From contig JAGWSR010000104.1 in assembly GCA_028869385.1 (NCBI GenBank), positions 1 through 64,000 on the forward strand: a DNA stretch of 64,000 bases. Direction: 5' to 3'. Both the position numbers and the translations under genes were made by a program. The notes under the pieces are model-generated. The model made no database searches and was not told the origin of the DNA. It saw only the letters and a list, made by a program, of their open reading frames with translations. Positions 1 through 64,000 of the stretch are shown in pieces; position 1 is the first letter of the stretch; each line of letters opens with the position of its first letter. Source of the DNA: a bacterium. Its GTDB lineage: Bacteria; Vulcanimicrobiota; Vulcanimicrobiia; Vulcanimicrobiales; Vulcanimicrobiaceae.

Positions 1-9
1 CGCCGCTTC

Positions 10-1005
10 ATGACCCGCGTCTGCGTCATCCACGCGGGCACGCACAAGACCGGCACGACGTCGCTGCAGTACTTTTTGCAGACGAACCTCGACGTGCTCG
101 CTCGCAGCGGCCTGCATTTTCCTCGGAGCGGTTGGTACGGCGTCGTTCCTGGGCAGCACGCCGTCGCATGGGAGCTGCTCAAAGAGGAACCCGGCGAGCA
201 ACTGCGCGCGCTTCGCGACGAACTCGCCGCGGTGCAGGGTCATGCGGTCCTCAGTTCCGAGGAGTTCTCGCTCTTCCACGATCATCCCGACCGTTTCGCG
301 CCGTTACTCGCAATGCTGCGCGACCTCGGCTTCACCCCGCGCATCCTGCTCTACGTGCGCGCGCAGGCCGAGTTCGCGGAGTCCATCTATGTCGAGCAGA
401 TCAAGCACGGCAGCGCGCGTCGCCTACCCGACGTACTCCATGAAATCTGGCAAGACGGCACGTATCGCCTCGACCTTCGCACGATTCCATTTCGCTACGA
501 GCAGATCGTCGAACGCTTCGAGGCGATGCTCGGCCCGGGGTCGGTTCTCGTTCGGCCGTACGCGCGCGCGGGCGACACGTTCGCAATCTTTCGCGACTTT
601 CTAGCGGCGCTGCAGCTCCTCGCTCCCGGATTCGTTCCTCCGCGCGACGGTCTCGAACTCGCGCACCCGCGGATCAACGAAAGCCTCACGTTCGGCGCGC
701 TGCTCGCGTACGCGTTCGTGCATCTGCACCCCGAGATCGGCCTCCCCGACGATCCAACGCCCTTCTTCAGCGAGCACGCGGCCGACGTTCCGCCGGCTTG
801 GCTGAACGAACGATACGCGCTCCTCTCGCGCGACGAATGCCTGCGCTTCGTACGCGTCTTCGACGACGAGAACCGCCGGCTCGAGGCGAGATATGGAATC
901 GCCATTCCAGGCGCGCGCACCGGAGAGATCGCGCCCGACGACGCGCCGCTTTGGGAGCGCGCACAGCTCGAACGCGCCGTGTACGATCGCCTCTTCGACG
1001 TCTAA
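10..1005 (+). CDS. Sulfotransferase-family protein
   Basis: A 331-residue protein whose N-terminus carries a sulfotransferase-type nucleotide-binding loop (HKTGTTSLQ, residues 12-20), the part that grips the 5'-phosphosulfate of PAPS in this fold. A later LYVRAQAEF segment could be the 3'-phosphate-binding region. The acceptor cannot be read from sequence; carbohydrate-type sulfotransferases are the closest in character. It converges tail to tail with the sulfate-activation operon, one base apart, and that operon makes the PAPS a sulfotransferase needs, so a functional link is plausible. The start is the first ATG available; the upstream context lies outside the window, so it may be the last gene of an operon. 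Confidence 0.75.
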   Translation: MTRVCVIHAGTHKTGTTSLQYFLQTNLDVLARSGLHFPRSGWYGVVPGQHAVAWELLKEEPGEQLRALRDELAAVQGHAVLSSEEFSLFHDHPDRFAPLLAMLRDLGFTPRILLYVRAQAEFAESIYVEQIKHGSARRLPDVLHEIWQDGTYRLDLRTIPFRYEQIVERFEAMLGPGSVLVRPYARAGDTFAIFRDFLAALQLLAPGFVPPRDGLELAHPRINESLTFGALLAYAFVHLHPEIGLPDDPTPFFSEHAADVPPAWLNERYALLSRDECLRFVRVFDDENRRLEARYGIAIPGARTGEIAPDDAPLWERAQLERAVYDRLFDV

Positions 1006-1006
1006 A

Positions 1007-1762
1007 CTACAGCGCGAGCCGTACGCCGACCGCGACGAGCACGATCGCGAGCCCCACGCGAAACGCTCGCTCCGGCAAGCGCTTGGCGAGCGGCGCTCCC
1101 ACGATGACGCCGGGAATGGAGCCTGCCAGCAACAGGCCGGCGAGCTTCAGGTCCACGGTGCCCAGGCGCAGGTGGCCGAGAATCGCCGGCACGAGCAGCA
1201 CCACGGCAAAGGCGACGTCGGTCCCGACCAAGCGACGTAACTGCGCGCTCGAAAGAACCAGCATGAGGATCGGCAGCGTGAGCGAGCCGCTGCCGATCGA
1301 GGTGAGACTGACGAGGGTGCCGACCACGAGTCCGGTCAACACGAGCGGCGCGCGCGGCAGCGCGGATCGTTCGCCGTCACCGGGTGCGAGGGTGCGCGAG
1401 AACGCGACCGCCGCGGCGGCGGCGAGGAGTACGACGGCGAGCGCGAGTTTCAGCGCGTGTTCGAGCGTCGCGAGCGGCAGATGCGCATGCATCCACCCCG
1501 TCGCGAGCACGCCGACGAGCGTGCCGGGCACGCCGCCCAGCGCGAGCCATCCGAGCGCGCCGTAATCGATCGTCTTCGCGCGCACGTGCGTGAGCAACGC
1601 GGCGATTTTCGTCCCCAAGCTAAAGACGAGATCGGTACCGATCGCCGTGCTCACCGGATAGCCGAGCAGCAGCACGATGAGCGGTGTCGTCAGCGAGCCG
1701 GCGCCGACGCCCGAGTACGAAATGCAGACGCCGACGACGAATCCGGCGAGGACGATCGTCAT
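1007..1762 (-). CDS. TauE/SafE-family sulfite/sulfonate exporter
   Basis: A 251-residue integral membrane protein with about eight hydrophobic segments in two similar halves, each opening with a glycine-rich turn (SYSGVGAGSL near the start, SLTSIGSGSL in the second half), the hallmark of TauE/SafE. The family moves sulfur-containing anions such as sulfite or sulfoacetate across the inner membrane. The start is the ATG at 1762: it overlaps the cysNC stop as ATGA, and the in-frame upstream extension is Arg-rich and belongs to the cysNC reading frame. It is the last gene of the cysD-cysNC operon, which supports a sulfur role; substrate and direction are inferred. Confidence 0.85.
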   Translation of the reverse strand: MTIVLAGFVVGVCISYSGVGAGSLTTPLIVLLLGYPVSTAIGTDLVFSLGTKIAALLTHVRAKTIDYGALGWLALGGVPGTLVGVLATGWMHAHLPLATLEHALKLALAVVLLAAAAAVAFSRTLAPGDGERSALPRAPLVLTGLVVGTLVSLTSIGSGSLTLPILMLVLSSAQLRRLVGTDVAFAVVLLVPAILGHLRLGTVDLKLAGLLLAGSIPGVIVGAPLAKRLPERAFRVGLAIVLVAVGVRLAL

Positions 1763-3606
1763 CGCGCGACGGTCGGCGCGAGCACCACCTTCGCTTCGAT
1801 GAACTCGAGGAGTCGCGACGCGCACTCGTCCACGCCGCTGGCCGCGGTATCGATCCGCAGGTCCGGCGCCTCGGGCACCTCGTAGGGCGAGGAGACGCCC
1901 GTGAAGCGCTGCAGCTCGCCGCGACGCGCGCGCTCGTAGTGCCCTTTGACGTCGCGCCGCTCGGCCGTCGCGAGATCGCAGGCGACGTGGATTTCGAAAA
2001 AGCTGCGCGGATAGGCGGCGCGCGCGAGCGCGCGGTCGTCGGCGAACGGCGAGATGAGCGCGCAGAGCACGATCATGCCCGCATCGGCAAACGTCCCCGC
2101 GACCGCGGCCGTACGTCGAACGTTCTCGGCGCGATCCTCGTCGTTGAAGCCGAGGTCCACATTCAGCGTGGTACGCAACGTATCGCCGTCGAGCACGTAC
2201 ACGTGGCGCCCGCGCTCGAACAGCATGCGCTGCACCGCCATCGCCACCGTGGACTTGCCCGCGCTCGGAAGCCCGGTGAGCCAGAAGACGCCGCCGCCGT
2301 GACCGTTACGACGCGCGCGTTCGTCGGCATCGACCGACGATGTCATCGCCACGACGTTGGTGGCGCCCTCGCCGCGCGCGAGCCCCACGACCGCCTCCAC
2401 CATGCCGCCGGCGACGATCGCACCGCCGCGCGCGAGCACGAATCGCGCGAGGCTCGACCCTTCGACCGCGACGTCGGCGGCGATCGTCTCGCGCGCGACC
2501 AGCGTCACCACGGCGACATCGCCGCTTGCGATGCGTTCGCCTTCGCGCGGCTCGAGCGTGTCGGGATCCACGATCTCGTCGATGCGCTGTAACGTAACCG
2601 GAATCTCGCGCGTTCCGAGGCGAAGTCGCAAAGTTTCGCCGACGCGCACGGGTTCGGCACCGAGCCACACGATGCGCGCGCGCAGCACGTGCCCCAGTTC
2701 GGGCGCATCGGAGGCGCGGCTCGCGACCGCTCCGCGATCCACGAAAACGCGCGCGTCGAGCTCGATTGCCGCCGCGCGACCGGCGGGCACGCGAGCGATC
2801 TCACCCGGCCAATCCACGATCCGCGTCACACGCGCGCCGGTCTGCAGCGGCCAAAAGACGAGCGGCTCACCGCGTTCGAGCGTACCGCTCTCCACGCGCC
2901 CGACGATCACGCGGCCGCCGTCGCGACGATAGACGTCCTGCACGACGAAGCGCAGCGGTCCGTCGGCACGCGCTTCACGGCGCGAGATGCCGCCGAGTGC
3001 CTGCAGCAGCGTCGGCCCGTCCCACCATGCGGTGAGCGCACCGCGATCCACGACATTGTCGCCGCCGCGCGCCGCGACGGGCACGATCGCGAGCGGCACG
3101 ATTCCCAACTGCGCGAGAAACGCGCGCACTTCGGCGGTACGCTGCTCGAACGCGGTGCGCGGGTCGGCCGCGAGATCGAGCTTGTTGATAGCGACCAGGA
3201 TCTCACGAAACCCGAACCACTGCAGGAAGAGCGCTTGGCGTCGCGTCTGCTGCGTGATGCCTTCGTCGGCGGCGACGACCATCACCGGCGCGTCCACTTC
3301 CGACGCACCGCTCAGGAGATTGCGAATCAGCTCGCGGTGCCCGGGCGCATCGACGAACACGAACTCGGCATCCGGCGTGCGAACCCACACGCGCGAGATG
3401 TCGAGCGTGATCGCCTGATCGCGCTCGACTTGGAACGCATCCAGCAGAAACGAATACTCGATCGGTACGCCGCGCTTGGCGCTCGAGCTCTCCAGCTCGG
3501 CGAGCCGCTCCGGGGTCACCTGACCGATGTCCACGAGCAGGCGCCCGAGGATGGTGGACTTGCCGGCGTCCACGTCGCCGACCATCACGATGCGCAGCTG
3601 TTTCAC
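1759..3606 (-). CDS. cysNC: Bifunctional sulfate adenylyltransferase GTPase subunit / APS kinase
   Basis: A 615-residue fusion. Residues 1 to about 420 are the CysN GTPase, with P-loop GDVDAGKST (10-18), DAPGH (86-90) and NKLD (141-144), followed by EF-Tu-like beta-barrel domains. Residues from about 435 are APS kinase (CysC), with a second P-loop GLPSAGKST (445-453) and the FNDEDRAENVRR segment typical of the family. CysN drives APS formation by CysD through GTP hydrolysis and CysC phosphorylates APS to PAPS, so the product of this operon is PAPS. It begins with GTG, overlapping the cysD stop as GTGA. No PAPS reductase gene is in the window, so the PAPS may feed sulfotransferases as well as assimilation. 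Confidence 0.95.
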   Translation of the reverse strand: MKQLRIVMVGDVDAGKSTILGRLLVDIGQVTPERLAELESSSAKRGVPIEYSFLLDAFQVERDQAITLDISRVWVRTPDAEFVFVDAPGHRELIRNLLSGASEVDAPVMVVAADEGITQQTRRQALFLQWFGFREILVAINKLDLAADPRTAFEQRTAEVRAFLAQLGIVPLAIVPVAARGGDNVVDRGALTAWWDGPTLLQALGGISRREARADGPLRFVVQDVYRRDGGRVIVGRVESGTLERGEPLVFWPLQTGARVTRIVDWPGEIARVPAGRAAAIELDARVFVDRGAVASRASDAPELGHVLRARIVWLGAEPVRVGETLRLRLGTREIPVTLQRIDEIVDPDTLEPREGERIASGDVAVVTLVARETIAADVAVEGSSLARFVLARGGAIVAGGMVEAVVGLARGEGATNVVAMTSSVDADERARRNGHGGGVFWLTGLPSAGKSTVAMAVQRMLFERGRHVYVLDGDTLRTTLNVDLGFNDEDRAENVRRTAAVAGTFADAGMIVLCALISPFADDRALARAAYPRSFFEIHVACDLATAERRDVKGHYERARRGELQRFTGVSSPYEVPEAPDLRIDTAASGVDECASRLLEFIEAKVVLAPTVAR

Positions 3607-4412
3607 ATGTACCCCGACGTACGCAGGCGTTCGAATGCGTCTTCGGTCTCGCGATCCATCGCACGACCGGCGCGCTCGGGCTCGCGCGTCACTTCGAGCT
3701 CGGCGACGATCTTTTCGACGGTGTCGGCCTGGCTCGCGATCGGAAACGTGATGTTGCTCTCACCGAGCGACCGATAGCGCTTGCCCTCGCGCGCGAGGTA
3801 GAGCGGGACGTACGGAATGCCCTCGCGCAGCGTGTAGCGCCAGATGTCGAGCTCGGTCCAATGCAGCAGCGGGTGAATGCGCACGTGCGCGCCGTCGGGA
3901 ACCTCGTACGGGAAATAGTCCCAGAGCTCCGGCGGCTGCGAGCGCGGATCCCACGATCCGTCGGCGTTACGCGGGCTAAAAATCCGCTCCTTGGCGCGGA
4001 TCGCCTGTTCGTCGCGGCGGATGCCCAGGATGATGCCGCGATACCCTTCGCGCTCGATCAGCGCGCGCAGGCCGGCGGTCTTGCGGGCGGCATGGCGTGC
4101 CGCGGTCGGCAACGTCTGATCCACGCTGCTCTCGGGCGGGCAGAGCTCGTTTGCGACCGGCAACTGCCACGCTTGCACGAGCATGTCGCGGAACGCATAG
4201 ACCTCCTGAAACTCCATGCCCGTGTCGAGCAGCACGACCGGAAACGGGACCTCGCCGAGAAAGGCTTTGCGGACCATCCAGAGCAGCGCCGTCGAGTCCT
4301 TGCCGATGGACCAGAGCATGGCGAGCGGGGTCACGCACGAAAAGGCCTCGCGCAGGATAAAGATCGTGCGCGCTTCGAGTTCGTCGAGGTACTCGTCGGG
4401 TGAGGAAGGCAT
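3603..4412 (-). CDS. cysD: Sulfate adenylyltransferase subunit 2
   Basis: A 269-residue ATP-PPi synthetase subunit that adenylates sulfate together with CysN. The PP-loop SIGKDST is at residues 35-41, and the C-terminal part matches the family strongly (LLHWTELDIW, YRSLGESN). Length is somewhat below the 300 usual in enterics. The start is the ATG at 4412; in-frame sequence further upstream crosses the intergenic region and has no family similarity. First gene of the operon. No ribosome binding site is visible before the ATG, and a sigma-28-like motif ends ten bases upstream. Confidence 0.95.
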   Translation of the reverse strand: MPSSPDEYLDELEARTIFILREAFSCVTPLAMLWSIGKDSTALLWMVRKAFLGEVPFPVVLLDTGMEFQEVYAFRDMLVQAWQLPVANELCPPESSVDQTLPTAARHAARKTAGLRALIEREGYRGIILGIRRDEQAIRAKERIFSPRNADGSWDPRSQPPELWDYFPYEVPDGAHVRIHPLLHWTELDIWRYTLREGIPYVPLYLAREGKRYRSLGESNITFPIASQADTVEKIVAELEVTREPERAGRAMDRETEDAFERLRTSGYM

Positions 4413-4422
4413 ACCGTTTAAT

Positions 4423-4449
4423 GAATCGGCACCGGGAACCGATAGCTTA
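4423..4449 (-). promoter_or_regulatory. Possible sigma-28-like promoter of cysD
   Basis: Reading on the reverse strand: TAAG, 15 bases, GCCGATTC, then 10 bases to the cysD ATG. This resembles the four stronger sigma-28-type sites found before flagellar operons in this window, but the -35 box is a weaker match. The gap also holds an imperfect inverted repeat built on ATCGG/CCGAT, so a repressor site is an alternative. Confidence 0.35.
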
Positions 4450-4452
4450 GAC

Positions 4453-5265
4453 GTGCTGATCGATCTCCACATGCATACCAATCGCTCCGACGGCGTCTGG
4501 AGCGTCGAACGCCTGCTCGACGAGGTGGACGCGCGAGCGCTCGACCTCTTCTGCATCTCCGATCACGACACGCTCGCGGCCTACCCCCTTCCGCGCTCGC
4601 CGAAGGCGCGCTGCATTCCGGGCCTCGAAGTGGACACGCACCATGGGGGCCACACCACCCACCTCCTCGCCTACGGCATCGCCGATCCGGAGTCGCCGTT
4701 GCTGCGGGCGCTGGGCGCGCAACGCGCGGCTCGCGCCGAGCGCATGGCCGAGATGGTCGAAGCGATGCAGCGGCAAGGCATTGCGGTGACGATGGCGGAT
4801 GTCGAAGCGCAGGTCACCGCCGGCGCGAGCTACGGGCGCCCCCACCTCGCACGCGCGCTCGTCGCATGCGGCGCGGTGTCGAGCGTGCAAGAGGCCTTCG
4901 ACCGCTATCTCGCCGACGACGGCGTGTCGTACGTCCCGCTCGCACGCCTGACAGCGCGAGAAGCGATCGCGCTCGTTCGCGACTCCGGGGGCGTCAGCGT
5001 CGTCGCGCATCCCGCGCGGCTGCGCGAACCCGGCGATCTGCTCGCCCTGATCGAGCTCGGCGTGGACGGCATCGAGATCGCGCACCCCACGGCCGACGAG
5101 GCCTATCGCGCAGCGGTGCTCGCGCTCGCGCGCGAACGCGAACTCCTCGTGACCGGCGGCACCGACTTTCACGCACCGGTCGAGGATCGCCCGATCGGCG
5201 TCGCGTTTCCCGACGCGGAGGTCGAACGGTTAATTTCGACGCTCGAAGCGCGCGCGGCACAATGA
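4453..5265 (+). CDS. PHP-domain metal-dependent phosphoesterase
   Basis: A 270-residue PHP-fold protein. The metal-binding motifs are clear: DLHMHTNRSDG at the N-terminus (His 6 and His 8), ISDHDT around residue 38, VAHPAR in the last third and TDFH near the C-terminus. Proteins of this type (YciV/RnaAM-like) hydrolyse 3',5'-nucleoside bisphosphates or short RNA 5' ends. PAP, the by-product of PAPS-dependent sulfation, is such a bisphosphate, so its place divergent from cysDNC fits PAP recycling; that is inference. The start is a GTG at 4453, directly before the first metal motif; only 40 bases separate it from cysD. Confidence 0.85.
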   Translation: MLIDLHMHTNRSDGVWSVERLLDEVDARALDLFCISDHDTLAAYPLPRSPKARCIPGLEVDTHHGGHTTHLLAYGIADPESPLLRALGAQRAARAERMAEMVEAMQRQGIAVTMADVEAQVTAGASYGRPHLARALVACGAVSSVQEAFDRYLADDGVSYVPLARLTAREAIALVRDSGGVSVVAHPARLREPGDLLALIELGVDGIEIAHPTADEAYRAAVLALARERELLVTGGTDFHAPVEDRPIGVAFPDAEVERLISTLEARAAQ

Positions 5266-5300
5266 GCTTGCGGGGCCGAAGTCTAACCCTCCGGTAATCC

Positions 5301-6236
5301 ATGTCGAGGTATTTCCGCTTCTTCGGTCTCGAACGCGATCCGTTTCTCGATACGGCGGATCCGTTTTTCTATTGCGAACTCGGCGCGCTGCGCAAGGCAA
5401 AGGAGCGCCTCTTCGACTCGGTCGATGCGTCGCGCGGATTGACCGTCGTGCTGGGCGATCCCGGCACGGGGAAGACGAGCCTGAGCGGCGCGCTCGAAGC
5501 CGAGTTGCTTGCCGACGACCGCATCGTGATGGGCAAGATCCTCGACCCCACGTTCGCCACGGAAGTCGAGTTTCTCATCGCGGTCGGCCGCGTCTTCGGG
5601 CTCGCGCTTCCCGCGCGTTCGAGCGCCGCGCTCAAGAACGCGCTCAAGAACTTCTTCTTCGAGACCGCCGTCCTCGAGAAGCGCACGCTCGTGCTGATCG
5701 TCGATGAAGCGCAGAATCTGAGCGACGAGAATCTCGAGGCGCTCCGCCTGCTCCTCAACTACCACGTGCCGCAGCGCAAGCTGCTGAACATCCTGCTCTT
5801 CGGGCAGAGCGAACTCGAAGCACGCATCGCCGCGCGCGGCAACCTCGCCGACCGCGTCGACGGCTGGATTCGTCTGGATCTGCTCGACGAGCCGACGCTC
5901 CTCGCAATCCTCGATTACCGCCTCACCAAGGCCGGCCTTGCACCGGGCTCCCATCTCCTCACCGCGGATGCGCGCGCGCTGCTCTCGCAGGCGTCGGGCG
6001 GCGTGCCGCGGCGCCTGACCATGCTCGCGCACCACGCGATGCGTGAAGCCTCCGACCGCGCGAGCACGCTCGTCAACGAAGACCACGTGCGAAGCGCCAT
6101 GACCGCGCGCGGCATCACCGTCAAACCGCGCCCAGCCGTCATCGAAACGATCCCGCCGGCTTCGGCCGAGCCCGCGGTCCCCGAACCGGAGCGCCCGCGC
6201 GGGCTCTTCTCGCGCCTCTTCGCCCGACGCGCCTAA
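5301..6236 (+). CDS. ExeA-like AAA ATPase
   Basis: A 311-residue AAA ATPase resembling the N-terminal ATPase half of ExeA/GspA. It opens with the family's FFGLERDPF segment, has Walker A GDPGTGKT (52-59), Walker B VLIVDEAQ (131-138), and a sensor/lid region containing SGGVPRRL. In type II secretion ExeA drives secretin assembly; many stand-alone copies are of unknown role and similar proteins serve transposons (TniB-like). No secretin, ExeB or transposase gene is nearby. Its stop overlaps the next ATG by one base (TAATG), so it is translated with the unknown protein at 6236 and probably works with it. Confidence 0.8.
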   Translation: MSRYFRFFGLERDPFLDTADPFFYCELGALRKAKERLFDSVDASRGLTVVLGDPGTGKTSLSGALEAELLADDRIVMGKILDPTFATEVEFLIAVGRVFGLALPARSSAALKNALKNFFFETAVLEKRTLVLIVDEAQNLSDENLEALRLLLNYHVPQRKLLNILLFGQSELEARIAARGNLADRVDGWIRLDLLDEPTLLAILDYRLTKAGLAPGSHLLTADARALLSQASGGVPRRLTMLAHHAMREASDRASTLVNEDHVRSAMTARGITVKPRPAVIETIPPASAEPAVPEPERPRGLFSRLFARRA

Positions 6237-7738
6237 TGAATCTCGATCCGGATTTCGAACTGAGCGCCGATATGCGGCTCCTGGAGCTGCAGCGAGCGGC
6301 GCTCGGACTCGCGCCGCCCAACCGCACGGCGTGGCAGTCGCGCGCGTTAGCCGATAACGCCGGGATCGCGCCCTCCGAGGAGCCCGTGCCGCAGCAACGC
6401 AGCGCCGTGCTCGCCGTCGAGCTGACCGCCACGCCCTCCGGCGGCGTGATCCCGGGAGCCGTAGTGACGCTCGCACTCAGCGTCGCGAACGACGGTGCCG
6501 CTCCCGCGCGCGGCACGATCGTCGCCGTGCCGGTACCCGGCGGCGCGGCCTTCCGACCCGGCTCCTTCGTCATGGACGGACGCGATGGCGGCGACGACGC
6601 CGCGGAGCACTTCTTCGGCTCGGGTCTCCCAATCGGCGAACTAGCGGCGGGAACCCGGCGCACCTTCGTCTGGAAGCTCGGCGTACGGCTCGGCACGAAG
6701 CCACTACTCCTCGCGCCCGTGGTGCGCGCCGAGGGTGCAGGTGTGGTCGGCGCGCGCGCGCTGGCCGTTTCGCGCAAGGAGACACCGTCCGCGCTCTTCG
6801 CCGCCGAGATCGAACGCGCCGATCCGGCGCTCTATACGCCGAAACCGCTGATCCCGGTCGCGATTCCCGCCGACGAGCTGCCGATCTACGAACTCGACGC
6901 CGAGGAAGAGATCGTCTTCGAGGCGGCCGATGCCGCGCTCTCGTCGGCCGCGCCGCCGCCCGCGCCAAAACCCGCGCCGCCTCCGCCGCCGGCACCGGAG
7001 CCGGCACCGGCGGCCATCGTCGAACCGGAGCCCGTCGTCGAACGGGAGCCGATCGTGGCACCGGTCCCGATTCCGGAGCCGCCGCGCGAAGCCGTCGTGC
7101 TCTACGGGCGCTTCGATCGCGCGACGCTCGCATTCTTCGAGCGCACGTTCAACGGCTCCAAGCCGCCGACGATCTTGAGCCACTGCATCTTCGCGAGCGC
7201 CCTCGCGTGCGCCACGCCCGCCGCGGGCGACGATGCCATCGGCCTCAAAGCGCACCTCGCCGCGCAGTCGCAGATTCTGCACCGCGCGCAATTGCACGAA
7301 CGCCTCGGAAAGAAAGAGCCGATCGCCGAGTACGCGGGCGAGTTGCTCGCCGCGCTCGAACGTATCGCACCCGCGCCGGTCGTCGATGCGGTACCCGCCG
7401 CCGACGCGCTCGCGCTCGTCGCCGAGATCGAGGAACCGACGCGCGCCGTGCTGGCCAAGATCGCCGAGGATCGCGCGCGCTGGGACTTCGTCAAGGCGCG
7501 CCAGCTCACGCTCGCGCTGCAGGCGCAACGCGTCGCGGGCAGACCTCGCGACGACGCCGCGGCGGCCGCGCTCGAAAATGCGCTGCGCGTCTATGCGCAG
7601 ACCTCGATGACGGTGCTGCAAAAGCTCTTCGTGCGCTTGCGCATCGACCGCACGACCGGCGTGCTCTTTCAAAATGAAGCGCAACTCGATGCCGCCGCAC
7701 GCGCGCTCGTCGCGGCGCTCGGTAACGCGTTCGCGTAG
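6236..7738 (+). CDS. Unknown protein with DUF11-like domain and Pro-rich linker
   Basis: A 500-residue protein I cannot assign. Residues about 60-185 look like a beta-sandwich of the DUF11/conserved-repeat type (LSVANDGAAPARGTIV, then a Gly/Pro-rich turn). Residues about 235-285 are a linker dense in Pro, Ala and Glu. The remaining 200 residues are predicted mostly helical. There is no signal peptide or membrane segment, so a DUF11-like fold in an apparently cytoplasmic protein is odd. It sits between the ExeA-like ATPase (one-base overlap) and a glycosyltransferase (stop and start codons adjacent), so the three genes form an operon. Confidence 0.65.
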   Translation: MNLDPDFELSADMRLLELQRAALGLAPPNRTAWQSRALADNAGIAPSEEPVPQQRSAVLAVELTATPSGGVIPGAVVTLALSVANDGAAPARGTIVAVPVPGGAAFRPGSFVMDGRDGGDDAAEHFFGSGLPIGELAAGTRRTFVWKLGVRLGTKPLLLAPVVRAEGAGVVGARALAVSRKETPSALFAAEIERADPALYTPKPLIPVAIPADELPIYELDAEEEIVFEAADAALSSAAPPPAPKPAPPPPPAPEPAPAAIVEPEPVVEREPIVAPVPIPEPPREAVVLYGRFDRATLAFFERTFNGSKPPTILSHCIFASALACATPAAGDDAIGLKAHLAAQSQILHRAQLHERLGKKEPIAEYAGELLAALERIAPAPVVDAVPAADALALVAEIEEPTRAVLAKIAEDRARWDFVKARQLTLALQAQRVAGRPRDDAAAAALENALRVYAQTSMTVLQKLFVRLRIDRTTGVLFQNEAQLDAAARALVAALGNAFA

Positions 7739-8506
7739 GTGCGCGTCCTTCTCGGCATCCCCACCGGCGGCGCGCCGACGCAGCCGTTCCTCGCGAGCCT
7801 CGCGGCGCTCGAACTTCCCGCATCGGTCGAGCGTCTCGACCGTTACGTCGTGACCGGTAACTACGTTCCCGCGCAGCGCGAACTGATCGCGGAACGCGCG
7901 CTCGAGCTGAATGCCGACGTGCTCGTCATGTGCGACGACGACATAGTCCTTCCACCGAACGCGCTCGCGCGGCTGATCGCCGCGCTCGACGCCGACGCAT
8001 CGTGCGCGCTGGCGGGCTCACTCTACTACTCGCGCGATGGGTTTCGCCCGATGGCGGTCGCTCGCTGGGACGACGCGAACACGACGACGGCAACGATTCC
8101 CGCGTTCGCGCACGAGCCGGTGGCGGTGGACGGCGTCGGATTCGGCTGCGTCGCGATCCGCACCGCGGCGTTACGCGCGCTGCAGCCGCCCTTCTTCCCC
8201 GCCGATGTGTTCGTCGAGACGCAGCCTCCGCGCGTGCGGGTGTGCAACGAAGATTACCGCTTCTGCAGTCGCGTGCGCGCGGCCGGATACTCGGTGCTCC
8301 TGCACGCGGGCGTTCGGTGCGGGCACCTCGATCGCGCGAGCGGCGTCGTGCACCCCGAGCGCTGGGAAGATCCCGCAAGCACGTCGCACGAACGGATCGC
8401 CGTGCTGCGCGACGGCGTGGCGGCGCTGATTCCCTACGAAACGCTGCCGCCCGGTGCCGAACGGCACCAGGCGGCGCAGATTACCTACGTGCGACCCGGC
8501 GCTTAG
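7739..8506 (+). CDS. Small GT-A type glycosyltransferase
   Basis: A 255-residue protein with the core of a family 2-like glycosyltransferase: an N-terminal strand LLGIPTG, and a metal-binding acidic cluster CDDDIVLP (Asp 66-68), followed by a segment VDGVGFGCVAIR and the acceptor-side acidic NEDYRFCSRVR that commonly carries the catalytic base. The GTG start at 7739 follows the previous stop directly. The donor and acceptor are unknown. It converges with the flagellar chaperone genes (4-base overlap at the 3' ends), so it may belong with the flagellar glycosylation genes, but it is in the ExeA-like operon on the other strand. Confidence 0.75.
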   Translation: MRVLLGIPTGGAPTQPFLASLAALELPASVERLDRYVVTGNYVPAQRELIAERALELNADVLVMCDDDIVLPPNALARLIAALDADASCALAGSLYYSRDGFRPMAVARWDDANTTTATIPAFAHEPVAVDGVGFGCVAIRTAALRALQPPFFPADVFVETQPPRVRVCNEDYRFCSRVRAAGYSVLLHAGVRCGHLDRASGVVHPERWEDPASTSHERIAVLRDGVAALIPYETLPPGAERHQAAQITYVRPGA

Positions 8507-8904
8507 CGCAGGCCGTCGATGAGTTCGGCGCGCGGCACGGAATCGCGCGGCGAGCCGACGGAGCGCGCGTAGCTCTTCCACTTGGAGAGCTGACGCAGAC
8601 GCGCGCCGACCTCGTCGTGATAGCTCTGCAACGCGTCGAGCCGCTCTTGGCGATACGCGTAGATCTGTTGCAGTCGCGCGAAGGCCGCCTGATCGAACGT
8701 CTCGTCGCGATACGGCGTCGCATCGGCCATCGCGTTCTCGAACGCGTGCATCGCACGCCGCGATAACGCGAGCGCCTCGCTCAATCGCGACCAATCGCGC
8801 CCCTTCACCGCGACGTCGATCACGACGCAGAGCGATTCGAGTCCGTTGATCTCGCGGGCGACCGCCTCGAGCGCCGCGCGCCCCGGATCAACTGACGGCG
8901 GCAA
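8503..8904 (-). CDS. FliT/FlgN-like flagellar chaperone (putative)
   Basis: A 133-residue, probably all-helical protein at the place where fliT normally follows fliS. No diagnostic motif is visible; the helical make-up, the length and the position after fliS are the only grounds for the name. FliT binds the filament cap protein FliD and in some bacteria the master regulator. The start is uncertain: a TTG at 8904 overlaps fliS by 17 bases and no ATG or GTG lies near it in this frame. Confidence 0.5.
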   Translation of the reverse strand: MPPSVDPGRAALEAVAREINGLESLCVVIDVAVKGRDWSRLSEALALSRRAMHAFENAMADATPYRDETFDQAAFARLQQIYAYRQERLDALQSYHDEVGARLRQLSKWKSYARSVGSPRDSVPRAELIDGLR

Positions 8905-9337
8905 ACGTCGATCCCCCTTGGGCGGAGGACTGCGCGGTCTGCGGCACGTTCTTCATCGACTTGAATTCCGAGACGGCTTGCGCCCACGTTTTGCGATATT
9001 CGGTGAAGTATGGAAGCAGACGCTCGACGCGCGTCGGATCCTTCTGCATGTTCGCCATGACGAGTTCGTGATGCCAGAACTCATACACGCGGAAGAGATT
9101 CTTCGAGAGCTCGCCGCCGATCTCCATGTCGAGCGAACCCATGAGCAGGCTGCACGCCCGTTGCGCGCGGAGCAGCGCGCGATGGATGCCTTGGATGTCG
9201 TCGCGCTCGTTGAGCAGCTTCTCGTGCGCTTGCTTCGCCGCGATCAAGAGCGCGTCGAAGATCTTCACGATCAAGTCTTCCTTCGAGGCCGTCGCGATCG
9301 AGGTCTCGAGATACTTCTGATCGGCGGAACCCTTCAT
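8888..9337 (-). CDS. fliS: Flagellin export chaperone FliS
   Basis: A 149-residue helical protein matching FliS: it opens with YLETSIATASKEDLIVKIFDALL, which contains the usual signature of residues that pack against flagellin, and continues with LLNERDDIQGIHRALLRAQ and the MGSLDMEIGGELSKNLFRVYEF segment. FliS keeps flagellin unpolymerised in the cytoplasm before export. Its C-terminal 25 residues (after about 120) are Ser/Gln/Ala-rich and look disordered. It follows fliD by six bases in the flaG-fliD-fliS operon. Confidence 0.92.
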   Translation of the reverse strand: MKGSADQKYLETSIATASKEDLIVKIFDALLIAAKQAHEKLLNERDDIQGIHRALLRAQRACSLLMGSLDMEIGGELSKNLFRVYEFWHHELVMANMQKDPTRVERLLPYFTEYRKTWAQAVSEFKSMKNVPQTAQSSAQGGSTFAAVS

Positions 9338-9343
9338 ACCGCG

Positions 9344-11347
9344 TTAGCCACCCGCACCCTTGAAGAACCCGGCAAGTTGCGATTGCAGCGATTGATAGAC
9401 CGCCAACTGTCCTTCGGTCGCCGTGAATTCGGCGCGGAGCATGTCGGCCTGTTGATTCGCCGTGTCGGTCACCTGTTTGATTTGATCTTGGATCGAGGTG
9501 ATCGAATCGGTGTTGGTATTCTCGAAGCCTTGGATGATCGCCGTGCTACCGGCCGGCAACACGCCGACGAGCCCGGAGTTCAAGAGGGTCGGCAAGCCGG
9601 TGACCTGTCCGAGGTACGACCCGAGTTGCTGTGTGAGGCTCGTGGCGCCTTGGAAGATCGCTTGCACGGCGTTGGGGTTGGCAGTGAGCGCCGCCGTGAG
9701 CTTCGTGACGTCGAGCGCTTGGAACGTACCGTCGGTGCCGCCGAGTTGCTGAGTCGTCACCGGGTTGCTCGAGGTGGCATTCGCGCCGTTGCTCGCTGTC
9801 TGAATGACCGAGAACGAACTGCTCAATTGCAGCCCGATCGAGGCGAGCGACGTGTACTGCTGCTGCGATGGCGTGTAGTACTGCGACGAATCCTGGAGCG
9901 GATTCCCGAGCAATCCCGAAACGAGATTGGTCAACTGGTCTTTGACGAGGCCGATATCCGAATTTTGCCAGAGCACGCCGCCGCCGACCGAGGCGGAGGT
10001 GGCGGTTTGCGACGAACCCGGCTGAGGCGAGATGACGGCCGGAGGCTCGGTGGCGTTGTTGATCTCCGTGATTGCCGCGTTGTATGCGGAGGTGAAGGTG
10101 TTGATTGCGGAGATGAGCTTCGTGTTATCTTGCGCGACCGTGACGGTGTACTTCGTCGTAAAGCTATTGATGTCGAGCTCGACGCCGTTGATCGCGTCGG
10201 TCACCTGATTCGAGTTACTGTAGACCGTGGTCGTGGTTCCGGCTGGGTCTTGAACGCGCACCGATGCCTGCACGCCGACCTTCGTCGTCGCTCCGGTCGC
10301 CGTCGTGAGCCGCGCCGCGGCGAGAAAATTGCTCGTGTCGCCGCTCGCCCCGAGCACGATGCTCTCCGGGCCGGTGGTCTTCGACGCAAGGACGATCTTG
10401 TTCGTGGTCGCATCGTACGACGCAATTACGCCGGCGCTGCTCGCGTTGATGCGCGCGATCACCGACGCGGTATTATCGTTCGCGGCATCGACGGTGATCT
10501 GGACGCCGTTGATCGTGAAGAATCCGGACGTCACGGGAGTCACATAGTTCGCGCTCGTCGCGCTGTTGAAGGCGGCGGCTTGATTGATGCCGCCGATGTT
10601 CGACGTGCTCGTCACGGTGCCGCTGGTCGCTGTATTGGTGATTTTTGCCGTCGACAGCTTGAAGACTTGCAGCAGATTGCCCGTGTCGGTCGCCGAGCCC
10701 AGCGTGATCGGTTGCTGCGTCGAAGAGAACACGACGCGCCCGCCGGCGTTGAGCGTGGCGGTGAAGCTCGTATCACCCGTCGCCGTCTGCACCTGGCTTT
10801 GAATCTTGGAGAGGATGCTCTGCACCGAGTCGATGTTGATATTGTACGAGACCTGCACGCCGTTGACCGTGATCGTGCCCTGCCCGGTCGAACCGCCCGT
10901 CGGCGTCACGGCGAGGTACGCGCTCGTAAGGGGCTTGTTATCCGATCCGCCGCTGTAGATGCTCTGACCGGCGCCCGCGTTGTTGGTGATCGTCGTCGCA
11001 GTCGCTTGCGTCGTTTTCAAGATCGTGTAGGTTCCGGCGAGCGGCGTAGCCCCCGCGAGAACCGATGCCGTACCCTCGGTCGTATTGCTGGACGTCGCCG
11101 CATACGACGAGAACAACGTCGCGTCGGAGAGGCCGACCAACGAGTTCTGCACGCACGCGAGCAGGTTGTTGATGTTGATCAGCTCGGCGTTCGCGGCGTT
11201 GAGCGTCGCGATCTGCGCGTTGAGCGTGACGTTTTGCGAGAGCTGCAGCGACGTCAGTTTGGTGATGATCGAGTTGTAGTCGATTCCCGAGGCGATGCCG
11301 GGAAACGAGACCGGAGGAACGTTGGTTCCCGGAACTGAGCTTGACAC
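9344..11347 (-). CDS. fliD: Flagellar filament cap protein FliD
   Basis: A 667-residue hook-associated protein 2. The N-terminus (FPGIASGIDYNSIITKL) is the FliD signature and the C-terminus forms the expected coiled-coil region. FliD pentamers cap the filament tip and fold exported flagellin. Both ends are helical D0/D1-type and the middle is Thr/Ser/Gly/Ala-rich, longer than the enteric protein (about 470). It carries a cysteine at residue 65, unusual for an exported axial protein. The GTG start at 11347 has a good GAGGAG site six bases upstream. Confidence 0.93.
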   Translation of the reverse strand: MSSSVPGTNVPPVSFPGIASGIDYNSIITKLTSLQLSQNVTLNAQIATLNAANAELININNLLACVQNSLVGLSDATLFSSYAATSSNTTEGTASVLAGATPLAGTYTILKTTQATATTITNNAGAGQSIYSGGSDNKPLTSAYLAVTPTGGSTGQGTITVNGVQVSYNINIDSVQSILSKIQSQVQTATGDTSFTATLNAGGRVVFSSTQQPITLGSATDTGNLLQVFKLSTAKITNTATSGTVTSTSNIGGINQAAAFNSATSANYVTPVTSGFFTINGVQITVDAANDNTASVIARINASSAGVIASYDATTNKIVLASKTTGPESIVLGASGDTSNFLAAARLTTATGATTKVGVQASVRVQDPAGTTTTVYSNSNQVTDAINGVELDINSFTTKYTVTVAQDNTKLISAINTFTSAYNAAITEINNATEPPAVISPQPGSSQTATSASVGGGVLWQNSDIGLVKDQLTNLVSGLLGNPLQDSSQYYTPSQQQYTSLASIGLQLSSSFSVIQTASNGANATSSNPVTTQQLGGTDGTFQALDVTKLTAALTANPNAVQAIFQGATSLTQQLGSYLGQVTGLPTLLNSGLVGVLPAGSTAIIQGFENTNTDSITSIQDQIKQVTDTANQQADMLRAEFTATEGQLAVYQSLQSQLAGFFKGAGG

Positions 11348-11364
11348 CGTGTACTCCTCGTCGG

Positions 11365-11745
11365 CTACGCGTTACGGTCGAACGTAACGCCGGACTGCTG
11401 GTCGAAAAACTGCGCGAGCCCGATCAAAATCTCGGGCGGAAACTGCGCGACCTCTTTGCCGGTCTTCGGATCGGTGAAGACCGTGACGATCTCGTGGTCT
11501 TTCAAGACGCGGTAGGACACGTTCAAATTGACGGCCTGGGGAGATCCCGAATCGCCGAAAATCTTCGCGATTGCCGGGGCGATGCCCGACGTGTCGCGCG
11601 GTGCGGCAGTCGCACCAGGTAGAGGCGGCGCGGCGACGCTCACCGCACCCGCAGCGGGGGCGGGCGCACCAGCAAAGATATCGGGCGGCGTCACGCCGCT
11701 CGTCGCCACGTTCGCTCCCGGCGCGGGAGGGGGTTGAACGTCCAT
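11365..11745 (-). CDS. flaG: FlaG-family flagellar protein
   Basis: A 126-residue protein. The first 65 residues are Pro/Ala-rich and probably disordered; the rest matches FlaG (LNVSYRVLKDHEIVTVFTD, TGKEVAQFPPEILI). FlaG proteins affect filament length in several bacteria and usually sit just before fliD, as here. It is the first gene of flaG-fliD-fliS-fliT-like, preceded by a ribosome binding site (AAGGAG) and a sigma-28-type promoter. Confidence 0.85.
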   Translation of the reverse strand: MDVQPPPAPGANVATSGVTPPDIFAGAPAPAAGAVSVAAPPLPGATAAPRDTSGIAPAIAKIFGDSGSPQAVNLNVSYRVLKDHEIVTVFTDPKTGKEVAQFPPEILIGLAQFFDQQSGVTFDRNA

Positions 11746-11780
11746 GTCCGTTACGTCTCCTTCGGAATCCGTCTCTTCTA

Positions 11781-11808
11781 AAATCGGCTCTCAGAAGGAC
11801 GCAGTTTA
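11781..11808 (-). promoter_or_regulatory. Sigma-28 (FliA)-type promoter of flaG-fliD-fliS
   Basis: On the reverse strand: TAAA (11808-11805), 16 bases, GCCGATTT (11788-11781), about 35 bases before the flaG ATG. The enteric FliA consensus is TAAA, 15 bases, GCCGATAA. The first three bases of the -35 box are also the TAA stop codon of the upstream glycosyltransferase. Confidence 0.75.
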
Positions 11809-13779
11809 GGCCCCTTTCGTTAAGAGCGTGGAGGCTTGATAGGCCGAGAGGACGGCAACCAAGCCGGCAAAGGGGTCGCAGCGCTCCGCCGTCCGAGCGG
11901 CGACGGCCGATCCGATGCGCGGCTGAGCCTCCCAGGCAAGCCGCAGGGCCTCGGCGATCGCGTCGAGGCTCGCCGGGTCCACGAGCACCGCGAGGTCGCC
12001 CCAGAGGTCGTTCGCGTAGCCGCTGAGGTTCGCGACCAGCGCCGCTCCGGTCGCGCCGCCTCGCGCGAGACGGTGCAGCCCCCGCGCCGACCAGCCGACA
12101 TCGGCGACGACCCGGGCTCGGCCGTAGAGGCCGGCGATCTCGGCGGGGGTGAGCTCGTGATCCCGCAGTTGGACCGTGCGGGGCCCGCTGCCCTCGTTGA
12201 CGTAGCGGTAGTACTCCACGTCCGCGACGGGGCCGAGCAGCACGATGGGCAGCCCCAAACGCTCGGCGGCCATGACCGCGAAGAGCTGATTGCACCGCGC
12301 CTCGATCGGGGCGTGGATCAGCACGAAGTCATCGGGACCGACGAGCGAGGCGATTCGGTCGCTCGGACGCTCGAGCGGGATCGTCGCCGCGATCGGTACG
12401 GTGGTGCGATCGTAGCCGAAGCGCTCGCGCAAGAAAATCGCCTCCGCCTGCGACGACACGATCGCCGCTCCCGCGCGCGCGAGCAGCACGCTTGCGGCGT
12501 CGTCGTACCAGACGCCGCTGCGCAGATTGGAGATCCGGCGGGACGCGAAGGCCCGGGCGTACTCGTCGAAGACGACGGTGTCGTTCGAGGAGCGCGGAAT
12601 CGAGATGCTCCCCGATGCTCCGACCATCGCTTCGTCGCGCCGATCGTCGGCATACGGCGTGACGACGACCGGCGTCCCCGCGGCCTCGGCATCGCGGAGT
12701 AACTGCACCATCGCAGCCCCGTGCCGCAGATCGAAGACGTGAATGACGTCGACGCGCGCCGGATCGACGCGACCGGCGATCTCGACCGACGCATCGAAGC
12801 CTTCGGCCCGCAGCGAGCGCGCGAGTTCGCGCGCGGCATCGAGGTCGGCATCCGGTGTGCGCTCGGCGTCGTCGCGAACGACGAGGGCGATCGTGCCCGC
12901 GGAGGTGCCGCCGCGGCTCGGTTCGATCGCGCGCGAGAGCCGCAGGGGCACGGCCGCCTCCGTCACCGCGAAGGCACGTGCTGACGGCGCGTCCTCCGCG
13001 TCGAACGATACCATCACGTCCGACGGAATCGGCTCGACGGCGACCACCGCGCGCTCGCCATCGCGCGCGACGTCGAGAAAGACGCTCGTGGGTGCATCGA
13101 GCGCATGGTCGCGCGGCCCCACATAGAGATCGTAGCGACGTTCCGAACGCACGGGCTCGGAAGCGACGCCGCCGAACCAACGCCGCGCGAGGTCGTCGAG
13201 CCGGGCGTCTCCGGTCGTCCACGCGAGTTCGCGCGCCACCGACGAGAGCACGGCCGAGCCGTTTGGCGCCTGCGCACCGACGAGCGCGACGCTCCGGTCG
13301 CGCGCGAGACGTTGCGCGTACACGGCGGGACCGACGCTGCGTAGCACGTCGCCGAGCGGCGCGGCGCCAAACAACGTCGCTTCGCGCGCGCGGTCGAAGG
13401 TATCCCGCAGATGGGGCTCGGAGCGAAAGAATCGCACCTGCTCGTCGTTGACGAAACGCGCGAGCGAGACGCTTCGCAGCCAGCCTGCGATGCGTTCGTC
13501 GATGGCGTCGGTATCGGCGCCGGCGAGGTCGGCAACGTGCGAGGGCCACGCGATCGGCGCCAACTCCGGCACCATGACCGAGACGCCGTCCACGCGGAGC
13601 ATCGGCACGACGAGCCACGCGTCGTCGCGCTCGAAGACGAGGTCCACGTAGCCTTCGAGCCGCAGCGAGCTCATGGGCTCGAAACGCGCGACGACGAGCG
13701 ACTCGACGCGCAGGAGAGCACGAAGGTGAGCCGCGTCGTGACGCGGGCGCAACGCCTCGAAACGACGGATGAGCCTCAT
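11806..13779 (-). CDS. Large protein with C-terminal GT-B-like glycosyltransferase domain
   Basis: A 657-residue protein, third gene of the glycosyltransferase cassette between fliC and flaG. About the first 270 residues are not recognisable. From about residue 290 the sequence looks like a GT-B/GT4 fold: VIHVFDLRHG and a run of Rossmann-type strands, a YDRTTVPIAATIPLERPSD segment, and a C-terminal stretch (ANLSGYANDLWGDLAVLVDP then ALRLAWE) like the donor-binding loop of GT4 enzymes. The usual E-x7-E motif is not clear. The start is the ATG at 13779 overlapping the previous stop as ATGA; in-frame sequence upstream is Arg-rich shadow. Likely role is flagellin glycosylation, from position only. 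Confidence 0.65.
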   Translation of the reverse strand: MRLIRRFEALRPRHDAAHLRALLRVESLVVARFEPMSSLRLEGYVDLVFERDDAWLVVPMLRVDGVSVMVPELAPIAWPSHVADLAGADTDAIDERIAGWLRSVSLARFVNDEQVRFFRSEPHLRDTFDRAREATLFGAAPLGDVLRSVGPAVYAQRLARDRSVALVGAQAPNGSAVLSSVARELAWTTGDARLDDLARRWFGGVASEPVRSERRYDLYVGPRDHALDAPTSVFLDVARDGERAVVAVEPIPSDVMVSFDAEDAPSARAFAVTEAAVPLRLSRAIEPSRGGTSAGTIALVVRDDAERTPDADLDAARELARSLRAEGFDASVEIAGRVDPARVDVIHVFDLRHGAAMVQLLRDAEAAGTPVVVTPYADDRRDEAMVGASGSISIPRSSNDTVVFDEYARAFASRRISNLRSGVWYDDAASVLLARAGAAIVSSQAEAIFLRERFGYDRTTVPIAATIPLERPSDRIASLVGPDDFVLIHAPIEARCNQLFAVMAAERLGLPIVLLGPVADVEYYRYVNEGSGPRTVQLRDHELTPAEIAGLYGRARVVADVGWSARGLHRLARGGATGAALVANLSGYANDLWGDLAVLVDPASLDAIAEALRLAWEAQPRIGSAVAARTAERCDPFAGLVAVLSAYQASTLLTKGA

Positions 13780-16397
13780 GCGACCGACCCTTCGAGCAGG
13801 CGGCGGAGCGCGCTCGGGCTGCGGTCGTCGAGATCGCGCACATCCACGATCGTTCGTGCGCGCAAACTTGCGCGCCAAGCGTCGAGGTCGGATTCGTCGC
13901 TTATTTCGACGTCCGCACAGCGCTGCTCGGAAACGCCGAGCTTTTCGAGCGCACGCATCACGCGACGTCCGATCGTCGCGGCATCGGGCAACCCCGCGCT
14001 GCCGATCGCGAGCGAGACCGGACTCGAGGCGTCGAACGCCTGCAGGTAGCGGCGCACGAATTCGGCGGCATCGCTCCACGCGCGCTCGTCCCCGATCGAT
14101 GCGACGAAGAGCAGGTCGCGCTGCGGACTCGTGTCCGACGCCGCGGTGACGGCGGTCGTGCGCCTCGGCGGCAGCGGCGCATAGTGCTTCGTGCGATCGA
14201 AGCCGCGCATGATCGCCGACCGCGGATCGTAGCCTTGATCCGGGAAGGGAGGCGGATAGCCCCACTTCTGCGCGAAACGGCGCCAATTTTCGCGCATCGT
14301 CGCACCGTGATCGACGTTATTCGCCTTGAATGATTGGCTGCCGAAGTGGTGGATGAAACTGTCGTCGCAGACGTAGATGTCGTAGCCCGCTCCGCGCACG
14401 CGCAGGGAAAAATCGTCGTCTTCGAAGTTCCCCATCTCGAAGCGTTCGTCGAAACCGCCGACCTCGTCGATCACGCGCCGGTCGATGCAGAGACAGAATC
14501 CGATCGCTCGATCGGTCAGATAGCCGCGCCCGCGATGCGTCTGCGCGCGGGCGCGGGCGTAGGCGTGCATGCCCTCGATATCGCGATAGGTGGCGTCAAC
14601 GACCTCTTGATCGCCCACGATCTTGTTGCTGCGCGGCGCGGTGACGCCGACCGAAGGAATCCGAGCGAACGGCGCGAGGAGCGCGTCGAGCCACCCCTGC
14701 GTCACGATGACGTCGTTGTTGAGGATGACGACGTACTCGCCGTCGGCCGCCACGATGCCGTCGTTGTTTCCGCCGCCGAAGCCGCGATTGGTCGCGTTGT
14801 AGATGACGCGCACGTGCGGATCCTCGATCTGCCGGAGCATCTCGAGGGTCTTCTCCTCCGAGCCGTTATCGACGACGATCACCTCGTACGGCTCGCTCGT
14901 AAACTCCGCAATGGACGCGAGCGCCGTTCGCGTGAATTCCGGAGCGTTCCAACTCAGCATCACGATGGAGACGAGCCCGCGCGGCTTCGTCGGCCGCTGC
15001 GTGAGGAGGCGTTCGATTCGTTCGGGGTCTTCGATCGCGACCCGTGCGAGCGGCGAGCCGTGTGCGCGCTCGAACGATGCGTCGGCGCGCGCGGCGGGCA
15101 GTTCGCCGAGTACGCGCGAAACGCCGCGCGTCCCGAGGTTGAGCGGAACGAGGCGGAGCGCCAGATCGGCGATCGCGCCGTCGAGCGAATCGAAGGGCTC
15201 GAGCGTGAAGTGCTGCGGGATCATGCGACGATTGAAGGCGCAACAGCGTCCGTCCGGGGCGACCGGTGCGACGTTCTGTCCCGTCGGCAGCTCCGGAGCG
15301 AAGGTCGCCGCCACGACGGTCGGCGTCGACGTGAGTTGCACGATCAATTCGTCGAGCCAACCCGGCTCGAGGCGAGCGGCGCCGCGCACGAAGGCGGTGC
15401 ACCCGAGGCCACGCACGCGCAGCGCTTCGCGCGCGGTCGCGAGCGCCTCGTCACCAAACGCGTAGCGAATCGCCTCGATCGGCGCATGATTGGCACGCAG
15501 CGACGCCTCGAAGCGCTCGCGCCCTTCGGCCGGTTCCTCGCCGTGCACGACGATCGTCGTCGGGACCGAGTTCACGATCATCACGCCGATGCCCTGACGC
15601 GCGCTGCGCTGCGGAAAGCGCATCAATCCGCGCGCGATGTTCTTCTCCAACGCATCGAAACGAACGCTTCCGCGCCAGCGCCGCTCGAGGAGTTCGGTAT
15701 TCCACGACGCTCGACGAAAGCGTTGGATACCCGATTGCGATTCGTAATGATAGAGCACGGCATCCGCGTCGTACACCACGCGCAGTCCCTCGCGCTTGAC
15801 CTTCAGGCAGTAGTCGACGTCTTCGAACCCGTTCCAGTAGCGTTCGTCGAGCCCGCCCAGACGCTCGTAGAGCGCGCGCGGCGTCACCAAGCACGCTCCC
15901 GTGACGATCTGCAAGTCCTGCACGCGCACCACGTCGGGATCGCCGAACGGGACCAAATAGTTATGGTGAAACGGGAGAATGCTCTGACGGCCGAATCCGT
16001 TCCCCAACACCACGACGCCGCCGTGTTGGCAGCTCTTGTCGGCGTAGAGCAAGCGCGCGCCGACCGCGCCGACGGTCGGGTCTTCGGCGTAGCGCAGCAT
16101 GCTCGCGAGCCAACCCGGCCACGCCTCGGTATCGTTGTTGAGCAGCACCAAGAACCGACCGCGTGCGATACGTGCCGCCTGATTATTCGCACCGGCGAAT
16201 CCGAGGTTCTGCTCGTTTCGGATGACGCGTATCCACGGGTACTGCGCGAGTAACTGCGGCGTGCGGTCGCTCGAGGCGTTATCGACGACGATCACCTCGC
16301 CGTCGCCGGCGTCCGCGATCGACGCCGGAAGCGCGTCGAGGCATTGCTGCGTGAGATCGGCCTTGTTGAAGACCGGAATGATGATCGAGTAGCGCAT
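13776..16397 (-). CDS. Double-domain GT2 glycosyltransferase
   Basis: An 873-residue protein with two complete family 2 glycosyltransferase domains. The first begins at residue 3 (YSIIIPVFNKADLT), with EVIVVDNASSD, LVLLNNDTEAWPGW and FEDVDYCLKVKREG; the second begins near residue 440 (VSIVMLSWNAPEFT) with VIVVDNGSEE, VILNNDVIVTQGW and FEDDDFSLRVRGAG. Both keep the NND metal site and the acidic acceptor motif, so both may be active; such proteins build repeating or two-sugar units. The ATG at 16397 overlaps the previous stop by one base. A C-terminal tail of about 120 residues is unassigned. Placed after flagellin, it probably glycosylates the filament. Confidence 0.85.
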   Translation of the reverse strand: MRYSIIIPVFNKADLTQQCLDALPASIADAGDGEVIVVDNASSDRTPQLLAQYPWIRVIRNEQNLGFAGANNQAARIARGRFLVLLNNDTEAWPGWLASMLRYAEDPTVGAVGARLLYADKSCQHGGVVVLGNGFGRQSILPFHHNYLVPFGDPDVVRVQDLQIVTGACLVTPRALYERLGGLDERYWNGFEDVDYCLKVKREGLRVVYDADAVLYHYESQSGIQRFRRASWNTELLERRWRGSVRFDALEKNIARGLMRFPQRSARQGIGVMIVNSVPTTIVVHGEEPAEGRERFEASLRANHAPIEAIRYAFGDEALATAREALRVRGLGCTAFVRGAARLEPGWLDELIVQLTSTPTVVAATFAPELPTGQNVAPVAPDGRCCAFNRRMIPQHFTLEPFDSLDGAIADLALRLVPLNLGTRGVSRVLGELPAARADASFERAHGSPLARVAIEDPERIERLLTQRPTKPRGLVSIVMLSWNAPEFTRTALASIAEFTSEPYEVIVVDNGSEEKTLEMLRQIEDPHVRVIYNATNRGFGGGNNDGIVAADGEYVVILNNDVIVTQGWLDALLAPFARIPSVGVTAPRSNKIVGDQEVVDATYRDIEGMHAYARARAQTHRGRGYLTDRAIGFCLCIDRRVIDEVGGFDERFEMGNFEDDDFSLRVRGAGYDIYVCDDSFIHHFGSQSFKANNVDHGATMRENWRRFAQKWGYPPPFPDQGYDPRSAIMRGFDRTKHYAPLPPRRTTAVTAASDTSPQRDLLFVASIGDERAWSDAAEFVRRYLQAFDASSPVSLAIGSAGLPDAATIGRRVMRALEKLGVSEQRCADVEISDESDLDAWRASLRARTIVDVRDLDDRSPSALRRLLEGSVA

Positions 16398-18493
16398 CAG
16401 CGTCCGAGCCCGACCTCGGCGACTCGCGCCGCTTCGTCGAATCGCCCGCGCCGCATTAGGAAGGCGGCGAGTTCGACCGCGCCGCGCGACGCGTTGGCAT
16501 CGAGCAGGCGCCGCAGCGTTCCCTCGGCAGCCCCAAGATCGCCGCGCGATTCGAGCAGCGACGCGCGCTGCGCGAGCGCATCCGGATGCGCGGGATCGCT
16601 CGCGAGGACGCCCTCGAGCGCGGCGATGGCCTCGTCGTCGCGTCCGAGCGAACGACAGACGCCCGCACGCAACATGCGCGCGGGCGCGGCGATCGGGCCG
16701 TCCGTCGAGGTCACCGCATCGAGATGTTCGAGCGCGAGCGCCGGTTCGCCGAGCGACGCGGCCGCGACCGCCGCGTTGTAATGCAAGTGCTCGTGCCCGG
16801 GAGCGAGCAAGAGTCCGCGCTCCGCGAGCTGCAGTCCACGCGCGTGTTCGCCGGCGACGTTGGCCTGGTACGAGCGGCGCAAAAAGTCCGCCGGACCGAC
16901 GGGCTCGATCTGCGCCTCGGCCGCGAGCAGCGCGTCGAGTCGCGCTCGATCGCCGCGTTCGCGATAGATCGACTCGAGCCAATTGAGCACGTCGGCGCTC
17001 CCCGGCAGGCGCGCCGCCGCGAGCTCGAGATAGCGCTCGGGCGGCGTCGTGCCCAGCTTGGCCGCGATCTGCGCCGCCGCGTGCAGCAATGCGGCCGCGT
17101 GCGTATCCGAGAGCGATGCGTGCGTGCGTTCGATGACGTCGAGCGCCGCGGCACCGTCGCCGCGTCGGAGCAGAAAATTCACCCAATCCACCGCGCTCTG
17201 ATCGTCGCCGTAATCTTCGAACACGGAGCGAAAGTGATCGCGCGCCTCGTCGATGGCTCCGCTGCGCTCGAGGGCGCGCGCGAGATTCAAGCGTAACGGC
17301 TGAACCTTCGGCGCGTTCTCCAATCCCTTGCGAAACCAACGAATCGCGCTCTCGTCGTCTTGCTCGGCGACGTAACTCGACCCGATCTCCGAATGCGCCT
17401 TCCAGATCGAGACTTGGTCGTCCACGACGAACTGTTGACCGCCGAACTTCCCGTCGTCGATCGCGAGTTCGAAGGCCGCGCGCGCTTCATCGTAACGTCG
17501 CTGGGCGGCCAGCGCCTTGCCGAGTTGAAAATGCGCGTTGGCGTAATGCGGCGAGAACTCGAGCGCGGCGCGAGCGATCTCCTCGCCCCTGCGCGGATCC
17601 CGCATCTTGTCGCAATAGACCTCGGCGAGGATCGCGTAGCCGTTGGCGATGAACCCGCGCGGCGTCGATCCGTTGAGCTCGCGCATCTTTTCGAAGCCCG
17701 AGCGCGCGACCTCGTAGTCGCCGATCATGAAGGCGGTCGAGGCGAGATTAAACCACGCGAACGGATCGAGCGGCTCGGCCTCCACGGCCGCCTTCACGAT
17801 CTCGAAGTTTCGCTGCGCCTTGTCGCGATCGTTCACGACGTCGGTGAGGTAGCCGAAATGATCGATCTCGAGCGGCGCGACGACCGCCGCGATGCCCTCG
17901 GTCGCGCCGTCGAAACACACGAACTCGTGAATCATTCCGCGAAAGCGAATGTGCTCGGAGTTCGGGAAGACGCGAACGAGCGCGTGCGACATGGCGCCGG
18001 TGCCGCGATAGTCGTCGGATTGGTTGAAGCAGCGCAACCAGACTCCGGTGCGATGTGCCGGAACCTGCGCGAGCGCGCGCAGCGTCGGTTTGGACACCTC
18101 GCGCAAGACCTCGTCGGCGTCGAGCATCAGGATCCAACGTTTGGTCGCGAGAGCGAGCGACTCGTTGCGCGCCCACGCGAAATCGTTACGCCAGGGCCGC
18201 TCGATGACGGTCGCCCCGAACGAGCGTGCGATCTCGATGGTGCGATCGGTCGAGCCGGTATCGACGATGCAGATCTCGTCGACAGCGCCTTCGACGCTGC
18301 GCAGGCAGTCGGCGAGAAAGCGCTCCTCGTTCTTCACGATCATGCAGAGGCTCACACCGGGCGGCTTCTGCGGCGTTCCCGGCGGAACGGGCGGAAAGCC
18401 GAAGGGCAAGCCCGTGCGCGCGGGAGCCGCCGCGGCGGGAACGGCGGCGCGCTTTGAGGAGACGCGAATAGGCATCGTTCCTGTTTTCGGCAT
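16397..18493 (-). CDS. GT2 glycosyltransferase fused to TPR repeats
   Basis: A 698-residue protein. After a Pro/Ala-rich N-terminus of about 45 residues comes a GT2 domain of the kind often found with TPRs (SLCMIVKNEERFLADCLRSV, DEICIVDTGSTDRT, WILMLDADE, then HEFV). From about residue 240 to the end there are ten or more TPR-like helical pairs (for example AHFQLGKALAAQRRYDEARA). Such fusions often modify surface proteins or glycans, the TPRs binding the acceptor. Start uncertain: ATG at 18493 or at 18475; AGGAACG directly precedes the latter. It is first in a three-gene cassette directly behind the flagellin terminator. Confidence 0.8.
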   Translation of the reverse strand: MPKTGTMPIRVSSKRAAVPAAAAPARTGLPFGFPPVPPGTPQKPPGVSLCMIVKNEERFLADCLRSVEGAVDEICIVDTGSTDRTIEIARSFGATVIERPWRNDFAWARNESLALATKRWILMLDADEVLREVSKPTLRALAQVPAHRTGVWLRCFNQSDDYRGTGAMSHALVRVFPNSEHIRFRGMIHEFVCFDGATEGIAAVVAPLEIDHFGYLTDVVNDRDKAQRNFEIVKAAVEAEPLDPFAWFNLASTAFMIGDYEVARSGFEKMRELNGSTPRGFIANGYAILAEVYCDKMRDPRRGEEIARAALEFSPHYANAHFQLGKALAAQRRYDEARAAFELAIDDGKFGGQQFVVDDQVSIWKAHSEIGSSYVAEQDDESAIRWFRKGLENAPKVQPLRLNLARALERSGAIDEARDHFRSVFEDYGDDQSAVDWVNFLLRRGDGAAALDVIERTHASLSDTHAAALLHAAAQIAAKLGTTPPERYLELAAARLPGSADVLNWLESIYRERGDRARLDALLAAEAQIEPVGPADFLRRSYQANVAGEHARGLQLAERGLLLAPGHEHLHYNAAVAAASLGEPALALEHLDAVTSTDGPIAAPARMLRAGVCRSLGRDDEAIAALEGVLASDPAHPDALAQRASLLESRGDLGAAEGTLRRLLDANASRGAVELAAFLMRRGRFDEAARVAEVGLGR

Positions 18494-18520
18494 GCAGCGT
18501 AACGCGCGTTAGAAATGCGA

Positions 18521-18546
18521 CGAGGGCCCGCCGGAGCGGGCCCTCG
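18521..18546 (-). terminator. Hairpin terminator after flagellin
   Basis: An 11-base-pair perfect stem (CGAGGGCCCGC and its complement) with a 4-base loop, 44 bases past the flagellin stop. A short T-rich stretch (CATTTCT) follows on the reverse strand, so it is likely a strong but leaky terminator that limits read-through from fliC into the glycosyltransferase genes. Confidence 0.75.
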
Positions 18547-18589
18547 TTTGCGATCACTCGTGCGTGAACGCTCTTGCGGCGACTTCCTA

Positions 18590-19861
18590 CTAGCGGAAGA
18601 GGCCGAGAACGCTCTGCGCGTTCGCGTTCGACTGCGCCAAGACCGAGGTTCCGACCTGCACCAGGATCTGGAGCTTGGTGAACTCGGTGGTCGCCTGGCC
18701 GACGTTGAGGTCGCGGATCGAAGATTCCGAGGCCTGCAGGTTGACCGCAGCGACGTTGTCGTTCGACGCGTCTTCGTTCAGGCGAACGATGACCGAGCCG
18801 AGCTGGGCGCGCTGGTTGAGCAGACGATCGAGCGCATTGTCGATCTGGCCGATGGCATCTTCCGCGCCGATCGACGGGTTGTTCGCCGCCGAGAGAGCGA
18901 GGTTGATGTTCGAGATGCGGAGCGTCGAGGTGTTCGTCGCTTCGATACCGACCTGGATGACGTCGCCTTCGTCGGCTGCCGACTGGAAGTTGAACGCCGG
19001 GTTGGACGGGTTCGTGAGCGCCGCGACGTTCTGGCTGACCTTGATGTACGAGGTCGTGCCGACGTCGGCCGTCGTGAACGTGCCGAGGGTAACGGCGACG
19101 TTGTCGAACGCGTTCGCGGAGCCCTTGGCGGCGTACAGCGTCGACGAGACGCACACCTTACCGGAACCGCTGTCGAAGAACGTCTCTTGAACCGCGATCG
19201 AAACACCGGTGTTGATGACCTGGAGTTCGATCGTGCCGTCGGTCGTGCCCGCGCCGCCGAAGCCCTGCGTACCGCCGACGGTCGTGAAGAAGCCGGCGCC
19301 GCCAGCCGTCACGGTTGCCGCGAGGAAGCCGTAGTTGACGCCCGCGACGCCCGAGATGTTGCCGTTGGTCGCGAGCGCCGTGTTGGCGGTCACGGTAACG
19401 GTGGCTTGCTGCTGCGCCTGGAAGCCCGCATGCGAGCCGTCGAGCAGCGACTGACCGTTGAAGTTCGTGTTCTGCGAGATGCGGTTGACTTCGAGCAGCA
19501 GCTGCGAGACTTCGACTTGAAGGTTCGCGCGGTCGCTGTTCGAGTTCACATCCGACGCCGCTTCGACCGCGAGCGCACGGATGCGCTGCAGAATGTCGGT
19601 CGTCGTCTGCAGCGCGCCTTCGGCCACTTGCGCGGCGTTGTTGGCGTTCTGCACGTTCTGCACGGCTGCGTTGAAGCCGTCGACCTGCGTCTGCAGGTTC
19701 GTCGCAATAGCAAGACCCGACGGGTCATCTGCGGCGGTGTTGATGCGCAGACCCGACGAGAGCTGAGTGACGGTGTTCTTGAGTGCTTCCTGATTCTTAT
19801 TCAGGTTGAGAGAGACATTGTTCGCCAACAGGTTGTTGGCAATGCTCAGACCTTGTCCCAT
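18590..19861 (-). CDS. fliC: Flagellin
   Basis: A 423-residue flagellin. The conserved N-terminal D0/D1 (SIANNLLANNVSLNLNKNQ, then SSGLRINTAADDPSGLAIA, about residues 1-140) and C-terminal D1/D0 (ending AQSVLGLFR) flank a Gly/Thr/Ala-rich exposed domain of about 190 residues. The middle holds a cysteine at residue 237, rare in flagellins. The ATG at 19861 is chosen because GGAGG ends five bases before it; an in-frame ATG twelve bases further up would overlap that site. Single flagellin gene in the window, with its own sigma-28-type promoter and a leader carrying a CsrA-type site. Three glycosyltransferase genes follow, so the exposed domain is probably glycosylated. Confidence 0.97.
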   Translation of the reverse strand: MGQGLSIANNLLANNVSLNLNKNQEALKNTVTQLSSGLRINTAADDPSGLAIATNLQTQVDGFNAAVQNVQNANNAAQVAEGALQTTTDILQRIRALAVEAASDVNSNSDRANLQVEVSQLLLEVNRISQNTNFNGQSLLDGSHAGFQAQQQATVTVTANTALATNGNISGVAGVNYGFLAATVTAGGAGFFTTVGGTQGFGGAGTTDGTIELQVINTGVSIAVQETFFDSGSGKVCVSSTLYAAKGSANAFDNVAVTLGTFTTADVGTTSYIKVSQNVAALTNPSNPAFNFQSAADEGDVIQVGIEATNTSTLRISNINLALSAANNPSIGAEDAIGQIDNALDRLLNQRAQLGSVIVRLNEDASNDNVAAVNLQASESSIRDLNVGQATTEFTKLQILVQVGTSVLAQSNANAQSVLGLFR

Positions 19862-19866
19862 GTTTT

Positions 19867-19871
19867 CCTCC
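19867..19871 (-). promoter_or_regulatory. Flagellin ribosome binding site
   Basis: GGAGG on the reverse strand, five bases before the ATG at 19861. It decides the start and contains a GGA core, so a CsrA dimer bound upstream could also contact it. Confidence 0.8.
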
Positions 19872-19921
19872 ATGATGCGCGATGATCGATCTCGCGCGCG
19901 CTATTGATGAACTAGTCCAGC

Positions 19922-19938
19922 GGGAAACGTCCTGTCCC
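19922..19938 (-). promoter_or_regulatory. Putative CsrA-binding hairpin in the flagellin leader
   Basis: In the fliC leader RNA, GGGA and UCCC can pair around the nine-base loop CAGGACGUU. The loop holds the GGA core, and ACAGGACGU is close to the CsrA consensus ACARGGAUGU. A second GGA is in the ribosome binding site about 55 bases downstream, the two-site layout used by the Bacillus hag leader. Confidence 0.55.
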
Positions 19939-19949
19939 CACTAACTCCG

Positions 19950-19977
19950 GTATCGGCCTGGCCGCGAGGCTACTTTA
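19950..19977 (-). promoter_or_regulatory. Sigma-28 (FliA)-type promoter of fliC
   Basis: On the reverse strand: TAAAG (from 19977), 16 bases after TAAA, then GCCGATAC (19957-19950). This gives a leader of about 80 bases. The -35 box starts inside the csrA stop codon (TAA), as in the flaG promoter. Best match to the FliA consensus in the window. Confidence 0.85.
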
Positions 19978-20229
19978 GTGGCCGGAAGGTGATTTTTTTC
20001 GGGGCTGGAGCCGGGCGCGCGAGGCGGGCGCCGGAGCGGCCGTGGCCGTCTCGGCGGCGGCGCGGTTGGTGCGCTGGATCTCTTCGTAGATCTCGGAGCG
20101 GTGGACGGAGACCTCGCGAGGGGCCTCGATGCCGAGTTTGACCTGATCTCGGTCAACGGCGACCACGACGATGCGAATATCGTCGCCGATCATGATGGAC
20201 TGATTGAGCTTGCGGCTGAGAACGAGCAT
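19975..20229 (-). CDS. csrA: Carbon storage regulator CsrA
   Basis: An 84-residue RNA-binding translational regulator: [18 protein letters not shown] at the N-terminus is the family signature, followed by [20 protein letters not shown] with the RNA-contacting Arg. The C-terminal tail of about 30 residues (Ala/Arg/Lys-rich) is longer than in enterics (61 residues); C-terminal extensions are the FliW-contact region in FliW-dependent CsrA proteins. Last gene of the flgF-to-csrA operon, directly before fliC, so it can repress flagellin translation until FliW titrates it. GGAGGG lies eight bases before the ATG. Confidence 0.95.
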
Positions 20230-20313
20230 GGATCCGGCCCTCCGTGGCAGACGGCACTCCCGCCGTCGACCGCAGCCTTCTCGTCGGCCGGGGTCCTTCC
20301 TCTACAGCTAGAT

Positions 20314-20808
20314 CTACCCGGCGGCGGGTTCGGCCTCTTCGGCCTTGCGCGGGATCGGCTGGCGTACGGAGAAGCCCGAGTTTTCGAGCACGATCTGGCG
20401 CGCCTTGCGGGTGCGGAGGTTCACGACGATCGGTGCGAAGAGGTTCATCGTCATCTCGTGCGCCTCTTCGGTCACGACCACCACGCCGAGGAGCGTGAAG
20501 TCCGAGGGCCCCTCGATTTCGAGCGCCGAGACCGCGTAGGCGGGCAGCTTGGGGTCGTAGTCCTCGAAGATGAGATACGGATCTGCCGTCGGCAACGCGA
20601 CGCCGGCGTCGTCGAGGCTCTGAAGCCAGACGAAGCTGCTCTGCGTCTCGACGGTCAGCGCGAGCCAGCGACGCATGTTCGGGAAGCCCGGCAATCCCCA
20701 GGGGAACTCGATGACGTCGCTCGGCGCGAACGAGCACTCCCCAAAGCGGGGAAACGTCATCGTCTCGGTCTGTGCGGCGTTCATATCCGTCTCCATTTGA
20801 ACCGTCAT
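20314..20808 (-). CDS. fliW: Flagellar assembly factor FliW
   Basis: A 164-residue FliW. The conserved core FPWGLPGFPNMRRW is at residues 35-48, then DPYLIFEDYDPKLP and the C-terminal NLRTRKARQIVLENSGFSVRQPI. FliW binds CsrA allosterically and also binds flagellin; when flagellin is exported, FliW is freed and relieves CsrA repression. Three possible starts exist (20808, 20796, 20784); AGGGTGAG precedes the first and GGAG precedes the last. Gene order flgL-fliW-csrA-fliC is the classical one for this switch. The 84 bases between fliW and csrA hold no clear promoter. Confidence 0.95.
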   Translation of the reverse strand: MTVQMETDMNAAQTETMTFPRFGECSFAPSDVIEFPWGLPGFPNMRRWLALTVETQSSFVWLQSLDDAGVALPTADPYLIFEDYDPKLPAYAVSALEIEGPSDFTLLGVVVVTEEAHEMTMNLFAPIVVNLRTRKARQIVLENSGFSVRQPIPRKAEEAEPAAG

Positions 20809-20823
20809 CTCACCCTTGCTAAC

Positions 20824-22146
20824 TTACTGAATGTAATCGAAGAGCGTCTTTGCTTCGAGACGCGAGGTCGTGGCGTAGGCGGCCTGCAGGACGGTCTGCG
20901 TCTGCGAGAACTGCGAGGTCACCTTAGCAATATCGGTATCTTCGAGACCCGACTGCACCGTGGTGTCGTTAAGGGCCTGTGAATTCACCTGGGTGCTCAG
21001 GCTCTGGACACCCTGGATGGTCGAGCCGATCACCGCGCGCGCGTTGAGCGCGACTTGGAGCACGTGATCGACGTCGCCGATCTGGGTCGAGAGGTCGTTC
21101 GTGACGTCCGCCTGCTGCGTCAGGCCGAACGCGGCGAGAAAATTGCCGCTATTCGTCGCGCCCGCGCTCGGAACGTCGTTGATCTCGAACGTGCTCGGCG
21201 GATTCGAGGTGCTCGAGAACGCGAGCTTCTGGGTCTGCGCGTTGAACGTGGCCGAGATCCCGAGCGGATTCGCCGCGGTGTTGATCTTGGTGAGCATCGT
21301 CGCGACCGTATCGGTCGGCAGGAGCGTCACGTTGACGCCGCTCTGATTGACCCCGTTCGCGATATTGATCGTCACGTTGCCGCTGGAATCGGGAACGAGC
21401 GGCGTCGCGAGCAGTTGCGGCGTCGCGCCCGCGCTCAACTGCGCGAGCGTCGTCGTCGTGCTGATGACGGTGCCCGCGAGGTTCAGCGCCTGCTGGCTCT
21501 GATCCACGACGGAGCCCTTCTGCAGCGTGTCGCGCAGGTTGATCAGCGTCTGAAAGACGTCGGGCGACCCATCGGGTGCGCCGTAGTTGAAGGCTTGCTG
21601 CAGGGTCACACCGGTCGAGACCGTCTGCCCGTTGGGCAGTTGCTGCTTCTGCTGCACGATGTTGCCCTGGGAGGTCACCCCGGTGATCGGGCTGCCCGAG
21701 CTCTGCACGAGGCCGCCCGACGTCGGAATCGCCGTACCGGCGAAGACGTACTTGCCTGCATATTGCGTGTTGGCGAGGCCGACGGCTTCTTGCAAGAGCT
21801 GATCGACCTGCGCCGCGATCGCGGCGCGCTGATTCGGCGCGACCGTGTCGCTCGCGCCCTCGATGGCGAGACTGCGCGCGCTCTGCAGAATGTTCGTCAG
21901 GCTCGAGAGCGAGCCGTCGACGGCGGTGAGCTGGTTGTTGAGATCGTTCAGGTTCTTGCCGACCTGCGCGGTCACCGTGCCGTCGCTGCGCACCGCGATG
22001 TCTTGCGCGATCACGGTGGGATCGTCCGAGGGAACGTTCAGGGACTTGCCGGTCGAAAGCTGCTGGCCTTGCTGCTGATAGGTCGCGTAGAGATTGTCAA
22101 TCGACGACGATTGATTCTCGTAAAGCGACGACGTGGCGATGCGCAT
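20824..22146 (-). CDS. flgL: Flagellar hook-filament junction protein FlgL
   Basis: A 440-residue hook-associated protein 3. N-terminus MRIATSSLYENQSSSIDNLY, then STGKSLNVPSDDP (the flagellin-like D0/D1 motif), and C-terminus QTVLQAAYATTSRLEAKTLFDYI. FlgL joins FlgK to the filament. Longer than in enterics (317), because of a Gly/Thr-rich middle. AAGGAGG precedes the ATG by eight bases. It follows flgK by twelve bases. Confidence 0.93.
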   Translation of the reverse strand: MRIATSSLYENQSSSIDNLYATYQQQGQQLSTGKSLNVPSDDPTVIAQDIAVRSDGTVTAQVGKNLNDLNNQLTAVDGSLSSLTNILQSARSLAIEGASDTVAPNQRAAIAAQVDQLLQEAVGLANTQYAGKYVFAGTAIPTSGGLVQSSGSPITGVTSQGNIVQQKQQLPNGQTVSTGVTLQQAFNYGAPDGSPDVFQTLINLRDTLQKGSVVDQSQQALNLAGTVISTTTTLAQLSAGATPQLLATPLVPDSSGNVTINIANGVNQSGVNVTLLPTDTVATMLTKINTAANPLGISATFNAQTQKLAFSSTSNPPSTFEINDVPSAGATNSGNFLAAFGLTQQADVTNDLSTQIGDVDHVLQVALNARAVIGSTIQGVQSLSTQVNSQALNDTTVQSGLEDTDIAKVTSQFSQTQTVLQAAYATTSRLEAKTLFDYIQ

Positions 22147-22158
22147 CGGTGAGCCTCC

Positions 22159-24318
22159 TTACTGTCCGACACCAAGGTTGTTGATCACGAAGGTCAAGAG
22201 CTGGTTGAGCGTCGAGATCGTCTTGGCCGCCGCTTGGTACGCGTTTTGGTACTTCACCAAATTCTGCGTCTCTTCGTCGATATTGATACCCGAGATGCTC
22301 TGGCGCACGTTGTCGATGTTCTGCGCGAGCGTCGTCTGCGTCGCGCTGCCGGTGATCGCGGTCTGCGTGTCGAGTCCGACCTGCGTGATCGTCTGTCCGT
22401 AGAATTGCTGCAGCGTCTGCACCTGCGCGCTCGCGATCGAGTAGCCCGCCGCGTGATTGTTCGCGGGCGTGAACGTGACGGACTCGATCCCCGTCGTCGG
22501 ATTGACGCTGATCGCGCTCACCACGACGTTCTCTTGCGGCGACGCCCCGTTCGGTTGCGCGTCGAGCGTGAGTACCTGGCCGACCTGGATGTTGTTGACG
22601 CCCGAGGGCAGCGCGACCGTCGTCAGCGTACCCGCGGTCGTCGCGGCGGCGCCTTGCGTCTCGAGCGCCGGCACACCGACGTTGCCCTGGAAGACTTTGA
22701 CGATGGCGTTGGCGCCGGAGTTGTCGCTCGCCGCGAACGCGTTCGATGCGTTCTGTTGCACGCCGTTGAGATTCTGCCCGCCGAGAACGCCGATCAGCGA
22801 CGACGCCGGGGCGCCGGCCGCGAAGAGCGAGTCGGAGATGGTGAAGGTCGGCGTCTGCGGGTTCGACTGCTGCGCGCCGCGGAGGACGAGATCCTCGTTC
22901 GCGGGGTCGCGCGCGAAGACGATGCGCTGCGAACTCGCATCGAACGACGCGGTGACGCCGAAGTGTCCGGCGTTGAAGTTCGTGACGAAGTTGTCGATCG
23001 TGTCGGCGTTCCCGCCCGCGCCCGTGTTGTAGTTGAACGTCGAGGCGACGCCGTCCACGCTGATCGTCAGCGCGCCGGTCAGGGTCGCCGTCGGCGGATT
23101 CGCGAGCGAAGCGTTGTTCGTCAGCTGTTGCGACGAATCGACGTTATTATTCGCGGAGTTGAGCGGGGCGACCAAGGTGCCGGCGCTCGTGCTCGCGAGC
23201 GCCACCGGCAGCTGCGAGGGGTCGGAGATCCCGCTCTTGATGTTTCCCGCCGTGATCGGCAACGATGCGACGATCGGCTGAAAGAGCGCGGTTCCCGGCT
23301 GACCGTTCTGGTCGTAGGCGCTCTGCGTGACGCGATTGACTTCGTTCGCGAGGCTCGAGGCGAATTGATCGAGCTGCGTGCCGTAGACGCTCAATTTGTT
23401 GTTGTAGAGGTCTTGCAGCGCCGCAAGCTGCCCGCTGCCGAGCGGGATACCGGGCGCGCTCGCCGCCGCCGGGGGCGTGGAAGCGAAGTCAACTTTGAAG
23501 GTCGGCGTCCCGTTCGAGGCCTGGCCGACGACCGGCGCGGCAAGGTGATAGACGACCTGGTCGTTGACGAGCGCCTGCCCGTTGACGGTGACCAGCGTCG
23601 AGCCGTCGCTCTGGATCGAGGTCTGCGTCGAGATATACTGCGAGAGCTGATCGATCAGGTAGTCGCGCTGGTCGGAAAACGTGTTCGGATTGTCGCCGAC
23701 GGCCGTCGAGGCACGGATCTGTCCGTTGAGCGCGGCGATCTGATCCAGGATCGAGTTCACCTTCGTCACGAGCGCGGAGCCCTGCGTGAGTGCTTGCGAC
23801 TTGGCGTTCGAGATGCTGCTCGATGCGGTGCCGAGCGCGGTCGCAAGCGCCTGCGCCTGCGCGATGACGTTCGCGCGCGAGGCGCTCGGATTGCCGCTCC
23901 CGGCCTGGGAGACCAGCTGCGCGATGGCCGACTGAAACGACGCGAACTGCGTTCCGATGCCGGAGTTGGGATCGCCGAGCTGCGCCTGGAGCGCCTTGAG
24001 CGCGTCGGACTGCGTGGTGTAGTAATTCTGCGACGACGACGCGCCGCGGAAGAGCGAGTCGTACGCATCCGCATGGATCCGCTGCACCTGCGAGATCGTC
24101 GCGCCCTCGCCCGCCGTGCCCAGCACGTGCGTCGACATGAAGGGCGACCCGGCGATCGGCGGCGCCTCGGTAAAGTTGGCCTGCTGCCGGGATGCTCCGG
24201 GCGTGTTGACGTTCGAGATGTTGTCGCTCGTGACGTTCTCGGCGACCGAGAACGACTGCAGCGACGTCGACATCATGTCGATGCCGAAGAACGTGCCCTG
24301 CGGAAAGAAGCTGCTCAT
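22159..24318 (-). CDS. flgK: Flagellar hook-filament junction protein FlgK
   Basis: A 719-residue hook-associated protein 1. The N-terminus (GIDMMSTSLQSFSVAENVTSD then NVNTPGASRQQ) is the FlgK form of the axial-protein signature; the C-terminus (DEETQNLVKYQNAYQAAAK TISTLNQLL) is the conserved closing helix. Together with FlgL it forms the joint between hook and filament. The ATG overlaps the flgN stop as ATGA. Larger than the enteric protein (553), owing to a longer central region. Confidence 0.94.
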   Translation of the reverse strand: MSSFFPQGTFFGIDMMSTSLQSFSVAENVTSDNISNVNTPGASRQQANFTEAPPIAGSPFMSTHVLGTAGEGATISQVQRIHADAYDSLFRGASSSQNYYTTQSDALKALQAQLGDPNSGIGTQFASFQSAIAQLVSQAGSGNPSASRANVIAQAQALATALGTASSSISNAKSQALTQGSALVTKVNSILDQIAALNGQIRASTAVGDNPNTFSDQRDYLIDQLSQYISTQTSIQSDGSTLVTVNGQALVNDQVVYHLAAPVVGQASNGTPTFKVDFASTPPAAASAPGIPLGSGQLAALQDLYNNKLSVYGTQLDQFASSLANEVNRVTQSAYDQNGQPGTALFQPIVASLPITAGNIKSGISDPSQLPVALASTSAGTLVAPLNSANNNVDSSQQLTNNASLANPPTATLTGALTISVDGVASTFNYNTGAGGNADTIDNFVTNFNAGHFGVTASFDASSQRIVFARDPANEDLVLRGAQQSNPQTPTFTISDSLFAAGAPASSLIGVLGGQNLNGVQQNASNAFAASDNSGANAIVKVFQGNVGVPALETQGAAATTAGTLTTVALPSGVNNIQVGQVLTLDAQPNGASPQENVVVSAISVNPTTGIESVTFTPANNHAAGYSIASAQVQTLQQFYGQTITQVGLDTQTAITGSATQTTLAQNIDNVRQSISGINIDEETQNLVKYQNAYQAAAKTISTLNQLLTFVINNLGVGQ

Positions 24319-24794
24319 GCTTTACTGCTCACCAGTACGCTATTGGAGGGCGGCGGCACGATGCCGCGCCGTTTGTAGGTGCGAGGACCGTCGCTCGCGG
24401 CCGCCTGCAGCGCGGCGGTGACCTTCATCAGGCGCTGCATGCCGCTCATGATCAGCGACTTGTTATTGTTGTTCGTGATCCCGAGCGCGATCGAGGTCGT
24501 GGTCAATTCGGCGATGCGCTGGTTGAGCGTCGGCCAGAGATTGCGAGGGGCATAGGCGCAGACCTGACGCAGCGTGAGGTTGCCGAATCCGCGCACCTGC
24601 ATGCCGCGACGCTTGCCCGACGCGCTCTGATAGGCCGCGCGCGCCGCATCGAGCGCGCGCTCGCCTTCGCCGATCTCGTCGAGATCGTTCGCGACGAGAG
24701 CCTTCGTGAGGCGCTGCGCCGCGTCGTGCACGCGCGCGAGGTGCGCCGACTCGTCCGCGAGCACGGCGGCGAACATCTCCCAGGAGTCGTTCAC
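24315..24794 (-). CDS. flgN: FlgN-family flagellar export chaperone
   Basis: A 159-residue helical protein matching FlgN in length, position and features: an N-terminal helix pair with LARVHDAAQRLTKALVANDL, then the family's RLMKVTAALQAAA near the end after an Asn-rich NNNNKSL segment. FlgN escorts FlgK and FlgL to the export gate; its gene directly precedes flgK, with a four-base overlap. GTG start at 24794, overlapping flgJ as GTGA. Confidence 0.75.
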   Translation of the reverse strand: MNDSWEMFAAVLADESAHLARVHDAAQRLTKALVANDLDEIGEGERALDAARAAYQSASGKRRGMQVRGFGNLTLRQVCAYAPRNLWPTLNQRIAELTTTSIALGITNNNNKSLIMSGMQRLMKVTAALQAAASDGPRTYKRRGIVPPPSNSVLVSSKA

Positions 24795-25141
24795 GGGTCA
24801 ATCCTCCGCTCGACATCGACGTGCGATTCGTGCTTCGCGTCGGAGAGCACCTGACTGCGCAACTGCTCTTCGAGTACTTTCGCGATACCGATCGCTCCGC
24901 TCTTGGACATCTCTTGCGCGCGTTGGTCGTCGAGCATCCCCTGCCAGGTCTCCTCGGACGCCGACTCCTTACCGAAGATCGAATCCTTCGGCACGGTGCT
25001 CTGCATCGCGCTCATCACCATCTGCATGAAGACGCCTTCGAGCGCGGTCGCCGCCTGATGCAGGCGCGAGAGGGCTTGCGTTTGCTCGGGCGTCAGCGCC
25101 TGCGGAGCTTGTGCCTTGCCGATATTCGAGAGATCGCCCAT
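24791..25141 (-). CDS. flgJ: Rod-binding FlgJ-like protein, no muramidase domain
   Basis: A 116-residue protein equal to the N-terminal, rod-binding half of FlgJ: ATALEGVFMQMVMSAMQSTVPKD then a segment EETWQGMLDDQRAQEMSKSG with the conserved MLD and A-IG pattern. It caps the growing rod. The muramidase half found in gamma- and beta-proteobacteria is absent, as in many other phyla, so another enzyme must open the peptidoglycan. It lies two bases from flgI. Confidence 0.88.
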   Translation of the reverse strand: MGDLSNIGKAQAPQALTPEQTQALSRLHQAATALEGVFMQMVMSAMQSTVPKDSIFGKESASEETWQGMLDDQRAQEMSKSGAIGIAKVLEEQLRSQVLSDAKHESHVDVERRIDP

Positions 25142-25143
25142 CG

Positions 25144-26280
25144 CTAGATCATCTCCAGATCGGCTTGCAGCGAGCCGGCCGAGCGCAGCGCCTGCACGAT
25201 CGCGATGAGATCGCGCGGTGAGACGCCGAGCACGTTGAGCGCGCGGACCACCGACGAGAGCGTGGTCGCTCCCGCGATGAACGTGAGTTGGTGCCCGTGC
25301 TCGCTCGCCTGAATCGTCGAATTCTGCTGCAGCGCGGTCTGCCCGCTCGCGAGCGGATTCGGCTGCGAGACCTGGTTCTGCGTTGAGATCGTGATCGTGA
25401 GATCGCCGTGCGCGATCGCGCAGGGTGCGAGTTTGATATCGCCGCCGAAGACGATCGTGCCGGTGCGTTCGTTCATCACGACCTTCGCGATTTCGTTCTG
25501 TTCGAACGAGAGATCGTCGGCGTCGGCGAGAAACTGCACGGGGTTTCCGGCATACGCGGGCGGCAGGTTGACGTGAACGGTCTCCGCATCCAGCGCTTGC
25601 GCCGTCCGCGCGCCGAAATGCCCGTTCAAGACCGCCGCGAGGTTCGCCGCCGTCTTGAAATCCGGCGTCGTCAACACGTAGTTGAAGCCGTTCTGATCGT
25701 TGGTGAGCGGCGTGATCATGTCGCGCGCGATCACCGCGCCGTTCGGAATGCGCCCGGCACCGGTGTAGTTTTTGTTCACCGACGAGCCGGAGAACCCGGC
25801 GACGAAGCCGCCGACCGAGACCGGACCCTGCGCGGTCGCATAGACGAGGTTATTCGCGGCGCGCAACTCGGTGAGCACGAGCGTGCCGCCCTGGAGGCTC
25901 GTCGCATCACCCATCGCCGAGACATCCACGTCGACGTTGTCGCCGGAGTGCGCGAAGGGCGGGAGCGTGGCGGTGACGATCACCGCGGCGACGTCGCGCG
26001 TGCGCACCGACTGCTGCGCGACGCTCAAGCCGAAGGTCTGCAGAATGTTCTGGATCGTCTGGCTCGTGAAGATGACCGAGGTAGAGTCGCCCGTGCCCTG
26101 GAGCCCGACGACGACGCCATACCCGACCAACTGGTTGCCGGTCACGCCCTGCACGTGAGCGATGTCTTTGATGCGCACCGACTTCCCGGTGCTCTGCGCG
26201 AACGCCGGCGCCCCCGCGACCGAAATCGCGAGGAGCAGGACCAGCATTGCCTTGAGCACCGAGAGCGCGCGCATCATCAT
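25144..26280 (-). CDS. flgI: Flagellar P-ring protein FlgI
   Basis: A 378-residue periplasmic protein with a signal peptide (cleavage likely after PAFAQ, about residue 29) and the FlgI core: RIKDIAHVQGVTGNQLVGYGVVVGLQGTGDS, with later GGTLVLTELRAANN and DLIAIVQALRSAGSLQADLEMI. It forms the bushing in the peptidoglycan layer and shows the cell is diderm. AGGAG precedes three in-frame ATGs at 26280, 26277 and 26274. Confidence 0.96.
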   Translation of the reverse strand: MMMRALSVLKAMLVLLLAISVAGAPAFAQSTGKSVRIKDIAHVQGVTGNQLVGYGVVVGLQGTGDSTSVIFTSQTIQNILQTFGLSVAQQSVRTRDVAAVIVTATLPPFAHSGDNVDVDVSAMGDATSLQGGTLVLTELRAANNLVYATAQGPVSVGGFVAGFSGSSVNKNYTGAGRIPNGAVIARDMITPLTNDQNGFNYVLTTPDFKTAANLAAVLNGHFGARTAQALDAETVHVNLPPAYAGNPVQFLADADDLSFEQNEIAKVVMNERTGTIVFGGDIKLAPCAIAHGDLTITISTQNQVSQPNPLASGQTALQQNSTIQASEHGHQLTFIAGATTLSSVVRALNVLGVSPRDLIAIVQALRSAGSLQADLEMI

Positions 26281-26290
26281 CCGTCGTCTC

Positions 26291-26884
26291 CTAGAAGAGC
26301 CAGCTCAGGATCCGCGAGAGCAGGCCCTTGTTCTTCTGGTCGTTGCCTTTGAACTGGGCCTGCACGTTCGCGACGCGCGATGAGAGGATCGTATCGGTGT
26401 TATCGATATCTTCGGGGCGGATGGTGCCGGTGATGTGCAGCGTCTGGTCGCGTCCGTTGATCTGTACGCCTTGATCGCCGGTGATCTCGAGCACGCCGCT
26501 CGGCAACACGTTCGTGACCGTCGCCATCATCGTCGAGGTGAACGCGTCGGCGCCGCCGGCCGCCTGCGCGGTCGTCGTCGTCGATTGCCCGGACGCGCTG
26601 TTGGTCAGGCGGAGGAGCGGCAGATTGAAGATGCCGGTGCCGCCACCGCCGTTGACGGCGCCCTGCTTGTTGCTCGAATAATTGTTCGAATGCGAGTTCG
26701 CGTCGGCAAAGTCGAATTGCACGTACACCAAGTCGCCGATCTGCTGCGCGCGATGATCGGGTCCCAAGCGCAACGGATGGCCCGGTCCGGCGGGCGGCGG
26801 CGCCGCCACGTAGAGCGTGTCGGCACTCGCGGCGACCGGTACGAGCAGCGCCGCGAGTGCGGCGATCGTCAACAATTTGCTCAC
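26291..26884 (-). CDS. flgH: Flagellar L-ring protein FlgH (no lipobox)
   Basis: A 197-residue protein with the FlgH core: LGPDHRAQQIGDLVYVQFDFADANS, then VTNVLPSGVLEITGDQGVQINGRDQTLHITGTIRPEDI, which is diagnostic. FlgH forms the outer-membrane ring of the basal body and is normally a lipoprotein. Here the signal peptide ends ASAD with no cysteine in reach, and no Cys exists anywhere in the protein, so it cannot be lipidated. GTG start overlapping flgA as GTGA. Confidence 0.93.
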   Translation of the reverse strand: MSKLLTIAALAALLVPVAASADTLYVAAPPPAGPGHPLRLGPDHRAQQIGDLVYVQFDFADANSHSNNYSSNKQGAVNGGGGTGIFNLPLLRLTNSASGQSTTTTAQAAGGADAFTSTMMATVTNVLPSGVLEITGDQGVQINGRDQTLHITGTIRPEDIDNTDTILSSRVANVQAQFKGNDQKNKGLLSRILSWLF

Positions 26885-27600
26885 GGTTGATCCCCCGAGA
26901 GGTTGAGTTCGACGCGGTCGGGGCCGATCACCGTCCCCGAGAGCGTTTTATTCGTTTGCGGGTTGTACACCGAGACGTCGTCGCCGAGACCGCCGCCCGT
27001 GCGCGCGACCACGTCGGCGACCACCGCGACGCCCCCGTCGCGCACGATCATCACGACGGTCGCCCCGGGCTTCACGATCTGGTTGATTTGGGTGCTCTCG
27101 ATCGCGATCGGCGCGCCGGCGCGCACCGCCGCGAGAATCTTGCGCCCGACGAGCACGCCCGCGCTGTTGGTGTGCTGACCCGTCCACGGAACGCGCGCCA
27201 TCGTGACGTCGCCCGGCGCGAGCACCGAACCGGGCACGAGATCGTGCGCCGCGACCGCGGTGCGCACGTAGCGCTGCACGCGATAGCCCACGAATATTTG
27301 GCGGATGAACTGCCCGTTCACGTCGATCTCGATCGGTACGTTCACGTATGCGGGCGAGACGATCGCCGATCCCACGAGCAGCGAGAGCGAACCCGACGGC
27401 ACGAGTTGATCGGGAACCTGGAACGCGCGTTGCATCTCGGCGTCTCCGCTGAGATGCACGCGCGCGAGCGCAGGTTTCGCGAGCGCTTCGAGGCGCGCTC
27501 CGGCGATGCGCTGCGTCGTCGTCTGAGCGTGCGCGACCGAGGGCACGCCGGAAACGAGAACGGCGAGCGCGAGAGCGGCGGCGACGACGACGGTTCGCAT
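26881..27600 (-). CDS. flgA: Flagellar P-ring chaperone FlgA
   Basis: A 239-residue periplasmic protein with a signal peptide (cleavage near SVAHAQ) and a C-terminal SAF domain (DLVPGSVLAPGDVTM, then GRKILAAVRAGAPIAIESTQ). FlgA helps FlgI assemble into the P-ring. The ATG at 27600 is preferred over a GTG three bases up because of the AGGA placed seven bases before it. It lies between flgG and flgH, as commonly found outside the Proteobacteria. Confidence 0.9.
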   Translation of the reverse strand: MRTVVVAAALALAVLVSGVPSVAHAQTTTQRIAGARLEALAKPALARVHLSGDAEMQRAFQVPDQLVPSGSLSLLVGSAIVSPAYVNVPIEIDVNGQFIRQIFVGYRVQRYVRTAVAAHDLVPGSVLAPGDVTMARVPWTGQHTNSAGVLVGRKILAAVRAGAPIAIESTQINQIVKPGATVVMIVRDGGVAVVADVVARTGGGLGDDVSVYNPQTNKTLSGTVIGPDRVELNLSGDQP

Positions 27601-27614
27601 CACGTCTTCCTATC

Positions 27615-28409
27615 CTATTGGAACGGCGAGAGGTTCACGGCGGTGGCGATCATCTGATCCGAGGCGCCGATCGCTTTCGAGTTCGCTTCGTACGCGCGCT
27701 GCGCGACGATCATGTTCACGATCTCGTTGACGACCTGCACGTTGGAGTTCTCTAAGAATCCGCCTTGCAGATTGCCCGCGCCGTTGAGACCCGGCGTGGT
27801 GACGATGGGCGGGCCGCTCGCCGCGGTCTGGGTGTAGATGTTGTTGCCGCCGACCGGCGAGAGACCGGCCGCGTTCACGAAGCGCGCGAGCTGAATCTGA
27901 CCGAGCGTCTGCGGCTGCGCGCTGCCGGGCACCTGCGCGGAGACCGTGCCGTCCTGGCCGATGTTGACCGCGATCGCGTTCTGCGGAATCGTGATCTGCG
28001 GCTGCAGAAAGTAGCCGTTCGAGGTCACGAGCGATCCGTTGGAATCTTCTTTGAAGCCGCCGTCGCGCGTGTAGCCCGTGGTGCCGTCCGGCATCGTGAT
28101 CTGGAAGAATCCGTCGCCTTCGATCGCCACGTCGAGCGGGTTGCTCGTCTGCATCAGCGAGCCTTGCGTGAAGATCTTCTCCGACGACGCGACCTTGACG
28201 CCGAGACCGACCTGTTGGCCGACCGGCACGAGCGACGCGCCGACCGGCGAGCCGGGCGCTTGGATCTGCTGATACACCAGATCCTGAAACCGCGCCTGAT
28301 TGCCCTTGAAGCCCGTCGTGTTGACGTTGGCGAGGTTGTTGGAGATGGTGTCCATGTTGTACTGCTGGGCGATCATGCCGCTTGCCGCGGTGTAGAGTGC
28401 TCGCATCAT
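27615..28409 (-). CDS. flgG: Distal rod protein FlgG
   Basis: A 264-residue rod protein. MMRALYTAASGMIAQQ and NLANVNTTGFK at the N-terminus and QVVNEIVNMIVAQRAYEANSK at the C-terminus are the FlgG signatures, and the length matches the family (260). It forms the distal rod through the P- and L-rings. It lies 14 bases after flgF with an AGGAG site. Confidence 0.95.
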   Translation of the reverse strand: MMRALYTAASGMIAQQYNMDTISNNLANVNTTGFKGNQARFQDLVYQQIQAPGSPVGASLVPVGQQVGLGVKVASSEKIFTQGSLMQTSNPLDVAIEGDGFFQITMPDGTTGYTRDGGFKEDSNGSLVTSNGYFLQPQITIPQNAIAVNIGQDGTVSAQVPGSAQPQTLGQIQLARFVNAAGLSPVGGNNIYTQTAASGPPIVTTPGLNGAGNLQGGFLENSNVQVVNEIVNMIVAQRAYEANSKAIGASDQMIATAVNLSPFQ

Positions 28410-28423
28410 ATCGGTACGTGCTC

Positions 28424-29221
28424 CTATTGCGTCCGGGCGACTTGGGAGATCGCCGCTTGGGTTGCGTCGTCTTGGGTCTTGATCGATTTTTCGTTCGCGT
28501 CGAACCAGCGCTCCGCGGTGATCAGATCGACCATCGAGCGGATGACGTTGGCATTACTCTTCTCGAGGTAGCCCTGCTGCACGCTCGCGCCGACGGCGTT
28601 GGTCGGACCGGCGTTTCCGGAGACGGCGTAGGCATTCGCGCCCTCGGGCCGCAGGTTCAGCAGGTTGCCGAACGCGGTGAGCTGGAGTTGCGCGACCCGC
28701 TGCCCGTTCTGAGCGATCGTGCCGTCGTTCGCGACGGTGATGTCGCCTTGGTCCTGCAGCGTGATCGGCTGGCCTTGCGTCGAGAGCACCGCGTTGCCGT
28801 CTTGCGTGCGAAGCACCCCTTGCGCATCCTTGACGAATTCGCCGGCGCGCGTGTAGCGAACGCCGTTCGGCGTCGCGATGGTAAAGAAGGCGTTCTGGTT
28901 ACCCGCGAGCGCGAGATCGAGACTGTTGCCGGTCGCCTGGAGCGCGCCCTCGCCGAAGTTGGTCGGCGTATCGTAGAGCTGCGATCCGGTGCCGAGCGCG
29001 CCGACGTACGGCGCGACGGGAACGCCGGGTTGCGTACGCCCCGCGACCGAGCCGGGATCGGTCTGAATGCGATAGATCTGCAGCGACGGCGCAGACTGAA
29101 TCTGCAGCAGCGTCTGCTTGAAGCCGGTCGTGTTGACGTTGGCGAGGTTGTTCGCAACGTTGTCAACCATACTTTGTGCGACGAGCGCCCCGCTCGCCGA
29201 CGTGTACAGGCCACGTACCAA
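28424..29221 (-). CDS. flgF: Proximal rod protein FlgF
   Basis: A 265-residue rod protein similar to FlgG (NLANVNTTGFK, and near the end VIRSMVDLITAERWFDANEK); FlgF is assigned because it precedes flgG and keeps the FlgF-type opening V-R-G-L-Y-T-S-A-S-G. The start is taken as a TTG at 29221, giving M-V-R-G-L-Y; GGAGG lies about nine bases before it. A GTG at 29239 would add six residues that overlap the ribosome binding site. First gene of the eleven-gene operon running to csrA. Confidence 0.85.
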   Translation of the reverse strand: MVRGLYTSASGALVAQSMVDNVANNLANVNTTGFKQTLLQIQSAPSLQIYRIQTDPGSVAGRTQPGVPVAPYVGALGTGSQLYDTPTNFGEGALQATGNSLDLALAGNQNAFFTIATPNGVRYTRAGEFVKDAQGVLRTQDGNAVLSTQGQPITLQDQGDITVANDGTIAQNGQRVAQLQLTAFGNLLNLRPEGANAYAVSGNAGPTNAVGASVQQGYLEKSNANVIRSMVDLITAERWFDANEKSIKTQDDATQAAISQVARTQ

Positions 29222-29373
29222 AAGAAAAAACCTCCGCACGAACGGGTGTGCGTCGGGAGACTCCCGTCGCGTGCGAGACCGTCAATCAGTCGGGTCTCGC
29301 GCGGCCCCCACCCTTCGTGCACAGGTGTCCAGACCGCAAGGTCGTCCGCAATACCGGACGTCCTCATCTTCTT

Positions 29374-29400
29374 CAATCGGCACGAGGCCCCCGGATTTTA
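29374..29400 (-). promoter_or_regulatory. Sigma-28 (FliA)-type promoter of the flgF-csrA operon
   Basis: On the reverse strand: TAAA (29400-29397), exactly 15 bases, GCCGATTG (29381-29374), about 150 bases before the flgF start. Spacing equals the enteric FliA consensus. It is embedded in the hairpin that follows fliE. Confidence 0.7.
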
Positions 29401-29414
29401 GTCCGAGGGCCTCG
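29383..29414 (-). terminator. Terminator-like hairpin after fliE
   Basis: A 12-position stem with one mismatch (CGAGGCCC-CGG against its complement) and an 8-base A/T-rich loop, starting nine bases past the fliE stop. There is no T-run after it, so termination would be weak. It separates flgB-flgC-fliE from flgF onwards. The rest of the gap from 29222 to 29422 holds the flgF leader and nothing else that I recognise. Confidence 0.5.
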
Positions 29415-29422
29415 ACCGAGCG

Positions 29423-29773
29423 TTAGAATTGCATTCGTTGGACTTCTTGGTACGCATCCAAGATCTTATTGCGCACCGCAAGGGTGAACTGCATCCCGAG
29501 GCTGGCCTCCTCGACGGCCTTGACGGTCCCCTCGAGGTCGTGGGACTTGCCGAGCGCGAGATCCTCGGACTTCTGCTGGGCCGTGACCATCTGATCGTTC
29601 ACGTTCCCGAGCATCTGCTTGACCGTGTCCTTGAACGAAACGTTCGAGGCGCCGGCCCCGCCGAGCAGGTCGTCGCCGAGCGGCTCGGAGCGCGGTCCCT
29701 GTGGCGAGATGTCCGGGACGAAGCTCCCCGGGGCGACTTTGGCGATCGCGTCGCCGTAGGCGTTCACATCCAT
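29423..29773 (-). CDS. fliE: Hook-basal body protein FliE
   Basis: A 116-residue protein. The C-terminal 75 residues match FliE: SFKDTVKQMLGNVNDQMVTA, AVEEASLGMQFTLAVRNKILDAYQEVQRMQF. FliE links the MS-ring to the rod. The ATG overlaps the flgC stop by one base. Start supported by family length (about 105). Confidence 0.93.
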   Translation of the reverse strand: MDVNAYGDAIAKVAPGSFVPDISPQGPRSEPLGDDLLGGAGASNVSFKDTVKQMLGNVNDQMVTAQQKSEDLALGKSHDLEGTVKAVEEASLGMQFTLAVRNKILDAYQEVQRMQF

Positions 29774-30222
29774 TAGCTCTTGAGCACCTGCATGGCGGCG
29801 TTGTTCATGTTGCGGGTCTCGGTGATCGCGGCGACATTGGCCTGATAGGCGCGCGAGGCCGCCATCATATCGACCATCTCTTTGACGATCTGCACGTTCG
29901 GATAGTGCACGTAGCCGCGCGCGTCGGCTTCGGGGTTCCCGGGATCGAAGACGAGGCGGTCCGGCGTCTGATCCTGGGTGATGCCGAGAACCTCGACGCC
30001 ATCGACCTGCGCCTTGTGCGGCTGGGTCGGGTCGAAGGGGTCGCCCTCGCCCGCGTTCGCGCCCGGCTTTTGGGCGAAGACCACCAGCTGGCGCTTGAAG
30101 GCGCCGCCCTGGGGCGTACGGGTCGTGTTGGCGTTCGCGATGTTGTTCGCGATGACGTCCATCGCCAGGCGCTCGGCCGAGAGGCCGGACGCGCTGATCT
30201 CGGTTGCGGTGTAAAAACCCAT
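29773..30222 (-). CDS. flgC: Proximal rod protein FlgC
   Basis: A 149-residue rod protein with ISASGLSAERLAMDVIANNIANANTT at the N-terminus and YVHYPNVQIVKEMVDMMAASRAYQANV at the C-terminus, both diagnostic. Overlaps flgB by one base (TAATG) and fliE by one base, giving the canonical flgB-flgC-fliE order. Confidence 0.95.
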   Translation of the reverse strand: MGFYTATEISASGLSAERLAMDVIANNIANANTTRTPQGGAFKRQLVVFAQKPGANAGEGDPFDPTQPHKAQVDGVEVLGITQDQTPDRLVFDPGNPEADARGYVHYPNVQIVKEMVDMMAASRAYQANVAAITETRNMNNAAMQVLKS

Positions 30223-30656
30223 TACGGCTGCTCCGTGATCGCTTCGCGGAAGAATTTATACTGCTCTTGCAAGAGCTGCGCCATCGTCTGCCCGTAGCCC
30301 GAGTTGGCGGCGAGCTGGGCCGACTCTTGGTCGATGTCGACGTTGCTCTTATCTACCCGCATCTGAACGCTCTCGTCGACCGTCGCCTGCGGGTCGAAGG
30401 TGACCGGGGCGGACCCGTCGTCGATCGCAAATTGACGCGCGTTATCGGTCGCGAGCCCAAGGGTATCGGCCGGCGGCGGCGTGCCGAGCGAGGCCGCGAG
30501 CGCCGCCTTGAAATTCGTCGTCGAGCGACGGTAGTTCGGCGTATTGACGTTGGCGATGTTGTTCGCGATCTGATCCTGCTCGAGATCCGCGCCCTTGATC
30601 GCGTTTCCGAGCAGATCGGTCGTCTGGCCAAAGGAAATGCCGCTAATATCAGCCAT
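30222..30656 (-). CDS. flgB: Proximal rod protein FlgB
   Basis: A 144-residue rod protein: DQIANNIANVNTPNYRRSTTNFKAAL in the first third and VDIDQESAQLAANSGYGQTMAQLL in the last are FlgB features. First gene of flgB-flgC-fliE. No ribosome binding site is visible before the ATG, and the sigma-28-type -10 box ends only eight bases upstream, so the messenger may be nearly leaderless. Confidence 0.93.
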   Translation of the reverse strand: MADISGISFGQTTDLLGNAIKGADLEQDQIANNIANVNTPNYRRSTTNFKAALAASLGTPPPADTLGLATDNARQFAIDDGSAPVTFDPQATVDESVQMRVDKSNVDIDQESAQLAANSGYGQTMAQLLQEQYKFFREAITEQP

Positions 30657-30664
30657 CGTTTTAG

Positions 30665-30692
30665 CTATCGGCGCGCTTGGGGCGGGATGTTA
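30665..30692 (-). promoter_or_regulatory. Sigma-28 (FliA)-type promoter of flgB-flgC-fliE
   Basis: On the reverse strand: TAAC (30692-30689), 16 bases, GCCGATAG (30672-30665), eight bases before the flgB ATG. The whole gap to the ABC transporter is 45 bases, so this is the only room for a promoter. Confidence 0.65.
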
Positions 30693-30701
30693 GAGCGGGG
30701 C

Positions 30702-32462
30702 TCAGCCGGCGAACTGCGCGGCGTGCAAGCGAGCGTAGTGCCCGCCGCGCGCGAGGAGTTCGTCATGCGTGCCGACCTCGAGCACGCGGCCCGCCTCGAT
30801 GTAGAGGATCTTCGTCGCGCGACGGATGGTCGAGAGGCGATGGGCGATGATGAACGTGGTCCGTCCGGGAAGCAGCCGGTCGAGAGCCTGCTCGATGAGC
30901 GCCTCGGAGTGCGAGTCGAGCGCGCTCGTCGCTTCGTCGAGAATCAGGATGCGCGGATCGCGCACGATGGCGCGCGCGATGGCGATGCGCTGGCGCTGTC
31001 CGCCGGAGAGACGCACGCCGCGCTCGCCAACCTCGGTCGCGTAGCCCTCGGGCAACTGCGCCACGAACTCTTCGGCGTTCGCCTCGATCGCCGCCGCGCG
31101 CACCTCTTCGTCGGTCGCGTCGAGGCGGCCGTAGCGGATATTCTCCGCGATCGTGGTGCGGAAGAGCTGCGGATCCTGCGGCACGATCGCGATCTGCGCG
31201 CGCAGATCGTCGAGGCGAACGTCGGCGATGTCGATGCCGTCGACGAGCACCCGTCCGCGCTGCGGGCGGTAGAAACGCGGGACCAGGTTCACGATCGTCG
31301 TCTTGCCCGCTCCCGACGGACCGACGAGCGCGACGATCTCGCCCGCGTCGATGTTCGCGTGCACGCCGTCGAGTGCGAGCGCGTCGTCGTCGCCGTAGCT
31401 GAAGCTCACGTCGTCGAAGGTGACCTCGCCGTGAATGCGCGCGAGCGGACGCGCGCGCGACGCGTCGTCCTCTTCGACCGGAAGGTCGAGTAATTCGTAC
31501 ACGCGTCCCGTCGAGACGATCGCTTTGCTCAAATCGCCGACGAATGCCGCGAAGCGGTTCATCGGATTGACGAGATTGACGACGAGCAGCCAATAATTGA
31601 GGATCAATCCGCCGTTGAGACGTCCCACGAGCACTTCGTGCGCCGAGAGCCAGATGATGGCGACGACGCCGACGGTGAGGATCGCGGAGATGACGGCCGG
31701 CTGCATATACACGAACTGATTCATCTTCATGAACGCGCCGAAGAAGTCGTCGTTGCGATCGCGAAAGCGCCCCGCCTCGTACGCTTCGCGGCCGAACGCT
31801 TTGACGACGCGCTGCCCCTGCAATATCTCGGTCAGCGTCGAGGACATGTCGGCGACGCGCGATTGCGAACGCACCATGCTCGTCGAGATCAGTTTCTGAA
31901 AGCGCGAGACCGCGAGCGACATCAGCGGCGCGATGACGAGCAGCACGAGGGTGAGCAGCCAGTCGATCGCGACCATCGTCGCAAAGGAGCCGATGAAGGT
32001 GAGGATCGCGCCGATCAACTGCGGCAGCGAGACGGAGACCGCGTCGCTCATCACCTGTAGGTCGCTATTGAAGCGCGCGATCAGTTCGCCGGGACGCCAG
32101 CGGTCGAAGACCTGCAGCGGCAGGCGCAGCATGCGCTCGAAGAGCGATTGCCGCAGCGCCGCGAGGAAGCGCTGGCCGCACCACGTGGTGATGTAGCTCG
32201 TCCCGTACGTCGCGAAGTTGGAGAGCACCACCGAGAAGTACGTCGCGGTCAGGGCCCAGTAGAGCGCGCCGAGATCCGGAGCGGCATGCGACCCCGGCGA
32301 GGTGGCGGGCTGGATGACCTTGTTGAAGATGACACCGAGCGCCCACGGGCCGACCAGCAGGAGCGCGCTGTTGACCGCCCCCAGGAGCACGGCGACGGCG
32401 AGACGGGGGTAGTACGGACGCGCATCGCGCGCGAGGCGCGCGACGGTCTCTCGATCTGTCAT
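30702..32462 (-). CDS. MsbA/LmrA-like ABC exporter
   Basis: A 586-residue half-transporter: a six-helix membrane domain (residues about 20-310) and an ATPase domain with Walker A GPSGAGKTT (381-389), signature LSGGQ (485-489), Walker B ILILDE (505-510) and the ATSALD D-loop. Works as a homodimer in the inner membrane; the type exports lipids, drugs or peptides, and the substrate cannot be read from sequence. It ends 45 bases before flgB on the same strand but is not a flagellar gene. It starts 58 bases from the divergent B-box protein region. Confidence 0.9.
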   Translation of the reverse strand: MTDRETVARLARDARPYYPRLAVAVLLGAVNSALLLVGPWALGVIFNKVIQPATSPGSHAAPDLGALYWALTATYFSVVLSNFATYGTSYITTWCGQRFLAALRQSLFERMLRLPLQVFDRWRPGELIARFNSDLQVMSDAVSVSLPQLIGAILTFIGSFATMVAIDWLLTLVLLVIAPLMSLAVSRFQKLISTSMVRSQSRVADMSSTLTEILQGQRVVKAFGREAYEAGRFRDRNDDFFGAFMKMNQFVYMQPAVISAILTVGVVAIIWLSAHEVLVGRLNGGLILNYWLLVVNLVNPMNRFAAFVGDLSKAIVSTGRVYELLDLPVEEDDASRARPLARIHGEVTFDDVSFSYGDDDALALDGVHANIDAGEIVALVGPSGAGKTTIVNLVPRFYRPQRGRVLVDGIDIADVRLDDLRAQIAIVPQDPQLFRTTIAENIRYGRLDATDEEVRAAAIEANAEEFVAQLPEGYATEVGERGVRLSGGQRQRIAIARAIVRDPRILILDEATSALDSHSEALIEQALDRLLPGRTTFIIAHRLSTIRRATKILYIEAGRVLEVGTHDELLARGGHYARLHAAQFAG

Positions 32463-32555
32463 CGGTGGAGCCGAGTGCTACCCGGGGTTTCGTGAAACCT
32501 GCCCGCCGCTGCGCGGTACGTGATGATGTACGCTTACGGAGTTCACACCTACACC

Positions 32556-33149
32556 ATGGATTGCTACTTCCACCCGAACGTCCCGTCGATCGCCCCTTGC
32601 ATGCACTGCGCGAAGTCGATCTGCGCGACGTGTCGCGACGAACGCGGCACGTGCCCGAGCTGCCGTCTCGCCGAGAAGATCGACGCGACGACGGGCAACC
32701 GGTCGCAGCTCGGCGGCCAGGTGCCGCCGCGTCCGCACGCCGCACCGCCGCCGAATCAGCCCCAGCAACCGCCCCAGGCACAGCCGCGTGCCACGGTCAG
32801 CGTCGCGGAGCCGTCGGACCCGGTCGAATCGCGCGCGCTCGTCGCGCTCGGCTATCCGCTCTGGCCGCTGGCGCTGCTCGGTCTCTTCGACCGCAAGCAG
32901 TCACGCTATCTCAAGAAGCAAGCGCTGCAGGCGCTCGGCTTCAACGTCGGCTTCGCCGCGTTCTGGGGACTGCTCGAACTCGCGAGCAGCATTCCGGTGC
33001 TCGGCTGGTCGGCCGGTGTGATGATTCCGTTCCTGCTCCCGATCTATCTCGTTGCGGCGGTCTTCTTCGGCATCAAGGTCTGGCACGGCGACGACGTGCG
33101 CGTGCCGATCGTCGGGGATTGGATCGACGAGCGCCTCCCGGTCGCGTAA
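32556..33149 (+). CDS. B-box zinc finger membrane protein with DUF4870/Tic20-like domain
   Basis: A 197-residue protein. The first 40 residues form a bacterial B-box-type zinc finger (CYFHPNVP then CMHCAKSICATC and CPSC), which in bacteria often caps membrane or peptidase proteins. A Pro/Gln-rich linker (about 60-85) leads to a C-terminal membrane domain with three hydrophobic segments (YPLWPLALLGLF, then two longer ones) resembling DUF4870/Tic20. No function is established. The start is the ATG at 32556 because it opens the zinc finger directly; an ATG pair at 32520/32523 would add 11-12 residues. No good ribosome binding site decides between them. Confidence 0.7.
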   Translation: MDCYFHPNVPSIAPCMHCAKSICATCRDERGTCPSCRLAEKIDATTGNRSQLGGQVPPRPHAAPPPNQPQQPPQAQPRATVSVAEPSDPVESRALVALGYPLWPLALLGLFDRKQSRYLKKQALQALGFNVGFAAFWGLLELASSIPVLGWSAGVMIPFLLPIYLVAAVFFGIKVWHGDDVRVPIVGDWIDERLPVA

Positions 33150-33159
33150 CGCCGATCCG

Positions 33160-33549
33160 TTACGCTTCGAGCAGCGCGACGGGATACTGCAGGTTCATCG
33201 GATCGCGCGTGATGAACGTCAGTCCCTCGAGCTGCGCCTGAGCGATCATGATCCGATCGAACGGATCGGCATGAATGCGCGGAAGCGCCCTCGTCGCGAG
33301 CGCGTGTAGCGCGTCGATCGCCAGCACGTCGAAACCCAGGGAACGGACGCGGCTCGGAAACCACGTCGCGGGGTCCCCGGGAATGACGAGTTTTCCGAGC
33401 GCCGTCTTGATGGAAATCTCCCAAGCGGCCGCGGCCGAGACGAAGATGTCGTTGCTACGATCTTCGATCGCTCGGAGCGCCGGTGCCGCGAGGTGCTCCG
33501 GCGCGCTCGCGGCCCAAAGAAAGACGTGCGTGTCGAGGAGCGCTTTCAC
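33160..33549 (-). CDS. PIN-domain toxin (VapC-like)
   Basis: A 129-residue PIN ribonuclease. The acidic residues of the active site are present: LLDTHVFLW (Asp 6), AAAWEISIK (Glu near 44), and HADPFDRIMIAQA with Asp near 94 and 98, then FITRD. VapC toxins cut tRNA or rRNA to halt growth. GTG start overlapping the antitoxin stop as GTGA, giving the usual antitoxin-first order. Confidence 0.88.
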   Translation of the reverse strand: MKALLDTHVFLWAASAPEHLAAPALRAIEDRSNDIFVSAAAAWEISIKTALGKLVIPGDPATWFPSRVRSLGFDVLAIDALHALATRALPRIHADPFDRIMIAQAQLEGLTFITRDPMNLQYPVALLEA

Positions 33550-33785
33550 GGCGCGACTTCAAAGAGCGCCGCAATCTCCGGGTTGACGGCGTCGAAGTCT
33601 GGCGCGATCGTAATCAACCCGCGATCGCTGCCCAGCGAGCGCCGCGGCGGCGATCCAAGTGGAACGATGCGCGCCGCGGCTCGGCCGCCAATGCAAACGA
33701 CGACCTCCGGCTCCACACCCGAACTGACCTCGCGCACGAGGGCGGAGAGATTCGTCTTCGCCTCGTGCATCTTGACGATCTTCAT
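33546..33785 (-). CDS. Phd/YefM-family antitoxin
   Basis: A 79-residue antitoxin: MKIVKMHEAKTNLSALVREVSSG is the Phd/YefM DNA-binding fold, and the C-terminal 35 residues (after PPRRSLGSDRG) would wrap the toxin. The start is the ATG at 33785; upstream in-frame sequence belongs to the TetR region. It should bind both the toxin and the operator just upstream. A -10-like TAGACT ends seven bases before the ATG. Confidence 0.88.
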   Translation of the reverse strand: MKIVKMHEAKTNLSALVREVSSGVEPEVVVCIGGRAAARIVPLGSPPRRSLGSDRGLITIAPDFDAVNPEIAALFEVAP

Positions 33786-33792
33786 GCGCCTT

Positions 33793-33811
33793 AGTCTACA
33801 AGACTTAGTCT
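33793..33811 (-). promoter_or_regulatory. Palindromic operator of the toxin-antitoxin pair
   Basis: Three alternating five-base half-sites, AGTCT-ACA-AGACT-T-AGTCT, form two overlapping palindromes that share the middle half-site. They start seven bases before the antitoxin ATG and overlap the likely -10 box (TAGACT), the expected layout for autorepression by an antitoxin-toxin complex. Confidence 0.6.
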
Positions 33812-33817
33812 GCTCCG

Positions 33818-34459
33818 TCAAAGCGGCTCGACGCGCAGGTACCCGAGGAACAGGCGGGCGAGCTCCTTCTGCATGGCGTCGTCGTCGAGCGGCATCGCCG
33901 AGCGCCACAACGAGATCTGGTCGAGCGCGACCGACTCGGCGATGTTCGCGATGGCGAGCGTTGCGAACGTCACCGCACGCAGCGGCTGCGGATCGGCGAT
34001 CTCCGCGGCGAAGCGCGAAGCGATCGCCTCGGCAATAACGCGCACGTTCACGCCCATCAGCGCGAGCGCGCGCTCAACAAACGCCGCATCGCCATCGCTC
34101 TCGCCGAAGCGAACCAGAGCGCGGATGAGCCCGGGGCGCGCCCGGTACTGCGCGATCAGCGAGCGCGCCAAGGCGTGCGCCACCCACTCGAGCGAGCGTC
34201 CTTCGAACTGCTTGGCAACGGCGGCGGCATTCGCGACGTTCGAACGCTCGAGCTCGTCGAGCAACGCGGCCCGTATCAACGCGTCCTTGTCGGTGAAGCG
34301 CCGGTAGACGCTCGCGGGAGCGACGCCCGCCTCGTGGGCGATTCGAGGAATCGTCGCCCCCTCCAGGCCTTGTGCTTCGAGGACCGCGACGGTCGCCTTC
34401 AGGAGGCGCGTCAGCGTCTCGCGACTGCGCTGCTGCTTGGGCTCGATTCGGTCGCTCAC
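33818..34459 (-). CDS. TetR-family repressor
   Basis: A 213-residue TetR-type regulator: RIEPKQQRSRETLTRLLKAT leads into the helix-turn-helix (ATIPRIAHEAGVAPASVYRRFTDKDALIRA, about residues 35-65). The C-terminal ligand domain is not assignable. GTG start at 34459: in-frame sequence further up is the shadow of the MFS gene. It is divergent from the MFS transporter over 57 bases containing a large palindrome, so it should repress both genes and respond to a compound the transporter exports. Confidence 0.88.
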   Translation of the reverse strand: MSDRIEPKQQRSRETLTRLLKATVAVLEAQGLEGATIPRIAHEAGVAPASVYRRFTDKDALIRAALLDELERSNVANAAAVAKQFEGRSLEWVAHALARSLIAQYRARPGLIRALVRFGESDGDAAFVERALALMGVNVRVIAEAIASRFAAEIADPQPLRAVTFATLAIANIAESVALDQISLWRSAMPLDDDAMQKELARLFLGYLRVEPL

Positions 34460-34465
34460 GGGAGC

Positions 34466-34519
34466 AGTATAGCGCAACGGCTTGACATAATGCGAACGTG
34501 AACGTACATTCGCATTATG
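34466..34519. promoter_or_regulatory. Divergent tetR/MFS promoters and operator
   Basis: An imperfect palindrome with 14-base arms (CATAATGCGAACGT at 34486 and ACATTCGCATTATG ending at 34519), 13 of 14 positions pairing, separated by six bases. For the transporter, TTGACA (34483-34488), 16 bases, TACATT (34505-34510), six bases to the ATG. For tetR, TATACT (34471-34466) lies six bases from its GTG. The operator covers the transporter start codon, so repressor binding would block its promoter. Confidence 0.75.
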
Positions 34520-35710
34520 AAAATCCTCCGCAACCGGTCGCTCGCCCTCCTCGCCGCCGGGGGCACGATCTCCCAGCTCGGCGACGTCTGCTTCATGATC
34601 GCGCTGCCCTGGCTCGTGCTCCAGATGACCGGATCGAGCATCGCCCTCGGCTCCGTGCTGCTCGCGCTCGCCATCCCGCGCGCGGCGCTCATGCTCTTTG
34701 GCGGGGTGCTGAGCGACCGCTTCGCCGCGCGCAACGTGCTGCTCGTCACGAACCTCGCGCTGATGCTCTGCGTCGCATCGCTCGCGCTGCTCGCCTTCGC
34801 CCACGTGCTCGCGCTCTGGATGCTCTACGTGCTCGCCGTCATCTTCGGCACCGCCGACGCGTTCGCGGCTCCGGCGCTCAAAGCCATGCTTCCCGCGCTC
34901 GTCGCGCCGGACGAGATTCAACCGGCGAACGCGTTGCTGCAGTCGCTCGCACAGCTCTGCCTGCTCGTTGGTGCCGCGCTCGCGGGCGTGCTGATCGCGC
35001 GCTTCGGACTCGAGATCACCTTCGTCATCGACGCCTTCAGCTTTGGGTTTCTCATCGCCGCGCTCGCAGCGATGCGCGTTCCCACGGGGGCGCGCGTCGC
35101 CGCGGGCAGCGCGCTCTCGGCGATCGCGGGCGGCATCGCCTACGTGCTTGCGGATCGCAAGCTATGCACGCTGATCGTCATCCTCACCGCCGTCAATGCG
35201 TGCCTCACCGGAGCGACGCAGGTGGGCATCACCGCGCTCGTCCACGCGCGCTTTCACTCGGCGGGAGATTTCGGTGCGCTGGTGAGCGCGAGCGCGACCG
35301 GTTCGCTGGTCGGCATCGTGCTGGCCGGGGCGTGGAAAGCACGCGGCGACGCCATCGCAACCGTGCTCGGTGCGGCGGGTCTCCTCGGCGCCTGCATCGC
35401 GACGCTCGCGCTTCCGCTCGCGTTCGTCGGTTTCTTCGCCGTGCTCGTCCTCGCGGGTGCGATCGCCGGATACGTGAACGTCGTGGTGATCTCGGCGCTC
35501 CAACGCACGATTCTTCCCGAAATGCGGGGCCGTGCGATGAGTCTGGTCGCACTCGCATCGGTCGGGATCGCGCCATTCTCGCTCGCGATCGGCGGCGCGA
35601 TCGCACAGGCGAGCGTCGGCGCGCTCATGCTCGGCTCGGGGTGCGCGCTCGTCCTCGTCGCGGCGGCGGGAGGCGCGCTCGCGCGTCAGCCCGCGACGAA
35701 CGCGCGGTAA
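34517..35710 (+). CDS. MFS transporter (efflux type)
   Basis: A 397-residue transporter with about twelve hydrophobic segments. The loop after helix 2 (GGVLSDRFAARN) is the MFS signature A, and the fold is closest in style to the bacterial MFS efflux families (EntS/Bcr-like). Substrate unknown; the divergent TetR repressor suggests a drug or metabolite exporter. The start codon overlaps the operator and lacks a ribosome binding site. The last 25 bases overlap the photolyase gene tail to tail. Confidence 0.88.
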   Translation: MKILRNRSLALLAAGGTISQLGDVCFMIALPWLVLQMTGSSIALGSVLLALAIPRAALMLFGGVLSDRFAARNVLLVTNLALMLCVASLALLAFAHVLALWMLYVLAVIFGTADAFAAPALKAMLPALVAPDEIQPANALLQSLAQLCLLVGAALAGVLIARFGLEITFVIDAFSFGFLIAALAAMRVPTGARVAAGSALSAIAGGIAYVLADRKLCTLIVILTAVNACLTGATQVGITALVHARFHSAGDFGALVSASATGSLVGIVLAGAWKARGDAIATVLGAAGLLGACIATLALPLAFVGFFAVLVLAGAIAGYVNVVVISALQRTILPEMRGRAMSLVALASVGIAPFSLAIGGAIAQASVGALMLGSGCALVLVAAAGGALARQPATNAR

Positions 35711-37113
35711 CGCGCGAGGAACGCACGCGCGACCGCATCGTGATCGACGACCGGTTGCGGATAGGATTCGGTCGCGAAGAGCGCGAGCGAGAGCTGCGCG
35801 TCGTGCGCGCGGAGACCGTTCCACGCCGCCACCGGCACGTGCGCGAGTTCGTGTACGTACCGCTTGACGTAGAGACCGCTCGGGTCGATGCGACGGCGCT
35901 GCTTTTCGGGGTTGAAGATCCGCGGATACTGCACGAGATCCGCGCCGACGCCGGCGATCCATTGCCAGTTGCCGCTCGCGAGCGCCGGATCGTCTTCGAT
36001 CAAATACCGATCCCACTCGTCGCGTCCGACGCGCCAATCGACGCCGAGGTCGAAGCAGAGAAACGATGCCGCGATCGCGCGGACCTGCGGGTGCATCCAC
36101 CCCGTCTCGCGCAGTTGGCGTATACCCGCGTCGACGAGGGGAAACCCGGTCTGACCCGCGCGCCACGCGTCGAGCGCGGCGTGCGTGCGCGAGAACGGGA
36201 ACGCGCGCATCTTCTCCTGCAGCGCCTGCTCGCCGCTCTCGGGATGGAAGTATCCCAGCTGTAAAAAGAAATCGCGCATCGCGAGCGAGCGCAGATACCG
36301 TCGTAGGCTCGCGCGCTCCTCGCTCAGCAGAAAGGGATCCTCGATGCGCTCGAGCGTCGCGCGCACCGCGCCGCGCGCCGAGATCGCGCCGAACGACAGG
36401 TGCGCCGAGAGGTGCGACGTACCGTCGTCGCTCGGCACGTTCGCGCCGGCCGCATATTGCAGCGCGGCCCCCTGCAGAAAGTGCGCGAGCGCCGCGCGCG
36501 CCGCACTCGGCCCCGCATCGCACGCGCGGTCGGGCGCGCCGAATTCGTTCGGCTGCGGCAGCGGCTCGCTCTGCAAATCGCTCGCTGCGAAACGCACGAG
36601 CAGCGGCGCGTCGTACGTCGGCACGGCGAGCGTGCGCCACACCTCGAAGTACGGTGCGAAGGCGCGGTAGCCGTTGCCGCCGCTCGGACGCGCAGCCGCA
36701 CTCTCTTCGGGCGCGATCGCGGGCGCATCGTGCACGACGAGGGCACGCAGTCCCGCCTCTTCGAGTTCGGAGCGCAGGCGCTCGTCGGCATGCGCGCCCG
36801 CGGCGTCGTAGCTCGCGCTCCACGCGACGCCGCGCGCGGCGCATGCGCGCGCGAGATGCTTGAGCACGGCGCCCGGCGCTCCGCGCCGCACGAGCAGATG
36901 CGAGCCGCGCTCGCGAAGCGCGCGATCGAGCGCGTCGAGCGCCGCGCAGAGGTAGGCGGCGCGGCGAGGCGCATGCGCGAGACGCGCTTCGAGCGCCCGG
37001 TCGACGATGAAGACGGGCAGCACGTCGCCGTGGGCGGCGGCCTGCGCGAGCCCCGCGTGATCCTCGATCCGCAGGTCGCGCGTAAACCGGTAGATACACG
37101 TGCCGCTCGTCAC
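35686..37113 (-). CDS. Cryptochrome/photolyase-family flavoprotein
   Basis: A 475-residue protein with an N-terminal antenna domain (GTCIYRFTRDLRIEDHAGL at the start; DVLPVFIVDRALEARL) and a C-terminal FAD domain (RRYLRSLAMRDFFLQLGYFHP, TGFPLVDAGIRQL, WQWIAGVGADLVQYPRIFNPEKQ). Photolyases use light and FADH- to repair UV dimers. The conserved MHNR of CPD photolyases reads MHPQ here, which may change substrate. GTG start at 37113, just before the first conserved strand; sequence upstream is a shadow of the cytochrome gene. Confidence 0.88.
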   Translation of the reverse strand: MTSGTCIYRFTRDLRIEDHAGLAQAAAHGDVLPVFIVDRALEARLAHAPRRAAYLCAALDALDRALRERGSHLLVRRGAPGAVLKHLARACAARGVAWSASYDAAGAHADERLRSELEEAGLRALVVHDAPAIAPEESAAARPSGGNGYRAFAPYFEVWRTLAVPTYDAPLLVRFAASDLQSEPLPQPNEFGAPDRACDAGPSAARAALAHFLQGAALQYAAGANVPSDDGTSHLSAHLSFGAISARGAVRATLERIEDPFLLSEERASLRRYLRSLAMRDFFLQLGYFHPESGEQALQEKMRAFPFSRTHAALDAWRAGQTGFPLVDAGIRQLRETGWMHPQVRAIAASFLCFDLGVDWRVGRDEWDRYLIEDDPALASGNWQWIAGVGADLVQYPRIFNPEKQRRRIDPSGLYVKRYVHELAHVPVAAWNGLRAHDAQLSLALFATESYPQPVVDHDAVARAFLARYRAFVAG

Positions 37114-37123
37114 GCTTGCGCCC

Positions 37124-37480
37124 TCACAAGCGCTCGACGTACGCCGCGAGGTCGGCGACGTCTTGGGCCGAGAGCACGCCCGGAAAGAGCTTGGGCATCG
37201 GCGGATCGGGGTTCTCGAGAATCGCGACCACCGCGCCGAGCGCCTTGCGCGTGTGCTCCCCTTGGAGCGTCGGCCCCAACTGACCGCCGCCGCCGCGCGC
37301 GCCGTGACAGGCCGCGCACTGCTGCGCGTAGAGCGTGGCGCCTCGCCCGGCGCTCGCGTTGGACGGCGTCGGGACGGCATCGTCGTATGCTGCGACCGCG
37401 GCGGCCGGACGATGGTGCGCGCAGCCGGCGAGCGCCGCGAGGAACACTAGTATTGCGAGCGAGCAAGAGCGACGATCCAT
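37124..37480 (-). CDS. Lipoprotein cytochrome c
   Basis: A 118-residue class I cytochrome c. A lipobox LAGC (Cys 20) closes the signal peptide, so it is anchored to a membrane by lipid. The haem site is CAACH (55-59) and the Met ligand is probably Met 95 in PPMPKL. An electron carrier in the periplasm. It lies ten bases before the photolyase gene on the same strand and is probably cotranscribed with it, but no functional tie is known. Its partners (oxidase or dehydrogenase) are outside the window. Confidence 0.9.
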   Translation of the reverse strand: MDRRSCSLAILVFLAALAGCAHHRPAAAVAAYDDAVPTPSNASAGRGATLYAQQCAACHGARGGGGQLGPTLQGEHTRKALGAVVAILENPDPPMPKLFPGVLSAQDVADLAAYVERL

Positions 37481-37538
37481 CGAAACTCGCGATTCTTGGT
37501 GAAGGTGCCCTTCTCCCCACGTAAGGAATCAAACGGTC

Positions 37539-38030
37539 GTGCCAAACAAAATCTTCATTCGCTTCGCGCAGGCGAGCGATGTCGATCGGCTCACGAGAGA
37601 GGGCGTGCTTACCGGCACGCCATCCGCCGCTGAGAGCTGGAATCAACGCCTGGTGAAGTGCCTCTCCGAGCAGAAGGCGGGCCGCCGCGTGATCCTCGTG
37701 GCCGAGGACAAGAGCGGCCTCCTCGGCATGGTGCAGTTGGTCTTCAAGCTGCCGGTGGGTTACGACGATCCCGAGGCCGCAAACGGCATGGACGTCGCGA
37801 TGATCGAGAGCCTGCGCGTGCGCCCCGGAGCGCCGGCCGAGATCGGCTCCGAGCTGGTCGGCGAGGTACAACGCCTTGCGATGAAGCGCAACGTGAAGAC
37901 GCTCACCTTCCTGGTCTCGATGCACAACAACCGCGGCATCGCGCAGGTCAAGAGCTGGGGCTTCGAAGAGTTCCGCATCATGCCCGAACGCGACAAGATG
38001 CTCGCGTTCTTCCGTAAATCCGTCGAGTAG
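37539..38030 (+). CDS. GNAT-family N-acetyltransferase
   Basis: A 163-residue acetyltransferase with the GNAT order: an N-terminal strand KIFIRFAQASDVDRL, the central V-A-M-I-E-S-L-R-V-R-P and acetyl-CoA loop, then LTFLVSMHNNRGIAQVKSWGFEEF, which is the family's closing motif. Substrate unknown. GTG start at 37539, with AAGGA about twelve bases upstream. It is divergent from the cytochrome gene (58 bases) and alone on this strand. Confidence 0.85.
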   Translation: MPNKIFIRFAQASDVDRLTREGVLTGTPSAAESWNQRLVKCLSEQKAGRRVILVAEDKSGLLGMVQLVFKLPVGYDDPEAANGMDVAMIESLRVRPGAPAEIGSELVGEVQRLAMKRNVKTLTFLVSMHNNRGIAQVKSWGFEEFRIMPERDKMLAFFRKSVE

Positions 38031-38040
38031 ATCGCGCCTC

Positions 38041-39057
38041 TCAGCGCTGAGGAATCGCCGGCCCGTCGTCCTGCGACTGCGAGCGGAACGTGAACGCGTC
38101 ACGATAGACGCCCGGCGTCGCGCGCCCGTTGACGGTGCGCGGCACGTAGCGCGCGTGCATCGCGGCGGCGCAGACCGCGCCGTCGAGCGAAAAGTATCCC
38201 GATGACTTCGTGATCGTGCAATGCTGCGGGGCACCGTGCTCGTCCACCGTCACCTCGAACGCCGTCGTGCCCTCGGCACCCTCGGCATAGGCGATGAGCG
38301 GCGGACGCGGGCTGATCGCTCCGTCGCCGCCGAGCGGCGTCACGTCGTGTACCACGTACACGGGCGCGACCGCAATAGACTCCGCGCGCCCCGCGAAGAG
38401 CGGCGCGTGCGTCGCGTTCGCGACCGGCATCGCCGCGTCGCGGCGCCAGATCGGCACGTTGGACGGCGCGCTCGTCGCCATGGCGACCACGCTGCGGGTC
38501 GAGATTCGCGTCTCGGTGGCCGACGCCGGACCGCGAGCGGCCTTGACGTTCGCCGGTGTCGAGGCCTTGAGCGCGATCACGTTGTGCACCACGACGAGGC
38601 TCTCGGAGACCGCACGAACCGGCGGCGCCGCCGCGACGCTCTTCGGTGCAGGGGTGCGCTGGTCGAGCGTCACGTGCATGCCCGAGACGGGGAGTACCGG
38701 CACGACGCTCGCATCGGCGATGCGTACCGTCGGCACGGCGGCCGCAAGCAGCACGTGGAGTCCGAGCGACGCGACGATCGCGAGTGCCACCCCGGAGAGT
38801 CCCACCCGCCAGGCGCTGCGCGCGAGGCGCGTGCGCCGGTCGCGCGCGCTCGGCACGATGGGCTCCCAGGTTTCGGCATCGCGGGCATCGGCCACGGCGC
38901 TCATCACGCGTTCGATCTCACGCTCGCCGCCGAGCGCGCGAAGGCACGGCGCGCAAGCCGCGATGTGGCGCCGGTACTCGTCGCGTTCGGCGTCGCTCGC
39001 CTCGCCGAGGGCGATGGCCCCCGCAAGACTCTCGACGCGCGCGCAGGTTGGGTTCAC
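38041..39057 (-). CDS. Anti-sigma factor fused to TonB C-terminal domain
   Basis: A 338-residue protein. Residues 25-40 carry a zinc-binding anti-sigma motif (His 31, Cys 35, Cys 38: HIAACAPC); residues about 86-108 are a membrane helix; the last 80 residues match the TonB C-terminal domain (AFEVTVDEHGAPQHCTITKSSGYFSLD, then ARYVPRTVNGR). The anti-sigma part would hold the adjacent ECF factor at the membrane, and the TonB part would lie in the periplasm. This fusion is uncommon. GTG start at 39057 overlapping the sigma gene as GTGA; upstream in-frame sequence is a shadow. Confidence 0.8.
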   Translation of the reverse strand: MNPTCARVESLAGAIALGEASDAERDEYRRHIAACAPCLRALGGEREIERVMSAVADARDAETWEPIVPSARDRRTRLARSAWRVGLSGVALAIVASLGLHVLLAAAVPTVRIADASVVPVLPVSGMHVTLDQRTPAPKSVAAAPPVRAVSESLVVVHNVIALKASTPANVKAARGPASATETRISTRSVVAMATSAPSNVPIWRRDAAMPVANATHAPLFAGRAESIAVAPVYVVHDVTPLGGDGAISPRPPLIAYAEGAEGTTAFEVTVDEHGAPQHCTITKSSGYFSLDGAVCAAAMHARYVPRTVNGRATPGVYRDAFTFRSQSQDDGPAIPQR

Positions 39058-39578
39058 GATCTCTCCGTCATCACCGTTCGCAGCGTCTTCATCGCTCGAC
39101 AGACGCGTTGACGTACCGCGTCGGCCGAGGTTCCGAGGATCGCCGCAGCTTCGTGCGAGGTATAGCCCGCATAACTCGTCAGCAGCATCGCGGCCGACTG
39201 ATCGGCGGGAAGGCGCGCGAGCGCCGCCTGCAGATCGAGCGACGCCGCGCTCTGTTCGTCGATGCGCCACGAACGGACGTCGTGCTCGCGATCCAGCGGC
39301 AACATGCGAATGATCTTCTTGCGCCGCAGATACGAGATCGCGCTGTTCGTCGCGGTCTTGTAGAGCCATCCGGCCGTGAGCGGGCGTTCGGGATCGTGCT
39401 GCAGCGTACGGAACGCGGCGAAGAGCACGTCTTGCGTGAGATCGAGCGCGACCTCGCTATCCCCGACCATGCGACGGAGATACCGTGCGAGCTTCGTCTG
39501 ATACTCGCGCGCTAGCGCCTCGACCCGTACTTGGGCCCCCGACTCGGCCGACCCGGCCGTGAGGTAGACCTCCTCCAT
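39054..39578 (-). CDS. ECF-type RNA polymerase sigma factor
   Basis: A 174-residue sigma-70 ECF factor: region 2 (ARYLRRMVGDSEVALDLTQDVLFAAFRTL, then GWLYKTATNSAISYLRRKK) and region 4 (LARLPADQSAAMLLTSYAGYTSHEAAAILGTSADAVRQRVCRAMKTLR). Expected to direct transcription of a small regulon when released by the fused anti-sigma factor. AGGAGG lies before the ATG. Its targets cannot be read from this window. The 59 bases upstream hold no clear autoregulatory promoter. Confidence 0.92.
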   Translation of the reverse strand: MEEVYLTAGSAESGAQVRVEALAREYQTKLARYLRRMVGDSEVALDLTQDVLFAAFRTLQHDPERPLTAGWLYKTATNSAISYLRRKKIIRMLPLDREHDVRSWRIDEQSAASLDLQAALARLPADQSAAMLLTSYAGYTSHEAAAILGTSADAVRQRVCRAMKTLRTVMTERS

Positions 39579-39637
39579 CCGTGGTCCCTCCTCTTCTTGT
39601 GCGCTGCTAACGCTCGAACTTCGTCGGCTGTGACGCC

Positions 39638-40651
39638 CTATCCGCCGATTTCCGAAAACGCCCGCATTCGCGACGAGGCCTCGCCCAGGCGGAGGTGGTG
39701 GCGCTCGGGCTTGATCGCCATCGAGGCGCGAAAGATGTCCGCCAGCTCCTCACTCGTCGCTCCCGCGCGCAGCGGCGTTCGCAGATCGAGGTGCTGATCG
39801 CCGAAGAGGCAGAGCCGCAGTCGTCCGTCGGCGGTGAGGCGCACGCGATTGCAGCGCTCGCAGTAATCGTGCGAGAGCGGACTGATGACCCCGACGGCTC
39901 CCGGCGCTCCCGCGAAGCTAAAGTAGCGCGCCGGCCCGTTGCCCGGCGGTCCCGCGACCGGCGAGATCTCACCGATCTCGGCGACGCGTTCGAGAATCTC
40001 GTCGGAAGAGACGTAGGCGTCGCGCTGCAGCTCGAGATTCTCGTGGACCGGCATCACCTCGATGAAGCGCACGAAGACGGCGCGCGCGCGGGTGAGCTCG
40101 GCGAAGGCGGCGATCTCGTCGTCGTTTTGGCCGCGCATCACGACGCAGTTGAGCTTGAGCGGCGCGAGTCCGGCGGCGAGCGCCGCGTCGATGCCGCGCA
40201 GCACGCGGTCGAGTCCCGGCCGACGAGCGATCGCCTCGAAACGATCCTCGCGCAGCGTGTCGAGCGAGACGTTCACGCGCCGCAAACCCGCATCGAGCAG
40301 CGCTGGAAGCTGCTCTTCGAGCAGTACCGCGTTGGTGGAGAGCGCGATATCTTCGATGCCCGGCACGGCGGCGATGCCGGCGATCAGTCGATGCAGGTCG
40401 CGGCGCACGAGCGGTTCGCCGCCGGTGATGCGAATCGTGCGCACGCCGACGCTCGCCGCGGCGCGCACGATCTCGACGATCTCTTCGTACCGCAGCAGTT
40501 CCTCGCGCCGCAGCCAGTCGAGCCCCGACTCGGGCATGCAGTACACGCAGCGGAGATTGCATTTATCGGTGACGGAGACGCGCAGATAGGTGATCGGACG
40601 GTCGAAGGCATCCGCCAGCAGTGCGCGCGTGAGATCGACGACCGTGCTCAT
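39638..40651 (-). CDS. moaA: GTP 3',8-cyclase
   Basis: A 337-residue radical SAM enzyme, first step of molybdopterin synthesis: GTP to 3',8-cH2GTP. The SAM cluster is CNLRCVYC (Cys 31, 35, 38); the second cluster is CERCNRVRLTADGRLRLC near residue 265; and the chain ends with the essential GG. Overlaps the upstream LolA-like gene as ATGA. Last gene of the molybdenum-cofactor operon. No moaC is in the window. Confidence 0.96.
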   Translation of the reverse strand: MSTVVDLTRALLADAFDRPITYLRVSVTDKCNLRCVYCMPESGLDWLRREELLRYEEIVEIVRAAASVGVRTIRITGGEPLVRRDLHRLIAGIAAVPGIEDIALSTNAVLLEEQLPALLDAGLRRVNVSLDTLREDRFEAIARRPGLDRVLRGIDAALAAGLAPLKLNCVVMRGQNDDEIAAFAELTRARAVFVRFIEVMPVHENLELQRDAYVSSDEILERVAEIGEISPVAGPPGNGPARYFSFAGAPGAVGVISPLSHDYCERCNRVRLTADGRLRLCLFGDQHLDLRTPLRAGATSEELADIFRASMAIKPERHHLRLGEASSRMRAFSEIGG

Positions 40652-41277
40652 CGCGGCGCGTCGAAGACCGTATCCGAGATCGGCGCGTTGATCTTGTAAT
40701 CACTCAACGTCGAGGTGATGTCGCCGGTGTAGCCGGGTTCCTGCACGTGACCCGTCTGCGCGACGACGACGCTGTTTCCCTGGACGACGCCGTAGGTATC
40801 GTTCATCTCCGCGTAGCCGCCGTTCTCGTAGTTCCAGCGCATCGAGCGGATCGTCGCCGTCGCGTCGTCCACGCGAACGTCGATGCGCGCCACGTTGCCG
40901 CGCTTGCGCGGCACGAGCGCGAAGGTCGTCGTGCCGTTCTCGTCGCTCGTCTGCGTCACCGCGAAGAGACTCGGCCAGAGCACCGGCGGCTCGATGTGCG
41001 CGTAGAGCGAGCTGAAGGCCTTGGCCTTCATCGGCAGCCCGCTCGTGATCTCGAGCTTGCTGCGATCGGGCGATTTGAAGTAGTACGTGCCTGCGAGATC
41101 GGTCGCGAGGAACGGAAAGCTGCGAAGCGCGACGTGCGCGTGCATCGTCGCGGTGTAGCTGCGGAGTCCCGGGTTGAGCGCCGCCATGCGCGCGAGCAGG
41201 TCGTCGCCCGCCTGCGTGGGCAACGGGTGAACGGCGGCGAGCGCGACGGCGGCGAGCGATGCGAAGAGTCGTTTCAT
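40648..41277 (-). CDS. LolA-like outer-membrane lipoprotein carrier protein
   Basis: A 209-residue secreted protein with a signal peptide (cleavage near TQAG, about residue 23) and a LolA/DUF4292-like beta fold (LNPGLRSYTATMHAHVALRSFP, AGTYYFKSPDRSKLEI). LolA shuttles lipoproteins across the periplasm. Its place between queG and moaA, with four-base overlaps on both sides, has no obvious link to cofactor synthesis. The ATG at 41277 opens the signal peptide. Confidence 0.65.
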   Translation of the reverse strand: MKRLFASLAAVALAAVHPLPTQAGDDLLARMAALNPGLRSYTATMHAHVALRSFPFLATDLAGTYYFKSPDRSKLEITSGLPMKAKAFSSLYAHIEPPVLWPSLFAVTQTSDENGTTTFALVPRKRGNVARIDVRVDDATATIRSMRWNYENGGYAEMNDTYGVVQGNSVVVAQTGHVQEPGYTGDITSTLSDYKINAPISDTVFDAPR

Positions 41278-42449
41278 ACTGCTTGAGACGAACGCGCCGC
41301 CGGACTCTGTTGTTCCAACGCCGCGTCGATCTCTTCCAGAACCCCGCGATCCCCCTCGCCGTTGCGTGCCGCCTCGAGCGCCGCGCGGGCACGCGGCGAG
41401 CCGATGCGTCCGAGGGCCCACGCGGCGGCCCCGCGTACCATCGCGTGCGGGTCGCTGCCGAGCGCGTCGGCGAGCGCGCCGACGGTGCTGCGGTCGAGCG
41501 CGTTTCCGAGCGCGATCGCCGCGTTACGACGCAGGACGGCCGCACCGCGCCACCCCATCGCCGTTCGCGCGTAGCGACGTTTGAACTCACCGCTGCGCAG
41601 CGCGAGGAGCGCGACGAGCGACGGCGTCGCCACGACGTCGTCGAACGGCGCGAAGGCATCGCTCGCGACCGCCCCGGCGTTGCGCGTCGGCGGGCAGGCG
41701 TCTTGGCAGAGATCGCACCCCCACACCCACGTGCCGACGTACGGACGCAGCTCGCGCGGAAGCGGATCGGTGCGCTGCGTGAGATCGGCGATGCAGCGCC
41801 CGGCGTCGATCGTGTAATCTCCGCGCAGCGCGCCCGTCGGACAGGCGCTCACGCACGCGGAGCACGAGCCGCACGACTTGCGCAGCGGCAGGTCGGGTTC
41901 GAGCGCGAGCGACGTGACGATCTCGCCGAGAAAGACGTACGATCCGGCACCCGGCACGATGAGATTCGTATGCTTGCCGATCCATCCGAGCCCCGCGCGC
42001 GCCGCAAACGCGCGCTCGGCGAGCGGCTTGGTATCGCACGCGATCGCGGTCACCGGCGCGCCGGCGGCCGCATCGATCTCCGCGGCGACCTCGCGCAAGA
42101 GCGCCCGCAGGCGATGGTGGTAATCCGCGGACCAAGCGTAGTTGGAGACGCGTCCGCGCAGCGCCGCTCCGCGAGCGGGCGGGGGCGTCGCATACGGAAC
42201 GGCGATCGCGATGACGCTGCGCGCATCGTCGAGAATCGCCCGCGGATCGCTCGCGACGCGTGCGTAGCCGTCGTCGTATCCCCACGTCTCGAAATCGCCG
42301 CGCGCGAAGCTCGCGCGCATGCGTTCGCGCGTCGCGGCATCGGGCGCGGCGGCGCTGATCCGAACCGCGACGGCACCGCGCGCACGCGCCGCCTCCAGCG
42401 CGCGCGCTTTGATCGCGGCGAGTTCAGAGCGTGGCGAGCGGTCCGTCAT
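41274..42449 (-). CDS. queG: Epoxyqueuosine reductase
   Basis: A 391-residue iron-sulfur/cobalamin enzyme for the last step of queuosine synthesis in tRNA. WSADYHHRLRALL is a family hallmark, and two ferredoxin-type clusters follow: CGSCSACVSACPTGAL and CDLCQDACP. The C-terminal 100 residues are HEAT-like repeats (AVLRRNAAIALGNALD, MVRGAAAWALGRIGS), common in QueG. It overlaps the aldo/keto reductase by 26 bases, so the exact start could be further in. Confidence 0.92.
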   Translation of the reverse strand: MTDRSPRSELAAIKARALEAARARGAVAVRISAAAPDAATRERMRASFARGDFETWGYDDGYARVASDPRAILDDARSVIAIAVPYATPPPARGAALRGRVSNYAWSADYHHRLRALLREVAAEIDAAAGAPVTAIACDTKPLAERAFAARAGLGWIGKHTNLIVPGAGSYVFLGEIVTSLALEPDLPLRKSCGSCSACVSACPTGALRGDYTIDAGRCIADLTQRTDPLPRELRPYVGTWVWGCDLCQDACPPTRNAGAVASDAFAPFDDVVATPSLVALLALRSGEFKRRYARTAMGWRGAAVLRRNAAIALGNALDRSTVGALADALGSDPHAMVRGAAAWALGRIGSPRARAALEAARNGEGDRGVLEEIDAALEQQSPAARSSQAV

Positions 42450-43275
42450 CGCCGAGCGGAAAGGCGGCGTCGATCGCCGCGATCTCGCGCGCGTCGAGCG
42501 TCAGGTCGCCCGCGCCCGCGTTCTCCTCGACGTGCGGCACGCTCGAGGCTTTGGGAATCGCGAACGCGGCGTCATCGCGCGTGAGAAAGGCGAGAATGAC
42601 CTGCCGTACCGTCGCGTCGTGCGTTGCGGCGATCTTCCCGAGCACGCCGTCGGGCGAGGCCGCCTCGTGCGGAAAGCGGCGGCGACCGAACGGCGTGTAC
42701 CCGACGATCGCGATGCCCGCCGCGCGCGCCGCCGGGAGCACGCGATGCTCGATGCCGCGCTCGCGCAGATGGTAGAGCACTTGATTGCACGCGAGCGGCA
42801 CGTCGCCGAGCAATCGCTGGGCTTCGAGCATCTCGTCCGCGTCGAAGTTGCTGACGCCGACGAAGCGCGTCTTGCCCGCGTCGACGAGCGCGCGCAGCGC
42901 GCGCATCGTCTCCTCGAGCGGTTCGTCGCTCGGCCAGTGCAGCAGATAGCAGTCGAGATAGTCGAGCCGCAACCGACGGAGACTGCGCTCGCACGCGGCG
43001 ATCGTCCGCGCGTACGCGGCGTTGCTCGGGAGCACTTTGCTCGTGATGAAGAGGCGCTCGCGCGGCAATCCCGCGATCGCCTCGCCGAGAAACTCCTCGA
43101 CGCCGCCGGCTCCGTACATCTCCGCCGTATCCAGGTGCGTCATGCCGAGCTCGATGCCGCGCGCGATCGCGCGCTGCGCCTCGCGACGGCGCGCGCCCGC
43201 CTCAGGCATATCCCACGTGCCCTGACCGATCGCCGGCAGCCGCGCGCCGGTCGCACCGAACGCCTTGTTGCGCAT
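42424..43275 (-). CDS. Aldo/keto reductase
   Basis: A 283-residue NADPH-dependent reductase: catalytic tetrad seen as HLDTAEMYG (Asp, Tyr), SKVLP (Lys) and LLHWPSD (His), with the cofactor region near the C-terminus (FAIPKASSVPHVEENAGA). Substrate unknown; close to bacterial 2,5-diketogluconate reductase-like members. The ATG at 43275 is preferred because it begins the fold directly. Confidence 0.9.
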   Translation of the reverse strand: MRNKAFGATGARLPAIGQGTWDMPEAGARRREAQRAIARGIELGMTHLDTAEMYGAGGVEEFLGEAIAGLPRERLFITSKVLPSNAAYARTIAACERSLRRLRLDYLDCYLLHWPSDEPLEETMRALRALVDAGKTRFVGVSNFDADEMLEAQRLLGDVPLACNQVLYHLRERGIEHRVLPAARAAGIAIVGYTPFGRRRFPHEAASPDGVLGKIAATHDATVRQVILAFLTRDDAAFAIPKASSVPHVEENAGAGDLTLDAREIAAIDAAFPLGDDGPLATL

Positions 43276-43277
43276 CG

Positions 43278-44387
43278 CTAGAAAAACTCGAATTCCGGAC
43301 GGCTCGCGGCGTAGGCGAGCAAGCCGCCGCGCAGATGCCGTACGCGCAGAAAACCGGCGTCGCGCAGCCGCTGCACCGCCCAGCGCGACTTTGCGCCGAC
43401 GCGACACGCGACGACGTACTGTCGCGCGCTGTCCAGTTCGTGCAAGCGCGCCTCGAGCTCCGACGCCGGAACGTGCAACGCGCCGTCCACGATGCCGAGC
43501 ACCACTTCATGCGGCTCCCGCACGTCGAGCAACTGCGCGTTCGCGAGGGCCGCGTCGAGCTCGCTCGGTTCGATCTCGCCGTCGAGCGGCGCCTCGTCAT
43601 CTTCGTCGCTCGCCCGTACGTCGCGGATCGTGGGCGCGTCGCCGCAGAGCGCGCAGGCGGGATCGCGCTCGTAGGCGATCTCGCGCGTGCGTCCGCCGAG
43701 CGCATCGACGAGCAGCAGACGTCCGACGAGCGGTTCGCCGATGCGCAGCAGCAGTTTCAGCGCTTCGTTCGCCTGGAGGGCGCCGACGATGCCGCCGAGC
43801 ACGCCGAGCACGCCGCCCTCCGCGCAGGTCGGCACGCTGCCCGCGGGCGGTGCCTCCGGATAGAGGCAGCGATAGCAGGGGCCGCCCGGCGCGCCGAATA
43901 CGCTCACCTGTCCGTCGAAGCGAAAGATCGATGCGTAGATATCGGGCTTACCCTCGAGCACGCAAGCGTCGTTCACCAGATAGCGCGTGGAGAAACGGTC
44001 GGTGCAGTCCACCACGAGATCGTAGAGGCGCACGAGCTCGCGCGCGTTCGCCGCGGTAAATCGCACCGGAATCGCATCGACCGCGACGTACGGGTTGAGC
44101 GCGCGCAGATGTTCGGCGGCCGACGCCGCTTTCGCGCGGCCGACGTCACCGGTCGTGAAGATCGTCTGGCGCTGCAGGTTCGTCTCGTCAACCGTGTCGT
44201 CGTCCATCACGCCGATACGACCGACCCCCGCCGCCGCGAGATACTGCAGCACGGGCGAACCGAGGCCGCCCGAGCCGACGACGAGAACGCGCGCGGCTGC
44301 CAAGCGCTCCTGACCCGCGAGGCCGACCTCGGGGATCAGCAGATGACGGCTGTAGCGGCGCAGCGCCGGGCTGCCCGCGAGGCTCAT
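43278..44387 (-). CDS. moeB: Molybdopterin-synthase adenylyltransferase MoeB with rhodanese domain
   Basis: A 369-residue ThiF/MoeB protein. ATP site GSGGLGS (38-44), the DDDTVDETNLQRQ segment, and zinc cysteines CYRC and CALC. From about residue 270 a rhodanese domain (LLDVREPHEVVLG, then YVVACRVGAKSR with the sulfur-carrying Cys). It adenylates the C-terminal Gly of MoaD, and the rhodanese domain can donate the sulfur, as in the eukaryotic MOCS3/Uba4 type. ATGA overlap with the hydrolase gene supports the start at 44387. Confidence 0.92.
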   Translation of the reverse strand: MSLAGSPALRRYSRHLLIPEVGLAGQERLAAARVLVVGSGGLGSPVLQYLAAAGVGRIGVMDDDTVDETNLQRQTIFTTGDVGRAKAASAAEHLRALNPYVAVDAIPVRFTAANARELVRLYDLVVDCTDRFSTRYLVNDACVLEGKPDIYASIFRFDGQVSVFGAPGGPCYRCLYPEAPPAGSVPTCAEGGVLGVLGGIVGALQANEALKLLLRIGEPLVGRLLLVDALGGRTREIAYERDPACALCGDAPTIRDVRASDEDDEAPLDGEIEPSELDAALANAQLLDVREPHEVVLGIVDGALHVPASELEARLHELDSARQYVVACRVGAKSRWAVQRLRDAGFLRVRHLRGGLLAYAASRPEFEFF

Positions 44388-45103
44388 CCGCGCGGATGGA
44401 GCGCGTTCAGCCATTGCAAGACCTCACCGCGTGCGTGTTCGGCGGCGTAGGTGTGATCGCTTTCGATCGTCGCGAACGACTTCGGCTCCGGTGCGCGGTC
44501 GTAGAGTTCGCGCACGCTGGCCGGGCTCACCATCCCGTCGCGCGAAGCCGCGACGAAGAGCGTCGGACGCCCCGCGAGGCGCGGCAGCAGTCGTTCGTAG
44601 TACGCGTCGATGCCATCGACGAGCGTCGGCAGATCGACGCCGTCAACGTACGACGAGCGAAAGTCGGTCGCACCGGCGGCGCGCAGCGTCGCGATCGCGC
44701 TCGGACGACCGTACCCGGTCGCGAGCGCGATCGCGCCCGCGATCTCGGCGTCGGCTGCCGCTGTGAAGAGCGCGGTCATCGCGCCCATGCTGTGACCGAG
44801 CGTGTAGAGCGGACCGACGGCGCGCTCGCGCGCGTAGGCGACGACCGCGCCCATCGCATCCAGGCAATCCTCGATGCCGCGCAGCGTACCGCCGCTCGCG
44901 CCGAGCTTGTGCCCGGGAAAATCGAGGCTGAAGACGTCGAAGCCGTGGCTTGCGAGAAACGCGCAGAGAAAGTCGAGATTGTGCTTGCTCGACGAGTAGC
45001 CGTGCCCCGCGACGATACCCACGCCGCGCGCGCGGCGCGGCGCGTAGCGCAGCACGGCGACGTCGTTGCGCTCGGCACGCACGCGCACGAGATCAACACT
45101 CAT
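44384..45103 (-). CDS. Alpha/beta hydrolase
   Basis: A 239-residue hydrolase. GHGYSSSKHN forms the oxyanion region, GHSMGAMTA (Ser about 113) the nucleophile elbow, SRDGMVSP the Asp region and SDHTYAAEHA the His. Substrate unknown. The ATG at 45103 overlaps moaE by 11 bases. An unassigned passenger in the molybdenum-cofactor operon. Confidence 0.85.
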   Translation of the reverse strand: MSVDLVRVRAERNDVAVLRYAPRRARGVGIVAGHGYSSSKHNLDFLCAFLASHGFDVFSLDFPGHKLGASGGTLRGIEDCLDAMGAVVAYARERAVGPLYTLGHSMGAMTALFTAAADAEIAGAIALATGYGRPSAIATLRAAGATDFRSSYVDGVDLPTLVDGIDAYYERLLPRLAGRPTLFVAASRDGMVSPASVRELYDRAPEPKSFATIESDHTYAAEHARGEVLQWLNALHPRG

Positions 45104-45509
45104 TGGCGATCCACTCCCCCGTGCCGTCGGTGTAGTGCTCTTTTTTCCAGATCGCCGCCCGGTGCTTGACTTCGTCGATCGCGTACTCGCACGCATCGAA
45201 CGCGGCCGCGCGATGTCGGCTCGCCGCGCAGATCGCGACGGCCGTCTCTCCGATGCCCAGTTCGCCGACGCGATGCACGATCGCGATGCGCACGTCGCCG
45301 AAGCGCACGCGCGCTTCCTCGACGATCGTCGCGAACTCCGCGAGCGCGAGCTCGTCGTGGGCCTCGTACGAAAGACCGGTCACCGCGCGCCCATCGTTCG
45401 CGCGTTCGCGCACGACGCCGAGAAACGTGACGAGGCCGCCATCGCCGTCGCTGCGGACCGCCGCTTCGAGCGCGCGCGGATCGATCGCGTCGCGGACGAT
45501 GCGCAGCAC
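45093..45509 (-). CDS. moaE: Molybdopterin synthase catalytic subunit
   Basis: A 138-residue MoaE: VTFLGVVRERANDGRAVTGLSYEAHDE and the active-site KHRAAIWKKEHY (two Lys) match the family. With MoaD it inserts two sulfurs into precursor Z. GTG start at 45509, one base from moaD. Confidence 0.95.
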   Translation of the reverse strand: MLRIVRDAIDPRALEAAVRSDGDGGLVTFLGVVRERANDGRAVTGLSYEAHDELALAEFATIVEEARVRFGDVRIAIVHRVGELGIGETAVAICAASRHRAAAFDACEYAIDEVKHRAAIWKKEHYTDGTGEWIANEC

Positions 45510-45510
45510 G

Positions 45511-45774
45511 CTAACCGCCTCCGACCGGCGGCAGTAGCGCGATTTCGTCGCCCGCTTCGAGCCGAACGTTGAGGAGCGCCGCCACGCGACCGTTGCGCGC
45601 GATCCGCGTGCTCGAGGCGAGCGCGTCGATCGCGCGATTGCGCGCGCGCAGCGCCTCCCACAGTTCTACGAGCGTCGCGCCCGCGGGGAGTTCGAGCTCG
45701 AACGAGCCGCTCTCCAGCAGTTCGCGCATCCGCGCGAAGGCGCGCACGCGAACCACGATCGCCTCAGTAGCCAC
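45511..45774 (-). CDS. moaD: Molybdopterin synthase sulfur carrier subunit
   Basis: An 87-residue ubiquitin-like carrier ending in PPVGGG; the terminal Gly-Gly is the site that MoeB adenylates and thiolates. ARMRELLESGSFELEL and LNVRLEAGDEIALLPP are typical. GTG start at 45774, overlapping the 86-residue gene by 11 bases; a GTG at 45756 is the alternative. Confidence 0.92.
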   Translation of the reverse strand: MATEAIVVRVRAFARMRELLESGSFELELPAGATLVELWEALRARNRAIDALASSTRIARNGRVAALLNVRLEAGDEIALLPPVGGG

Positions 45775-46024
45775 CGATATCCGTCGAATAGCCGCCGTTC
45801 TCGGCGAGCCACGCACGCGAGGCTTCGTGCTGAGAGAGCATGTCGAGGCGATTGCAGATGAGCTTGTGCAGCATCACCTCCCAGAAGTGGCGGTCCTTCG
45901 CGTAGATCTCGTCGGGAATCTGATTCTGCTCGTGCGCGAACTCGCGCAGCGCCTCCCAATCGTGCGCGGTCAGGATCGCGCGCAGGCGCGCTTCGTAATC
46001 GGGGCTCGGAACGGCGTTCTGCAT
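45764..46024 (-). CDS. Small unknown protein (86 residues)
   Basis: An 86-residue protein without recognisable family. Predicted all-helical: three amphipathic helices (YEARLRAILTAHDWEALREF, YAKDRHFWEVMLHKLICNRL, and a short C-terminal one) and a Gly/Tyr tail. No signal or membrane segment. It lies between the HAD gene (3-base gap) and moaD (11-base overlap), so it is part of the cofactor operon. Coding is supported by the tight packing, not by similarity. Confidence 0.65.
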   Translation of the reverse strand: MQNAVPSPDYEARLRAILTAHDWEALREFAHEQNQIPDEIYAKDRHFWEVMLHKLICNRLDMLSQHEASRAWLAENGGYSTDIGGY

Positions 46025-46027
46025 GCT

Positions 46028-46849
46028 CTAGGCGCTCTTCTTCTCGTCGGTGCGTGGGGTGAGGACGAAACGCTCGATCGCGCGCGCGACGCCGTCCTCG
46101 TCGTTGCGCGCGGTGATGTGTTCGACGGCCGAACGCACCTCGGGAAGCGCGTTGCCCATCGCCACGCCGATCCCCGCCCAGCGCAGCATCGGCACGTCGT
46201 TGCGCGAGTCGCCGACCGCGAGGACGCGCTCCGCGGGCACGCCGAGATCGGCACAGAGACGTTCGAGCGCGTTCTTCTTGGTCGCCTCCATGCTCGTGAC
46301 GGCGAGTTCCTCGAACTCGCCCCACGTCTCGTACTTGAAGTGGACCGGCAGATCGCCGAACGTCTCGCGGATCGCGCGCACGGCGTCGCGTCCGAAGAAG
46401 CGCAGAAAGGTCGGCGCACTGCCGCAGAGCGGCGCGAAGCTCGGCACGTCGCGCCAATGCGGCCCGCGCATATCCTCCATGTAGTGCTCCGAATCGCTCA
46501 AGCGATGGAAGCGTTCGTTGACGTAGATCGCGGCGTTGAGACGATTGGCTTCGGCGAACTCGATCATGGGCTTGGCGTGCACCAGCGGCACGGGGATGTG
46601 CCCGAGCACGCGGTCGGCGAGAAAATCCTTGGTCAGCGCGCCGTGCGCGCAGATGATCGGCACGTTGAGCTGCAGGTCGCGCGCGAATTCGGCCGGGGCG
46701 TCGGCGCCGCGTCCGGTCACGAGCGCCACGCGGACGCCCGCATCCAGGGCAGCGCGAATCGCCGCCCGGTTGGCGGGCGAGATCGAATCGTGCGGGTCGA
46801 GGAGCGTGCCGTCGAGGTCGAGGGCGATGAGCGCGATGTTGGACACCAC
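46028..46849 (-). CDS. Cof-type HAD phosphatase
   Basis: A 273-residue HAD hydrolase of the Cof subfamily: DLDGTLLD (catalytic Asp 11 and 13), VTGRG for motif II, and the closing GDSRNDVPMLRWAGIGVAMGNA. Acts on sugar or nucleotide phosphates; flavin-related substrates are also known for the subfamily. GTG start. First gene of the reverse-strand operon; TATGCT ends five bases before the start and no ribosome binding site is seen. Confidence 0.9.
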   Translation of the reverse strand: MVSNIALIALDLDGTLLDPHDSISPANRAAIRAALDAGVRVALVTGRGADAPAEFARDLQLNVPIICAHGALTKDFLADRVLGHIPVPLVHAKPMIEFAEANRLNAAIYVNERFHRLSDSEHYMEDMRGPHWRDVPSFAPLCGSAPTFLRFFGRDAVRAIRETFGDLPVHFKYETWGEFEELAVTSMEATKKNALERLCADLGVPAERVLAVGDSRNDVPMLRWAGIGVAMGNALPEVRSAVEHITARNDEDGVARAIERFVLTPRTDEKKSA

Positions 46850-46854
46850 GCTCT

Positions 46855-46860
46855 AGCATA
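46855..46860 (-). promoter_or_regulatory. Likely -10 box of the HAD-moaA operon
   Basis: TATGCT on the reverse strand, five bases from the GTG at 46849, with no ribosome binding site between. Suggests a leaderless transcript for a ten-gene operon. No good -35 is seen at 17 bases. Confidence 0.4.
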
Positions 46861-46927
46861 GCGCCCGCGTCAAACGCCCGGCCGGGGGTGCGACCTTTTC
46901 GCGAGCCGAAGCGTTGCGGCTGTAGAG

Positions 46928-47311
46928 ATGAAAACGCTGCTCCTCGCCCTCCTCGTCGCCCTCGCCGCGGCCCCGCTTGCCGCCTCGGCGCAAGACCGCT
47001 GCACGCAGGAGACGCTCGACGTCCGCGGCACGCCCGTCGCGGTCTCGTACTGCGTCGAAGGCGCGGCGGCGTCGGCTCCCGGCGAGCAGGCCCTCACCGT
47101 CGCGGCCACCTACGCGGGCGGCGGACACTCGATCGAGCAGACGTCGACCATGAAATTCGTCGCCGGCGAGGGCCCCTCGCGCGTCATCGAGAGCGTGAAC
47201 CTCGGCGGCCTCGGCCTCACCGGGACGCTCCACCTCACCCTGGTCTATACGGGCGGGACCGTCCACGTGGAGAGCGCGATCCTGACCCCCGGAGCGATCA
47301 TCGTCAAGTGA
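46928..47311 (+). CDS. Small secreted protein of unknown function
   Basis: A 127-residue protein with a clear signal peptide (MKTLLLALLVALAAAPLAASAQ, cleavage after residue 21). The mature part has two cysteines, likely one disulfide, and reads as a small beta-sandwich (two-residue periodicity in its last 60 residues). No family recognised. Alone on its strand: 78 bases from the divergent HAD operon, 131 from the next gene. A six-base-pair hairpin (47314-47329) follows its stop and may terminate it. Confidence 0.65.
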   Translation: MKTLLLALLVALAAAPLAASAQDRCTQETLDVRGTPVAVSYCVEGAAASAPGEQALTVAATYAGGGHSIEQTSTMKFVAGEGPSRVIESVNLGGLGLTGTLHLTLVYTGGTVHVESAILTPGAIIVK

Positions 47312-47313
47312 TG

Positions 47314-47329
47314 CCTGCCTCGTGGCAGG
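47314..47329 (+). terminator. Short hairpin after the secreted protein gene
   Basis: CCTGCC, loop TCGT, GGCAGG: a six-base-pair stem two bases past the stop. No T-run follows, so it is a weak candidate. The rest of the gap to 47442 is probably the leader of the next gene. Confidence 0.35.
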
Positions 47330-47442
47330 TTGCAACCGCGGGCGCCTTCGGGCAATCTAGGTGAGAGATATGCGACGCCGATATATCGCGTACGTCAGCG
47401 CCAAAATCCCCGACGGCTGTTGTCGGTAGGAGTAGCTTCATC

Positions 47443-48879
47443 ATGTCCTGTACGGCCAGTGTGCCGAATCTCACGGCTCGCGAACAAGCGCAGTTCATCC
47501 ACGATACGCTTCCGGACGGCCTCTTCAAGATCGAAGACGAGCGCGAACGGATTCCGTGGCGCGTCAGTCCCGAGCCGTTTGCATTGTCGCCCAAGACGGT
47601 CGCCGAACTCGAGCGAATCGGCGCCGACCTCCTCGCCTTCTATCGGGCGCTCAACGGCATCTACAACCGCAGCGCGCGAGGCACCGCGCCCGCGTTCGTC
47701 GCGGAGTATCTCGACCGCGGCAAGCCCGAGCACATCGTCAAGCTCGCGCGGCAGAATCGCTTCAAGCAAGAGATTCCCGGCGTGATTCGCCCGGATCTGC
47801 TGCTCACCGACGACGGGTTCGTCGCCTCCGAACTCGACAGCGTTCCGGGCGGCATGGGCTTCGTCGGCGCGCTGGCGCAGGCGTATTGCAAGGCGGGCAT
47901 CGAGTCCGTCGGCGGCGCCAACGGTATCGCGCGCGGCTTCGCGGCGATGATCGCGCACGCGAGCGGCGTGGAGCACCCGAACGTGGCGATCGTCGTCTCC
48001 GAAGAGTCGGCCGATTACCGCGCCGAGCTCACGTGGCTCGCCGAAGCGATCGCCGAGGTCGGCACGGTCAACGCCTACGTCTGCTCGCCCGAATCGATCG
48101 TCTTCACCGAAGAAGCGCTCTTCGTTCGGCTCGACGACGGCCGCGAAGAGAAGCTCGACGCGCTCTATCGCAACTTCGAACTCTTCGATCTCTTGAACGT
48201 GCCGAAACAAGAGTTGATGCTCTACGCCGCGCGTCACAACCGCGTGAAGATGACGCCGCCGCCGAAGGCGACGCTCGAAGAGAAACTCTCGTTCGCGCTG
48301 CTGCACCATCCCGCGCTCGCACAGTTGTGGCGTGCGGAGCTCGGCAAGGACACGTTCGCGCGACTGCAGACGCTCTTTCCGCAGACGTGGGTGCTCGATC
48401 CGCGTCCGCTGCCGCCGCAGGCCGTGATCCACGGCCTCAGCGCGAACGGCGCTCCCGTGCAAGACTGGCGCGCGCTGGTCGACTTGGGTAAGAGCGAGCG
48501 TGATTACGTCGTGAAGCCGTCGGGCTTCTCGGCGCTCGCGTGGGGTTCGCGCGGCGTCAAAATTGCCAACGACCTCACCAAAGAGGAATGGATCGCCGCG
48601 ATCGACGAGGCCCTCGCCTCGTTCGAGCGCACGCCGTACATCCTGCAGCGTTTCCACAAAGGCAAGCGCATTCGCATGCCTTACTTGGATCGGACCGAAG
48701 GTGAGATTCGCATGTTCGACGGCCGCGTGCGACTCTGCCCGTACTACTTCGTGACGGGTGAATCGAGCGTGACGCTCGGCGGCGTGCTCGCCACCATCGC
48801 GCCCGCCGACAAACGCCTCATCCACGGCATGAGCGATGCCGTGATGACCTCGAGCTTCGTGAAAGAGAACGGATACTAG
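47443..48879 (+). CDS. ATP-grasp-like protein of unknown function
   Basis: A 478-residue protein. The segment IRPDLLLTDDGFVASELDSVPGG (about residues 115-137) resembles the substrate side of the circularly permuted ATP-grasp and glutathionylspermidine-synthase families, and the C-terminal third has an ATP-grasp-like lysine strand (DYVVKPSGFSALAWGS) and a metal region (ILQRFHKGKRIRMPYLDR). Such enzymes form amide bonds between an acid and an amine. The substrate is unknown. The ATG at 47443 has GGAG ten bases upstream. No neighbour suggests a pathway. Confidence 0.6.
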   Translation: MSCTASVPNLTAREQAQFIHDTLPDGLFKIEDERERIPWRVSPEPFALSPKTVAELERIGADLLAFYRALNGIYNRSARGTAPAFVAEYLDRGKPEHIVKLARQNRFKQEIPGVIRPDLLLTDDGFVASELDSVPGGMGFVGALAQAYCKAGIESVGGANGIARGFAAMIAHASGVEHPNVAIVVSEESADYRAELTWLAEAIAEVGTVNAYVCSPESIVFTEEALFVRLDDGREEKLDALYRNFELFDLLNVPKQELMLYAARHNRVKMTPPPKATLEEKLSFALLHHPALAQLWRAELGKDTFARLQTLFPQTWVLDPRPLPPQAVIHGLSANGAPVQDWRALVDLGKSERDYVVKPSGFSALAWGSRGVKIANDLTKEEWIAAIDEALASFERTPYILQRFHKGKRIRMPYLDRTEGEIRMFDGRVRLCPYYFVTGESSVTLGGVLATIAPADKRLIHGMSDAVMTSSFVKENGY

Positions 48880-48885
48880 AGACGA

Positions 48886-49551
48886 TTACCGCGCGGCGGC
48901 ATCGCGGGTGACCGTGATGCCCTGCGCCGTCTCGATCACGTCGGGCACGAAGGTCGCGGGATCGTACCAGATCGTGAGCGGCGCGTCGCCGCCGAACGAG
49001 AGCGAGAGATCGGCCGCAGGCACGTTCGCCGGACGTTGCGGCGTCGCGCTCGGAATCGGCGCGACCGCGAGCGAGCGCTGAAACGACGGAACGATCGCCG
49101 TCACCGGTGCGTCGCTCCAGGCCTTCATCTGCGCGGCGAGGGGCAAGAACCCCGCGAACGAGCCGAGATCGACGACCACGAAGTGCGCCGAGCCCGCGTT
49201 GAGCTGGTAGTACACGTTATGCCCTTTGCCCGCGGTCTCGGTGGCTCCGTCACCCGAGATCGTCGTGGACGAGTGCGTCGGCAACCCGCCGACGGTTCCC
49301 ATCAGGTCGTATCGCACGGGGGCGAGGTCGCTGCCCAGCACGAGCGTCGCCGTCCCCGATGCCGCCGTGCCCTGGAAACTGCCGCTCATGCGCTCGTCGA
49401 GCTCGGTCGTCGCGCCGTTGGCCTTCACGACGATCGTGGACGTGCCGACGTTCTGACCGCCGAAGCTCGCGCTGTAGGTGTAGGTCCCGGGTGCGAGCGC
49501 GGGCTGCGGCGCGGCGGCGACGAGGACGCTCAAGGTCAGGGCGGTCAGCAT
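48886..49551 (-). CDS. Secreted beta-rich protein, DUF3108-like
   Basis: A 221-residue exported protein with a signal peptide (cleavage near QPALA, about residue 20). The mature part opens PGTYTYSASFGGQNVGTSTI, a pattern seen in DUF3108-type periplasmic beta-barrel proteins, but the match is from impression only. No enzyme motif. It converges with the ATP-grasp-like gene and lies 39 bases after the aminotransferase gene on the same strand. Confidence 0.55.
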   Translation of the reverse strand: MLTALTLSVLVAAAPQPALAPGTYTYSASFGGQNVGTSTIVVKANGATTELDERMSGSFQGTAASGTATLVLGSDLAPVRYDLMGTVGGLPTHSSTTISGDGATETAGKGHNVYYQLNAGSAHFVVVDLGSFAGFLPLAAQMKAWSDAPVTAIVPSFQRSLAVAPIPSATPQRPANVPAADLSLSFGGDAPLTIWYDPATFVPDVIETAQGITVTRDAAAR

Positions 49552-49590
49552 GGCTGCGGTGGGATCCTCTCCTGGGGCGGGTTGGTGACG

Positions 49591-50760
49591 CTACGACGCG
49601 CGAAGAGCGCGAACGTGGGTCGGGAGTGCTTCGAGCAGGGCGTCGATCTCGCCCGTCGTGTTGTACCCGTGGGGAGCCACGCGAATCCCGCTCGCTCGCC
49701 AGGTCGTCACGATACCCTCGTCGTTCTGTAACGCTTTGCCGAGCGCGACGCTCTCGCACCCGGGCATCGAAAAGCTCACGATACCCGACGAGATCCGCGG
49801 CCCGCGCTCGGTGTGGAGCGTGGCACCCGCGCGCTGCAAGCCCTCGAACAATCGATCGGTGAGCGCCAGCACGTGCTCGCCGATGCGTGCAGTTCCGGCA
49901 CGTTCGATTGCGTCGATCGCACGCTCGAGCGAGAGCGCGCCGATGAAGTTCGGCGTCCCGCCCTCGAAGCGCCATGCATCGCTCGCGTAAGGCTGATCGT
50001 AGTTAAAGAAATCCCATATGTCGCGCATCGAGCGCCACCCCGGCGCACCGAGCGCGAGCCGCTCGATGAGGTCGCGGCGGACGTAGAGCAGACTCACGCC
50101 CTGCAGCGCGAGCATCCACTTGGCGCCGCCCGCGTAGAGCGCGTCGATGCCGAGCGCACGCACGTCGATCGGAAAGGCGCCGAGCCCTTGGATTGCGTCC
50201 ACGCAGAAGAGCGCATCGCCAGCGTGCGCGACCTCGGCGAGCCCCGCGAGATCGTACCGATAGCCATCGTGGAACCCGACCCACGACACGGCGACCACGC
50301 GCGTGCGCGGCGTCATCGCGGCCCGTAGCGCATCGGGCGTGAGGCGCCGCTCGGCGCTGCGCACCAGCCGCACGTTCACGCCGCGAGCGCGCAGCGCGAG
50401 CCACGGGATCGCGTTCGAGGGAAATTCGTTATCGGCGAGGATCATCTCGTCGCCCGGCTGCCAATCGAGCCCGAGGGCGATCGCATTCGCTCCGTCACCG
50501 GTGTTGCGCAGCACGGCGATTTCGTCGCCGCTCGCGCCGATGAAGCGCCCGATGCGCTCGCGGTACGCGGGCATCTGCCCCTCGTACGGAAAGACGCCCA
50601 TCACGCCGCCCGACGCATGCGCCGCGACGAACGCGTCGAGCGCGGCCTGCGAGCTGCGCGGAAGCACGCCGACCGCGGCATGGTTGAGATACGCGTAGCG
50701 CTCGGTGACGGCGAACTCCGAACGCGGGAGCGGTGTCTCGCCCGGGACGGGGGCGCTCAC
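49591..50760 (-). CDS. Class V aminotransferase (cysteine desulfurase-like)
   Basis: A 389-residue PLP enzyme of the NifS/Csd fold: the Schiff-base Lys is in AGGAKWMLALQG, the cofactor Asp/His region in FCVDAIQGLGAFPIDV, and the phosphate site near TGDGANAI. The active Cys loop of a true cysteine desulfurase is not apparent, so it may be an isopenicillin-epimerase- or kynureninase-like lyase; specificity is open. GTG start at 50760 overlapping the PhoU stop as GTGA. Confidence 0.82.
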   Translation of the reverse strand: MSAPVPGETPLPRSEFAVTERYAYLNHAAVGVLPRSSQAALDAFVAAHASGGVMGVFPYEGQMPAYRERIGRFIGASGDEIAVLRNTGDGANAIALGLDWQPGDEMILADNEFPSNAIPWLALRARGVNVRLVRSAERRLTPDALRAAMTPRTRVVAVSWVGFHDGYRYDLAGLAEVAHAGDALFCVDAIQGLGAFPIDVRALGIDALYAGGAKWMLALQGVSLLYVRRDLIERLALGAPGWRSMRDIWDFFNYDQPYASDAWRFEGGTPNFIGALSLERAIDAIERAGTARIGEHVLALTDRLFEGLQRAGATLHTERGPRISSGIVSFSMPGCESVALGKALQNDEGIVTTWRASGIRVAPHGYNTTGEIDALLEALPTHVRALRAS

Positions 50761-51392
50761 TCGGCTCCGATCATCTCCTTGGTGTGCCACGCGATATTGT
50801 TCGCGCGATCGCCGACGCGTTCGAGCGATGCGAGCACGAAGAGAAAGCGCGTGCCGGAGCGCACGAGCTCGGGATCGGCCTGCATCTCTTCCTGCAGCAG
50901 TTTGATGCTGCGTTTGTAGAGCTTGTCCACTTCGTCGTCGCGTTCGATCACGTCGGTCGCGAGCTTCTCGTCGCGCTCGGTGTATGCGCGCATCGCGTCG
51001 AGCAGCATGCCGTGTGCGACGCTCGCGATGCGATCGATCTCGACCTTCTGCGGGCGCAGCGCTTGATCCGCGAGCTTGATCGCGTTCTTCGCGATGTCGA
51101 CGGCGTAGTCGCCGATGCGTTCGAGGTCGGTTGCGATCTCGAGCATCGCGGCGATCTCACGCAACTCGCCCGCGACGGGTTGCTGACGCCAAATAAGCTC
51201 GATGCAATGCGATTCGACGCGGCGACGCAAATCGTCGATGACGTCGTCACCGGCGACGACGCGCGCGGCAGCCGTGGCGTCGCGACGGTCGAGCGACTCG
51301 ACCGCGACGCGAATCGCGTCGCCGCAGAGGGCGCCGAGTCGGACGACGTCCAATCGTGTGGCTTCGAGCGCCTCATGGTAGGCGGTGCGCAC
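50757..51392 (-). CDS. phoU: PhoU-like phosphate regulator
   Basis: A 211-residue protein of two three-helix bundles, each with the PhoU metal-binding motif (ATDLERIGDYAVDIAKNA and ASLERVGDRANNIAWHT). PhoU links phosphate uptake to the PhoR sensor. No pst transporter or phoR/phoB is in the window. GTG start at 51392, with AGGAGG about 11 bases upstream; sequence further up is a shadow of the next gene. Confidence 0.88.
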   Translation of the reverse strand: MRTAYHEALEATRLDVVRLGALCGDAIRVAVESLDRRDATAAARVVAGDDVIDDLRRRVESHCIELIWRQQPVAGELREIAAMLEIATDLERIGDYAVDIAKNAIKLADQALRPQKVEIDRIASVAHGMLLDAMRAYTERDEKLATDVIERDDEVDKLYKRSIKLLQEEMQADPELVRSGTRFLFVLASLERVGDRANNIAWHTKEMIGAE

Positions 51393-51519
51393 CTTGCCGA
51401 TTTCCTCCTGACGAACTGCGATAAAACCCGCTAGAGTATAGGGTAAAGGTGACTCTACCGCAATGCAGAGAAAGCACCTGCGCTCTTTATCAAACCATAA
51501 GGTAAACAGGGAGATATTC

Positions 51520-52374
51520 GTGTCCGAGATCCGTACGGTAGGCGTCTGCGGCGCCGGCTTGATGGGCAGCGGCATCGCGCAGACCTGCGCCGCCGCCGGC
51601 TTCAACGTGGTCCTCATGGAGGTCGCCGAGGAACCCCTGAAGCGGGGCCTTGCGACGATCACCAAATCGCTCGACAAGTTCGTCGAGAAGGGCAAACTGC
51701 CTCAAGCGGAGCGTGACGCCACGCTCGCGCGCATCACGACCACGACCAAAGTCGCGGACATGAAGGACTGCGACCTGATCGTCGAGGCGATCGTCGAGAA
51801 CGTCGAAATCAAGACCACGCTCTTCCGAGAGCTCGACGACCTGCTCGCGCCCCACGCGATCATCTGCACGAATACGTCCAGCCTCTGCGTGATCGAACTC
51901 GCCGCCAAGACCAAGCGTCCGAACCGCGTGGCGGGCCTGCACTTCTTCAATCCCGTGCCGATCATGAAGCTCGTCGAGGTCGTCAAGACGATCGCGACGA
52001 CGCAGGACGTGATCGACGCGCTCTTCGCCTTCGCGACCAAGCTCGGCAAGGAGCCGATCCTCGCGCAAGACACGCCCGGATTCGTCGTCAACCGCCTGCT
52101 CATTCCGTACCTGCTCTACTCGATTCGCTGCCTCGAAGCGGGACTCGCGAGCAAAGAGGACATCGACAAGGGCATGAAGCTCGGCTGCGGCTACCCGATG
52201 GGACCGTTCGAACTGCTCGATTTCGTCGGTCTCGACACGACGTACTACATCGCCGAGATCATGTTCGATGAGTTCAAGGATCCGATCATGGCCGCGCCGC
52301 CGCTGCTCAAGCGCATGGTGCTCGCCGGGCGCTACGGCCGCAAGAGCGGCAAGGGCTTCTACGACTATGAGTGA
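51520..52374 (+). CDS. 3-hydroxybutyryl-CoA dehydrogenase
   Basis: A 284-residue NAD-dependent 3-hydroxyacyl-CoA dehydrogenase: nucleotide site GAGLMGSG (11-18) and catalytic His in HFFNP (141-145), then NRLLIPYLLYSIRCLEAG and the closing YGRKSGKGFYDYE. Length equals the stand-alone Hbd type. Reduces or oxidises the 3-position of short acyl-CoA. GTG start with AGGGAG six bases upstream. It overlaps the hydratase gene by eight bases, so both steps are made together. The 127 bases before it hold its promoter region, with a six-base inverted repeat (TAGAGT/ACTCTA, from about 51433). Confidence 0.93.
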   Translation: MSEIRTVGVCGAGLMGSGIAQTCAAAGFNVVLMEVAEEPLKRGLATITKSLDKFVEKGKLPQAERDATLARITTTTKVADMKDCDLIVEAIVENVEIKTTLFRELDDLLAPHAIICTNTSSLCVIELAAKTKRPNRVAGLHFFNPVPIMKLVEVVKTIATTQDVIDALFAFATKLGKEPILAQDTPGFVVNRLLIPYLLYSIRCLEAGLASKEDIDKGMKLGCGYPMGPFELLDFVGLDTTYYIAEIMFDEFKDPIMAAPPLLKRMVLAGRYGRKSGKGFYDYE

Positions 52375-53158
52375 GGCGATGCAGCACATCACCGTCGAGA
52401 AGGACGGCGCGACCGGCATCATCACCCTCAACCGCCCGAGCGTGCTCAACGCGCTCAACAGCGCGTTGCTCGGCGAGGTCTCGTGCGCGTTGACCGGCTT
52501 CGAACGCGATCCGGAGATCCGTGCGGTGATCCTGACCGGCGCGGGCGAGAAGGCGTTTGCCGCGGGAGCCGACATCGGCGAACTCAACGCCCTCGAAAAC
52601 GCGGTCGCGGGTGCGGATCAGGCGCGCCGCGGCCAGGCGATCACGCGCCAGATCGAACGCATGCGTAAGCCCGTGATCGTGGCGATCAACGGCTTCGCGC
52701 TCGGAGGCGGCTGCGAACTCGCGATGGCGGGCGACATTCTCGTGGCGAGCGAGAACGCGAAGTTCGGTCAGCCCGAAGTGAACCTCGGCCTGATCCCTGG
52801 CTACGGCGGCTCGCAGCGCACGACGCGCCGCGTGGGCAAAGGCATGGCGATGTACCTCTGCCTCACGGGCGAGATCATCGACGCGGCCGAGGCGCTGCGC
52901 ATCGGGCTCGTGCAGAAAGTCGTGCCGCTCGCGGAGCTCATGACCGAAGCCAAGCGCATCGCAAGCGTCATCGCGCTGAAGGCACCGCTCGCCATCACCG
53001 CGTGCAAACGCGTGGTCAACGGCGGCGCGCACCTCTCGATCGACGACGCGCTCGAACTCGAAGCGATCGAGTTCGGTACGCTCGTCGACACCGAGGACTT
53101 CCGCGAAGGCACGGGCGCGTTCTTGGAAAAACGCAAACCCGCATGGAAGGCCAAGTAG
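52367..53158 (+). CDS. Enoyl-CoA hydratase
   Basis: A 263-residue crotonase: the acyl-CoA oxyanion loops are AFAAGADIGEL and FALGGGCELAMAGD, with the catalytic Glu pair in GGGCELA and QPEVNLGLIPGYGG. Hydrates enoyl-CoA to 3-hydroxyacyl-CoA, the step before or after the neighbouring dehydrogenase. ATG at 52367 overlaps the upstream stop; an ATG at 52379 is possible. It overlaps the desaturase gene by 16 bases. Confidence 0.94.
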   Translation: MSEAMQHITVEKDGATGIITLNRPSVLNALNSALLGEVSCALTGFERDPEIRAVILTGAGEKAFAAGADIGELNALENAVAGADQARRGQAITRQIERMRKPVIVAINGFALGGGCELAMAGDILVASENAKFGQPEVNLGLIPGYGGSQRTTRRVGKGMAMYLCLTGEIIDAAEALRIGLVQKVVPLAELMTEAKRIASVIALKAPLAITACKRVVNGGAHLSIDDALELEAIEFGTLVDTEDFREGTGAFLEKRKPAWKAK

Positions 53159-53955
53159 CGCGCTTCGCCCGGCGGATGGCCGAGCAGGCCGTTCTCTGGT
53201 GCGCGGGATGCGCGCTCGTGATCAGCGGAACGCCGGCGGCTCTCGCCGGCGTTCTGCTTATCGGCGTCGCGTACGCGCGCAACCTCGAGTTCGTGCACGA
53301 GTGCCTGCATGCGACCGCCTTGCCGCGCGCCCGCGCGAACGCGATCGCCGGAACGTTGCTCGCGATCCCGATGCTCGTGAGCTTCGAACGCTGGCGACGC
53401 GAGCACATGCAGCATCACCGCGACGTGCGCGTCGAGGGCTTTCGCTACGAGTACGAGCGCCTCACCACCGTGCGCGAATACCTCGTCCACAGCTTCATGC
53501 TGCGCCATTTCGCCGAGGCGGCACGCTGCATCGCGCGCGACGACCGACGCTATCGCGCGGTCACGCTCGCCCTTGCGGCGGTCGCGGGCGTCGCATTGCT
53601 CGTTCATTCGTGGGTGCCGCTCGTGCTCTGGCTCGCGCCGCTCCCGGTCGCCGCGCTCGTCCACGCGCACGTCGAGCTGCCCGAGCATTTCGGACTCGAC
53701 GGCATCGCGAGCACCGATCCGCTGCGTAACTCGCGCGTGATCCCCGCGAACCGTTTCGTCACGTGGTTGGTCAACGCGAACAACTACCACGCGATCCATC
53801 ACTGGAAACCACGTCTCCCCGTCGCGAGCTTACCGGCCGCGTATGCGGCGCTCGCTCCCGACGCGGTGGAGACGACGAGTTATGCTGCCTTCTACCGCAG
53901 CTTTTTCGCGGGGCTCGTGCGGCAGCGTCACGACGACGCGCGCACGCGCGCTTGA
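53143..53955 (+). CDS. Membrane fatty acid desaturase
   Basis: A 270-residue membrane enzyme with three histidine boxes: HECLH (52-56), HMQHH (88-92) and HAIHH (216-220), which bind the di-iron site. Four hydrophobic helices flank them. Introduces a double bond into acyl chains (or acts as a hydroxylase). Placed with acyl-CoA genes. The ATG at 53143 overlaps the hydratase gene; a later ATG at 53176 would drop 11 residues. Confidence 0.85.
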   Translation: MEGQVARFARRMAEQAVLWCAGCALVISGTPAALAGVLLIGVAYARNLEFVHECLHATALPRARANAIAGTLLAIPMLVSFERWRREHMQHHRDVRVEGFRYEYERLTTVREYLVHSFMLRHFAEAARCIARDDRRYRAVTLALAAVAGVALLVHSWVPLVLWLAPLPVAALVHAHVELPEHFGLDGIASTDPLRNSRVIPANRFVTWLVNANNYHAIHHWKPRLPVASLPAAYAALAPDAVETTSYAAFYRSFFAGLVRQRHDDARTRA

Positions 53956-53961
53956 TCGAAC

Positions 53962-54816
53962 ATGGGCATCATCACACGCACCGCTGCCGCCTGGCTTCTC
54001 GTCGTGCTCGCATTCTTTCCCATCGTGACGTCGGCGAACGACGCGGGGCCAGGCAGGGAGGTCGGCGCGATCCGGCACGATCTTCCGACGCTCGTCGCCG
54101 CGGATGCGAGCGGCCGCATCGTCGTTGACGCGGTAGCCGTTGACGGCGACGACGCCCTCGCACAGTGGCACGACGATCGTCACACCGTCATCTCGTATCT
54201 GACCCGCCGCCTGCGCCGATGGTGGCTCGCGTTCGGCGAGGTGTCGTCAACGGCGGTTCCGTCGGCGCTGCGTGCGCGCGCCGTCGGCGTCCTTCCCGCG
54301 TTTCCCGCGTGGCTGCAGTTACACGCCCCGGCCACCTGCCCGCCCGGCGAGATGTGCTCGATCGACGACGGCATTCCCGAACAGGATGACCTGCCGCTTC
54401 GCGAGCCGATCTACACGCAATGGAACACGCAAGGGTATGTCGTGCGCATGCAGCTTGCACGGAACGATGCGCTCCCAGGCTCTTCGCTGCGCTCGTTCAT
54501 CGGTCGCGCGCCGACCGAGGCCGAAAGCTGGCTCGCGCAAAACGGCAACTCGTACTTCTTCTTCTCGGCGACGGTCCACGCGACGGCGACGACGCACGTT
54601 GCCGCGGGGAGCACGATCGACGTGCGATTCCCCTTCGCGCTCGATCCCTCGCTGCGCTATAGCCTGAGCCTCGCGATCCTGCGCACGGCGACGAGCCCGG
54701 ATATCGCGCTCGGACCGATCGACGCGACGCTCCACGCGAACGCGCTGCACGTCGTGCTGCCCGCCTTCGACCTCGCGCCGGGAGCCGAACTCCACGGCGA
54801 GATCGAGGGAGACTAG
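53962..54816 (+). CDS. Secreted protein of unknown function
   Basis: A 284-residue protein with a signal peptide (ending near FPIVTSAN, about residue 25). No family recognised. The mature part has two Cys close together (TCPPGEMC), a possible disulfide, and a C-terminal half with beta-sandwich character. It follows the desaturase gene by six bases and precedes the Nramp-like gene by 25, so it may be part of the same operon. Confidence 0.55.
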   Translation: MGIITRTAAAWLLVVLAFFPIVTSANDAGPGREVGAIRHDLPTLVAADASGRIVVDAVAVDGDDALAQWHDDRHTVISYLTRRLRRWWLAFGEVSSTAVPSALRARAVGVLPAFPAWLQLHAPATCPPGEMCSIDDGIPEQDDLPLREPIYTQWNTQGYVVRMQLARNDALPGSSLRSFIGRAPTEAESWLAQNGNSYFFFSATVHATATTHVAAGSTIDVRFPFALDPSLRYSLSLAILRTATSPDIALGPIDATLHANALHVVLPAFDLAPGAELHGEIEGD

Positions 54817-54841
54817 GCGGCCTTTCGGGTACCAGTCGGGC

Positions 54842-56104
54842 ATGAAGCCCACGCTGCCGCGCTGGCTCGGTGTGCTCGGCCCCGGCCTCATCTCCGGCGC
54901 ATCCGACGACGATCCGTCGGGCATCTCCACCTATTCGGTCGCGGGCGCGTCGACCGGCTTCTCGATGCTCTGGGTGCTGCTCGTCACGACGCCGATGATG
55001 GCGGTGGTGCAGGGCATGTGCGCGCGGATCGGGATGGTGACGGGCGACGGGCTCGCCCGAACGATGCGTGCGTATCTGCCGTCGTGGCTGCTCTACCCGC
55101 TCGCGCTCGCCGTCATCGTTGCGAACACGATCAACGCCGGCGCCGATCTCGAGGGCATGGGCGCATCGGCGCAGATGGTCTCGCACGTTCCCGAATGGGC
55201 GTGGGTGCTTGCCTTCGGCATCGGACTTGCGGCGCTGCAGATGGCTTCGTCGTATCGCACGATCGCGCGCGTGGTCAAATGGCTCGCGCTCGCGCTCTTC
55301 GCCTACGTGGTGACCGCGTTCGTGGTGCACGTGCGCTGGCTCGACGTGCTGCGGCACCTCGTCGTTCCGGAGATACGCGTGAACGCGGCGTGGCTCACCA
55401 CGCTGATGGCCGTGCTCGGCACGACGATCACCCCATACCTTTTCTTCTGGCAGGCGGCGCTCGAGGTCGAGGAAGAGCGTGCGATGGGACGCACCACGCT
55501 TGCGCAGCGCGAAGGCGCGACGCGCCAAGAGATCGCCGACGCGCATCTCGACGCGAACCTCGGCATGATCTTCTCGAATCTGGTCGCGCTCTTCATCATC
55601 GTGACCACGGCGGCCACGCTCAACGCAAGCGGCCAGACGCACATTCGGAGCGCGCAGGATGCGGCGCGCGCGCTCCAACCGCTCGCGGGAAACTTCGCCT
55701 ATCTGCTCTTCACGCTCGGCATGGTCGCGACCGGCCTGCTCGCGATTCCGGCGCTGGTCGGATCATCGGCCTACGTCGCGGCGGAGAGCCTCCATTGGCG
55801 GCGCGGGCTCGACCTGCGGCCCGACCGTGCGCCGGGATTCTACGCCGTGCTCGTCATGGGCACCGTGATTGCGATGGCGATGGAGTTTCTGCACGTGGAT
55901 CCGATTCGCGCGCTCTTCTGGTCGGCCGTACTCAACGGTATCGTCGCGGTGCCGCTGCTCGCGGTGATCGTGCGGATCGCAAGCGACGCACGGGTCATGG
56001 GCGAGTGGCGCAGTTCGCCGCTCGCGCGCGCCTGGGGATGGGCCACCGTCGCCGCGATGGGCGCGGTCGCCGTCAGCATCTTCACGTTCTGGGGAAAGAG
56101 CTGA
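54842..56104 (+). CDS. Nramp-family transporter with altered metal site
   Basis: A 420-residue transporter with about 11 hydrophobic helices, matching Nramp in GPGLISGASDDDPSGIST at helix 1. Classical Nramp has DPGN in helix 1 and MPH in helix 6; here helix 1 reads DPSG and helix 6 reads ITPYLFFWQA, so the Met that selects Mn2+ or Fe2+ is absent. Nramp-related Mg2+ transporters also lack that Met, so Mg2+ or another substrate is possible. ATG at 54842. It follows the unknown secreted protein by 25 bases. Confidence 0.82.
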   Translation: MKPTLPRWLGVLGPGLISGASDDDPSGISTYSVAGASTGFSMLWVLLVTTPMMAVVQGMCARIGMVTGDGLARTMRAYLPSWLLYPLALAVIVANTINAGADLEGMGASAQMVSHVPEWAWVLAFGIGLAALQMASSYRTIARVVKWLALALFAYVVTAFVVHVRWLDVLRHLVVPEIRVNAAWLTTLMAVLGTTITPYLFFWQAALEVEEERAMGRTTLAQREGATRQEIADAHLDANLGMIFSNLVALFIIVTTAATLNASGQTHIRSAQDAARALQPLAGNFAYLLFTLGMVATGLLAIPALVGSSAYVAAESLHWRRGLDLRPDRAPGFYAVLVMGTVIAMAMEFLHVDPIRALFWSAVLNGIVAVPLLAVIVRIASDARVMGEWRSSPLARAWGWATVAAMGAVAVSIFTFWGKS

Positions 56105-56124
56105 AGCTCGCCGAAGATTCCCTC

Positions 56125-56877
56125 GTGTCTTACCGGGTCCGTCGGGTGATCACGCATGTCGTTGACGTCACGTCGAGCGAGCGCGAGGCTTTCGTTGACG
56201 CGTGCACGCTCGAGTCCAGCACCGATATCATCGTTGAGAACGTGGCCTCCCCGGACTCCCGCTCGGAGGTTCCCGGCGTCCCGCGCAGCGACGCGAGACT
56301 TCGATTTGCCGACGCAGGCGCGACGAAGCCGCACGTTCGACTCGGCAGCACACGCCGCTTTCCGCTTCAGCGCGTCTCGGCCGACACGCCGATGTTCGTA
56401 CCACCGCGTGACGAGGAACTCGAATTCGACTCTCCGACCGCAGTCCTCGTCTATCTTCCCGATCGTTACATCGCTCGACCGCCGAAAGATCAACGCGCCA
56501 ATCGCGCAATCGTCGAGCGCGGTTTCGGCCTCTACGACCATCTCGACGCAAGCGGGCACGGCCTCTACGCCGCGCTGCTCTTCGGCCCCGCGCACGCGGA
56601 CGAGCATCGCCGTCCGCTGCCCTTTCGCATCTCCTACCTCGTCGTCGCGAACGAACGCGAGTGGAATACGTGCTTCGACAATCTCGACCCGAACTTCGAA
56701 CGCCGCCGCGACGTGCGATTCGAAGAGCGGCTGGCGGCGGGCCGGAATTTTCTACTGCGCGATGCCTTCGGCGCGGGGCTCACGTCGGGTGCGCTCCTCA
56801 CGTTCGGCTTTCCCGAGATCTCGGCGCCGCTGCAGCACACGGCGCAGTTGCTGCTCACGCTCTTCCAGGCGCACTAG
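56125..56877 (+). CDS. Unknown protein (250 residues)
   Basis: A 250-residue soluble protein without a family I know. No signal peptide, membrane helix or enzyme motif is visible; it is rich in Arg, Asp and Phe with mixed alpha/beta character, and a long central stretch (PTAVLVYLPDRYIARPPKD) looks like a buried strand. GTG start at 56125, 20 bases after the Nramp-like gene, so probably cotranscribed. Nine bases from the convergent thioredoxin-like gene. Confidence 0.55.
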   Translation: MSYRVRRVITHVVDVTSSEREAFVDACTLESSTDIIVENVASPDSRSEVPGVPRSDARLRFADAGATKPHVRLGSTRRFPLQRVSADTPMFVPPRDEELEFDSPTAVLVYLPDRYIARPPKDQRANRAIVERGFGLYDHLDASGHGLYAALLFGPAHADEHRRPLPFRISYLVVANEREWNTCFDNLDPNFERRRDVRFEERLAAGRNFLLRDAFGAGLTSGALLTFGFPEISAPLQHTAQLLLTLFQAH

Positions 56878-56886
56878 AGCTCGCGG

Positions 56887-57426
56887 TCAGTTCGCGCCCC
56901 CGAGCGCGTTCGCGGCGTGCGTCATCGCGAGGTCGATCGCGGGGTTGAAGCCCGACCACGTCGCGCGAATGCTGCCCTTCGGGTCCACCACGACGATCGT
57001 CGGAAAACCCTGGATCTGAAAAAATCCCTGCGCACTGCTCGTCGGATCGAGCGCGACGTTGCGCAGATGGAAGCGCTTGGCGAAGCTCTCGGCGACGATG
57101 CGCGGCTCGCCCACATCGACCGGCACCACTTCGACGTTCGGATGCGTGCGTGCGTAGTGTTCGACCATCGGCAGTTCCAAGCGGCACGGCTCGCACCACG
57201 ACGCGAAGAAGTCGAGAAAGAGCACCTTGCCGCGCGCGTCGGCGACGTGGAACGTGCCGCCGTCGAGGCGCGCGTAGGCGACGTGCGGCGCGGGGTAGGC
57301 GTCGGGCGCCTTGAACGAGCGCGGCGCGATGAAGATCTTCCACACGACGAACGCGATGACCGCGACCGCCGCGAGGTCGAGCAGGCGGCCGGGCGTGAAC
57401 CACGGCCGCCGCTGCGTCTCGTCCAT
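56887..57426 (-). CDS. TlpA-like membrane-anchored thioredoxin
   Basis: A 179-residue protein with one N-terminal membrane helix (residues 16-35) and a thioredoxin fold facing the periplasm. Redox motif WCEPC (Cys 78 and 81), then FQIQGFPTIVVVDPKG with the cis-Pro. TlpA/ResA-type proteins reduce disulfides, often for cytochrome c maturation. The ATG overlaps the thiolase stop by one base, giving the operon thiolase-tlpA, for which no functional link is known. Confidence 0.88.
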   Translation of the reverse strand: MDETQRRPWFTPGRLLDLAAVAVIAFVVWKIFIAPRSFKAPDAYPAPHVAYARLDGGTFHVADARGKVLFLDFFASWCEPCRLELPMVEHYARTHPNVEVVPVDVGEPRIVAESFAKRFHLRNVALDPTSSAQGFFQIQGFPTIVVVDPKGSIRATWSGFNPAIDLAMTHAANALGGAN

Positions 57427-58640
57427 TACTCCGCCGCGAAGACGGCTGCGATCCCTTGACCGCCGCCGATGCAGGCCGACGCCACGCCGTAGCCGCCTCC
57501 GAGATGGCGCAGGTCGTTGAGCGCGGTGAGCGCGATGCGCGCGCCCGACGCGCCGAGCGGGTGACCGAGCGAGATCGCGCCGCCGTGCGGATTCAAGCGC
57601 ACGCCGTCGGCCGCATGGCTCTGCTGCATGTCCTTGATGCAGGCGAGGACCTGCGGCGCGAAGGCCTCGTTGATCTCCATGACGGCGAGATCTTTCGCCG
57701 CGATGCCCGCGCGTTGCAGCGCCTTCGGAATCGCGACCGCGGGGCCGATGCCCATGATCTCGGGATCCACACCGACGACGCTCGAGCCGATCAGACGACC
57801 GATCCAGGTGAGGCCGTCGGCCTTTGCCTGCTTCACCGTCGTCAGCACGACCGCCGCCGCACCGTCGGTGATACCGCTCGCGTTTCCGGGCGTCACGACG
57901 CCGTCTTTCACGAAGCGCGCCGGGAGCTTGCCGAGCCTTTCGAGCGAGAGACCGGCACGCGGGCCTTCGTCGGTCTCGACGAGCGTCTCGGTACCCTTCG
58001 GTCCCGGAACCTTCACCGCGACGATCTCGTCGGCGAAGTAGCCGCTGCGCTGCGACTCGAGCGCGCGCTCTTGGCTGGCCAGGGCGAACTCATCGCACTC
58101 CGCGCGCGAGACCGCGTACTTCTTGGCGAGGTTCTCGGCGGTCACGGCCATCGGGGTCTTGCTGTACGAGTCGGTGAGCGCGGTCCACAGCGCATCCTCG
58201 AAGGGGATGTTCGCACCGAGGTGGAGCCCCTTGCGGGCGCCGCGCACGACGTGCGGCACTTGGCTCATGTTCTCGGCGCCGCCGGCGAGCGCGTAGGTCG
58301 CGTGGCCGAGCGCGAGGGTCTGCGCCGCGCTCAGAATGGCCTGGAGGCCGGAGCCGCAGAGCCGGTTGAGGGTCAACGCCGGGACGCCGACCGGAATGCC
58401 GACGCGCAGACCGATGTGGCGCGCGAGATAGATGGCGTCGGCACTCGACTGGATCACGTTGCCGAAGACCACTTCGTCGATGCGCTCTTTCGGGACGCCG
58501 CTGCGCGCGATGGCCGCCTCGGCCGCCGCAACGCCGAGGTCGGTCGCGGTGAGGTCGGCGAGGACGCCGCCGAAGTTGCCGAACGGCGTGCGGGCGCCGG
58601 CGATGATGACGATATCGTTGTCGCTGATGGGGGTACTCAT
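57426..58640 (-). CDS. Acetyl-CoA acetyltransferase (thiolase)
   Basis: A 404-residue thiolase: nucleophile Cys 95 in NRLCGSG, His 360 in GHPLGASG and second Cys 390 in SACIGGGQG. Condenses two acetyl-CoA or cleaves 3-ketoacyl-CoA. The dehydrogenase and hydratase of the same pathway are about 5 kb away on the other strand. No phaC is in the window, so the role (butyryl-CoA synthesis, polyester or beta-oxidation) is open. ATG at 58640 with no strong ribosome binding site. Confidence 0.94.
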   Translation of the reverse strand: MSTPISDNDIVIIAGARTPFGNFGGVLADLTATDLGVAAAEAAIARSGVPKERIDEVVFGNVIQSSADAIYLARHIGLRVGIPVGVPALTLNRLCGSGLQAILSAAQTLALGHATYALAGGAENMSQVPHVVRGARKGLHLGANIPFEDALWTALTDSYSKTPMAVTAENLAKKYAVSRAECDEFALASQERALESQRSGYFADEIVAVKVPGPKGTETLVETDEGPRAGLSLERLGKLPARFVKDGVVTPGNASGITDGAAAVVLTTVKQAKADGLTWIGRLIGSSVVGVDPEIMGIGPAVAIPKALQRAGIAAKDLAVMEINEAFAPQVLACIKDMQQSHAADGVRLNPHGGAISLGHPLGASGARIALTALNDLRHLGGGYGVASACIGGGQGIAAVFAAE

Positions 58641-58719
58641 GGGCGCCTGCTATTCCCCATCGGGGGCTCCGGGTCCGGCACCGAGGAAAAATCGCCGCCA
58701 TCCATAAGCAACGCGGGTC

Positions 58720-59667
58720 ATGCCAATTAATCGCTCCGCCGCCATCACGCTCGATGCCCGGTCGCTCTCGCCTGCGAGCAAGACCGAGCAGATCCTCGAA
58801 CAGTTCGACAAGCTCCAGATCGGTGGAGCGCTTGAAATCAACGAAGAGAGCGACCCGCGCGCGCTTCGCAACGAGATGACGCAACTGCGTCCCGGCCGCT
58901 TTAGCTGGGATGCGCGCAACCTCGGCGGCAGCCGCTGGACCGTACGCCTCGAACGCATCGACGAACACGCCGACGGCGAGGGCTTTCTCGCGCACGTCGC
59001 GCAGTTCACGGCCGCGAAAGCCGCGACGATCAAGGAGCTCGCCGGACAGATGAGCGAGCGCTCGTACAAATCCGGCGACACGATCTTCGACGAAGGCGAG
59101 ATGTGGCCGTACCTCGGCATCGTGAAGACCGGCAAGGTGATCTACACGCTGCTCTCGCCCGACGGCAAGACGCACACGATCGGCGAGCGCTTGACGCACG
59201 ACACGCTCAACGAGAGCGGCAGCTTTGACGGCGGCGGCGCGACCACGCGCGCCGAGGCCCTGACCGACGCGACGATCGTCACGCTTCCGAGCGAAGCCGT
59301 GATGCATGCAATTCGCAACGACGCGGAGCTCGCGCTCGGCTTCTTGATCGCGAGTTCGCAGGCGCGGCGACGTTCGATCGACACGATCGCCGATCTCGCA
59401 TTCGCGCACGTGCTGCAGCGCGTCGCGAAGTTCTTGCTCGGCTATGCGCGCGCGTCGGTTGGCATGACCCGCGGCCTGCCGGGCGTCGAGAATCTCTCGC
59501 AGGCGCAGATCGCCGCCGCCGCCGGCACCGTGCGCGACATGGCCGCACGCGCGCTGCTCCGCTTGAAGAACGCGGGAGCGGTCGAACTCGATCGCGGACG
59601 CGTCAAGGCGATCGATCGCCAACGCCTCGAAGCCTTCGCCCATAACGTCCAGGCGCCGCCAGTCTGA
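58720..59667 (+). CDS. Crp/Fnr-type regulator with N-terminal DUF2249 domain
   Basis: A 315-residue protein. Residues about 8-78 match DUF2249 (ITLDARSLSPASKTEQILEQF, then LEINEESDPRALRNEM and GRFSWDARNLG). Residues about 105-205 are a cNMP-binding-type beta-roll (SGDTIFDEGEMWPYLGIVKTG), and the C-terminus (about 255-300) is a helix-turn-helix (NLSQAQIAAAAGTVRDMAARALLRLKNAG). No Fnr iron-sulfur cysteines. DUF2249 is elsewhere found with haemerythrin-like or denitrification genes, so sensing of redox or nitrogen oxides is a guess. The ATG at 58720 has no clear ribosome binding site. Confidence 0.85.
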   Translation: MPINRSAAITLDARSLSPASKTEQILEQFDKLQIGGALEINEESDPRALRNEMTQLRPGRFSWDARNLGGSRWTVRLERIDEHADGEGFLAHVAQFTAAKAATIKELAGQMSERSYKSGDTIFDEGEMWPYLGIVKTGKVIYTLLSPDGKTHTIGERLTHDTLNESGSFDGGGATTRAEALTDATIVTLPSEAVMHAIRNDAELALGFLIASSQARRRSIDTIADLAFAHVLQRVAKFLLGYARASVGMTRGLPGVENLSQAQIAAAAGTVRDMAARALLRLKNAGAVELDRGRVKAIDRQRLEAFAHNVQAPPV

Positions 59668-59673
59668 CTTTAT

Positions 59674-59697
59674 CTAGCAAAGCTGAAGCTTTGCTAG
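59674..59697 (+). terminator. Hairpin after the Crp-type gene
   Basis: CTAGCAAAGC, loop TGAA, GCTTTGCTAG: a perfect ten-base-pair stem starting seven bases past the stop. No T-run follows, but the compact GNRA-like loop and the position fit a terminator. Confidence 0.6.
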
Positions 59698-59707
59698 CTA
59701 AAGTCGT

Positions 59708-59730
59708 CGCGACGCGCTGCGCGCGTCGCG
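59708..59730 (+). repeat. Second perfect hairpin before hutD
   Basis: CGCGACGCGC, loop TGC, GCGCGTCGCG: a perfect ten-base-pair GC stem 17 bases before the hutD-like ATG. Either a second terminator or a structure in the leader that could hide the ribosome binding site (GGTGA at about 59738). Confidence 0.6.
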
Positions 59731-59746
59731 CGTGCACGGTGAAGCT

Positions 59747-60289
59747 ATGATCGAGCATCTCACTTCGGATCGCTATCGGGAGAGTGGTTGGAAGAATGGG
59801 GGCGGGGTTACGCGTGAGATTGCGGCGGAGGTGGGGGTGCCTCCGCTGTGGCGGCTCTCGGTTGCGACGATCGAGCGCGATGGTCCCTTCTCCGATTACG
59901 CCGGATACGACCGCACGATCGTCGCGCTCGACGGGACGATCGAACTCACCATCGACGGCGAGTCGCATCTCCTCGCGCCTCATGCCCCGCTGTCGTTTGC
60001 CGGTGAAGCCACCGCATCGTGCCGCGTGCACGGCGGACCCGCGCACGATCTCAACGTGATGACCGCGCGCGCGCACGCCGCGCACGACGTCGAGATCGTC
60101 ACGGGGCGCAGCATCTTTCTCGTGGACGACGACGAGTTGGTCTTCATCTACGCACTCGACGGCGCCGTGCGCGCCGACGGGCTCGCCTGCGCGGCCGGTG
60201 AGACGCTCGCCGCGGAGAACGTCGAGCGCATCGCCATCGAGACCGATCCCGGCGCGCACGCTTGCGTGGTGCGGATCACGCCGCGATGA
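59747..60289 (+). CDS. HutD-family protein
   Basis: A 180-residue cupin-fold HutD-family protein: RYRESGWKNGGGVTREIA and WRLSVATIERDGPFSDYAGYDRTIVALDG match the family closely. HutD was found in histidine-utilisation operons and is thought to bind a histidine-derived metabolite, but no hut gene is near here. The ATG at 59747 is preferred over a GTG at 59732. It overlaps the next gene as ATGA, placing it first in a chain hutD-hydroxylase-Nif11-sulfotransferase. Confidence 0.88.
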   Translation: MIEHLTSDRYRESGWKNGGGVTREIAAEVGVPPLWRLSVATIERDGPFSDYAGYDRTIVALDGTIELTIDGESHLLAPHAPLSFAGEATASCRVHGGPAHDLNVMTARAHAAHDVEIVTGRSIFLVDDDELVFIYALDGAVRADGLACAAGETLAAENVERIAIETDPGAHACVVRITPR

Positions 60290-60861
60290 AGGCGGCGCTT
60301 CGGCTGCCGATGCGCTTCGATGCAGCGGCGCTCGCGCGCGAGGCCGATGGGCTCGCCGACACCTGGCAGGCGCACTTCAACACCGGAACCTACAGCGGCG
60401 AGTGGAGCGGCATCGCGCTGCGTTCGACCGCCGGAGCGCAGCGTCTCGACCCCGACTTCTTTTCGAACGCGCCGATCGCCGACACCGCGGTGCTCGAGCG
60501 CACGCCCGCGATTCGAGCCGCCCTCGCGTCGTTCGAGGCACCGATTACGTCGGCGCGCTTATTGCGACTCGCGCCGGGAGCCCACATTCGCGAGCATCGC
60601 GACTACGATCTCGGGCTCGACGTCGGCGAGGTGCGCTTGCACGTCGTCGTGCGCACCAACGCGCACGTGCGTTTCTCGCTGGACGGCCAACCGGTGCCAA
60701 TGCGCGCGGGCGAGTGTTGGTACCTCGACGTCTCCAAGCCGCACGCCGTCACCAACGGCGGGAGTACCGAGCGCATCCACCTCGTGCTCGACGTGCGGCT
60801 CGACGCGCGCTTGCAAGAGATGCTCGCGGCGGCGACCAATGATGCGGAGCATGGCGGGTGA
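60286..60861 (+). CDS. Aspartyl/asparaginyl beta-hydroxylase-like dioxygenase
   Basis: A 191-residue Fe(II)/2-oxoglutarate-type protein. LLRLAPGAHIREHRDYDLG (residues 92-110, His 100/104) and KPHAVTNGG (His 153), then RIHLVLDV (Arg 163), match the Asp/Asn beta-hydroxylase family, where two His bind iron and the Arg holds 2-oxoglutarate. The substrates of bacterial members are mostly unknown. The ATG overlaps hutD as ATGA, and the 3' end overlaps the Nif11-like gene, so it is translated with a small peptide and a sulfotransferase. Confidence 0.85.
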   Translation: MKAALRLPMRFDAAALAREADGLADTWQAHFNTGTYSGEWSGIALRSTAGAQRLDPDFFSNAPIADTAVLERTPAIRAALASFEAPITSARLLRLAPGAHIREHRDYDLGLDVGEVRLHVVVRTNAHVRFSLDGQPVPMRAGECWYLDVSKPHAVTNGGSTERIHLVLDVRLDARLQEMLAAATNDAEHGG

Positions 60862-61057
60862 CCTAGAAACGCTGCGCGCGCTCGTGCTCGACGACCGCGC
60901 GCTCTGCGACGATCTGTTCGCATCGACCGATGCGACGGAAACGATCGGACGCATCGTCGCGCTCGCGCGCGAACGCGGCCTCGTCGTCAACTCCGACGAG
61001 CTGTGGAGCGCCTATCACGACGGGCGCAGCGCGTGGCTCGCGACGTGGAGCCCATGA
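60851..61057 (+). CDS. Nif11-like small protein
   Basis: A 68-residue protein. LETLRALVLDDRALCDDLFA, then GRIVALARERGLVVNSDELWSAY, has the Nif11 pattern (short helix, a middle A-T-x-E-T block, then ALA-x-E-x-G and x-x-EL). Nif11 domains act as leader peptides of ribosomal peptides or stand alone. There is no C-terminal GG site or Cys/Ser/Thr-rich core, so it is not a complete precursor; it may be an adaptor or a leader without a core. The start could be 60839, 60842 or 60851. It overlaps both neighbours, so it is part of the operon. Confidence 0.6.
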   Translation: MAGDLETLRALVLDDRALCDDLFASTDATETIGRIVALARERGLVVNSDELWSAYHDGRSAWLATWSP

Positions 61058-62016
61058 ACGCGGCCTCGTTCGAGGGCTGGTTTCCGTTCCGCATCGCGCT
61101 CGACGAGGCGCGCGATATTACGGTCGACTGGTTCTATCTCGGCCGGTATCGCCTGCAGGACGATCGCTTCTTCTCCGACACGCTCGGGCGTTGCGCGCGC
61201 CATCCGTTCAACCTGATCTTTCGACGGCGCACCGGCGTCGCGGAACTCGACGCCGTCGCCGCACGGGGCGCCGCACCCGACGGGCTGATCTTCCATCTCT
61301 CGCGCTGCGGCTCGACACTGGCCGCGCAGATGCTCGCCGCGCATCCCGGAGCGTTCGTGTTGAGCGAACCCGGCCCGCTCAACGACGTCGTGACGCTGCC
61401 CGCGGATGCACTCGACGAGGTTCGGCGCGCGTCGCTCTTGCGCGCGACCGCTCGCGCGCTCGGCGTTCACGCACCGCCCGGCGCACGCTTCGCGATCAAG
61501 CTCGACGCGTGGCACGCGCGCCGTATCGCGCTCTTCGAACGCGCGTTTCCGAACGTACCCTGGTTCTTCGTGTATCGCGATCCGCTCGAGGTGCTGATCT
61601 CGCATATGATGACGCAGAGTTACATGATGTCGGCGGCAAACGCACCGGCGGCGCTCGGCATGCCCGTGACCGAAGCCGTGCGTCTCTCCCATCCGGAACG
61701 ATGCGCGGCAGTGATCGCCGCGATCGATGCGGCGGTGATCGCGCGCGCTCCGCGCGCCGAGCAGCTCATCAATTACGATGCGCTGGTATCGTCGGTCATC
61801 GAACGCATGGCGCCCGCATTCGGCATCGTTCCGGACGACGATCAGCTGCGCGCGATGCACGGCGTGCGTGCGTTCCACGCAAAGCACCCCGGAGCACCGT
61901 TCGAGGACGATCGTGCGGCGAAACGCGCGGCCGCCGCTCCCGACGTGATCGCCTTCGTCGAGCAGCATCTCGCGCCATTACACGCCGCACTCGAACGCCT
62001 GCGAACGCGTACCTGA
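61054..62016 (+). CDS. Sulfotransferase-like protein
   Basis: A 320-residue protein with a sulfotransferase fold: LIFHLSRCGSTLAAQML (5'-phosphosulfate loop SRCGST, 83-88) and VPWFFVYRDPLEVLISHMM (3'-phosphate site, YRDP 174-177). The N-terminal 75 residues are extra. The ATG overlaps the Nif11-like stop as ATGA. The acceptor is unknown; the context (hydroxylase, small peptide, collar protein) suggests a peptide or protein substrate. Similar in type to, but not the same as, the sulfotransferase at the start of the window. Confidence 0.78.
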   Translation: MNAASFEGWFPFRIALDEARDITVDWFYLGRYRLQDDRFFSDTLGRCARHPFNLIFRRRTGVAELDAVAARGAAPDGLIFHLSRCGSTLAAQMLAAHPGAFVLSEPGPLNDVVTLPADALDEVRRASLLRATARALGVHAPPGARFAIKLDAWHARRIALFERAFPNVPWFFVYRDPLEVLISHMMTQSYMMSAANAPAALGMPVTEAVRLSHPERCAAVIAAIDAAVIARAPRAEQLINYDALVSSVIERMAPAFGIVPDDDQLRAMHGVRAFHAKHPGAPFEDDRAAKRAAAAPDVIAFVEQHLAPLHAALERLRTRT

Positions 62017-62119
62017 GGAATTCTCCTCGACTACTCGAAAGGTCGCTTCGGGGTGTGGGCGTGATCCTCGCGGAGATGCAAGGAGCGCTGCATCTTTCGC
62101 TATTGGAGGATCGTATTTC

Positions 62120-62641
62120 ATGGATCAACCGTATATCGGCTCGATCGTGCTCTTTGCCGGAAACTTCGCACCGCGAGGCTGGGCGCTCTGCTGGGGACAA
62201 CTGCTCCCGATCGCCCAGAACGCCGCGCTCTTCTCGATTCTCGGAACGACGTACGGCGGAAACGGCGTGCAAACGTTCGCGCTGCCGGATCTGCGCGGTC
62301 GCGTTCCGATTCAGCAGGGCCAAGCACCGGGACTTTCGGCCTACGTCTTGGGCGAAGCGAGCGGCACCGAAACGACGACGCTGCTGACGCCCAATTTGCC
62401 CCAGCACAACCATCTCCTGATGGGCAATCAACAGGCAAGCGGCAACGAGTTCCCCGGACCGGCGCACGTCATCGGCGCGTCCACCGCCGATAAGATGTAC
62501 ACGAACCAGGCTCCGAACGTGAACATGGCGCCGACGTCCATCTCGATGACGGGTGGTAACCAACCGTTCAGCAACATGCAGCCCTACCTCGCGCTAAACT
62601 TCATCATCGCGCTGCAGGGCATCTTCCCGAGCCGCAATTAA
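62120..62641 (+). CDS. Tail-collar domain protein (MdpB-like)
   Basis: A 173-residue protein: IGSIVLFAGNFAPRGWALCWGQ, PIAQNAALFSILGTTYGGNG and FALPDLRGRVPI are the phage tail-collar domain, and the C-terminal NMQPYLALNFIIALQG is its usual end. Bacteria carry it in non-phage genes such as the microcystin-dependent protein MdpB. No other phage gene is near. Role unknown; some are secreted. GGAGGA lies about nine bases before the ATG. The 103 bases before it hold a small hairpin (GATGCA/TGCATC) but no clear promoter. Confidence 0.85.
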   Translation: MDQPYIGSIVLFAGNFAPRGWALCWGQLLPIAQNAALFSILGTTYGGNGVQTFALPDLRGRVPIQQGQAPGLSAYVLGEASGTETTTLLTPNLPQHNHLLMGNQQASGNEFPGPAHVIGASTADKMYTNQAPNVNMAPTSISMTGGNQPFSNMQPYLALNFIIALQGIFPSRN

Positions 62642-62662
62642 CGACGCTCTCGAGCACGCGAC

Positions 62663-62689
62663 GAGGGCGGCGCCATTGGCGCCGCCCTC
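62663..62689. terminator. Bidirectional terminator
   Basis: GAGGGCGGCGCC, loop ATT, then the exact complement: a perfect 12-base-pair stem between the collar gene and the convergent secreted-protein gene. It can end both transcripts; a TTTG follows on the forward strand. Confidence 0.75.
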
Positions 62690-62710
62690 ATCGCGTTTGT
62701 ACGGGCAACG

Positions 62711-63121
62711 TTAGTGAAGGATGTACTCGTCGGCGGTGATGGAGGAGTTCACCGACGCGGCGTGTGCGCGAGGACCGCGACATGCGACGTCGCTTCCGTG
62801 CACGCGAAGGACGAGGTGCGTGTTCCAGCCGCCGTTCACGTCATCGACCGCGCACGCGACGGCATTGCCGTCGACGTCCGCGCGCACGAGGTAGCGACCG
62901 GCGTTGACCCCGACTTTCGAAAAGTATCCATTGCGATTGGTGGTGAGGCTCGAAGCGGCGATCTCGCCTTGATGAAGCGGGAGCGCAAAGATCGCGACCG
63001 GTACGTTCGCGAGCGGTCGGCCGGCATCGTCGACGATGCGTCCGCCGATGGAGCCGTAGCCTGCGAGCGCCGGCGCCGATGCCAGAAGCACGAATGCGAA
63101 GAGTCCGAGTATGCGTTTCAT
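62711..63121 (-). CDS. Secreted protein with carboxypeptidase-regulatory-like domain
   Basis: A 136-residue exported protein: signal peptide (MKRILGLFAFVLLASAPALAG), then a beta-sandwich of the carboxypeptidase-regulatory type (GGRIVDDAGRPLANVPVAIF, TTNRNGYFSKVGVNAGRYLV). Two Cys may form a disulfide. Such domains bind surface partners. ATG at 63121 is chosen over one at 63133, which lies inside a TATGCT box seven bases upstream. Confidence 0.7.
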   Translation of the reverse strand: MKRILGLFAFVLLASAPALAGYGSIGGRIVDDAGRPLANVPVAIFALPLHQGEIAASSLTTNRNGYFSKVGVNAGRYLVRADVDGNAVACAVDDVNGGWNTHLVLRVHGSDVACRGPRAHAASVNSSITADEYILH

Positions 63122-63128
63122 GATCGCC

Positions 63129-63134
63129 AGCATA
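63129..63134 (-). promoter_or_regulatory. Likely -10 box, leaderless start at 63121
   Basis: TATGCT on the reverse strand, seven bases from the ATG at 63121. No ribosome binding site lies between. The same geometry is seen for tetR, its MFS neighbour, the antitoxin and the HAD operon. Confidence 0.4.
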
Positions 63135-63144
63135 CCCGGGCGAA

Positions 63145-63167
63145 GGCTCGCCCTAACGAGGCGAGCC
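63145..63167 (-). terminator. Hairpin after the coiled-coil gene
   Basis: GGCTCGCC, loop of seven bases, GGCGAGCC: an eight-base-pair perfect stem, 18 bases past the stop of the coiled-coil gene. A terminator for the coaD operon is likely, though no T-run follows. Confidence 0.55.
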
Positions 63168-63185
63168 CCCGCTCCGCGATGGATA

Positions 63186-63752
63186 CTAGCTCTCGACCGC
63201 GACCGATTCGAGGGCGGCGGTTTCGTCGGAAGCCTGCAGGTCGAACGCCGCGCGTTTACTCTTCGCCGCGGCATCGGCGAGCGGCGCGCTCGCGAAAGCA
63301 GCCGCCGGACGCGGCATGTTCGTGAGCGCGGCGCGTCCTTTCTGCACCGAGCCGAGCGCGCTCGACAGGCGCGATTCCATCTCGGCGAGCACGGCTGCGG
63401 CATACTCGTCCGCTCCGGCGCGCACTTTGCGCGCACGCTCCTCGGCATCTTGCAGCACGCGTTCGGCGGTCGTGCGCGCGCGCTGCACGATCTCGCTCGT
63501 ATCCACGAGTTCTTCGTGCACCGTGGCGGCTTGCTCGACGATCGCCTGCGCCTTCTCTTGCGCGGCGCGCAGCACGCGATCCTGATCCTTCGCGATGATC
63601 TTCGCGCGACCGACTTCCTCGGGGAGCGTCGAGCGAATCTTCTCGACGAATTCGAGCAAGCGCTCTTCAGAGAGCACGCGGTACCCGGCGGGGAGCCACG
63701 TTCCCTCGCGAACGTAGGCCTCGAGCTTATCCAACACGCGATCGACCGACAT
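63186..63752 (-). CDS. Coiled-coil protein of unknown function next to coaD
   Basis: A 188-residue protein. The middle (residues about 45-135) is a long, Ala/Glu/Arg-rich helix with heptad character, resembling the stalk proteins of V- or F-type ATPases and DivIVA-like coiled coils. No membrane helix. The opening DRVLDKLEAYVREGTWLPAGYRVLSEERLLEFV, with a globular start, is closer to DivIVA-like proteins, and the C-terminus is Ala/Ser-rich. GGAGG precedes the ATG. It follows coaD by 12 bases, so they are cotranscribed. Confidence 0.6.
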   Translation of the reverse strand: MSVDRVLDKLEAYVREGTWLPAGYRVLSEERLLEFVEKIRSTLPEEVGRAKIIAKDQDRVLRAAQEKAQAIVEQAATVHEELVDTSEIVQRARTTAERVLQDAEERARKVRAGADEYAAAVLAEMESRLSSALGSVQKGRAALTNMPRPAAAFASAPLADAAAKSKRAAFDLQASDETAALESVAVES

Positions 63753-63764
63753 GAGCTACCTCCG

Positions 63765-64000
63765 TTACGAACCTTTGAGAGCAGAGCGTTTCGAGGTCAT
63801 CACCTCGAGCACCGGGGCTGGAACGAACGGCGCGACGTCGCCGCCCAGAAAGAAGACTTCCTTCACCAGACTCGAGCTGACGAACGAGTACTTGGCGTCG
63901 GACATGAGAAAGAGGGTATCCACGTTGGAGAGCGAGCGATTCATCAGCGCGGTGGACATCTCGCTCTCGAAATCCGAGACCACGCGCAGGCCCTTGACGA
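63765..64000 (-). CDS. coaD: Pantetheine-phosphate adenylyltransferase, C-terminal part
   Basis: The last 77 or so residues of CoaD, running off the window's end. LRVVSDFESEMSTALMNRSL is the conserved segment, then TLFLMSDAKYSFVSSSLVKEVFFLGGDVAPFVPAPVLE. The enzyme converts phosphopantetheine to dephospho-CoA. The catalytic N-terminal half (the HxGH motif) is outside the window. An in-frame ATG near 63971 is internal, not the start. Confidence 0.9.
   Translation of the reverse strand, partial: VKGLRVVSDFESEMSTALMNRSLSNVDTLFLMSDAKYSFVSSSLVKEVFFLGGDVAPFVPAPVLEVMTSKRSALKGS

Follow-up and report, generated by a model that had tools for sequence, protein, structure and literature searches.

Anti-sigma factors carry many kinds of sensor domain, and a TonB C-terminal domain (TonB_C) would add one able in principle to feel the outer membrane. 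The gene at 38041-39057 on the reverse strand of the window, the whole 64,000-nucleotide stretch of DNA analysed here, raises the question of whether such a sensor exists. An earlier note proposed that this gene fuses a zinc-type anti-sigma factor to TonB_C and that the fusion could sense an outer-membrane or periplasmic state directly.

The fusion protein and its operon

The features of the sigma/anti-sigma pair and the neighbouring photolyase are listed below, with the basis for each in brackets.

38041..39057 (-): 338-aa membrane anti-sigma factor with a C-terminal TonB_C domain (translation, profiles, model, fold search)
38944..39045 (-): zinc anti-sigma domain (zf-HC2, HIAACAPC), residues 5-38 (Pfam)
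38734..38802 (-): membrane helix, residues about 86-108 (sequence and AlphaFold model)
38755..38769 (-): SLGLH (S97, H101), SxxxH as in TonB membrane helices (motif comparison)
38086..38301 (-): TonB_C domain, residues 253-324 (Pfam, model, fold search)
38170..38220 (-): C280-x15-C296 pair within TonB_C (ortholog comparison)
39054..39578 (-): cognate ECF sigma factor, 174 aa (Pfam)
35686..37380 (-): DNA photolyase, same strand and downstream of the pair, with an uncertain start codon (linkage at many orthologous loci)

Profile searches of the two halves bore out the description of a zinc motif, a membrane helix and a TonB-type C-terminus in a single protein. The N-terminal part matched zf-HC2 at 22.7 bits, 0.5 bit over the Pfam cut-off of 22.2, and the C-terminal part does score as TonB_C, at 42.7 bits against a cut-off of 24.6. 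Consistent with this finding, the NCBIfam model TIGR01352 (tonB_Cterm) gave 34.9 bits (cut-off 27.1), and Pfam at E up to 1 returned no domain in the protein beyond these two. HIAACAPC follows the pattern HxxxCxxC (H31, C35, C38), which is unchanged across 31 aligned orthologs. An AlphaFold model of the protein (7 sequences) had a mean pLDDT of only 48.9, with about 64-76 in the TonB_C part, and displayed, in order, an anti-sigma helical bundle, a helix at 71-106 and a beta-beta-alpha-beta arrangement at 263-328. When Foldseek was run against the PDB, the top eight matches were all C-terminal domains of TonB or TonB homologues (best E 1.7e-3), and an RsiW anti-sigma chain ranked 46 with an E of 2.1. 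The fusion of zf-HC2, membrane helix and TonB_C in one protein is confirmed as real. Because an Arg-rich stretch precedes the membrane helix, the anti-sigma N-terminus would be cytoplasmic.

The partner protein matched Sigma70_r2 (50.2 bits) and Sigma70_r4_2 (47.7 bits), both above the Pfam cut-off, and with regions 2 and 4 only in 174 aa it qualifies as an ECF sigma factor. The two genes share the sequence GTGA (39057-39054), as the earlier note had observed: the anti-sigma GTG start at 39057-39055 overlaps the sigma stop TGA at 39056-39054. In every ortholog examined for coupling, the sigma frame overlaps or adjoins the anti-sigma gene. By motif and gene layout the protein is a ZAS anti-sigma factor, with inhibition of sigma as its predicted activity.

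Orthologous loci have in common a neighbourhood made up of queG, a secreted-type frame without a name, moaA, the sigma/anti-sigma pair and photolyase. Wherever the photolyase could be placed (42 of 42 loci), it is encoded downstream of the pair on the same strand; in the clade with a cut TonB_C (see below) the distance is often no more than 64 nt. The window's photolyase is separated from the anti-sigma gene by a GNAT gene on the opposite strand. The frame at 40648-41421(-) of the window, a neighbour of moaA and the sigma pair at most related loci, encodes a secreted-type protein that is LolA/RseB-like by eye; searches of Pfam, NCBIfam and PDB sequences returned no match to it. Two overlapping small frames, 33160-33549(-) and 33546-33908(-), resemble by eye a PIN-type toxin and antitoxin.

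Three C-terminal states at one syntenic place

The fusion recurs in relatives, and the sigma/anti-sigma pair keeps a single syntenic position across a clade of Candidatus Eremiobacterota, the phylum to which the window probably belongs. Some match to the anti-sigma protein was present in 81 of 148 relatives, many to TonB_C alone, and the whole-domain fusion was found in 32 of the 148: 30 loci (L001 and L003-L031, of which L013 ends at a contig end) together with G015 and G051, the latter broken by an assembly gap. The addition of L038 brings the whole-domain orthologs to 33; L038 and L039 belong to the ortholog set and come from a separate contig database outside the 148 genomes. A sigma ortholog, scoring at least 161 bits, was detected in 45 of 110 relatives, and the next match, at 57 bits, lay across a sharp gap.

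At this one locus, TonB_C is whole in 33 orthologs, cut in 11 and lacking in 10 counted; L083, also without TonB_C, is an eleventh domain-less case outside that count. In the cut form the domain ends after its helix, without its last (third) strand, and 10 of the 11 examples come from genus g36. We read the cut forms as truncations because they are nested inside the whole-domain group in the trees (17-row branch, support 99/96 and 99/95). The clade without TonB_C stands apart, in trees whose long outgroup branches make the root between it and the rest unsafe. No second fusion outside the orthogroup appeared among the matches listed (41 genomes, inspected by eye), a plasmid search with the whole anti-sigma protein gave 0 matches, and PHROGs held no match for the anti-sigma factor. 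The literature searched, with most subscription papers outside it, described no zinc anti-sigma/TonB_C fusion. The pairing of a zinc anti-sigma factor with TonB_C is a conserved, fairly unusual variant, real in many related bacteria.

Mean pairwise identity among 31 whole-domain orthologs (L013 and L037 omitted) was 0.67 for TonB_C (465 pairs), 0.57 for the anti-sigma domain, 0.32 for the linker and 0.29 for the helix. Because TonB_C is the best conserved part, these values support selection on the arm, which is predicted to face outward. The C-x15-C pair was present in 33/33 whole and 11/11 cut domains and in 0/15 TonB cores that a regular expression extracted from 30 TonB_C loci within the phylum. 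However, two of three Sphingomonadales TonB-family plasmid proteins examined have the same pair, so it is not peculiar to the fusion and its role may be structural only.

Promoter and candidate regulon

A promoter was predicted upstream of the sigma gene by ortholog comparison.

39609..39634 (-): GTCACA-N16-CGTT, predicted promoter 30 nt upstream of the ATG of sigma (ortholog comparison)

GTCAC[A/G] followed by CGTT lies upstream of sigma in 51 of 52 orthologs, with a spacing of 16 in 49 and 15 in 2. The sole exception among the 52 upstream regions, a set that leaves aside L081 and L082, is a contig end. With one mismatch allowed, the window held 2 promoter matches against 2.88 expected by chance, and its only exact match was the sigma promoter. 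In the whole genome, exact GTCACA-N16-CGTT occurred 3 times and the reversed control 0 times. Each of the 3 lies ahead of a gene: one ahead of sigma, one ahead of the gene for a 477-aa DUF4139 protein and one ahead of that for a 117-aa secreted protein. In the last two the ATG is 9 nt beyond CGTT, the arrangement of leaderless genes. The 117-aa protein had a weak carboxypeptidase-regulatory-like match, below the cut-off.

Sigma targets were listed by motif, a check suggested in the earlier note, under a strict geometry (ATG 6-11 nt downstream of the site) across 40 genomes, 30 with sigma and 10 without. Sigma-bearing genomes held 24 of the 26 sites, spread over 13 of the 30, and the 10 sigma-less genomes held 2, one followed by a 19-aa frame and the other by a 2-aa frame. 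The remaining 17 sigma-bearing genomes were without a site in this geometry, outside which sigma's own promoter falls. Three recurring families account for 14 of the 24 sites: the DUF4139 protein (T1, 2 sites), the 117-aa protein (T2, 5 sites) and a DoxX-like membrane protein (T3, 7 sites; DoxX exceeded its cut-off in one of three T3 proteins tested). In 5/5 genomes the 117-aa gene is followed after 8-56 nt by fpg, which encodes a glycosylase for oxidised purines that acts in DNA-oxidation repair, and in one genome a promoter site lies 20 nt before a redoxin. The photolyase had no promoter site of its own, either in the window or in any of the 44 related loci that were scanned. Looser promoter patterns were rejected: they returned mostly chance sites, and one gave about equal numbers in sigma-less and sigma-bearing genomes.

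Several smaller observations concern the target genes. At L197 (G000:C102), upstream of the DUF4139 gene, and at L190 (G002:C35), GTCACA lies within an inverted repeat, GTCACA..TGTGAC, and such a site may be a CRP-type operator in addition to, or in place of, a sigma promoter. The 117-aa protein has two conserved cysteines, and in five genomes (L282, L284-L287) its gene, with the candidate sigma promoter in front, precedes fpg and rpsA; polA and DUF192 are found upstream of it in the four of these where the sequence extends far enough.

The locus amounts to a natural experiment: in a fixed position, one gene is found with TonB_C whole, cut or absent and with a readable promoter, which allows domain loss to be set against helix-motif loss and against the regulon.

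A candidate mechanism and its rivals

We consider it rather probable that the locus encodes an autoregulated ECF sigma factor and a membrane-anchored zinc anti-sigma factor whose periplasmic sensor derives from TonB, and that the system answers oxidative or envelope stress. Computation supplies the domain layout, the autoregulatory promoter and the list of targets in this model; inhibition, signal and release we infer. In the resting cell, the zf-HC2 domain would tether sigma to the membrane. Once a signal from the periplasm acted on the TonB_C arm, the anti-sigma factor would change or be destabilised and release sigma, which would then drive the GTCACA-N16-CGTT promoters of its own operon, of the secreted small protein with fpg and of the DUF4139 protein and, in other genera, of DoxX-like membrane proteins as well. 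The handful of predicted targets points to oxidative or photo-oxidative envelope stress as the most likely signal, perhaps read by the C280/C296 pair. The case for the pair as sensor is weakened because its presence in Sphingomonadales proteins may mean a purely structural role. The TonB_C arm, with its helix motif, probably descended from a TonB protein and would serve as a sensor rather than a transport driver.

How far this sensing extends to the outer membrane bears on the central proposal of the earlier note, which stands in part. The conserved TonB_C arm, predicted to face outward, the ExbB and TonB-dependent receptors of the genome and the frequent SxxxH motif are in keeping with direct sensing. 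Against it, no receptor was found among the compared neighbours or the predicted sigma targets, and the 11 cut forms are without the strand that pairs with TonB boxes; in the FhuA-TonB structure, the receptor's TonB box adds to the third strand of the E. coli TonB C-terminal domain (PMC11658791). The loss of this strand in the cut domains, which kept the rest, speaks against an essential role for receptor sensing; that the arm directly senses receptors in the outer membrane is a possibility, as yet unproven.

A bolder alternative holds that the protein is a TonB with an anti-sigma head. Its SxxxH helix would dock on ExbB/ExbD, its TonB_C would reach TonB-dependent receptors, and receptor load or proton-motive force would be reported directly to sigma. 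We judge this unlikely, although the helix lends it substance. A histidine at the TonB position ([S/A]xxxH) occurs in 25 of 32 whole-domain orthologs (19 SxxxH, 6 AxxxH) and in 0/21 cut or domain-less ones, of which the domain-less have mostly SxxxN; L037, with an assembly gap over the helix, falls outside these counts. SxxxH was present in 0/30 other zf-HC2 proteins of relatives and in 23/25 TonB-type proteins from the phylum (25 of 30 loci scored), with SxxxN in 2/30 and 2/25. In E. coli TonB, S16 and H20 of the SHLS motif matter for function and the motif is needed for contact with ExbB (PMC8928145). ExbB was found in 139 of 148 relatives and receptors in 129. However, the histidine is absent from 7 of the 32 whole-domain orthologs, and in a correlated-evolution test its association with the whole domain came down to 2-3 independent contrasts, too few to give the test any power, and was not significant. 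The L and S of SHLS are unmatched, and the linker shows no strong proline enrichment, with a count by eye of about 14 Pro over 139 residues. The cut clade lost both strand 3 and the motif, yet persists. Receptor and exbB/exbD genes are absent from the named conserved neighbours; the genome's best ExbB match is on contig C65, near other TonB_C genes. The helix comparison suggests descent from, or convergence on, the TonB helix, with coupling to ExbB unproven. An extended version, in which a complete TonB was given an anti-sigma head that linked the ExbBD motor and receptors to transcription without a FecA/FecR relay, and one sublineage was later cut to a redox-type cysteine module, strikes us as decidedly unlikely. 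As a separate observation, TonB proteins of the window's own genus (L080 4915-5640(+), L126) carry SxxxN in the membrane helix, in place of the SxxxH seen in the phylum's other TonBs.

The sensor could also lie on the cytoplasmic side. Redox sensing could fall to the zf-HC2 cysteines rather than to the arm, after the model of RslA, and in the fullest form of this idea the zinc site (ZAS) would be oxidised as in RslA or RsrA while the TonB_C arm served as a membrane or cell-wall anchor with little sensing role, an account we place on the unlikely side. It draws on the invariance of HxxxCxxC and on the 10 TonB_C-less orthologs, which keep the neighbourhood and, in 8 of 8 examined upstream, the promoter. 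According to PMC2877774, anti-sigma factors with HxxxCxxC respond to oxidants, but the ChrR zinc site is thought to be structural rather than sensing. Moreover, TonB_C is conserved to a greater degree than an anchor would need. The same conservation, above that of the anti-sigma domain, makes it highly improbable that the arm is an evolutionary relic or neutral decoration under loss: the nested cut forms and the clade without the domain fit such decay, but all 11 cut forms still keep C-x15-C.

Several known systems resemble the one that we favour, a zinc anti-sigma factor with a TonB-derived sensor arm. FecR/PupR-type regulators are likewise membrane anti-sigma factors beside an ECF sigma gene, with a periplasmic arm and a link to the Ton world, but here Pfam found no FecR domain match and the anti-sigma domain is of the zinc type. 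The FecR/PupR arm meets the signalling domain of a receptor, whereas here the arm carries TonB_C and no receptor gene lies among the named neighbours. M. tuberculosis RslA also has an HxxxCxxC anti-sigma domain in a membrane-associated protein; the TonB_C arm and TonB-like helix motif set the present protein apart. TonB energy transducers share the TonB_C fold, the single helix and, in most, SxxxH, but not the anti-sigma head, the translational overlap with a sigma gene or the loss of the C-terminal strand in one clade; exbB/exbD, their characteristic neighbours, are missing from those named here. VreA of P. aeruginosa brings a TolA/TonB C-terminal-like domain into ECF signalling, as a separate protein with an STN domain rather than within the anti-sigma factor itself (PMC2729926). 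RpoE-ChrR (ECF11) likewise pairs a ZAS anti-sigma factor bearing an added sensor domain with an oxidative response (PMC6852236). ChrR is cytoplasmic and its added domain is cupin-like, and Pfam found no cupin in the window protein. The promoter motif of RpoE-ChrR differs from the one here, and its targets include a photolyase.
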